Shown here: positions 1-40,985 of the stretch, one piece after another
How the letters are laid out: each line of letters begins with the position of its first letter
Position numbering within the stretch: the first letter of the stretch is position 1
Translations under genes and position numbers: made by a program
Source of the DNA: Hyphochytrium catenoides
Lineage: Eukaryota > Sar > Hyphochytriomycetes > Hyphochytriales > Hyphochytriaceae
Direction of reading: 5' to 3'
NCBI GenBank assembly: GCA_900088475.1
Contig: FLMG01000941.1
Coordinates: forward strand, 1 to 40,985
Length of the DNA: 40,985 nucleotides
Notes under the pieces: model-generated
What the model saw: only the letters and a program-made list of their open reading frames with translations
Databases searched by the model: none
What the model was told of the DNA's origin: nothing

Positions 1-90
1 CCGTACTACGGACGGAATATACAGCTTTTACTCCAGATCAGCCTGTACTGTAATCTACCTCTCATTCAACCCAGAGTTGCCTGTTTTAGA

Positions 91-358
91 ACTAAATTAC
101 CGTATAATAATACGGTAATTGGATTTCATAGCCGCTACCGTCCAGATGTGTTGGCCCAAATCGCCTTCGTTTTTGTCACCAGATCTCGTGTTGGACCAAA
201 AGGACGGACTTGGGCGCTAGCGGCTATCTTAGTTGGGTCCCTTCTGTCCTTCCTCAAAAACATATTTCAAGGGGAGCCTCTTCCTAACTCATTCTGGGTA
301 CTTGTAGTGAAGTTATGGCCTTCCAAAAATTGTCGTATTATAATACGGTAAATTTTCA
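91..358. mobile_element. MITE-like element with terminal inverted repeats
   Basis: The left end (about 92-119) reads AAATTACCGTATAATAATAC and onward. The reverse complement of the right end (about 334-358) gives nearly the same string, AAATTTACCGTATTATAATA and onward. The two ends therefore form imperfect terminal inverted repeats of about 25 bp bounding roughly 268 bp. Each end is itself close to palindromic, centred on an ATTAT or AATAAT core. The interior contains a diverged internal duplication (CCAGATGTGTTGGCCCAAA at 143 and CCAGATCTCGTGTTGGACCA at 180). No transposase is encoded, so if mobile it is non-autonomous. Exact ends and a target-site duplication could not be settled by eye. Confidence 0.5.
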
Positions 359-1280
359 CTACAGTAGGGATATGTAAGGAGGACTATACCAAGCATTGTT
401 TTGAGCCCGGAAGCACGAAGAGTTCACGTCGGACACTTGTTGTTCAGCAGAGACTATGGGGTGGGGGCTGTGGGTTGCTCAAAGCATGGTGGGCAAACGA
501 CGATTAGTGGATGCTTGTGAAATTATGATTTGATTCTAATAAAAAGGAACACATTCTTATCAAATCTTTCAATTCTTTTTGTAGAGCCATGCTCAGAAGA
601 AAGTATACAAAGCGGGGACAGGGTGAAAGGATGAAGGTTTTTTAGAAGGCCTTTATTAGAGTCTGTTTATTAGCGTTCCTGTTTTCCCTTTTCTTATAGA
701 AAGTACACAATAGCAGGAGGACAGGGGAAGGAGGACAAGAGAAAGAAAGAGCCAGAAACATCTGTCCTGTAACTGTACCTCGCAATGGCTCAAGGCACAA
801 TGGCACAATGGCACCAATTATCCCGAATGGGCATATCGTAGCAAACCTGTACATACAGTCAGATGTGCTCTGTTTCGGTACAAATGTACCAGCACTGGTA
901 CGTGACAATTTATGTAACGCAATTTCGGATTTGCAATAAGACTGTCGCTGGCGTTCTGAATGGGATCAGCTGGACATGGTTACGGAGGTCACAGAAGGAA
1001 AACAGAAGCTCGGCCGTTTGACACGCGCAATGCTCAAAGGCCGAGCCCATCGTGACTTGGTGGAGACTGTCCAAGAGAGCGTGGCGCAGATTGCTTGCTG
1101 CCAAGGGTACATCAAGGCCAAGAGTAGCTAACAGAGCAAATTGGCTAGACTGCAATAAGACCGATTATCTGTGGCCTTTGTGGCTGAGCTTGAGGCTTCA
1201 TCTTCCACGAACTAGAAGGAGATCTCCAGCAGCTTCAATTCATACTAGCTGAACTAGAAAGCAGGGCATCTCTGGCTTCC
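359..1280. other. Intergenic, no supported gene
   Basis: Only short open frames without supporting features are present. The part next to 1281 is presumably the promoter and leader of the secreted-protein gene. I recognise no repeat or RNA gene here. Confidence 0.5.
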
Positions 1281-2282
1281 ATGATGGTGTCCTTAATGAA
1301 AGGAGCCGCTATCCTGTCAACTCTTGTGCTCTTTCACGGAGCTGCTGCACAGCAGACAGGTGGTGGAGGCCTTGCAGACTTGATTGGAAATCTGGATCTC
1401 AGTTTCAACAGCCTCGGTGACTGCGTCAACGTAACGGCGTTCGCTCCCTTCATTCACGCTATCAGCTCTCCCGCTTACACTAAAATAGTGAACAGTGTTC
1501 TCTCCATCGTAAACAAAGATGCCACCCCTGAAGAAACTCGGCTGGAACTCACGTCCTCCGAGCTTGAGGAAGTCTGCCGCTCACTCAATCCTCCAGAAGG
1601 CGAGATGGCGAAGGTTCTGAAAGCAACCGACCTCCGCGGTGCCATCTTTGGTTATGCAGCTCAAGCTCCAAACTGTAACTTAAAGGCTGTCGTCCCACTT
1701 ATTCCTACTTTCTTGGGTATGACAGAAGATGAGCTGGTTGTCGCCGTCATAAGCGCGATTAGTGACTTCAACATAGCGTACTGCACCAAGAAGGAGGGCA
1801 CTTTCTGTGGACTAACTCTTCAAGCTGCGCTGAACGACAACACTACCGCTGATGGCTTAAAGATTCAGCAAGAGCTTGATTCTCTTGTAAATGCCACAAG
1901 CCCTGTACAATGCACAGCAGTGGCGACACTGACTGCAAAGACTGGCTGCTGTTACAACGGATATGCAACCTTTGGCAGTAATGTCGGCAAGGTCTTAGAC
2001 AAGATACTCCTTACAGTGGGAAAACTCTTGACAGTGCCGCCTGAACTCTCGGATATGATCAAGGGCTACTCTAAGATGCCTCAAAACTGTGTCGATGGAA
2101 CTCAGTGCAGTCAGAAGCCTGGGTCCATCCTAGACTTCGTCAAGCAGCCTGCTGCTAACCCAACTACGGCGCCAGCTCCAACCACATCGAAACCGTCTTC
2201 GGCCCATACCGACAAAGAGCTCTCTGTGTATGGCACTTTGGCCGCCGCTGTGGCGGCAACAATAGTTGGTATGAGAGTCTAG
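1281..2282 (+). CDS. Predicted secreted, possibly GPI-anchored Cys-rich protein, 333 aa
   Basis: This is an uninterrupted frame of 333 codons. Residues 1-23 form a signal peptide with a hydrophobic core (ILSTLVLF) and an AAA-Q cleavage-like site. The mature part has about a dozen cysteines, including a CC pair in GCCYNG and a C-x7-C pair near residue 170, plus N-glycosylation sequons (NVT near 50, NTT and NAT further on). A Pro/Thr/Ser-rich linker (residues about 290-310) leads to a hydrophobic C-terminus (GTLAAAVAATIVGM) ending in RV, as expected for a GPI-attachment signal or short membrane anchor. Two adjacent ATG codons lie at the start; the first is used here. I do not recognise the family. 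Secretion is inferred from sequence architecture only. It is intronless, unlike the genes in the middle of the window. Confidence 0.75.
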   Translation: MMVSLMKGAAILSTLVLFHGAAAQQTGGGGLADLIGNLDLSFNSLGDCVNVTAFAPFIHAISSPAYTKIVNSVLSIVNKDATPEETRLELTSSELEEVCRSLNPPEGEMAKVLKATDLRGAIFGYAAQAPNCNLKAVVPLIPTFLGMTEDELVVAVISAISDFNIAYCTKKEGTFCGLTLQAALNDNTTADGLKIQQELDSLVNATSPVQCTAVATLTAKTGCCYNGYATFGSNVGKVLDKILLTVGKLLTVPPELSDMIKGYSKMPQNCVDGTQCSQKPGSILDFVKQPAANPTTAPAPTTSKPSSAHTDKELSVYGTLAAAVAATIVGMRV

Positions 2283-3816
2283 TAAGCATTTATACTTTTT
2301 GACACAGCGTGCTTGGAAGGAAGGAGCTCTAAAGTGGACAGCTATAGGGACTTGTAGCTTTGTTGCCACCTTCGTAATCTTGCTAATCTGATGATTGTCT
2401 TTTCGAAGCTTGGACCGCCCTTCTTCCCTTCTTACGAGAATTCATCTCCTGGAGAGGTGCTTGTTATGATGCGAAGAAACTATTGCTGTGGAGGGCGTCT
2501 CAGGATATTAGTTTTCACGCTTGCAACGGGTACAGACCGATGCAGTAAATGACAACAGCTAGTATGGCAGGCACCTTTTAGGAGGTTGATGTCGATGACG
2601 CTTTGAACCGGAGTTTGTTATTTGGTGATGGCTCGCGGCTTTCACCTTCTCAAGTGCCTTCTCATGTAGAGCAGGTTAGCATCATCGACTAGGGGTAATG
2701 AAGGACTCTTATTCTGTTAACGCTCCCTATGGTGCCAAGGAATCCCTTCTCCTCTCTTCCTCGTTCATTCGCTTCTACTTCTTCCCCTCCTTCGTTTGCC
2801 AGCATCTTCTTTTCACTCATGATGAATCTCCGTCGTATCATACATTGTGGTGGACCTTGAGGCCCTGCAAGCAACTACATTACAGAGGTGTCTGCCATCA
2901 TATCATTCAGAGAGAGAAGGCAGACAGTATCAGTAAGAAGCTAGCTTGACGGCACCACTATCCTGGCTGAGTTCATGTTCCTATCTCTGGTTCCGACTCT
3001 TTCTATGGCTTTCATTGATCTGCTTTCGTGAACATGCAGGCCGAAGGAACTTTTCTTGCGAAATGGCTGCGACAGTGTATGGAGTCTTACAGAACCAGGA
3101 AGCAGCCACGATGGGAAGCTTTCCAGCATATCCTCATAGCACCAGCAGCAATCCACCACCAAACCAGTTCTCGGGCCACTAGTCGGCGAAGGGCAGGCGG
3201 CGTCCATTCGTTTTAAGGCAGCCTACTAGTATTATCAAGCAAACAAAATATACACTCTTAACATAGAAAATTTGTATGGCAACTCCTCCACCTGCTTGCC
3301 AAGAAAGGTCATCTCCAAAGAACAACCAGCCCCGCATCGCTTTTATGGCGAGCAGTACGGTAAGTTCAGATTGATCCCATTTAGGCAAATGAAGTAGCGT
3401 TGCATCTCCAGGGCAAACAAGGTATGAAGGAGACTCGAATATGGTGGCTGCGAACCGCAACAACCTCCTTGGCAGCAGGGCGTCGAGCATCTTCCACCGC
3501 GTGCCAGATGAATCGACAAAAAAGCTACGGAGTAGGAGTAACAGTGAGGAGGGGCCATATCCATAAACTGGTCTTCCGGGAGAACCGCAGGTAGCTGATA
3601 ATGGTGGAGCATCTGAGGGACCAAGCGGAATAGCGCCTGGGTGTTGCTGATAGTAGCCTTTCAGTGGACTCAATTGCAGAAGGAAAGCTTCACGCAAGAA
3701 TTAAAGAGAGACTTTATATATTATTTTAAGGTTCATCGCCCTTCTGTCTTTCCTTTCTGATATCTGAAGATTGCCAGTCAAAAAGCCTAGGATAGATATC
3801 ATGAAGCTAGGCAATT
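2283..3816. other. Intergenic between two secreted-protein genes; weak coding hints
   Basis: No gene can be supported. Two fragments look slightly protein-like: a short plus-strand frame from an ATG at 3063 to a stop near 3180 (Ser/Pro/Gln-rich, 39 codons), and minus-strand frames at about 3340-3660 rich in Pro, Tyr and Cys. Neither has a convincing start, splice pattern or recognisable domain. Confidence 0.4.
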
Positions 3817-5124
3817 CTATCTCGCTCTTAGACTACGAGCTCTTTGACTTGTACCGAGAGCAGCGAAGTTGCTCTTGTTCCCAAGTGCAGCGTTGAATTG
3901 GTCTGCCAGTTGTCCCATCTGTCCGAGTTTGGCTGGGTCAGCGCCTTGGAAGCCCTTAATGCCACTGGCGACTGCGGCTGCGCCCGCAGCTTCACACTTT
4001 TGCTTGCATGCAGCGTTCACTTGCTGACAAATGCGCTGAATGGGGATCGCGGGGTTAAGAGCAACCTGCTGACCATCAAGTCCAAAGCGATTCTCAACAC
4101 CCTGTGTGGAGACCTCAAGCTGTTTGGCATTGCACTGAACTGCACCACCACTGTTGCCACTGACACCGCTGTTGCTGCTGCCTCCACCGCTGTTAGCACT
4201 GCTACCGAGAGCGGCGAAGTTGCTCTTGTTCCCAAGTGCAGCGTTGAACTGGTCAGCCAGCTGTCCCATCTGTCCAAGTTTGGCTGGGTCAGCGCCTTGA
4301 AAGCCCTTAATGCCACTGGCGACTGCGGCTGCGCCCGCAGCCTCACACGTTTGCTTGCATGCAGCGTTCACTTGCTGACAAATATTTTGAATCGGAATCG
4401 CTGGGTTTAGGGCGACTTGTCGGCCGTCAAAGCCGAAGCGATTCTCAACACCCTGCGTGGAGACCTCAAGCTGTTTGGCATTGCACTGCACCGACGAGAC
4501 TCCACCGTTGTTCACCGGCTGAGCTACTGCGGGTGCAGAAGGTGGTGCCGGCGCTGCTGTGAGGAGTGATGGTGGAGCCTGCGTAGGAAATACTGGTGCA
4601 GGAGCTGCTACTTGACCTCCACCTGATCCCACCCCAGCGTTCGACTGTAGGTCGAAGTTCGTCTGCTGATCAGGATTTTCCTGGAAGAACTGCGGCAGGT
4701 CGCAGGCAGGATCGAAGGCCTGTACAGATCCAAGGAGCTCGGGGTTCTTAGGAAGGCGGTCGCAGATCGAAGAGCACGGATTCTCGACTGCAAAGGGATT
4801 GACATTCTTCTCTGCATGGCGGAACTTGACAGCTATGTCAGTACACTGCTGGGGCAGATTGTTGGCCTTTACGAAGTTGATGATGCTGTCTGCGTGGTCT
4901 TGCTGAGCACACGCACCAGCCGCGGCGAGAAGTAGTGTGGAGATACCTTGACCAGCAAAAGTTGCAAGTTGTCCAGAGATTTCTCCAGAAACGCCGGGGG
5001 CACAGCTGCTGAGTTGATTAAGGCCAGAATTCTGCTCTTGGCCGAAGCGTCCCTCAACGACGGTTGGATGGCAGTAAAGCACACCTAGACAGCCAAGAGC
5101 GGTAGCGAGGCTACTCAGTTTCAT
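3817..5124 (-). CDS. Predicted secreted protein with duplicated 4-Cys domain, 435 aa
   Basis: This is an uninterrupted minus-strand frame of 435 codons. The N-terminus (MKLSSLATALGCLGVLYC) is a signal peptide. Residues about 40-145 form a Cys-containing N-terminal region, followed by a Gly/Pro/Ala-rich linker (about 160-210). Two nearly identical 96-residue units follow, at 212-307 and 329-424, 117 residues apart. Each has four cysteines in the order C-NAKQLE, ICQQ, ACKQ, CEAAG and ends in a helix-like GQMGQLADQFNAAL stretch. A Gly/Ser linker separates them and the tail is basic (RARSLRAR). I do not recognise the family; an extracellular role is inferred from the signal peptide. It is intronless. 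The roughly 380-bp tandem array starts about 350 bp upstream of its start codon. Confidence 0.78.
   Translation of the reverse strand: MKLSSLATALGCLGVLYCHPTVVEGRFGQEQNSGLNQLSSCAPGVSGEISGQLATFAGQGISTLLLAAAGACAQQDHADSIINFVKANNLPQQCTDIAVKFRHAEKNVNPFAVENPCSSICDRLPKNPELLGSVQAFDPACDLPQFFQENPDQQTNFDLQSNAGVGSGGGQVAAPAPVFPTQAPPSLLTAAPAPPSAPAVAQPVNNGGVSSVQCNAKQLEVSTQGVENRFGFDGRQVALNPAIPIQNICQQVNAACKQTCEAAGAAAVASGIKGFQGADPAKLGQMGQLADQFNAALGNKSNFAALGSSANSGGGSSNSGVSGNSGGAVQCNAKQLEVSTQGVENRFGLDGQQVALNPAIPIQRICQQVNAACKQKCEAAGAAAVASGIKGFQGADPAKLGQMGQLADQFNAALGNKSNFAALGTSQRARSLRAR
3852..4490 (-). repeat. Intragenic tandem duplication, 351-bp period
   Basis: The DNA at about 3852-4140 and 4204-4490 is nearly identical and encodes the two copies of the 4-Cys unit of the 435-aa secreted protein. 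The offset is 351 bp (117 codons), so the reading frame is kept. High identity at nucleotide as well as protein level points to recent duplication or gene conversion. Confidence 0.9.
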
Positions 5125-5479
5125 GGTCCAGACGGAGTAAGCTTGAGATTGACAGCTATACTTGGGAAAATCTCCTCAATGTGGGGACTTTGAGGCAAAC
5201 AACGAAGATGACTCTCCCTGAAGGGTTTGGAAGGAGCCAGCTGCGCTTTCTGGTGGTAGAGGATTCTTCTGAAGGTGTCGGCCTGCAGGCTGGAAGTTGA
5301 AGAGTGACACTCTACTAAGTCCTGCAGACTCACCCTTGTTGTTCATGTTCTTCCAAAGAGTCTGCAACAACGCCGCCTGCGGATCACTGGCCGCAATCTT
5401 TCAATGCCCTGAGCACTGGAGAGAAGAAGGGAAGCCACCGAGGTCTAAACTTCAAACTGCTGTGGTTCTATTACTACCT

Positions 5480-7375
5480 GATCCACGTGCTTCTCTTCTT
5501 CAACGCTTCACTTGCTGTTCCCCGAGCAAGACCACATAATAGTGAGGCAAAGTTTCTTCGGGGCGAGATAGTCTTGCCGGTGAGAGACATGGTATCATCC
5601 GTCGCAAGATACAGTTTCCGTCACTGGCCTCAAACCAAACGAAGGGTCATACATCGAAGAGGACTTCCTACGGAGCAAGATACTGGGTTCTCCTCTCTCG
5701 TCTGGCTTGACCTATCTCTCTAGCGTAAGTTATAGTTCTTTGTCCGTCTATATAACGAGGGTCGCTGCGGCGGTTCTTGATGATGGCGCCTTCACATTCT
5801 GGGAAGGAGAGGGAAGTGGAGGAAGGTCTATGTCTATGGATGGAGGTGGCTATTGATCCAGAAGGTGCTTCTCTTTCTTCTTCGACCGTTCACTTGCTGT
5901 TCTCTCGAGCAAGAACACACAGTGAGGCAAAGTTTCTTCTTCAGGGCGATAGTCTTGCCGGCGGCATCCCTCCTCGCAAGATACAGTTCCTGTCACTGGC
6001 CTCAAACCAAGAGAGCGGTGCCATACATAGAAGAGGACTTGCTACGGAGCAAGATCCGGGTGTCTCCTCTCTCGTCTGGCTTGACCTCTCTCTCTAGCGT
6101 AGTAAGTTATAGTTCTTTGTCCGTTTATATCACGACGGGTTTCGCCGGTTCTTGATGATGGCGCCTTCACATTCTGGGAAGGAGAGGTAAGTGGAGGAAC
6201 GTCTATCGATGGAGGTGACTATTGATCCAGCAGGTGCTTCTCTTTCTTCGTCGTCGGCCGTTCACTTGCTGTTCCCTCGACCAAGACCACACAGTGAAAC
6301 AAATTTTCTTCAGGGCGATTGTCTTGCCCGTGAGAGACATGGTATCATTCGTCGAAAGATACAGTTCCTGTCACTGGCCTCAAACAAGAGAGTGGTGTCA
6401 TACATAGATAGAACTTTCTACGCAGCAAGATACTGGTTTCTCCTTTCTCATCTGGCTTGTCCTATCTCTCTAGCGTAAGTTGTAGTTCTGTGGTGTCCGT
6501 CTATATCACGACGGGTTGCGGTGGTTCTTCTTGATGATGGCGCCTTCACATTTCTGGGAAGGAGAGGGGAGTGGAGGACGGTCTATGTCTAGGGATGGAG
6601 GTGACTATTGATCCAGAAGGTGCTTCTCTTTCTTCTTCGACCATTCACTTGCTGTTCCCTTGAGCAAGAATGCACAGAAAAGCACATCTTTCGTTGGGAC
6701 AATCGTCTTGCCTGGTGGGAGACGAGGCATTCCCTCCTCGCAAGATACAGTTCCCGCCACTGGCCTCAAAGAAAAAGGAGCTCATAAACCTAACCAAGGA
6801 CTTCCTACTGACCAAGATAATACTGGTTTCTCCTCCTCCTTCCTCTGGCCCATTGTCTATCTGTCTCTCCAGCATCATAGGTTATAGTTCTCTCCCCGTC
6901 CTTCTGCCTCACGACAGGTCACGGCGGTTCCTGAGGATCGCCGTCACATTCTGGGCCGGAGAAGGAAGTGGAGAAAGGTCGGTGAGGAGATTAGCTGATC
7001 CACCACCAGGTGGTTCTTTCTTTGGCCATTCACTTGCTGTTCCCTCGAGCAAGACCACACAGAAAGGGCACATCCTCTTCAAGACAATAGTCTTGCCCGT
7101 TGAGAGACATGGCAGTGTTCCTCCCAAGATACAGTTCCCTTCACTGACCTCAACCGAAGAAGGATGTATGCGTTAATAAGAGAGGAGGACTTCCTACTGA
7201 TGACCAAGACACTGGTTGGCTTCTCCTCCTCCCTCGCCTAGCCCACTGTCTATCTCTAGCATAAGTAGTAGTTAAGATTCCTTCCCCGTCCATCTGCATC
7301 ACGACGACGGGTCACGGCGCTTCCTGACGATCTGGCATTCTTCACACTCTGGGCTGGAGAGGGAAAGGAGGCCAG
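5480..7375. repeat. Tandem array, five units of about 380 bp
   Basis: Units start at a GATCCA-type motif at about 5480, 5855, 6224, 6610 and 6997, giving spacings of 375, 369, 386 and 387 bp. A shared block near each start reads CACTTGCTGTTCCCTCGAGC or a close variant. Later shared blocks are AGTCTTGCC, CAAGATACAGTT with CACTGGCCTCAAA, GGAGCAAGATACTGG, and GATGATGGCGCCTTCACATT. The end of a diverged unit is visible just before 5480 (about 5400-5479), and the last unit fades out near 7375. Open frames inside the units are not conserved from unit to unit (units 1 and 2 share one, 3-5 do not), so the array is probably non-coding satellite or promoter-proximal DNA. Confidence 0.9.
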
Positions 7376-8659
7376 CTTTCTCAGTGAAAAAAGAAGTGCA
7401 CGTCAGGCCCCCCCCCCATAGCCCCACAGATGCGATCAAAGAGGAAAAGTGGTGGCGGTGGCGGGCACGAGGCAGGAGACACCATCCTCCTACCTGCACA
7501 CACTCTGATCATCACCTACCTGACCCGTCCGTCATAATAAGCGACAAGGCATAGTCTTGCTCTCTGTAAGAAAAAACCCTCTGCTCACACTGAATCCTAG
7601 AGTAGGTAGGTCATGGCCCTTCTTGCCCTTGTTGCCTACTGGGTAACCTCTTCGTCGTGGCACTTTTTATAAACCTTGTCCGACCCTCAGGAGGCAAGGA
7701 CAGCAAGGGAAAGGAAACAGTCCGTTGTCTTCCTGATGATGGATCATCGTGCATGGCTTGGTATTCACACGGAGAAAAGTCTGGGTAAAAACAACTTGTT
7801 GCTAATAATAATAACTATCGAGTCCTCCTCGCACCTCCATACAAACAACAAAACCTATGGGGCAAGTCCTTATTATTATGAGAATACAGTGAGTGAGGAC
7901 GAAGAGCCATCATCATTGGCCGCGTCCACTAGAAATGAGAAGGAAGAACGGTAATAATTAGTAGAAATAGCTTGAAACCCGGAGAGACGAGATGACAAGA
8001 GGAGGATCGGTAAGACAAAGGCCCGAACACCTCCTCCTCCTCGCTAGAAGCCTTTTGCTGCTGCACTGTCAAGCGTCCTTATCACTGATGTCCCTGTCAG
8101 ACCAACCATCGTCGTGCCGGCGTGCTCTCCCCGCCCATCATCAGGACTTGGCTTGCTTATTATAGAGAACAAACCGTTGGCAATGATGGTCATGGGTGGT
8201 GGTGTATCCTTCCTTGATAATGAAAGTCCTAGTAGCAATGGAGGTTCCTCCTCGTCCGTAGTCATTCTTCCACAGATAGCAGCAGCACGTCGATAAGAAG
8301 AGGTCAGACTACTACATACTATTTGTCTGGGAAAATGCACCAGAATTGTGCCTGAATGTGCCCTTGGAGAGGAGTCAGACAGCAGCGAGAGCACCGCCAA
8401 GCAGCAGGCACCACCGTCAGTGACATCAAACAAGAATAGAAGGATTTGATGATCCTCCTAAAAGCAAGTAGGACGACTAACTACTCTCTATTGTTTAACG
8501 GGCATCATATCGTGCGTCTTACTTCCCATGACCTGTCTACATTACCATCGTCGCTAACTCGTGTCCGAGCTTCTTCTGATGTTGAAGGGAGCGAACTACT
8601 ACCTGCTACCGCAAAGTAATGTCCTATGGTCATAGATGCCTGCTCCAACAGGGAACGGT
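7376..8659. other. Intergenic, low-complexity
   Basis: The stretch begins with decayed sequence after the tandem array, including an echo of its AGTCTTGC motif near 7550, and a run of ten C at 7408-7417. The rest is rich in CCT and TAG/TAA-like short motifs. No gene is supported. Confidence 0.5.
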
Positions 8660-8745
8660 TGAATATCCGGGGGGATATTAGGTTTTCCTGGCGCGGTAGA
8701 GGATGGGGCTGACCTCGGGCCTCAGTCTCAGATTTGCTCGGAACT
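8660..8745 (+). repeat. Dispersed repeat family, copy 1 (short)
   Basis: It begins with a near-palindrome (AATATCCGGGGGGATATT) followed by AGGTTTTCCTGGCGCGG, GAGGATGGGGCTGA and CCTCAGTCTCAGATTTGCTC. The same blocks occur in the same order at 30660 and, more diverged, at 38500. This copy is truncated after about 85 bp. Confidence 0.8.
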
Positions 8746-8939
8746 GCACCAGCTTCGCAGGTCATTGGGGAATGGCTAAAGAAACGAAGCTACGAGCTCT
8801 CGATGATCTCTTTTTCCTCTACTAATTGTATGATGATAATGTGCATCCTCTCCCCTATGATGCATGTTTCTCGGTATTGTCTCCCGCCCGCACCTTCGAC
8901 CAGACAGTGGCAGATAATCTAAGGGACTGTACTGCATTT

Positions 8940-9157
8940 CTAATGGTAGTGGTCAGCAACGAGTTTGAGGTGATTGTGAACGAGACCGTATAGGCGTGCT
9001 GCTTCGTCTGCCTTTTCCTCCATTCTCGACCCATGAAGTCCTAAGACTTCTTCTGGGACGTTTGCTGGCCTCCTGACATGAAAGGATAAAACGTGACGAA
9101 GGGTAGCTACTGCCGTTAGTCCTTCACTTTTCAATCTCCAGCCAGATTTAACCCAGC
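8940..9157 (-). CDS. Possible coding exon, isolated
   Basis: A minus-strand open frame of 72 codons reads from a good splice acceptor (TTCTGCTGGATTGTCAG ending at 9158) to a stop at 8940. Its translation looks protein-like, with helical stretches such as LTAVATLRHVLSFH and RMEEKADEAARLYGLVHNHL. I could not find a phase-compatible upstream exon: candidate donors near 9190 leave no ATG in frame. It may be a 3' exon of an otherwise unseen gene overlapping the 5' side of the gene at 9328, or a chance frame. Confidence 0.25.
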
Positions 9158-9327
9158 CTGACAATCCAGCAGAAGACAGCAAAGGAAAGGGACCAATCCG
9201 TCGAACCAAGACGCAATCCTTCGACTGACTGGTTGCTGTTCCACGCTCGGCACTTCTTTCTCCATCAATTCTTCAGACTCAGCTTTATTTTGCTGTTATT
9301 GCCGGCAGAAGAAGAAGTATCATCATC

Positions 9328-9963
9328 ATGAAGCTTGTCACAACTGCCAGCATTTTATCTTTGATCATTCTCTCTCTCTCCTCTCTTCAACTCAGTGTCG
9401 TGGAAGCCAACGATATACCCGTCGACAGTATCGCAGGAGCTGCTGAAAGTGTACCCATCGACACAAGCACAACAGGCGTTGCCGATGAAGTTCTGCCCAT
9501 CGCCACTGCAGGTGTTGTTGATGAGGGTGCCTTGAGCACGGATGAAGCTGTACCCATTGATGATAGCACTGCAGGAGGTGATGCTGAAGCAGCTGTACCC
9601 ATCGATGCCACAACTCCAGACGCTGTTGGTGCTGAGGTCGTACCAATTGACATTAGTACAAGCGCCGCCGGAGTTGTACCCTTCGACGCTGCAACGGCTG
9701 CTGGAGGAGTAACTTCCCCAGTTGACACTGCAGCAGAAGCCGGTGTAGCCAATCAGAAGAGTGGAGGAGACAAGCTTCGTGAAAGAGTCAGGAAGGTGGC
9801 AAAGAGCTTGAAGGCCGTCGCCAAACGGCTGAAGGGACTCAAGGGCAAGCTTGTCAGGCTTAAAGGCAAACTCGGGGTTCTGAAGGCAAGAGTGAGACTG
9901 GCCAAGCTAGAGAAAAGGGCTAATAGGCTTGTAGGTAAACGCGCTCTACGTACTGGGGCCTAA
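9328..9963 (+). CDS. Secreted acidic-repeat/basic-tail protein, 211 aa
   Basis: The frame is uninterrupted and starts at ATG 9328. Residues 1-27 are a signal peptide (LSLIILSLSSL core, cleavage likely after VEA). Residues 28-145 form an acidic, Ala/Val/Thr-rich region with the motif VPID at 42, 75, 90 and 105 and variants IPVD (30), LPIA (56), VPFD (117) and PVD (131). Residues 149-209 switch abruptly to a Lys/Arg-rich, Leu/Val-spaced segment (for example KSLKAVAKRLKGLKGKLVRL) predicted to be an amphipathic cationic helix, with KR dibasic pairs. There are no cysteines. An acidic pro-region with a cationic tail resembles precursors of membrane-active or mineral-binding cationic peptides, but no family is recognised and function is inference only. 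Confidence 0.8.
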   Translation: MKLVTTASILSLIILSLSSLQLSVVEANDIPVDSIAGAAESVPIDTSTTGVADEVLPIATAGVVDEGALSTDEAVPIDDSTAGGDAEAAVPIDATTPDAVGAEVVPIDISTSAAGVVPFDAATAAGGVTSPVDTAAEAGVANQKSGGDKLRERVRKVAKSLKAVAKRLKGLKGKLVRLKGKLGVLKARVRLAKLEKRANRLVGKRALRTGA

Positions 9964-11715
9964 GAAGGAAGGCCGACAACAAGAGAAGGAAGGTTGACAA
10001 AATCGAAGGAGTTTGCCTAAATAATCTTACTATTGAGGCTGACTCATCTTCTTTCAGCTTCAGTTAACCCTTATGAAAGCACGAACCACTTTGTAACAAC
10101 CCCTCGTTATACGTTGGTCTGTCCCTCTGCTGATGATGGCTGTAGTATGGGTGGAGAGGCCTCCGGGGAGATGGGTACAATGTCGGACCACTGAGCCCTA
10201 CTACTATAAGCGACGGAGGCAGGCGTGGTAGTCGTCTCCGGTAGGCGAGCGGAAGACCTCCACCACGATAGATAGACTTCGGACTGACGCTCAGGCCCGT
10301 GCATTGTCCACCTCGTCCTGGACCAGTATGTAGTAGGAAGGATGTTCGATGATCCACAAGAAGTCTTCCAAAGGATGCTGCAATGCTTCTGGGCCATCCC
10401 CTTGCTGGATGTAGCTCGGTCATGTGTATTCTTTCTTACCGTTAGCATGGATGATGATAGATGTGAGACCTTCGGGACAGCAACCAATGAGGCTGCTCAA
10501 AAGGAGGAGACAGTTACGACGTTGGGTCAAAGCGACACATGACAGCAGAAGATGCGGTGGTGACGCGGTCATGACTTTACCACCTGCCCTTCTTTTTACC
10601 TGACTTGCGCGCCCCCGCATCTCGGTTACGTCCTCCAGACGAGCTAATGTCTCGATAGTAGTATGTGGCGACGGACGAGGAGTGTTATGGGTAACGGTTG
10701 TGCTCTGGCTGTGCAGCACCACCACCAACTATATCGGGCGCGGTCTTAGGGGGGTTCACTTGTTAGGAGCAACCCTCTTTCCTAATAATCTTTGATGTCC
10801 AGTTCTTTCTCTCATACAGAGTGAGCGAATGGTGGTGATAGTGATATATAAGAGCAACCCTAGTAGTAGTAGGTATGGGTTAGTCCAGCCTTGGGTCCTT
10901 TTTTTACCGTGTTATTCCTTTTCATGCGTGGCTAGATGCTGGACAGCAGTAGTGGGGTCAGGTCATCATCAGCTGCTAGTAGGACTAGCGCTACAGCTCA
11001 GCTGACGTCCCAAAGCCCGGCTTCTCTTCTCTCCAACAACCTCTTTGTCTCCCCTCTTTGCGCAATCCATCGTGTCATCAGAGAAAGTGTGGAAATAAAT
11101 GGCCGGCCGATAGCGTGAACGGTAGTCGTAGTAGGTCCATAAGACTTCGTCGTCGGGAGTCGTCGAAGAAGAGAAAGAAGGCATCATCGGAGCAGCACGC
11201 CGACGACTGCCTGTCTTCTGCTGGGCCCGACGTAGTGGTAGTAGTGCAAATCTTTGAGAAGACCTGGGAGGCCATTCACGGTATGGCAAGGGGAACCGGA
11301 GGACCTCATGATAAGACAGTTATTCCCCCTCTTGAGCTCAAAGTTAAGTGGAGGGCGTTGCACAACAGCCAAAAAGTAGCGGACAGGCGTACCTCCTACT
11401 GGTATGGTGCACTGCCTGGTACTCTACGATACAGTGAACATACAGGGAAGCGCAATTCTTCTTCTTCGTCGTCGTCAATCTCTAGGAGGATGAGATGCCC
11501 GCCGCGCCGCCTACCTAAGGCTTGATTGATGTGCTCAGTTATGTTTGCGTCTGCTGAGAAGTGAACTTCATCATACGGCGATGGACGATCTCCATCTCCT
11601 CGAAGGTATCGTCGTTCTGCAGCACCCCACCACAAACAACAGGTACATTACTTGCAGGCTGCCACCACGGGACGCTTCTCCTCGTATCCTTCTTCCTAGT
11701 TAGAACAGTGCCATC
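9964..11715. other. Intergenic, no supported gene
   Basis: It contains scattered short open frames only, the longest being a plus-strand frame at 11058-11525 with no ATG support or recognisable motif. Short GTA/TAG trinucleotide runs occur near 10860. A splice-acceptor-like tract (CGTATCCTTCTTCCTAG) at about 11683-11699 lies just upstream of the ATG at 11716; it could be a 5'-UTR intron acceptor or a trans-splice acceptor. Confidence 0.45.
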
Positions 11716-12972
11716 ATGGAGACCACTAGCACTCTGCTTACGCTTTCAGAGAGATTGGTCAAGTCCTTGGTGGAAAGGGAACAGCCATCGGATGAGCGGA
11801 CACGGAATTCTCCTCTACGAGCTCGAAAAGCAATAGATGCCGCCCTTCTGACCTGCTCGACAAAGCCCCCACGAATGTGCAAAGTTAAAGTGGCAGCGTT
11901 CTCTAAGAAGAAGGAGAATTGTGTCGGTACAGCCCATCATGCACCTCCCTCTCTCCAAGACGGTTCTCACGATACTCTTGCAGACACCAAGCTACGAGTT
12001 TTGCTGACGGTTCGTGATCATCTGCAAGAGCTACCGCCCGATAAGAGCAACATGACGGTGATGGAGGCGCTACTTGGACTACGATTCTTCCAATGGTGGT
12101 GGAAGTGGCGGCGCTTCGTATCGAGCCCGAGGGTCACTATAGGGGCAACCATCGTGTACAGTGCGGTGGGATATTGTTTCTTCTACATAGCTGAGCTTGA
12201 TGAGGTCTTCCTCTCTCTACTTGCCATGACCTATGCAGTACTGGGGGGACATATTCTCATGGTTCAGTTGGCTTTCTGGAATCGGCATCTACTGCTAATG
12301 TCTTTGTTGACCTTTGAAGGACTTCAGTTCGGACTAGAAGTGATTTTGTATGCATTTGCTATGTCTGGCACATTATGCTTCACGCCGTCCGGTGTCTGCT
12401 TCGCTATCTGCGGTATCATAATGTGGGCACAGTGTGTACTCACCTTTGACTGCTTGCCAATCGTTCTTCGACGAAGAGGGATGAAGATTTCACTTCTCAT
12501 TGCCGTCACAAATCAACTGGTGGTGTTGGCTTCCATTTACCTCCAGGCGCTTCCTCGGATGTGCTCCTATCGGCTAGAGATGAAGTATGGTCTTATTGAT
12601 CACCTGAGAGACTCAAGACGATCCAAGTATGGGATCTCTGTGGTGGACCTCTGTCTTAAACCGTGGCTTCACGCTGTTCATGTTAACGTTGAGAGCAGCA
12701 ACGTATTTGGCATGGAGATATCCTCATCATTGTATCTTCATAAAGTCAAGGGTAAAGGTCATGGAGATACCTCACGCAGAACGAAGTTTATACATCAAGG
12801 ACAGGTCAGAACCACCTCCAGACAGAGAAGAGAGACGTGTACCGTGATGTCAAATGAGCCGTACATAGCGTTAGGTAGGGTGAAGCAGAACGAGCCGTTA
12901 GATAGAGTCGTCTTTGCGACGGATCGATCAGCTCAGCAGCAACTAGGCCAAGGTCATCTACTAGTTGAGTAG
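11716..12972 (+). CDS. Five-span integral membrane protein, 418 aa
   Basis: This is a single open frame from an ATG in good context (GCCATCATGG). Residues 1-110 are a soluble, Lys/Arg-containing N-terminus. A Trp-rich basic stretch (WWWKWRR, 127-133) precedes about five hydrophobic segments at 140-158, 163-186, 191-216, 227-250 and 256-279, joined by short loops. The C-terminal 139 residues are soluble, basic and low in hydrophobic content. No family signature is recognised. It could be a transporter-like, receptor-like or organelle membrane protein; nothing in the sequence decides this. A small intron in the 3' third cannot be excluded, because several GTCAAG or GTAAAG strings occur near 12740-12760, but the frame stays open without one. 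Confidence 0.65.
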   Translation: METTSTLLTLSERLVKSLVEREQPSDERTRNSPLRARKAIDAALLTCSTKPPRMCKVKVAAFSKKKENCVGTAHHAPPSLQDGSHDTLADTKLRVLLTVRDHLQELPPDKSNMTVMEALLGLRFFQWWWKWRRFVSSPRVTIGATIVYSAVGYCFFYIAELDEVFLSLLAMTYAVLGGHILMVQLAFWNRHLLLMSLLTFEGLQFGLEVILYAFAMSGTLCFTPSGVCFAICGIIMWAQCVLTFDCLPIVLRRRGMKISLLIAVTNQLVVLASIYLQALPRMCSYRLEMKYGLIDHLRDSRRSKYGISVVDLCLKPWLHAVHVNVESSNVFGMEISSSLYLHKVKGKGHGDTSRRTKFIHQGQVRTTSRQRRETCTVMSNEPYIALGRVKQNEPLDRVVFATDRSAQQQLGQGHLLVE

Positions 12973-15289
12973 ATACGGCGAAGTACAGAAAGCTCTTCTG
13001 CAGAGTTTGTAGGTTGAGCTGGCGAAGAAGGCAACAGTCACACACGTCTAAAAAGCACTACCGAAATCGACCAAGTGCCTAAGAGAATAGAAGAACGGCT
13101 TTTATGGACCGTGATGCTTCTAGCATATAGCTGACTGGCGTTTCTCTCGTAGTAGGAGAAAGCTCCTCGTCACTTCTCTCCTCTTCATTCTGTCCACCGC
13201 TGTTGGTGAAGAAAGTTCTCTACTACTACTCACAGCTACCACTCTTGAGCCCTTGTACATTTCTACTTCCTAAGAGTGTCACCTATTTTTTTCCACCACG
13301 TTTTCTCTCTCGTTCCCTACTACTGACCCGAACTCAAGCAGCTGCACTGATTCCCCACTGTTCTCCTCCATCGGGTTTCCTAGCATGGATGCTGTCAGTG
13401 TTGATCTGCCCATTCGTAATCAGACACTGATCTGTCCCATTCCATATCTGCTATACATAGAACAGTGGCACCTTGCCCGTTTGTTAGGTTGATGCATGAG
13501 CCCAAGCAACAGAAAACTCTGCCTCCTCCTCGCATCTTCTAAACCAATCGAGAGAGCAACTAGCTTGTTGGCAACAAGTGGTTCCCGTCCTCGCACCCAA
13601 TTACATAGGGGGCCATCAGCCGAGAGTATAACTGACAAGCAGAGTTGGCTGGTGCGCAGGTTGACTCTGCCACAAACTTTCAAGGATGAAGAGCATATCT
13701 GAAGTCCAGCAGCAAATCCCTGTGGTGCATGGATACTCAGAAGAAGCAAATATGAGCCTCCTGTCTTATTATCAGGCTCTGCTTCATTAAGAGGCTAGTG
13801 GTGTCTTTCCGTTTTGTTGTTTGAGTCACAAGCGGATAATGCCTAAACCCGTCCCAGTGGGAAGCTAAGACCAGATGCCTCTGAGTACTTTATAGGTGTC
13901 TCTGTGGTCGTTTTCTGCTGGTGATCATGATGATGGTGGTGGTCACAAGCTTGTTGTTGCTTTGTTGATTCACGACCACGTTCTTTATTCTTTGGCTCCT
14001 TCAATCCTTCTTGGCCAGATTAGCAAGCTTATCTGAGATATCGAATGATGTGTCAAGAGCAATAAGAGAAAGGATAAAGCTGCTGCTGTTCACAGAAGAG
14101 CTGCTGGGCTATGAATAGAGCTACAAGCAGCACTGCTGCGTTCTTCCTCCTATCAAGGGCCCTACTATTGTTGTGTGCGGCGTCCAACAATGATGGTCAG
14201 CTCTTTCCCGTTTGGCAGACCAAGAAGTCAGGGTGGTCATTCTAGATCACCACGAGGAGCAGCATTATCATGAAGAGATATGGACACCTAATAGCCAAGA
14301 ACGGCTCTCCAGCAGCAGTGTATTATATTGTTGTTGTCCCATTCCTCATTCTGATGATGATTCGGCTGGATCAGGATCAGCAGTGTCTGAGTTGAGGCAG
14401 CTCTTCGGAGCGTTCGCCTCAGTATCTTGCCTGACAATGGAAGCAGTGAGAGCCCGCGTCTCTATGTGCTCAACGTAGGTCGGCTGCACCTACTAGTTAT
14501 CTCCTAGCAAGAAGTGTGGGCTACACCGAGGCCCTGTTCGTTGTCACTATCGAATTAGCAGGGGACCTCTTAAGTCATCAACCAGCTTCGGCAACTGCTG
14601 TGCTTTAGAGGCAGGCAACACCTCTAGAAGCAGAGGCGCTGTCTAGCAACCTCCGTGGAGGCTTCAACAAGGCTTGAGGAAGGACCAAGAAGAATGTGAA
14701 GGAGGTGATGTATGTTGAGTCGACGACAAGAGCCCACAAACTGGATGCTGGCGCACTAACATATGTCGCTTTACGCACATTGTTCACGGAGCCCTAATGT
14801 TATATGTTGTTACAGAAAGGGCAGGATTAACTAATTTTCGCGTACCGAACGTTTCGCATGTATCGTATGGAAAGTTTGATTGCGCACCCTTGGACTATGT
14901 TTTGTGCGGAAAACGCACCCACTCCAGCCTCCACGTCGAGGTCTGATCGCGTCAAAGGTCATACAGAGTAGAAACCTGTGGATCGGATCTTCTTTGCCTT
15001 CATCATCACAATGTCCAGCCACTCGTTCGCTTTGCCTTGGTTCTCATCAGCATACAGATCAGCACGTGGATCTCATACACGGCACGTTTGAGGATTGTTC
15101 TCCTGTTCTCGGTCTGGTCGCATCGTGGCCCTTCTCAATTGCTATTCTGAGCCTCCCTCGGATTCTCGTACCGCATTAGCATATTCGCCTCTCCCTGCAC
15201 AATCGCACAGCGGCGTTACTACTTCTTCGACGGGCATTCGCCTCTTCTTCATTGACTTGGTAGGTTGCTCAGTGGGTTAGCAGCTGAAG
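12973..15289. other. Intergenic, no supported gene
   Basis: About 2.3 kb contains only short, mutually inconsistent open frames. No repeat of the families described elsewhere in the window is seen. The last few hundred bases presumably hold the promoter of the thioesterase-like gene. Confidence 0.45.
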
Positions 15290-16371
15290 ATGGCAGCAAA
15301 CAGGCTCGCACAAGCTGTAGGCAAGGTCAAAGGCCTGCTGCCTGAAGCACTGCATTCTCATGGGATATCCTTCGTTTTTAACCAACAGGTACGGTACCCC
15401 GCAACTCGTGTGCCAGCCCAGGCTTCCGCACAGGACCCTTTTTCCGTAAGAGATAAGCAGTTGGTGGCTCTCAGTGTGATGTTCGGCGAAGTTTTCCTTC
15501 CAGGTTGCCTGCTTCTTCTGTTTCTCATTAGTTTACTTCTGCTCCGTAGGTGAAACTTGCTGGCACTGCGGGCATAAAGATTGAGCAACTGACGCATGAG
15601 AAGGCTGAGGTGTCGCTTAAAAACCGGAGAAGGGTCCAGAATCGTAAGATTCTCTTCTGCTATTCCGTTCGCCTTCTGACTGATTGTGCCTAACCCTTAT
15701 GTGGAGTGAGATGCCTCTACTGTTAATTGTCAGGTTGATATTCCCATTCGCCCTCTTTGTGTTACTGCTTGTTGCGTCCTCATCTCATTTCGACCCAGTA
15801 TGAGACATTTATACACCTCTACTTTCTTAGATATTGGCACAATCCATGCCTGTGGCATGGCTCTTTTGGCTGAGTCAGCTTCGGGGGTTGTCTTTGGAAT
15901 GAATGTGCCAGACAGCCATATCCCAGTCATCAAAAGTATGCACATTGACTTCAAGAGGCCAGCGAAGGTGAGTGATGCAATGCAAAGAAGATGACGCGGA
16001 CAAATGGCTGTAGAAGAGCCACAAAGAAGAAACATGATGAGGGTGGCTCTGGAACATGCAGAAAATAGAGATACATGGAAGGAACTATCATGTGGCACTC
16101 TCTATCCGATATAGAGAAGGAAGAAATCGGGGAAAACCCAAGAGCGAGACGGCATCGTGACGTTAAGCCCTTGATGTAACCAGTCTCTTCCTTATAGGGT
16201 GACATGCGAGCTGTAGCCAAGCTTACTCCTGAGCAGATCAACAGCATCTCCAGCCAAGAGAAGGGTTCAGTGGTCGTGGAAACTGTAGTGACGGATAGCT
16301 CGGGGCAGCAGCCAATAGAGGTCACCATGGAGTGGGCTTGGACCCCGAAAAGGCGTCCAGCAAAGGAGTAA
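15290..16371 (+). CDS. DUF4442/hotdog-fold thioesterase-like protein, 167 aa, 4 exons
   Basis: The exons are 15290-15388, 15550-15643, 15831-15967 and 16198-16371. Splice phases agree and the lengths sum to 504 nt. All introns are GT-AG (161, 187 and 230 nt). The diagnostic part spans the exon 2/3 junction: NRRRVQNHIGTIHACGMALL at about residues 60-78, matching the R-N-H-[VI]-G-[TS]-[MI]-H-A pattern in the helix-bearing core of DUF4442 and PaaI-like hotdog proteins. A second conserved stretch is IPVIKSMHIDFKRPAKGDMR, the strand region where these proteins usually carry F-x-R-x-A-x-G-D. Members are putative acyl-CoA or related thioesterases acting on small or acyl substrates; the exact substrate is unknown. 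Length is normal for the family. Its 3' end faces the 3' end of the minus-strand kinetochore gene. Confidence 0.85.
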
Positions 16372-17206
16372 GCCACGCAGAGAGAGTCCAACTGCCGCAA
16401 CATCCCTATGACTTTGATACCATCTGGCCCATAATCAGATCTCTGTGTCCTAAGTCCCACATACCTTCTCAGACTATCAACCGTAAATGTACCTGAAAAA
16501 TGACTAAGTAGTAGAAGTAAAGTAATATTACACAGATTATTTGATGTACCAGTCCACGTTTTCCCTTCTCTCACGCTCATCCTCGCGCTTCAAAGCTTGA
16601 GGGTGGCATTTCTGAGAACTATAACGACCTCAGAACCGGACAGATTGTTTCTCGTTCCTCTCTTTCCTTTGCGGTGAGGGAACTTACTTGGCACAGATAC
16701 TCTGTATGATGGACTTAGACGCCGTCTCATGGCAGGAGTGGAGGTATTTTCTTCTGAATAGCTGTGCGAGCTGAGTTACTTCTGCGTCTGCTTTCTGGGT
16801 GTTTCTTTCCATCGAGTTAAGTTCCACCTTCATGCTTCCAAGCTATAAGAAAAATAGTCAAAATTCCGTTAGCCTTGGTGAGTCACCGAAAGACCGAAAC
16901 CTTAAGGGTTTTCTTTCTGCCCATCCCATTTTCTTCAGCAGACCTTCGATTCTACAGACGGCTACCGCTTCATGTTCTCCAGCTCTACTTGGGCATTTCC
17001 TTTCACCCAGTGTGCGTTACGCTACTGCAGACACCGCTACCGCGAGGCTATCTGTGACGGGCGTCCCACCGCAGCATTCACAGGTTCCTCTCGCTTTCCA
17101 ACCTTCACTGGCTAGTAGACGCCATCTTTCTCACATTTACTACCCGCCTCTTCAGCTAATGCCTATTTCTTCTTCTCTGGCACCTTTCTTCCTTGTCTAC
17201 CGTCAT
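16372..17206. other. Convergent intergenic region
   Basis: It lies between the stop of the thioesterase-like gene and the stop of the minus-strand Dsn1-like gene, so it holds the two 3' UTRs. No further gene is supported; plus-strand frames at 16799-17221 look like chance. Confidence 0.5.
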
Positions 17207-18833
17207 TTATCCAAATTCTGAGGGTAGTCGAAGCCCTACACCTCTAGCTGAAGAATTGTTTACCTGTAATTTGAATTCAGCCAGAGCTTCTGCAAAAATC
17301 TTCGTAAGATTGGGGCCATCAAGGTTAGCTCCCTCTTTCTGAGAAGGCTCAGATAGAGCCAAGCGCTGAGACACACAAGGAGCAACTGCTTCTTCCTGAA
17401 TGCGGCGCCAATCTGAGGCTTCAGCCTCCAACCTGTAATGCAAAGAAAGTTATGAACTAGTGAGATCAAGGCGAACATGAGCTGGTGAATGGAGCAAAAC
17501 GAAAAATCTTGGGGGTCGTTTTTTGATAGCAGTGAGATCCGTAAACATCCATAGCTCACACCTTGCAATAGTTTCCTTTAGCTCCGCTCGCTTCCTTCGA
17601 AGCTCCTCATTCTTGGGGTTCTCCTAGTAGAGTGGAGGTAGGTACGAGAAAGAATCATCATCCAAACACTAACTAGGGGGTGCGCAGGAAAGTCTCGACC
17701 AAAGGTCGACCAAGCAATCTGGAGATCGGGCGTCCACCAGCCGTTGAGACATCCCCATACTAAGATGTTTGAGTACCAGACCATCGAAGACGCATGGCCA
17801 TATGAGGGTTACCCCAAGGCGCAAGTAGCCTTCGTCCTCTTTCAATGCTCAAAGCCAAGAAACACTAGGCGAAGTACCTGAATCGTCGTCACTTTATCGA
17901 GCTTTGAGAGCACTTCGGCCGTCATGGTAGGTGATAGAGCATCCAATACCTTGTGCACTATCAGATTAGGAAAGAATCATGGGTTAACCAGAATGTAAGG
18001 AGAGAAAGCATTGATAGCCTAGCCGTGGAGGGACTAGAGTGACATGGCAAAGGAACTTGACCAAGCCAACTTACTGGCTTCTGAAGTTTCAGACACCGAG
18101 GCCGAGTTAGCCCAAGTCTCGAGGCTTCCTCGTTCTGTTGAAAGGATATGGCGAACCATGGTATCTGCACACTCATTAATGTTTTCTCTTCTTAGATTGG
18201 TTGCCGCCAACACAGTGTAGGATCGGGGGGCAGCGTACTCGGTTACCCGTGCTATTCGGAGAACGAGTTAGTAGGAGCTCAGCATAGGGACAGGGAGCAA
18301 CCACACCTCTCCTCTCTGCTGCCGCTTTGGAAATGGGCCTCTTCTTGGTACCCGCGCTTTGCTGCTTCACTGCCTTCTTTGTACTGTCAGTACTGGGCTT
18401 AGCGCTCTCAGTCTTACGAGCGTCTTGTGCCTTCTTGGTGCTCTTGCGCTTGTTTACGCGCTTCTCCCTCTTCACAACCAGATTGTGCACGTTTGTGATC
18501 CCAGCTAGGGGTGAGAAGCTCACACCATTATCTGTGGGTACTGGACTAGACACATTACTAGCCTTCTGGTGCTTAGGCTTGAAGGAGAAGCCGTCTGCAT
18601 CCGCCCTATTGAAACAGTTAGAGGATATCTAGATACGTCTCTCGTAGCCCTGTAGACGTATCACCTGTTTTCTGCATCATCCATGTCAGTGGTCTCCTGA
18701 CTTGGCTTTCCAGCTGGCCGCCGCTTGGCCACGGGAGTACAAACGAGTCTGGTACCACACATGAGTTAGCGTTGATGCATGGCAAGCGAGACAAGGAGAC
18801 AACAAATGCTTACTTATATTTGCGCTTGGACAT
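17207..18833 (-). CDS. DSN1: Dsn1/Mis13-like kinetochore protein, 315 aa, 7 exons
   Basis: On the minus strand the exons are 18833-18814, 18748-18665, 18605-18307, 18251-18075, 17957-17878, 17623-17562 and 17432-17207. They sum to 948 nt with every phase consistent. The start (MSKRKYK) opens a basic, disordered N-terminus (residues about 1-130, KRxxKRK-type stretches). A helical region follows (about 140-220). The key segment is ENPKNEELRRKRAELKETIA at 221-240, then RLEAEASDWRRI. This NP-x-N-x(n)-L-x-x-L-E-x-x-I-x-x-L-x-x-E-x-x-x-W layout is typical of the Mis13/Dsn1 coiled coil of the Mis12 (MIND) complex, which links centromeric chromatin to the Ndc80 complex. One intron has a TACTAAC branch-point match (18280-18260 area). 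Assignment rests on this segment and the general architecture; another coiled-coil protein remains possible. Confidence 0.6.
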
Positions 18834-19230
18834 GTTAAGTCAATAATATCTGGTTGTGCTTCCTTATGGGGACAGAACGCAATGTCAGCAAAGCCCTTGC
18901 CTTCGGAAAGTCTCTGTTTCCGTCTGCATCTGTCTGCATCTGGAGCTTCAAGAGTAACATCCGTCACAGTGGAACTTGACTAGCCCATCCAGAATCTGCA
19001 CTGTTATTAAGAATGGCATATATGCCAAGGTAAACACGCCAATATTCGAAATACTACGCAGATTCAAAAAACTAGTCGTTGTCGTGCCGTTATCACAATT
19101 ACAGTGCTTTCTAGACCATGGATAACCAATACAGAAACCTAAGACTGATAATCAAATATTCAGTTCTCTTTTGGCGGGAGTTGCCGATGTATGAACTCCG
19201 AAGATGTTTGTCACTTCTGAAGATTTCTCA
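18834..19230. promoter_or_regulatory. Shared divergent promoter region
   Basis: About 400 bp separates the start codon of the minus-strand Dsn1-like gene from the likely start of the plus-strand helical-protein gene, so it should carry both promoters and leaders. A minus-strand open frame (about 18967-18814) runs through the Dsn1 first exon in another frame without an ATG start; it is treated here as leader sequence. No defined motif is recognised. Confidence 0.45.
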
Positions 19231-22200
19231 ATGGGTTCTGATGACCGCAAGTGCAGCTCTCGCCAGAAGGACAACCTCCATCTCTTGCTGGTATTGCTTT
19301 TCATAGTTACTACCTATGCTACCAGCAGGTAGCAAGGTTGGCGGGGAGGCTTGAAGATTTATATACAGTCATTGCTTCCGGCCATGGACAAAGAGATAGG
19401 AAGGTTACGACTATGATGGCTCAACATAAGCTCAAGGCAGTGAAAGACTATCTCAAGTGCAAGCCACTGAGGAACATCTCAGTTTCCAAGTCCTCTATAA
19501 GCACCCAGAGTGCACTGCCGCGTTTAACAAGTACAACTTCTAGCCACGTTGATTGGAGTTCGGACGCGGTATCGCCTCTCACGGCGATTAGCAAGCTGCT
19601 CCAGCAACAGGTTAGTGTCTAGGTTGAAGGAGGTGATGCAACAAGATCTCTCTAACAGCACTAAATAATAGTATGAAGCCGGCTTTACGGAGGTTGACGC
19701 GATAGCTAGCGCTCTGACCCCTAATGAGGTGAGCCTTAGCATTGGTTCGTCTTCACAGCTACCCTAGTACCGCTCCCACAACGACCCTCACTTACAATGA
19801 ACCCCAGGTCTTGGTACTACTTACCAGTGAAGATACGCACCAATGGGAAAATCGTACTCATGGTCGCTCTGCCTGGTGTTCTCTTCTCATTCTATCCTTA
19901 TTGAAGATACTAGTCTATGCAAGCGCAAGCTCTGTCAACCAAGGTAAAAGACAGTTCTACAAGCCCAAATGCTCATCACTGCTTGTCACACACTTGCGCA
20001 CCAATGTACTCTCACATAGGCAAAGAGGAGACTGTGGCGGCGTTGATGAGATCTAAAGTTCTATATCCACTTGAGGTCGCTGTTCTGGGCGTGTGTGCAG
20101 CAAGATCCACAGCAGAGGCCCTGCAAGCGTTCTGGAATCTCCTCTTTCATAGCCAAAGGCAGGAGGTAGTCCACTGTGTGGTACGGTTGATCTTTATTTC
20201 GGAATACTCTGGGCTTGAGTCCACAATGGAGCTCTGTAGCAAGAGCTTGAAGTACGACCAGCTTTACAGGACCATGGAGCAAGCTTCTCGCCTAACAAAA
20301 GAAGCACTATCGGCCTACATTGCTGCTCATGAGGAGTGGGCCAAGTACTGCAGTCTTCTTCCGGAGGATGTTGTTCCTTCCCTGGTGCGAAGGGTCCTCG
20401 AGAAGAGAGGTTACTTAGAAAAGGGAATATTTGACGCACAAGAGGAGCAGCGGCAAAGCGAAGTTCTTCCCCAGTTACTTCGAAGCGTAGACATTTGGAA
20501 CCTCCTTCCACTACCAGCTAGTGAGACAGACAGCTGCCAACTAGCAACGTTTTCTGAATATCTTGCCAGGACCCTACCATGGTGTGCAGAGAACTGGCCC
20601 GACATCAAGGCCCTGCGGTCGGCCTCTCCTGCTAGCGCTTCAGGTACTTCTGTCTGAGCCCTTGTTGGATGAACTATTATTGATACTCTGAATGCTCATT
20701 TCTGCTGTTCTCTCTGCCAAAAGCAATTATAGCAAGGATCCTGGTCAACGAACAAGAGTCAGACCGTGTGGTGCTAGGAATCCTGCAGGACGCAGCACCA
20801 CCCATGGGTTCCCTTTCATCTAGCGTCCTATGTCTTCTTCTTGGAGGAATGGCAGAAGGACCACTGTCAGCTAGAATTGCAGTCCACCTGGCTGATTCCC
20901 TAGCATGGAAAGCTACGTCTTGCTGTCCATTGAGAGTCTCAGATATAGCTCCTCTCAGGCCGCAAAGCACATCTATTACAATGGCGTTTACAGAGCTGGT
21001 AGAAGAGCTGTTTGAATATGTCATGCCAGAGTGAACCTTGGTGCTCGCTCCTCCCTATGTCCACTATCTTGCCTCTAGCTTACTACTACTGTCGTTGCTC
21101 CTCTTACTTCCCTCGCTGTCTTTCTTACATTTTGCACTATCTTCTCTCTCTGAGATAGCTGAAGAATGACGACATTTTGCGGCAAGAGCATGTCTATTCT
21201 TTACTGATGAGAATAATTGACGAAGCGCTATCGCTCGTTTGCGGGGCCGAAGACAGAGCTTGTCGGATCTGCACATTATACGGCATTCTGCAGGAAGATC
21301 CAAAAAGGTAATGCAGAGATGAATTACTTTCAAACCCAATTTACCTTGTCTCCTTTCATTTAACCTTTTTTTCTTGGTAGTGAGATTCGAAGACGAGTAC
21401 ATAAGATTCTCCTGAATGGGTGGAATGGAACACCTCTTCCTGTGCAGGAGCTCTTCGCTTTTACTTCCCGGGACATGGAACATCAGAACTTTCTCTATGT
21501 CATCTGCCGCCATATATTAGCCGCTGAAGAGAACAGCGCTCTATTGTCAGCTCCCTCTCTCAACTTTCAGGGCAGAGTGCTCTTAGGATTGATGAAACTC
21601 GATATTCTGGATGACCAAAGTCGGATGGAAACAGTCTCTCACTACGTTACATTTGTCCAGGTATATCATCCTCTGCCTACCTGGCCGGACACCTCTCTCG
21701 TGACTTCTCAACTCATTAAAGGTCCTCTTCTTATTGCCACGTGGCTCTGTTCCTCTCTAGAACTGTGCGAAGCACTGTATGCGCCTTGTCAGGACGGAAG
21801 AGTTACTGTCACCAACCTTAACTTCCTTACTGAGCACCGTTGCAGCTCTATGCGAGGAAAGAGCTATGCGAGCTGCCATGGCGATCCATTTCCCCACTGT
21901 CTATGGTGAACGAGAGAGTGCCAGCCCAATCCTTACTCCTGACAGCAGAAGTTATCTCTTTAGTCCTAGCATCGAGGATGGCTGGGAAGAGGAGTGGCTC
22001 AAGACTAGAGAAGGACATCGATATGACCTTCTCACTGGGATGTGGTTCTTCTCTCTTGTAGGCACTCTAGTACCAGAAGGATTAGGAGAAAGCCGATGGG
22101 AAGTGCTAGACAGTCTCATGTCTCGTCTCCCTCTGCTTCGCGGGCTATGGTCTACCACTCGTGGTGATGCGCTGGGACAGCTTTCAGAACAGACTCAAAT

Positions 22201-25200
22201 AGCAAAGATCTGGGTCGGCATCTGCCTGTACGCGGAAGAGACTACTTCGATGTCAATTAGTACATTGGGCCCAGCCAAGAATGTCGGCCACCTTGAAGGC
22301 GTTACAGTGCTAGAAAAGCTTATGGTCTTCCACATAGACACCATCACGGGCCCTTCTCTTCTTTCCCCTTCGGTAAGGGACATGTTCTCTCTGTTGGGAC
22401 TGGCAGGAAGGCTGCTGTTGACTTCCGCTCTGGAAGTACTTGAGAGCGCCATTACTAGCGATGGGCTCAGTACCAAGACGGCTAGGGTATCCAAAGGCAA
22501 GGAGAAGCAGACGAATCTCGCTTGCTTAGCGGTATGCCTCGCACACCTCTGTCTTCGCAGGTCCCCGGAGGTAGGCATTTGAGCTCTTTCTCTTCTGTCG
22601 ACAAAACACCTGCCGTCATTCCAAAGACTTCTCTGAGCCTCGTTCTCTCGTCTGCAGCAATTCTATATAATGGGGCATGCTGCTTACCGTCATTGACCGA
22701 TTCACTTTCGGGTTACCCGTGTCTGTCCTCTGTCATATAGCTTGCTGCTGCAAGACTAACGGGATTTGTGCTCAGGGATCAGGAAGCCCTCACCATCCGA
22801 TGGATAGGATTGCGACTGCTGTTCTTCAGAGACTAAGAGCAGAGAACGGCACTAGCCTGGTGGCGCATATTCCTCTTCCAGAACACGTCAGGAAGCTGCC
22901 CCATGGTAGGGACTATTTGCTTGAGAGGCAGAGCTTGAAAGCCTCAGCTACGGGCAGATGCAGGAGCTGGAGGCTGGCTCAAGGGGCAATCCGTGTGTCA
23001 TCTGCAAGCATGGTAGCTAACAATCTCTTTATCTTCCTAGGCTGTAACACCCTGTGGTCCTTTCTGTCGGCGCTACTCGCTTGCTGCTTATCGCATGAGT
23101 CCATTCAGATGTTCTGCAAAATTGTCTCCGGATGGCTGGAGGCAGATCCTGTCCCAACCCGTCTGGCTCCTTGGATATACTCAGAACCTGGGTGCGTCTC
23201 CACCAAAGTGAACACTATCGTTCGCAGCGATGCTATGCTCTTACTCGTCAGCGGCGATGCTATGCTCTCACTCGTCCGCGGTGCACCCTCGTCTGCTATA
23301 CCTCTCCTCACACACTCTCTCTGTCTCTCTTGCTCTTTCTCTCTGCCAGAGTGTCTCCCTGTCTTAGTCTCTCCCTCTGTCTTAGCGTCCCTCCCGTGGT
23401 GACCTTCCGTCTGTCTTGGTCTCTCTCTCTTTCATTCCGGTTGAACTCTTTTCCGTTCAGTTGACCTTGGTCTTGCATGACCGAGAAACTAACAGGTTGC
23501 GCTTTATCGTTCCAGCGGGATCGAAACTTTCTTACAGACCGTGCAAAGAGTATTTGAAGCGACCTACAATCTCCTGGCCAGCGAAAGCGCGGTCAAGCGA
23601 CCTACCATGATCCTTCTGTTGAAGCTTGTGGGTTGTATGGGATACTGCGAGGTAAACACAAAGCGAAGGCCCGGTTGTCTGGGACCTGTAAGATTGTAGA
23701 TGATTGAGCTCTATGCACTCTTGCTACTTCTTGCGGCAGGTCGGCAGAATGGCATTTCTCTCGTCTCCTTGGAACTCAGTCGCCTGCGCCAAAAGTATTT
23801 TGATCAAGCCATTCTCTGACGCTACGAAGGTAGATGGACTACGGCGCCGCCTTCTCAGTTAAAGCTCCTTTGCCTCCATGATTTTGGTCTATGTTGCTAT
23901 CTGTGGCGCCTTGAAAGGATTTGTCTCGCCCACAGTGCCGTCAGCTATTCTTGCCACATCTCTGCTTTCTAATCTCTCTCGGGCCACCAAGCTCGGTGGT
24001 TGGGCCACAAAGCTCGGTGTCAACGAGCAAAATCACGTCTAGCCTGCTAACCTCAGGACTCGGATCTAGGCTAACGCCATGGCCATCATAGCTACCATGG
24101 CGGATATTTTGGCCTCAGGAAGTGACCTTCCTGCTTCCGCCAGCTTCTTTGTCCAAAGGACGCAGGAGACTGAGATGATCTCTACTATCCTAAAGACAGT
24201 GGCAGACTCCCTCACTCTTACGTGCGGCGCCGGCCGCCTCTTGCACCAGCAAGCTTTGGAGAGCATGTTCCACATCATAAGACTGGAGAAAAGGTCGGCC
24301 TTGAGTGGTAACAGTCTATGGCTTCTTTGATAGGCGAGAGGGAAAAAAACTATGGTCAAGAATGCTCTTTGTGCGCGAAACCTGGCAACTGGCTATGCAG
24401 AGAATCGCTTGTGACGCTGTTTATCTGACTTTATCAGCTCACTTCCTTCACGCGCTTCTTTATATGTGTTCGGTGTCTGTCCGGGTCCAGTCCTCTTCAT
24501 TCTGTCCTTTAACCCTCCCCTCCTTTCCATCGTTGACTTTCTGTCTGTGCGTTGGGGTTAAAAGCTGCACGGGCCCTTAAACAACTCCTTTCGTGCCAAC
24601 TGGCAGGCTCGAGTTGAGCGATGGCCAAGGCCGTTCTTGCGAGCAGCAACTTCTTTGCAGTCAGCACCTCTTGCTCCAGATCTTTCTAGCCTACGGTCTT
24701 GGGGAGATGTGGCGAGAAGAAGCGTTGGCAGACTGGACGTTTCTTTGGCATGTACGGACCCAAGGAAGAGTCTAATTGTATCCTTCCTGCTCCAAGAAGA
24801 CTCTAATACTTCTGTTTCTTCCTCGTTTGCAGACTGTCGGTGTCTATAATGTGGTGCTTAGGGTAAGAGGAGACTTTTGCAGAGTGTTCCGCCTCCGTTG
24901 CGCGAATGCTGTCGCAGAGGCGTTTGAGGTGATTGTGGACTCTCTTACCCAGAGCGATAGCAGTCAACAGGCCGGTAAGGATCTCTCTTTCCCGCTCCTA
25001 ACGTCATATCGGCCTCCCCTCTTGACCCTTTGTACTTGCCGACTGATAAACCCTATTCAGATGCAGGTTTCACGGCATATTTGGGTGATCTCCTCGAGTT
25101 CTTAGAGTTAGTTGACGCCTACTCGCTAGTGCGGAAGGAGGCCGGTAAGAAAGATAAGGAAGGCAAATAGCCTAAAGAGAAATCTCGCCCTAATGCTAAC

Positions 25201-25369
25201 ATCCTGCGACTACTTTTGGTCATTGACAGGTGAGCGACTATCTCAGTGGCTACAACGCTCACCGCCGGTCTTTTCATCGCGGCGGCGGGAGGTGTATGGC
25301 AAGGACCTTAGATCGCGCTTTGACGACATCTGTAGGAACATCTACTTCCACACTCTTGAAGGCGGCTAA
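19231..25369 (+). CDS. Large predicted helical-repeat protein, about 1,396 aa, about 21 exons
   Basis: Proposed exons: 19231-19290, 19329-19610, 19672-19728, 19808-19943, 20020-20643, 20724-21019 (or 20998), 21159-21307, 21381-21660, 21761-22570, 22776-22859, 22928-23012, 23041-23191, 23516-23651, 23740-23857, 23918-23995, 24092-24293, 24334-24465, 24607-24751, 24833-24974, 25061-25144, 25230-25369. All junctions are GT-AG and phase-consistent; the sum is 4,191 nt. The product is Leu/Ala-rich and almost entirely helix-like (for example LRAENGTSLAELESL, MISTILKTVADSL, YLGDLLEFLELVDAY), suggesting alpha-solenoid repeats. There is no signal peptide or clear membrane span, and it ends in RFDDICRNIYFHTLEGG. 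I do not recognise the family; scaffold nucleoporins and other HEAT-type proteins were considered without a match. Least certain are the start, the exon 6 donor (GTCATG or GTAGAA) and exons 10, 15 and 16. Confidence 0.65.
23192..23515 (+). repeat. Long CT-rich intron with internal direct repeat
   Basis: This 324-nt stretch is read as an intron of the helical-protein gene (donor GTGCGT, acceptor TTATCGTTCCAG). It contains two copies of a 25-27 nt sequence beginning GCGATGCTATGCTC at about 23227 and 23254, followed by a long CT-rich tract (about 23305-23450). It is several times longer than most introns of the same gene. Confidence 0.6.
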
Positions 25370-25770
25370 CAAAGAGTTCACGGACGGAGCCACCAGAATG
25401 GTGTCTGATTGAAGGAGAGCCTCTGCAAGCTTCTTCCTCTACAAGGGAGTCGCTTGGGGCAGGGCTGTTTCCCATCAAATATTGAAGAGATACTCCATGA
25501 TCCGTGTGCACAAGCTCCCTCTCTTCACTGGAGCTCTCAAAAGATCTGAACTATCATCAACGACGCTGAAGGACCGGGTATGGCGCTGCGAAGATGGAAG
25601 TGAGCAGGTTAAAAGGAGGTAAATCTTATGTTCGCAAGGCGCGTCCAGAATTGAGAGCTCTAGACGTAGGGGACAGGAAGCCAAGCAAGAGGCACAGCGG
25701 ATCCACAGAGGACTGGAAAGGTAGTAGACAGAGGGTAAGGGGAACAAAATAAGCTGGGCAGCACATGTAG
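25370..25770. other. Convergent intergenic region
   Basis: It lies between the stop of the helical-protein gene and the stop of minus-strand NUP35, so it holds both 3' UTRs. No other feature is seen. Confidence 0.55.
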
Positions 25771-28560
25771 TTAGGAGTAACCCCTCCTAACCTGTGCGCG
25801 TGACATAAGGCGAGACGATGAGCCCCGGTAGACTTCCTCGTTCGTCACTGGGTCGTATCCTAGCTGAGCCATCACTTCTGCGGCGCAGGGAGCCACTCCC
25901 AGCATCGTTGTGCCCTCAACCACCTGTCAAAGGCGACGGTGAAGGAGGACCAGACAAGAGAGACAAAGAATACAATTAAGCCAAAGTCAAAGCCATGTTT
26001 ATCATCTAAGCGGGAGAGAGGGGTCGAGAACAAAGCACTAGGCGCATTGCGTGGAAGAAGCTGTAAGGAAAAGAAGCCTCAGATAGCAATTGGACATAAA
26101 TATGGCTGTCATCATAGAGTCAGCCGAATGCGTATCATCAGTGGCTTACATCTAAAGACAGTGAAAGAGGAATATTATCTCCCCACATCCCTCGCACCCA
26201 GCGCACCTCTCAGCTCTCCTCCCCATCTTGGCCATGCGGTTTTTCCCTTTTCTTTGTCCCGCTTTCTCTCTCTTTATCCAATGTGCAATGGTCTCTCAAG
26301 AAAACTAAATGCGCACGATCTTCTCTTGCCATATCTTACCTTGCCATTTTGACTGAGTGCCTTCTCCGCCTGAAGCTTTGTCTCGTACTGAATGTGAAGC
26401 CAGTTTCCAGGCCCTACCCTGTGGCGGACAACATCGCCTACCCGAGAGAGAGAGAGGATCACGATAGAAGAGAGGGAACATCGTGGAATAAGCGATTTAA
26501 GGAATCAACAAGAGCAAAATAAATGAAAGGAGAAGAAGGCGGAAAAGTTATAAGGGAGGCAGAGAAGGTGGAAGAGAGAGAGGAAGACTTACGACGACCA
26601 CTGTTGACAAGGACTTACCGAAGCTTTGAAAGCGCGTCAGGATAGCTGAGACCTGGTTAGGCTGAAAGCCAAAGACAGTAACCCAGTGAGCTCGAGAGCC
26701 GCTGGTGAGTACTCGCCCCTCTCCACCGCGTCCTGAGCGGAGAGAGAGCTCTCCTTCGAGAGAATTAGAAGGGAGAGGAGAGTCTAGCGCCATGGAGGAA
26801 ACGCCTGGTGTCACATTGTTGGTGGCTCCTAAGGTCATAAGGCTGTTATTAGGTGCTGGGGGTGCAGGGGTGCTTGCAATTTCTCCACTCTTCGCGACAC
26901 AGTCTTCCTCTTTTGTTTCTCTCACTCAAAGCGGCTGCAGCCCCACGTCATCACCGCGCTCCTCCTTCAGCCAATTCCTTCCCTTTCTTCGCCTTGTCTG
27001 TCCTTTACTCGCTCCCTCCTCAGCTTCAGAGCCCACGCATTGTGGTCCTAGCGCCGTCACACGTCGCGGAACACTACTGAGAAGATAGCTGTTTTCCTCC
27101 TTTTACTTCTCTTCCGCTCTCTCTTTCTCTCTCTCCTGCGCCATACTGAGTAGAGTCCCGATTACCTGAAGCATCCTTCACAGGTGTTCGTGGGTCATAG
27201 GCGGAAGTAATATCTGCGTCTGTCAGGAGAGAGCGGAAAGGTGGCGGTTCCATAGAATGTAAAGGTCTTCTGTCTGTCCCTTCGCTCACTGAGTCTCTCC
27301 TTTCTTTCGAAACTCCGCTAAGATCATCTCTTCCTCTTCGCCGTCTTCAATTTCAACGAAGAAAGGGTTAAAGAAGATGAAAAATGAGACGCCGAGAGAA
27401 AGAGAGACAGAAAGAGGCAAGTAAACCGATGGTAAATTAGGCAGCCTTCTGATGGAAGACGCTAGACGTTGTCGTTTGCTCTATGGCACTTCTAAGAATT
27501 CTGGCCACGGCAAACTCCTAGCCGTAGGTCTTATAAAGTAAGAGCACCGGACACCGGAGAAGGAGAACAGGAGAAGAAGAGTGTAACTCTCCTTCGGCTT
27601 ACCTAAGGTACTGCTGGTCGTATGAAGAGTTGCCCGTCGCTCCTGGCCATGGGGATTCCAGGAGAGAATTGGCAGGAGGTGCAGCAAACCCAAGGGACTC
27701 ACTTCGTCTGAGATCGCTGTTGAACGACGATTGAAGAATGTGAAGCGCAAGCAAGGAGCAGAGAGAAAAGAAAGAAGGGAAAAGGAGGCAAAGAGAGCAA
27801 CAGATATAGAGAAAGAAAGAGATTAGGTACAGGTAGGCTTGGCTAGGCTTTCGGCTCGAAGACTGAGGGTGAGACAGTGTCGGCCAAGGGCATCAGACGA
27901 AAGAGAAGGATCATGAGAGAGAGACAGACAGACAGACACAGTGTGTTGAGAAAGAGAGAGAGATTGGTCCAATCTCTCATGAACTCTCGCGAAGGAAGAC
28001 AAGCAACGGGTTTATATGGAGCCTCAATGTGCAGAATAAGCAAGGCGTGGGACAACAGGAAGAGGGACACTGGGGAATAGGCGAAGCGCCTTCAACCTCA
28101 GTCCTAACCTGTAGGAGGATCGGAGCTCAGATGAAGCGGAATAGGGCGATTTGCTCTCCTGTGCGGCCGCATACGAGGGAGGAGAGACGAGGAGAGAAGG
28201 TAGATATTCCGTCTTTGCTTGTGAGACCACGGGGCTCAGAGGAGAGGTTCGCGCTGAAGAGAAGCTTCCGCCATAGGAACTGCGCTGTGCGTTGAGGTTT
28301 GAGTAGTCAGAAGAGCGTCTGGACAGCGACCAGAAAGAGAGAGAGAGAGAGAGAGCCAAAGTAAGAGAGAGAGAGAGAGAGAGAGCACAAAAGAGAGAGA
28401 GCAAAAGAGAGAGACGGAGGTTGTCAGCTGTTATCAAAGCTGGGTGGCCTATGGAAATTTGAGGCTCAAGACCTTACCCGAAGCCGCTGTATTGTCGATC
28501 TCTCGAGGAGTCTGCGGCATACCCCACGGGGCCCGGGATTGATGTTGAAGCCGAGAACAT
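25771..28560 (-). CDS. NUP35: Nucleoporin Nup35/Nup53, 346 aa, 7 exons
   Basis: Minus-strand exons are 28560-28478, 28318-28109, 27716-27603, 27284-27166, 26882-26619, 26437-26340 and 25923-25771. They sum to 1,041 nt and all phases agree. The N-terminal 230 residues are Ser/Pro/Tyr-rich and disordered, as in Nup53 proteins, with YLPSLL and PPPFRSLL-type patches. Residues about 239-310 form the atypical RRM (MPPN) fold of this family: HWVTVFGFQPNQVSAILTRF, then FGDVVRHR, GNWLHIQYETKLQAEKALSQ, and VVEGTTMLGVAPC; the equivalent human blocks are WVTVFGFPP, NWMHIRYQSKLQARKAL and MIGVKPC. Nup35 dimerises through this domain and links Nup155 and Nup93 partners in the nuclear pore scaffold. The C-terminus (MSRAQVRRGYS) is basic, where relatives have a membrane-binding helix. 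The start is the ATG at the head of exon 1; an upstream exon is not excluded. Intron 1 and the upstream region carry long GA/CT tracts. Confidence 0.9.
28333..28416. repeat. GA microsatellite in NUP35 intron 1
   Basis: Interrupted (GA)n lies on the plus strand and reads as (CT)n in the NUP35 transcript, inside its first intron. Confidence 0.9.
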
Positions 28561-28662
28561 TCTGACGGCAGAACCAAGGCAGATGCGAAGAGAAAGAAAG
28601 ACCAGAGACAGAGAGAATCGGCAACAGGCCAGGAGACAAAGACAAGGGAAGCAAGTAAAGAC

Positions 28663-28671
28663 AGAGAGAGA

Positions 28672-28727
<56 letters not shown>
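28663..28727. repeat. GA microsatellite upstream of NUP35
   Basis: An almost pure (GA) run of about 65 bp starts about 100 bp upstream of the NUP35 start codon. Confidence 0.95.
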
Positions 28728-28730
<3 letters not shown>

Positions 28731-28940
28731 AAGAAAAGACAGAAGAAAGTAGCAGTGCGAAAAGCCGCTATTGAGGTGCTCTGGCAAGAGCTTTGTCGTC
28801 TTGTCTATCGGCTCCCGAGTGGTGTCTCAACTGGGCTATGGATTGAAGCTTTCTCTTTGTAGAGCCGGACGGGCAGGGCTTCACACTCCAGCCGGCACAT
28901 CCGCCGCCAAAATTGGGGGCCTCTCTTTCCCCTCGTTATT

Positions 28941-29130
28941 CTCTCTCTCTCTCTCCCCCTCTTTCTCCCTTGTCTATCTTATCTCCTGTCTCTCTCTCTC
29001 TCTCCCTCTCTCTCTCCCTCTCTCTCTCTCACCCTCTCTCTCTCTCACTCGCTCTCTCTATTTCTCTTATTCTCTCTCTCCCTCTCTCTCTCTCTCTTCC
29101 TGCCTCTCTCTCTCCCTCCCTCGCTCTCTC
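28941..29130. repeat. CT-rich microsatellite tract
   Basis: About 190 bp of interrupted (CT)n with TCCC interruptions lies on the plus strand, in opposite orientation to the flanking GA tracts at 28663 and 29374. Confidence 0.95.
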
Positions 29131-29373
29131 ATCACCAACCGCGAACCACAAAAATCAAAAATAAACGAACGGCAGCGACATATCTTTCCATTCTTTCAGA
29201 AGCCGAGAGTTTCCTATTTATCTTTCACTTCCATCTCAGTACATATCAATACCATGCATCATTGTTTCAAAGGTTTCATTCAATTCAATGGGAATCAGTT
29301 CTCTAACTTTCAAGTGCTCCAGGAGAAAAGAGACACATTGATCAGGCATCAGAGAGAGGTTGGAAGAGAGCCA

Positions 29374-29381
29374 CAGAGAGA

Positions 29382-29419
<38 letters not shown>

Positions 29420-29423
29420 AGAG

Positions 29424-29472
<49 letters not shown>

Positions 29473-29514
29473 GAAAGAGAGAGAAGAGAGAGAAGAGAGA
29501 GAAGAGAGAGAAAG
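29374..29514. repeat. GA-rich microsatellite tract
   Basis: About 140 bp of (GA)n with GAAGA-type interruptions lies on the plus strand. Together with the CT tract at 28941-29130 it makes a long imperfect inverted repeat with a spacer of about 240 bp. Confidence 0.95.
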
Positions 29515-29799
29515 TTGTGCTGATCGCAGCATCTCAGACTTGACGCTTCGCAGATCTGATCCATCAAGCCGACAAGGGCGGCGGGTTTATCGTCAATATC
29601 TCTTCCATCAGTAATGGAAGGATGCAGCACGGCACATCTCCGCCAGCTCAGCAGCTCGCAAGCGGATAACAAGGTCAAGGGAAAGAGCCCTCTTAGGAAG
29701 GACGAGGTAAAGCGTCAGCCTAGACGGAAGCTTAGAACTGGCTGGTAAATAGTAGTACTGGCACCAGCAGAAGATGGGATTCAAAGCGCTACGCCTCTA

Positions 29800-30637
29800 C
29801 GGAATCCGTTCTATGCCTTGCGAAACCACAGCCCAGATCTTGGCGGTATCTAGCGAAGGTTAGGGATGCTCTCGGCGTAGGGATAGTTATGATCTCAGTG
29901 CGGAAAGGGAACTTGACCCAGAGCTTGATGTGGGGATTTAACTCAATGTCTTCCTCGACTCTGTTGGAAGCTAGCCGCCTCCGTGCTTACGCGACCGGAG
30001 ATTAGCCCAGCGATGTATCATTACAAGATCGTGGTAGTCAGTCACCTTCGTCACACTATCCGCCATGGAAGCATCACCACCCCGCTCAAAGAACGCCAAC
30101 GGGTCTATCAGAAATGCAGCAAGAAAAAATTTATCTGAGGTAGCGATCCCTGCACCGCACGCTGACAATAGCGGAGGAGACGGCACTAACAAAGAAGAGA
30201 TCGGCTATTTATGGCTGAGTAGGAATAACCACTCTGTTTCTATAAAAAGAAGAGGCCATTCATCCAGGAAGAGAAAGCTAGGTCAGCTTATTGAAATAAA
30301 AGAAAGAGAGGATAGGGAGAGGAGACACAGACGGAGAGAACTAAAGAGCATGTTCGTAAGAATTAGTTTAAAGCGAATAGAGACAGAAGAGTGCAAATGA
30401 GTGGAGAAGAAAGTGAGTGAAGAGATAATATCAGAAGAAAGAGAGGAGAGGTAGGTCGTAGTCTCGGGGTGACGAGACATCAAGAGCGCTGACTCGATGT
30501 CAGAGCTTAGTGTACGAAACCTGCCATGAAAAGGAAGCAATGATGGGAAGACTACCAACAAGTGAAAGAAACAACAAGTGAAAGAAAAACTGCTGCGCAG
30601 CAGCCCGTCTGAAGAAATGGTGGAAGGAAGCTCTCAT
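29800..30637 (-). CDS. Tentative multi-exon gene with mitochondrial-type N-terminus
   Basis: A start ATG at 30637 opens MRASFHHFFRRAAAQQFFFH, an Arg/Phe/Ala-rich, acid-free stretch typical of a mitochondrial presequence. A donor at 30575 and acceptor at 30521 join phase-correctly to FRTLSSDIESALLMS. A further open stretch on the same strand (about 30190-29991) reads LIDPLAFFERGGDASMADSV and DYHDLVMIHRWANLRS up to a strong GTAAGC donor at 29990. Another (about 29970-29808) reads RVEEDIELNPHIKLWVKFPF and RTEIITIPTPRASL. The connections between the second, third and fourth pieces are not resolved: the only phase-compatible acceptor after 29990 would give a 20-nt intron. No family is recognised. 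Treat it as probable coding sequence with an unknown exact model. Confidence 0.4.
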
Positions 30638-30659
30638 TCTGGTGTGCTGCTGCTTGGTA

Positions 30660-30880
30660 AAATATCCGGCGGATATTAGGTTTTCCTGGTGCGGTTAGAG
30701 GATGGGCTGAACTCGCTCCTCAGTCTCAGATTTGCTCAGTCATCAGCCTAAGCTCTTGCCGCCTGCCCAGAACCTGGACAGCGGCAACGGAGAGGGAAGG
30801 CACAGCTGACTACCCCTATGGAGCGCAGCAGAAACAGTCAACAGCCCGCCCGCCCTTCGCTGCGCTGGATCTATTATGTT
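30660..30880 (+). repeat. Dispersed repeat family, copy 2 (longest)
   Basis: It opens with the near-palindrome AATATCCGGCGGATATT, then AGGTTTTCCTGGTGCGG, GAGGATGGGCTGAAC and CCTCAGTCTCAGATTTGCTC. The right half has CGGCAACGGAGAGGGAAGGC, ACAGCTGACTAC, and AACAGTCAACAGCCCGCCCG. The first half matches copy 1 at 8660 and the whole matches copy 3 at 38500. It lies just upstream of the tentative gene starting at 30637. No coding capacity is seen. Confidence 0.85.
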
Positions 30881-31549
30881 AGTGGAGATAGTACGTATTT
30901 ATTATTTAGTCGGGGCGTTAAGGAGGAGCACATACTTTTTTTACGCTTAGTTCTTGTTGTTAGTTAGTTGAAGAGTTCGGACACGGCTATTACTAACGGG
31001 GCAAGAGCCTGCTCCCGCTAGACCCAGCTAGGCGACAAAGAGAGCTCTCAGGCTAGTAATGTCAAGCGCCAGTTTGATCCCCCAGCCAGAGGCTTATTAT
31101 CATACATCTGCATGCTCTGTCACTCGTCCTGGTGAGCAGAAGGAAAAGCTAGTCCCTTCATCGTTCGGCTAGTTGTCTTCTTCGGCCCCCCCGGTGCGTC
31201 TCGTCCTAATCCATCGGGAGCCACAACCAACTCTGACGGCTCGTAGTTGTGCTCCAGATGGAGACTTCCATTGCTCAACAACAACAGACACAAGGAGACA
31301 GATGTAACATAATTAATGAAAATATAATGATGCACAGTTCCTAAAATGCTGCTAGCATGCGCAAACCCTCAGTACGTGAGATAGCTCCACTTAGGCTTAG
31401 GAAGCGGAAGGCAGACAAGGGATGAAGAAGATCGCATTTTCTCAGACAGTGACAAAGAGACGAAGCGGAAAGGTTATTACGGTTTGCAGAAGAGGAGAAG
31501 AGCAAAGAGACACCACCGAAGAAGAGAGGCAAGAATCGTTGGAAGGTTG
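30881..31549. other. Intergenic, no supported gene
   Basis: This AT/GC-mixed spacer lies between the dispersed repeat and the 3' end of the 790-aa gene. No feature is recognised. Confidence 0.5.
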
Positions 31550-33922
31550 TCAGGATTCTTCAATTGGGTGGTCCATCCTCGGACATTCTTCTTCATTTTT
31601 AGAAGCTTCAGTCACGGCTTGAAATGATGATATAATACTCTCTGCTGCGGTGTTCAGCTTCTCGAAACAATCAATCGGAACGGTATTTGCTCGGCTCTCG
31701 AGTCCTTCCCCCTGCTGGTTGGAAGGTAGTGAGGAGCGCACTGTTTCGGTAGCCACACGGATGCTCAGAAGTGTTCCGTGAGAGGTCTCATATAACAGGC
31801 GCCGTTGAGCCACATCAAATCTGTCTTTGTGGCGCTGAAGCTCCCTCCGTAGTAGACGGTCTGCTTCTTCCTCTTTTTCCCTTTTCTTCTCCTCGTCCTC
31901 CATTTTCTTTAGCAACTCCGCCTTCGCTTCCTCAACCAGAGTAGTGGTAATCTTCTTCAAACCTGTATCTGTATCCCTTTTCAGGTCGTCCATCTTCTTG
32001 TCCACATGCGCTTTTAGTCCGACCAATTGGTGGTTGAGAGCATCAATTCTAAGCCCATTGATATCGCTTTCAGCAATACTTGTTGTATGTTGTATGCGCT
32101 CCTCGTCGTCTTGTCTCTGAACGCCGCCATGAATCGACTCCAGAGGAGGATAGTAAGGAAGGATCATGGCCAAAGGTACCCTTGATGTCGGACAGAGTAT
32201 AACGTCGAAGGTTTGAAGACCCGTCGCTCTAATCTCGATCCTGCCAGTGAAGGGAGACCACTTACAACATGAGCCGTTCATCAGCTGAAGGCTACCATCA
32301 TCCAGGGACCTCAACTCCAGTCGGTAATCATGCCTTTCAGCAGTCCCCATTTCAAGGACAGTCGTACTCCCTTGGGGAGTTTTTTCTAGATCTTTGGCCA
32401 TTCCGTTGCTAAAGAAAACTCGAGCAAATATATTGCTCTTTTGCAGGCCGTCTTCAGCAAGTCTTCTCGCCTCCTCTATCCCAGCCTTTTTCACCTCTCC
32501 CAGCTTGGGCTTCTTAGAGGTCGCAAAGAAGGGAAGAGACAGGATTCGGCCTCCTCCTATTGGGATAGGATAACTTGCTTTCTCTTGCCGTCCTAGCTCT
32601 CTAAGACTGCCAAGGGTAATCCTTGTGCTTTCCTCGTCGAGCTCGAAGACAGGAAGACAGAGAACCTTCTCGTTTACTGTGAACGAGCAGATTTCGTCCA
32701 CAGTCCTGGATAGAAAGAAGCTAGCCCCCACGAGTGTAACGGCGTCCTCCTCGCCCGCAATCATGCCCGGTTCCCCTTCGTTGCTGCCGTTCGACGTCCA
32801 GTATATGATGGCCGACGTAGTGTTTCTCCTTTTCAGAGTATGCAAAGGGACAAAGAGCTGAGGGCTGATGAACTCAGCATCTTCAGGATAGAACCGTAGC
32901 TCCCTATTATGCTTCCTTTCACAGGCTTGAGCATGCCTCCCCATCCCTCTCGCAGACTTCTCAACATTGCAAAAGGGACATCTAACTCTTTGCTCTTGCG
33001 CCCGAGGAGTGTCCGTCGAAGCTTGTTGTCGTGGAGGAGTCGATGCACCTCTCCTCCTCTGCCGCTTGTTGCCACGGCGGCCATCAAGCTCCTGCTGTTT
33101 CCTTCGTCTCCTTCTCCTCCTGGAACCTTTATTTTCACACGAAGGAGGAGCAGTTGGGAACTCCTCTTGTCCTTCGCTGGCTGACCGTGGCTTCTCTTTA
33201 CACCAATACTTTATGTGCTTCAGCAACCCTCCTCTCCGTGGTGTAACCCTTTTAGGACAGTACTGGCATTGAACTTTACCATCAGTTTCCGGCCGGTTCT
33301 CAGACCTTGCACCAATATTGACGGGGGTCGTATTAATTTCCCGGTTCTCTTCCTCCACTCTCCCGATCACTAGTAGAGAAGCTGCGCCTCTTCCCTCGCT
33401 CCGCTGACCAGTCTCATCAAGTCCTTGAGCCCCTGGCGGCAGAAAAGGTTGAGATCTAGTAGAGGAGGGGAAGTCTTCACAATCGCTGTTCCTCCCATCG
33501 AAACTTCGGTTACTCTCAGATGCTGAAGAGATGGATGGTGCCCTAACTGATTCGATGTGGGTGTCGTCGGACGAGGCAAAGGTATCGTTGTCAGAAGCTG
33601 TTTCAAACTCCTGCTGATGAGGATAACTGAATGCTGAAACTTCTGGCTGTTGAGTTTCCACCATTGACCTCTGAGAACTTGACAAGGGGTTGCCGTTATT
33701 GCGATAGTAGTCGGGCGAAGGACAGCCTGGGGATCGCCGCCGCCGCTCGTCAATCCCCACACCACTAATGCTGTGGCCACTTCTAAACAGGACATCCTCC
33801 ATTCTCGCCATCTCTTGCCCGCGCTGTCCAGTATGTCCGAACATCCAAAATTTGGAGATAGAGCAGAACCTCCAGAAGAAAGTGACTTCAATTATTAGTA
33901 GATAGTACAAGAAGAAAAGCAC
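31550..33922 (-). CDS. CCHC zinc-finger/coiled-coil protein, up to 790 aa
   Basis: This is an uninterrupted minus-strand frame. The first 26 residues are hydrophobic (MLFFLYYLLIIEVTFFWRF) and could be a signal anchor, but M27 (MFGHTG), M38 or M41 are equally plausible starts; the Ser-rich disordered sequence that follows suits an internal start. Residues 219-241 form C-x2-C-x13-H-x4-C (CQYC...H...C) and residues 315-334 form C-x2-C-x11-H-x3-C. An Arg-run (268-291, nuclear-localisation-like) separates them. Residues about 340-600 are mixed beta-rich with no known motif. About 625-730 is a charged heptad-like coiled coil (KKMEDEEKKREKEEEADRLL). DNA or RNA binding in the nucleus is inferred from the fingers and basic run. 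A domesticated transposon protein is possible but no transposase or gag signature is visible. Confidence 0.75.
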   Translation of the reverse strand: MLFFLYYLLIIEVTFFWRFCSISKFWMFGHTGQRGQEMARMEDVLFRSGHSISGVGIDERRRRSPGCPSPDYYRNNGNPLSSSQRSMVETQQPEVSAFSYPHQQEFETASDNDTFASSDDTHIESVRAPSISSASESNRSFDGRNSDCEDFPSSTRSQPFLPPGAQGLDETGQRSEGRGAASLLVIGRVEEENREINTTPVNIGARSENRPETDGKVQCQYCPKRVTPRRGGLLKHIKYWCKEKPRSASEGQEEFPTAPPSCENKGSRRRRRRRKQQELDGRRGNKRQRRRGASTPPRQQASTDTPRAQEQRVRCPFCNVEKSARGMGRHAQACERKHNRELRFYPEDAEFISPQLFVPLHTLKRRNTTSAIIYWTSNGSNEGEPGMIAGEEDAVTLVGASFFLSRTVDEICSFTVNEKVLCLPVFELDEESTRITLGSLRELGRQEKASYPIPIGGGRILSLPFFATSKKPKLGEVKKAGIEEARRLAEDGLQKSNIFARVFFSNGMAKDLEKTPQGSTTVLEMGTAERHDYRLELRSLDDGSLQLMNGSCCKWSPFTGRIEIRATGLQTFDVILCPTSRVPLAMILPYYPPLESIHGGVQRQDDEERIQHTTSIAESDINGLRIDALNHQLVGLKAHVDKKMDDLKRDTDTGLKKITTTLVEEAKAELLKKMEDEEKKREKEEEADRLLRRELQRHKDRFDVAQRRLLYETSHGTLLSIRVATETVRSSLPSNQQGEGLESRANTVPIDCFEKLNTAAESIISSFQAVTEASKNEEECPRMDHPIEES

Positions 33923-35894
33923 TGCTGCTAGCTATGCCACTTCTTGAGAAATGAGAGCTTTCCTTCTTCCCTGCGTCCTGGGAATCTGTATCGGGCGTCT
34001 TTCCTGCTGCTGCTGTGGCTGCGACCTCGATCTTTATGCCACGACGGTGATTGTTGAGGATGCCGCCCGAATGAGACGATGCCTGGTGCCTTCTTCGCCA
34101 GCCGTGTTACTACCCAGCAGTGTAGTAATGTGATTGCAGGTAGAGAGGAGGAGGAGAAGAGCCCTCCTGGAAGACCGAGATGAGAGAAAGAAGAAGGAAA
34201 GAAGGGCGATGTCAGCTGCTAGGAGCGATGGTTCTTCAAATTCAAGGCCGTGGTGCCGGGTCATTTCTCAACACCTAATAAGTCGCTCTGGCTTCCAGCC
34301 ACCAGGAGAAATGATAATAACGACGATGATCCTCTTTTTTAGGTACTGCAGTTCATAGTAGTACCTCCTACTACAGTATTAAAGAAGCTTCAGCGTTTAG
34401 TCAGAAGATCTCCCTACATACGACGCTTTCCTATAGGGGCAGCTGCATGTGTGACCTGAGTAGTGCCAAACAACGATACGACAAAGTAGCCCGCAGCAAA
34501 ATAGGCGGAGGGAGATGGAGAAGAAGTGTCACAATGAACTCTAATAATTAATTCATTGTAGAAATAGTCAATAAAAGTAGTAATTATAACAAGAGCCAAG
34601 TCGAAGACCCCTCCTTTCAGTTCCACTTTCTACCGATCAGAACTCCATGTTCGTTCTTATGAGGGTTTCGTTTCTTCCTTCGCACAACTAATCACAGCTA
34701 CAGCTGGTTCCTAACGTGATCTCATGGCAGTTGTTCTGTTCTTCCGACACCACTCCCAGCAAACAAAGCCCGTCAACCATCTTCTGTTCAAATTGACTCA
34801 CTACTAGTCTTCTTTGTGCTAGCTAACTGACCTAAAGGTGTACAAGTACTAAGCGAGACTGAAGAGGATCTTCATCACACCTAATAATAAGAGTAGCACC
34901 CCCGTTTCAGCCCTATAACAAAGTAGTTCCGCTGCGACTACTGAACACCGCTTTCTGGTGAGGATGCTACTATTTTACAACAGTGTAAACAGCTAGGAAC
35001 TACTAAGAAAAGCTGAATGAATCTTCTTCAACCAAATTTGTGACGCCATGCCGCCACCCTGTTGTGCCTCCGTCTTCGCGTGAACAGACCTTTCTCATGA
35101 AAGTGCTCGCACACGGCCGGAGAAGTTTGAAGATATATCAAAGTAATAATAAAGCTATTTCGGTTCCACTGTCTCCTACTGCTATTATCATCTACAACCA
35201 ACAACAAGTGGTGGTATTATGACGGTTAGCACCATTCACAACCCCTTCAGAGACAGGGACCGTCCCCCCGCATCTTCTTTTCCTCGTCGAAAGCTTTTTA
35301 TAAATATATCCGCTCCGTCGCCCTCCCGGCTTCGTAAAAGAGAACCCGCAAATTCTGATGGAACATCAACGCTTCCCTATCCATGCCCCTTCCATAGAAA
35401 TATATCTAAAGAGAACTCCTTCCCCCTCCTCCTTCCCATCAGTTTGTCAGCCCACCCCCGCTCCCCCTTCTTTTACTTTTCTGGAGGAAATGTGGCCTTT
35501 ATTACTAGAAAAAATTAAGGAGTGACTAGTAGACTACTGTTCTTGCTTCAAGACGTGGTTGGTGTTTGTTTAGTGTAGATTTCTCTTGAAGAAGAACCCT
35601 CCTCTTATTAGTAGTATTAGGTCTAGAGCTACTGTGCCGGAACTCCTTTTGCCTTCTTTAGGGCGGAGGGAGGAGGGAGGGGCGCCCTTCAGTCAACCAA
35701 CAAGGTCAGATAGGCCACTGCAAGGTCGAAGCTTAACTGCAGATGCCCGCGTCTAGTAGGTCACCTGGCGTTGTTCTGGCATTCTGAAGAAGTCCTAAGA
35801 ACAAGAGTCCAAAAGTTCTTATGAGGCCACTGGCTCCGGGACCGCAAAGGGTCATTCTTCTTCGTCTTCTCTCTGATAATAGCATTATTGTAAG
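33923..35894. other. Intergenic, no supported gene
   Basis: Nearly 2 kb of low-complexity spacer contains many TAATAA, CTACTA and CCTCCT motifs. Frames present are short and lack features. Confidence 0.5.
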
Positions 35895-36524
35895 ATGCGC
35901 TTCAGATCAAAACATATTCCTCTTGAGCAGCTGGACCCTTCTCTTGCTTGCCTAGGAGCGGTCGACGAGATGGATGATGATGACATTGTGGGTGGTGGTT
36001 CACACTCTCCTCCTTCTTCTCCCCTTGTTATTACTGAGGAGATCAACTATGATAACTCCTTGGCTGATGATGAGCGTGGAGCAGATCGAGCTGAGGACGA
36101 GACCAGGGCAGTTATAGCTTTTTCTTGTCTCTTCTTCTTCCTCTTCTTTTCTTTTTTTTTTTCTCCTGTCATCTCCTTCTTTCCTCCTTCTTTCACTACG
36201 AACAAGAAGAACGATTATTCTGCAGGGCTTTTCTTTGAATAAGAATGCGCTCTCCCCGTTGCGGCCTTGCAGCAGGAGGACAGAAATCCTCTCAGGCCGC
36301 AGCGAGAGCTAGAGAGAGGAAGTCCCAACAACACTGCCACACCGGTCAGACATAACGCTGAGCGACTCTTCCTTGGAAGAATTACCGTCCCCGTGGCCCC
36401 ATGCACCAAAGAAGGGACCCCCACTCTAAAGGGAACCGAGCCTTTATTACTACAGGTTGGAGGTAGCTCAAAGTGTTACGACTTGCTGCTGCACCTGTAC
36501 GACAATCGCGCCGCGCCGGCTTGA
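35895..36524 (+). CDS. Possible two-exon small gene
   Basis: An ATG at 35895 opens an acidic frame (MRFRSKHIPLEQLDPSLACL, later DEMDDDD and ADDERGADRAEDETRA). At about 36110 a GTTATA donor is followed by a very T-rich stretch (ten T at about 36150) and a CCTTGCAG acceptor near 36269. The downstream frame continues in phase (QEDRNPLRPQRELERG ... RLFLGRITVPVAP ... CYDLLLHLYDN) to a stop at 36524. If correct, the product is about 155 aa. Without the intron the first frame runs into a Phe-rich translation of the T tract, which supports splicing. No family is recognised. Confidence 0.35.
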
Positions 36525-37011
36525 AATGAACGACAGAAGGAAGACAGCAGCAATGCATGATGGTTCGACATATAAAAAGAGTTGAGAACAAGGACCTAAC
36601 AACAGAGGTATTAGTAGAGAAAACCCCCCGGAAAGAGGAGAAGTGTCACGAAGAAGAAGAGAAGTGTCTTTTGTGAGAAGGGGGCAGACTCAGAGATTAT
36701 TCATCATCCAGTCCACTCTTGAATTTCCAGCAGGAGCACCTTATCCGTAGTGGAAGGTGAGCAAGAATTCATGTTCCAGATTAGATTTTTGGCCGCCATT
36801 GATCGGTTGAGCAAGAGCGTGTTCAAAATCCGATTCCTCTGCCCGTCTGCCTTTCTGTTGTCCCCTCTGTAAAGCAGGACATAATAGCCTCCTCGTTCCT
36901 TCAGTGCTCATAGCAGCACCACCCTGTTAATAGCTTCAAGCGAATTAACGCTATTCTTATCAATGGCTGGTTCTATGATAATAAGCGTGATCTAACCCTT
37001 ACGACAATAGA
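36525..37011. other. Intergenic, no supported gene
   Basis: I see nothing beyond short chance frames. Confidence 0.5.
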
Positions 37012-37323
37012 ATGCCGAAAGAAGGGGAAGAAGACCAACCACAAGCCTCCTCCTCGTCATCATCAGCAGCAGAAGGAGCAGACCACCAAGACATGAAGGA
37101 TGAAGCTAACGGAGAAGAGAGCAGCGAAATGGAGGTGGCAGTGGTGGCCATGCACGAGTACATAAAGGCTATGAGAGCGGGAACTCTGGCGGACTTGCCT
37201 CCTACTGTTCGAGAACGCGCATTGAGCGCTGCAAGCAGGCATGATGGAGCCACTTTGAGAGCTCTGCTTCAAGCTCCGAAGGACATCGCCCATAAAAGCC
37301 GGGACAATCTTGCTAGCGAGTAG
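37012..37323 (+). CDS. Possible small acidic protein, 103 aa
   Basis: This single frame runs from an ATG at 37012. The N-terminus is acidic and Ser-rich, low in complexity (residues 1-45). The second half is helical (MEVAVVAMHEYIKAMRAGTL, then LPPTVRERALSAASRH and ATLRALLQAPKDI). The change from disordered acidic to ordered helical sequence is protein-like, but there is no homology I recognise and the length is short enough for chance. Confidence 0.35.
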   Translation: MPKEGEEDQPQASSSSSSAAEGADHQDMKDEANGEESSEMEVAVVAMHEYIKAMRAGTLADLPPTVRERALSAASRHDGATLRALLQAPKDIAHKSRDNLASE

Positions 37324-39150
37324 GACCTCAGCTACCATGAATCGAAAAGATAACAAAGGAGGAAGAGGAACAGTTCATCGAGGAACGAGCCCATCGGAAG
37401 GAAGGCGGCCCGTGGTACAGAGATAAACGGGTAGTTTCAGAACCAAAATAGGCTGTCCTGACGTTAAAAGTAGAGCGCACACCAAGTAATGACCAGGAAC
37501 ACTAGACAATAATATAATTCGTTGTACCTCCTCGATCATTAGTTCTGCAGATGATCGGTTCTACGACTGAGGGCTTTTCTCCTGCCGATGGTGAAACTAA
37601 AACTGAGCAGCGGACACAAGTAGTGGAATTGAGGAAGGCCGAAGAAGGTTCATCGTAGCGCATACGCAAGCACCAGATGAGATGCCACACGTGACCACTT
37701 TTGTTTGGACGAGAGGTCAACCTTGGAGGGGGTTAAGGGAGGAGAAGTAGCTTAAGTCACGCCAACGACGATGTACTAACGCTGTGACTTTGAGAGGAGC
37801 GGGAGCTTAACACGTCGTCATTACTATCCTCAAAGCAAATGCTTGCAGAGTAGAAGGCAGTCCCATCATCAGTAGAACTTCTGGTCACTAAATAAGTCGC
37901 GGTTCGCTGCAGCACGGGAACGAATAGGACGTTGTTCCCTCTAGGTCACGGAGGGTAATGTTACCCCTTGTATGCTCCAGAAGCTCTTCGGAGTGTTGCT
38001 GCAATTGACCGATGCACTGCTTGGTCAATCCTGATGCCTCTTCAGATCCCTATGATCTTCAGCAACGTTAAGCTGACTAGCTTACTCTCGGTGCTAAGTG
38101 CTGTAAGTGCTCTTTGAGCGGTTGGATGCTACTCTCAGTGTTTATGACGCAAGTTTTGCTGACGTTATGCCAATGTCCTTCAATGACACCAACTTGCAGT
38201 TGATATCGTTCCTCACCTGCTCCTAGATTCATCTGAGAATTATTGTTCCTCTGTGATGGGTAAAGACACTCAATTGTCATTAGACCGTCAAAGAGCCTTT
38301 TCTCTTGGCAGCTCTGAGTCCACGTAGTGCTACTAACATGCACTGCTGGCGTCTATGTTTCAGAAGACCAAGAATTGCCAACCAGCGAGGGTACAGAGAT
38401 TGAATGACAATTGAGTGTCTTTAGGAGGCGGGTGTGGTATGACAGACTGATTAATTTTGCTCTGCTGCCACAATCTCATTTCTAGCACCTGGTAGGTAAA
38501 AAATCCACAGGGATATTAGGGTGTCCTGGCGAGGTTGGAGGCTGGGCCTGACCTCCCTCACCTTCTAAAAGTGCGCTGTCAGCCTCAGCCTCTGTCGCTA
38601 GCCTACAACCCAGAGACAGTAGCAACGGGTAGAGGAGGCACAGCTGACTACACCAATGCCGCAGAACAGTCAACCGCTCGCCCGCCTGGCAGCTAGCTAT
38701 GTTTTTGGGCCCACTAAGTAGCGAGCGACCCCTCTACACTGGCGACGGGCACTAGAGGAGGACGGAGACGGTACCACTGGGAAGAGTCGGTCAATTATGA
38801 CTGGGTAGAAGGGACCACCCCTGATTAGGGTGAAGTAAGGTCGTAAATGCATTCTACCGCTGGGCTAATTGTAACAAGATGAAGAAGTGCCAAGGCAATG
38901 CTAGAAAGGTTCCGTCTGTTTCTGTTGGTAAAAGAGAAACGAAGAGATGTACAAGCTACAATTTTGACAGAGCAGGAGAAAGAAAAAAGGAGAGAGAGAC
39001 AGAGGAGGGAGAAGAGACAGACAGCGGGGAGGGAGGAGAACTACTCCACAGAGGAAAGCTCCGTGCGACGGTCTCTTTCCTTTAGCAGGCTTGCCTTCTT
39101 CTTGAAGAAGGTAGCTCCCTTCTTTGTTTTCAGCTGTCCGCTCTGACCCT
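37324..39150. other. Intergenic, contains repeat copy 3
   Basis: No gene is supported. Apart from the dispersed repeat copy at about 38500, the stretch near 38990-39020 is GA-rich. The right end is the 3' UTR of NAGLU. Confidence 0.5.
38500..38697 (+). repeat. Dispersed repeat family, copy 3
   Basis: It opens with AATCCACAGGGATATTAGGG, then TGTCCTGGCGAGGTTGGAGG, GCTGGGCCTGACCTC, and further right AGTAGCAACGGGTAGAGGAG, GCACAGCTGACTAC and CAGTCAACCGCTCGCCCGCC. These are the same blocks in the same order as copy 2 at 30660, with substitutions and small indels. Confidence 0.8.
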
Positions 39151-40985
39151 TCAGCGTCCCCTCGGACGTGAAGCCGCCACATCTGGGATGCAGGCTGCAC
39201 AGATAGGCGAGCTGTCCGATGTCTTGCGTCCAAATCTAATGAACACTAGTCTGAGCAAAATCTGAAAGCTTGAGCTCATCACACAGCAAAGAAAGCAGAG
39301 GCCAGGTCGAAGGGTCCGCTCGCAGCACGGACAAAGGATATAAAAGACAAAGGAGACGGAGAGAGAAAGAGTGGCGTTCACCTTGGTTGGCCCTAGCAGG
39401 TTCTCCCCATCATTAGTCATATCCTTCAATACTTCGTACGTCTCCCGCTCCTTGTCTCCGCCAAACATTGATAACAAATCCTTTGCAATGTGAATTGTCT
39501 GCCCCTCTCTATCCACCGGGTAAGCCTTATCTTCCTGGTACCACTGCTCTCCCAGGCGCAGTGCCTGAAATTCAAAGTCACCGACATTGACTGTGGACTG
39601 CGTTTGGACCGCCTCAGTGACTAATTTGGCTGCCATTGCCCAGCGATCCCGATAGTACGAGCCCATCAGCCCAGCCAGTTGCTTGCTAGCATAGTCATTG
39701 ATTTCTCCTCTGCAAGAGCAGGAAGCATACGTCAGTTATTTGGGCATGAAGAAAACATACCATAGAAAGTTTGACACAGAAACCAGCAAACTGAAAAAAA
39801 GAAACTAAGCTCAAGAAGGGTCAGCGCGGAACTGACATGGAAGGCTCTGTCAGTATCTTGAGAAAGGCGTGGGGGCCAAACGAGGCGAAGAAAAGGCAAG
39901 AACCATGAAGGAAGATAGAAAGAGAGGTATCTTTAAAGCAAAGAGGATAAAGTCCGTTTGAAGGAAGAGAGAAGAAAGGCATACTTCGGTCCCCACAGAG
40001 TGATCTGATTCTTAGCGTTAAGCTGATACTGTGCCTTCTCTTCTTTTGTCCGGCCCAACGCCATCGCTGCAGCGATCATCCTTCCGACCAGAAAGTTCTC
40101 ATCAGAAGCGAGAATCCGATCCAGAGCGTCAATAAGCGAGAGCAGCTACCGAGTACGAGAGACATAGAGAGAAGAGAGAATCAAAACAGAAAAGAGAAAG
40201 AGGGCAGTGGGAGCGTGAGTGGGAAGGCAAAAAGAGGTAGTGAGGTAATGCTTATATGGCCTTTCTCTTCTTCTCACTCGCCTTACAGTCTCCTCCCTCC
40301 CGTACCTCATCTCCGAGCCTCCGCAAGATCTTGTTGCTGTTCTCTTTAGTCTTCAGGTATCGCTGATACTCGGAGCTCCAGAGCGTGTGGACATCACGAA
40401 ATAGATTAACTAGCGACTGGCGCGTCACGTCCACTATGTCGTATTGTAGCGGCCCAGGAAGAGAGGATAGACCATCTGACAAACGGACCAACCGAGAAAG
40501 AAGAGGAGTTAGAGGGAGTGCTCCACCGACCACCATATGATCAGCACGAGAGCCAGATAGTATGTAGAGTGAAAAACTACCTGCGAATGTCAGGAGTTCC
40601 TTCCACGCTTCTAAAACAAGCGTAGCATTGGCGGCGCCCCAGCCTCCTGCCGGGGTGAACCTTGGCACGACGTCTACCAGAGATGCCACTAATCCAGACG
40701 AGTAGCACCCGCGGTAGAGCTTGTGCCACGCGGAGAGGAGCAAAGTAGATGCATTGCCATACCTAAGCGAGACGGTAGCATGACCGCGGATATAAAGCAG
40801 AGCAGGGCAACCTTCACTAAGTATGGCAAGGGGTCGTGGAGGCTAAGGAGACCAACAATACACGGACTCAGAGAAACCAGGGTACAGATAATTAGGAGTG
40901 CAGAATGAGATGCCCGTGTCGGCCCCCTCAACTCTCCTGACAGTCCGACAGGGTGACCTTCTTTGCACATTGTTTCCGTTACCCT
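39151..40985 (-). CDS. NAGLU: Alpha-N-acetylglucosaminidase (GH89), 3' part; partial
   Basis: Minus-strand exons are 40762-40581, 40475-40306, 40145-39985, 39709-39382 and 39261-39151 (stop at 39151), all GT-AG and phase-consistent; upstream exons lie beyond the window. The translation follows the NAGLU C-terminal helical domain block by block: YGNAS ... SAWHKLYRGCY, VLEAWKELLTFAG, LQYDIVDVTRQSLVNLF, LLSLIDALDRILASDENFLV, AQYQLNAKNQITLWGPKGEI, NDYASKQLAGLMGSYYRDRW. Human NAGLU has the equivalent FRYDLLDLTRQAV, LTLWGP and DYANKQLAGL. The enzyme removes terminal alpha-GlcNAc (heparan sulfate in animal lysosomes). The N-terminal and catalytic domains are not in view, so activity cannot be judged. 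The last 36 codons follow an intron of 120 nt that is itself open and in frame, and do not resemble the usual C-terminus. Confidence 0.85.

What the first reader, a model, noticed from the sequence alone, without database searches (positions are those of the whole stretch)
9328..9963. Secreted precursor joining an acidic VPID-repeat region to a cationic amphipathic tail
The 211-aa product has a signal peptide, a negatively charged region with repeated VPID-type motifs, then an abrupt change to about 60 residues made largely of Lys, Arg, Leu, Val, Ala and Gly with helix-compatible spacing. Charge-balanced precursors of this design are known for cationic membrane-active peptides and for some mineral-binding peptides. 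I know of no described family with VPID spacers plus this tail, so it may be a new class of secreted effector or defence peptide.
Basis: partly seen in the sequence, partly recalled or inferred. Interest (0 to 1): 0.75.

Follow-up and report, generated by a model that had tools for sequence, protein, structure and literature searches.

The report
Secreted acidic protein with basic helix
A gene in an unidentified eukaryote seems to encode a secreted protein made of a flexible negatively charged part joined to a long, strongly positive helix of unusually regular pattern; it is probably a real gene, but its job is unproven and its general design has known parallels.

Summary
The ORF at 9328-9963 encodes 211 aa: a signal-peptide-like start (1-27), an acidic stretch with eight degenerate P-[IVF]-[D/A] units (28-144, net -20) and a basic tail (145-211, net +22). 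The tail's hydrophobic moment is not above shuffles, but it has a strict heptad: 12 consecutive a/d positions (150-189) are Leu or Val, reached by 0 of 200,000 shuffles. Its e/g positions are mostly Lys/Arg (10 of 14), as in an engineered 'K-coil'. No homologue was found by word-filtered protein search, Pfam, PDB or a search of its own 42.5-Mb genome. The orphan status is weak evidence: another protein of this genome, with clear Pfam domains, also found no relative at E <= 1e-10. Silica binding is disfavoured. A cleaved antimicrobial precursor remains a serious rival: no site lies exactly at the junction, but an Arg-Lys pair 11 residues into the tail could release most of it. I favour an intact charge-balanced secreted protein whose acidic spacer masks a polycationic helix until it meets an external polyanion or acidic partner coil (0.4, inferred). 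Organism, transcript and secretion are unverified.

The parts
9328..9963 (+). ORF open without an intron, 211 aa plus stop (P0001)
   Evidence: only match found in own genome
9328..9408 (+). Signal-peptide-like N-terminus, residues 1-27, likely cleavage after VEA
   Evidence: sequence rule (-3 V, -1 A, hydrophobic core); best 10-residue Kyte-Doolittle mean near the N-terminus 2.63; no trained predictor
9409..9759 (+). Acidic, low-complexity spacer, residues 28-144, net -20, eight P-[IVF]-[D/A] units, mostly without structure in the model
9760..9960 (+). Basic tail, residues 145-211, net +22, predicted helical (model helix 131-208)
9775..9894 (+). Strict heptad segment, residues 150-189: 12 consecutive a/d positions all Leu or Val; e/g mostly Lys/Arg

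Best explanation
The gene makes an intact, secreted, charge-segregated protein. The flexible acidic spacer (eight degenerate VPID-type units, -20) balances and masks a roughly 60-residue polycationic heptad helix (+22) while both travel through the secretory pathway. Outside the cell the helix exchanges onto something that competes with the spacer: an anionic extracellular polymer (wall or mucilage polysaccharide, extracellular nucleic acid) or an acidic partner coil. The spacer then remains as a hydrated arm. SHOWN: charge balance, repeat units, heptad register. PREDICTED by a single-sequence model: long helix and unstructured spacer. INFERRED: secretion, masking, polyanion or partner binding, absence of cleavage.
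For: Net charge -20 against +22. Heptad with L/V at 12 of 12 a/d positions from 150 to 189; Lys/Arg at 10 of 14 e/g positions between 149 and 195. A homomeric coil would repel itself, so an anionic partner or surface is expected; in the engineered IAAL E3/K3 pair the charged e/g residues give specific pairing and prevent homodimers (PMC4895442, passages). Model: one helix 131-208, pLDDT blocks 87-93 over 151-200; the spacer is mostly below or near 50. No RX[KR]R motif and no dibasic pair before residue 155. No P_proprotein match in the genome.
Against: No partner, transcript or localisation data. The helix model has no alignment behind it and low overall confidence (mean pLDDT 63.8, pTM 0.24). 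Gly at 170, 173, 180, 183 and 203 does not favour a stable coil. Hydrophobic moment not above shuffles. Arg-Lys at 155-156 could be cut and would release residues 157-211, most of the tail. The P-domain search is six-frame without intron modelling, so a convertase could be missed. A charge-balanced layout is equally expected of a cationic-peptide precursor.
Confidence: 0.4

Rival explanations
1. Charge-neutralised precursor of a cationic membrane-active peptide. The acidic spacer is a propiece that keeps the tail inactive until a protease releases it; the free helix then disrupts microbial membranes.
For: Signal peptide, acidic segment, then basic C-terminus with nearly equal opposite charge. 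An anionic prosegment holding a cationic peptide inactive is described for alpha-defensins (PMC3308943, passages). A dibasic Arg-Lys pair at 155-156, 11 residues into the tail, could serve for release.
Against: No furin RX[KR]R motif and no dibasic pair at the junction itself; the other dibasic pairs, at 166, 196 and 204, would cut the tail up. No P_proprotein match in the genome, though introns could hide one. Hydrophobic moment not above shuffles. A narrow two-in-seven hydrophobic face and +22 over 67 residues are unusual for helical antimicrobial peptides (general knowledge).
Confidence: 0.25
2. One half of a natural heterodimeric coiled coil: the basic coil tethers a flexible acidic spacer to a secreted or surface partner that carries an acidic heptad.
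For: K-coil-like register, 12 of 12 a/d L/V and 10 of 14 e/g K/R, compared with the engineered E3/K3 design (PMC4895442, passages).
Against: No acidic partner was looked for or found; only about 226 kb of the genome was read. Several Gly in the tail.
Confidence: 0.15
3. Biomineral (silica) peptide precursor in the manner of silaffins.
For: Sil1p has the same order: signal peptide, acidic domain, basic C-terminus; KXXK clusters are typical (PMC4557024, passages). The tail has five KXXK motifs.
Against: No silicon-transporter match in the genome (the one control that rang did so below the cut-off) and no chlorophyll-binding match. Only 2 Ser in the 67-residue tail and a single RXL, at 205. A regular L/V heptad rather than silaffin repeats.
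Confidence: 0.05
4. An intracellular or organellar basic protein with a mis-read N-terminus, or a spurious ORF.
For: No transcript. Codon use does not single out this frame: an antisense ORF scored higher (0.077 against 0.033).
Against: Heptad and P[IVF]D patterns not reached by shuffles; the 12 a/d Leu/Val are written with six different codons; signal-peptide-like start directly after the ATG.
Confidence: 0.15

Closest known systems
Silaffin precursor Sil1p (Cylindrotheca fusiformis)
   Same: Signal peptide, then acidic N-terminal domain, then strongly basic C-terminus with lysine clusters (PMC4557024, passages)
   Different: The tail here is a Leu/Val heptad with 2 Ser and no silaffin-type repeats; no silicon-transporter match in the genome
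Alpha-defensin-type charge-neutralised precursors
   Same: Anionic segment balancing a cationic C-terminal part (PMC3308943, passages)
   Different: No cysteines, no cleavage site exactly at the junction, a longer and more basic tail predicted helical, and an acidic part made of degenerate repeats
Engineered K-coil of the E-coil/K-coil pair
   Same: Hydrophobic a/d, lysine-rich e/g positions (PMC4895442, passages)
   Different: Natural, six heptads instead of three, degenerate, several Gly, and joined to its own acidic spacer that is not predicted helical; no partner known

Membership tests
Silaffins | Signal peptide, acidic domain, then basic C-terminus | tested here: met
   (signal peptide by rule only)
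Silaffins | KXXK lysine clusters | tested here: met
   five in the tail
Silaffins | Ser-rich phosphorylatable basic repeats with RXL-type processing sites | tested here: not met
   2 Ser in 67 tail residues; one RXL, at 205
Silaffins | Silicifying organism | tested here: inconclusive
   no Silic_transp match, six-frame search without introns; the only control that rang did so below the cut-off
Charge-neutralised cationic peptide precursor | Anionic propiece roughly balancing a cationic C-terminal part | tested here: met
   -20 against +22
Charge-neutralised cationic peptide precursor | Processing site that frees the cationic part | tested here: inconclusive
   no RX[KR]R motif; first dibasic pair 155-156, inside the tail but near its start, others at 166, 196 and 204; no P_proprotein match; other proteases not tested
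Charge-neutralised cationic peptide precursor | Membrane-active released peptide | not testable with these tools
   needs a peptide assay
K-coil-like basic coiled coil | Hydrophobic a/d over several heptads | tested here: met
   12 of 12 from 150 to 189; 0 of 200,000 shuffles
K-coil-like basic coiled coil | Basic e/g positions | tested here: met
   10 of 14 K/R between 149 and 195; the rest 2 Ala, 1 Ser, 1 Glu
K-coil-like basic coiled coil | Acidic partner coil | not tested

The most novel reading that the evidence does not exclude
A natural secreted K-coil: a self-repelling basic heptad helix that cannot pair with itself, carried with its own flexible acidic VPID-repeat mask, and which folds only on meeting an acidic partner or an anionic extracellular polymer. 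It would be an extracellular assembly module with no family in the libraries searched here.
Probability: 0.15. Interest if true: 0.6.

Novelty: new variant of a known kind. Interest (0 to 1): 0.35.

Why it matters
If confirmed, it would be a natural counterpart of an engineered basic coil, delivered with its own acidic mask, and would make charge-gated extracellular assembly testable in a poorly sampled eukaryote. If it is instead a cleaved cationic peptide, it adds one orphan to a known precursor layout.

Tried and rejected
Word-filtered protein search of the whole ORF: 7505 candidates, none at E <= 0.01. Tail region 140-211: 53 candidates, none at E <= 1. Pfam: nothing at 0.01; one weak DUF4763 match (E 0.27) when the threshold was raised to 10. 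PDB sequences: 7 at E <= 10, best 0.17. Foldseek against PDB: four vimentin chains at E 7.8, not meaningful. Viral contigs: 37 pattern matches, no relative. Power check: L026:1505-3100, a stop-to-stop reading with strong protoglobin and RGS matches, had none of its 7996 scored candidates at E <= 1e-10.

Organism identity was not settled. Triparma laevis f. inornata was considered for its size and rejected: 42,573,571 bp in 902 scaffolds (PMC7427184, whole text) against 42,489,369 bp in 1105 contigs. Table 1 of PMC10328945 (passages) lists eight assemblies, none with 1105 scaffolds. PF00504 chlorophyll-binding, PF03842 silicon transporter, PF00964 elicitin (no control rang) and PF00028 cadherin gave no match. 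All are six-frame searches without intron modelling, and each control that rang is a prokaryote. Hydrophobic-moment tests were not above shuffles. Codon-usage scoring does not prefer this frame over an antisense ORF. That the four exact VPID units differ only by synonymous changes is no evidence of selection, since they were picked for identical residues; it shows only that they are not fresh DNA copies. Of eight literature searches, one gave 0 papers and three listed nothing that I recognised, from titles and abstract starts, as this design. The others led to the papers cited.

Full report
OBSERVATION. The ORF at 9328-9963 is intact, 211 aa, on the + strand. It opens with a signal-peptide-like segment (residues 1-27, VEA before the likely cut; by rule, not by a trained predictor). 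Residues 28-144 are acidic (net -20, pI 2.7) and residues 145-211 basic (net +22, pI 12.8). There are eight P-[IVF]-[D/A] sites, spaced 12 to 19 aa. Seven are P[IVF]D and four exact VPID; 0 of 100,000 composition shuffles of the acidic part reached either count.

THE TAIL. The hydrophobic moment is not exceptional. Shuffle fractions on 149-208 were 0.20 for the best 18-residue window, 0.16 for the mean window, 0.79 for the whole stretch at 100 degrees and 0.18 at the best angle. On 149-190, 3251 of 20,000 shuffles reached the observed moment. The heptad pattern is exceptional: 12 consecutive a/d positions from 150 to 189 are all Leu or Val, written with six different codons, and 0 of 200,000 shuffles reached such a run in any of seven phases. 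I noticed the pattern by eye before testing it. At e and g, 10 of 14 residues between 149 and 195 are Lys or Arg. AlphaFold2 on the single sequence gives one long helix, 131-208, which begins inside the end of the spacer. Apart from short helices at 32-37 and 121-124 the rest of the spacer has no structure in the model. Mean pLDDT is 63.8 and pTM 0.24, with blocks of 87-93 over 151-200.

IS IT A GENE? The patterns above are hard to explain without coding. Codon usage exceeds a synonymous null (0 of 2000), but the reference set was three unproven window ORFs, and an antisense ORF scored higher, so that test is not decisive. The four exact VPID units carry synonymous differences; since they were picked for identical residues this shows only that they are not fresh DNA duplicates. 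In a local control of 103 ATG ORFs of at least 120 aa from 226,365 non-N bases (window plus 24 sampled stretches), P0001 had the longest heptad run (12; next 9). It ranked third of 103 for charge segregation. Of the four ORFs with a segregation index above 2.5 it alone had a hydrophobic N-terminus.

RELATIVES. In the own genome (42,489,369 bases, 1105 contigs) the whole ORF, the tail alone and the first 143 residues each match only themselves. The tool scores only its best first-look candidates (one or two here), so a divergent low-complexity copy could be missed. The same search found paralogues at 29-31% identity for one neighbouring gene and 58-77% for another. No relative was found in the word-filtered search of about 5.8 billion proteins, Pfam at 0.01, PDB (best E 0.17) or viral contigs. 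This is weak evidence for novelty: L026:1505-3100, with clear protoglobin and RGS matches, also had none of 7996 scored candidates at E <= 1e-10, which suggests that the collection does not cover this lineage.

ORGANISM. Not identified. No chlorophyll-binding, silicon-transporter, elicitin or cadherin match. Each is a six-frame search without intron modelling, and no control rang for elicitin. The SSU search did not complete.

MECHANISM. The best reading is an intact secreted charge-balanced protein whose acidic spacer masks a polycationic heptad helix until it meets an external polyanion or acidic coil. Repulsion at e/g makes self-pairing unlikely; in the engineered E3/K3 pair, charged e/g residues give specific pairing and prevent homodimers (PMC4895442, passages). 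The main alternative, a precursor of a membrane-active peptide, has a precedent in the anionic prosegments of alpha-defensins (PMC3308943, passages). Against it: no furin motif, no dibasic pair at the junction itself and no P_proprotein match in the genome. For it: an Arg-Lys pair at 155-156 could release residues 157-211, most of the tail. A silaffin-like role shares the order of parts with Sil1p (PMC4557024, passages) and has five KXXK motifs, but lacks Ser-rich repeats and any silicon-transporter match.

CONTEXT. Two neighbours within about 8 kb also look secreted (by eye) and belong to small families of this genome: 1281-2282 (+), three members found, and 3817-5124 (-), with a 74-77% paralogue on C718 and a partial relative on C896.

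VERDICT. A probably real and unusual design for which no second copy was found; its function is inferred. New variant of a known kind; interest 0.35. 

Noticed in passing
window 1281-2282 (+): Probable secreted Cys-rich protein with a hydrophobic C-terminus (GPI-like by eye); two further genome matches at 29 and 31% identity on C848 and C325 with conserved cysteines; no Pfam match at 0.01.
   Followed up: partly
window 3817-5124 (-): Probable secreted protein with two long near-identical repeats (by eye); paralogue at 74-77% on C718 and a partial relative at 58% on C896.
   Followed up: partly
window 5494-6770: Tandem array of a 372-base unit, 3.4 copies, 81% match.
   Followed up: no
window 39151-40842 (-): Two open frames matching the NAGLU C-terminal domain (PF12972, E 1.8e-16 and 8.3e-9).
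   Followed up: no
window 31550-33922 (-): 790-aa ORF (GTG start as listed) with only weak zinc-finger-like matches below Pfam cut-offs.
   Followed up: no
L026:1505-3100 (+): One open frame joining a protoglobin domain to an RGS domain; none of 7996 scored candidates at E <= 1e-10.
   Followed up: partly
L011:72-2069 (+): One open frame with two methyltransferase regions, the second matching Methyltransf_9/DUF1698 at E 1e-94; it looks like a CmoA-CmoB type fusion (name recalled, not tested).
   Followed up: no
window 28332-29511; L003, L016 and others: Long CT/GA dinucleotide runs, some apparently in introns (by eye).
   Followed up: no
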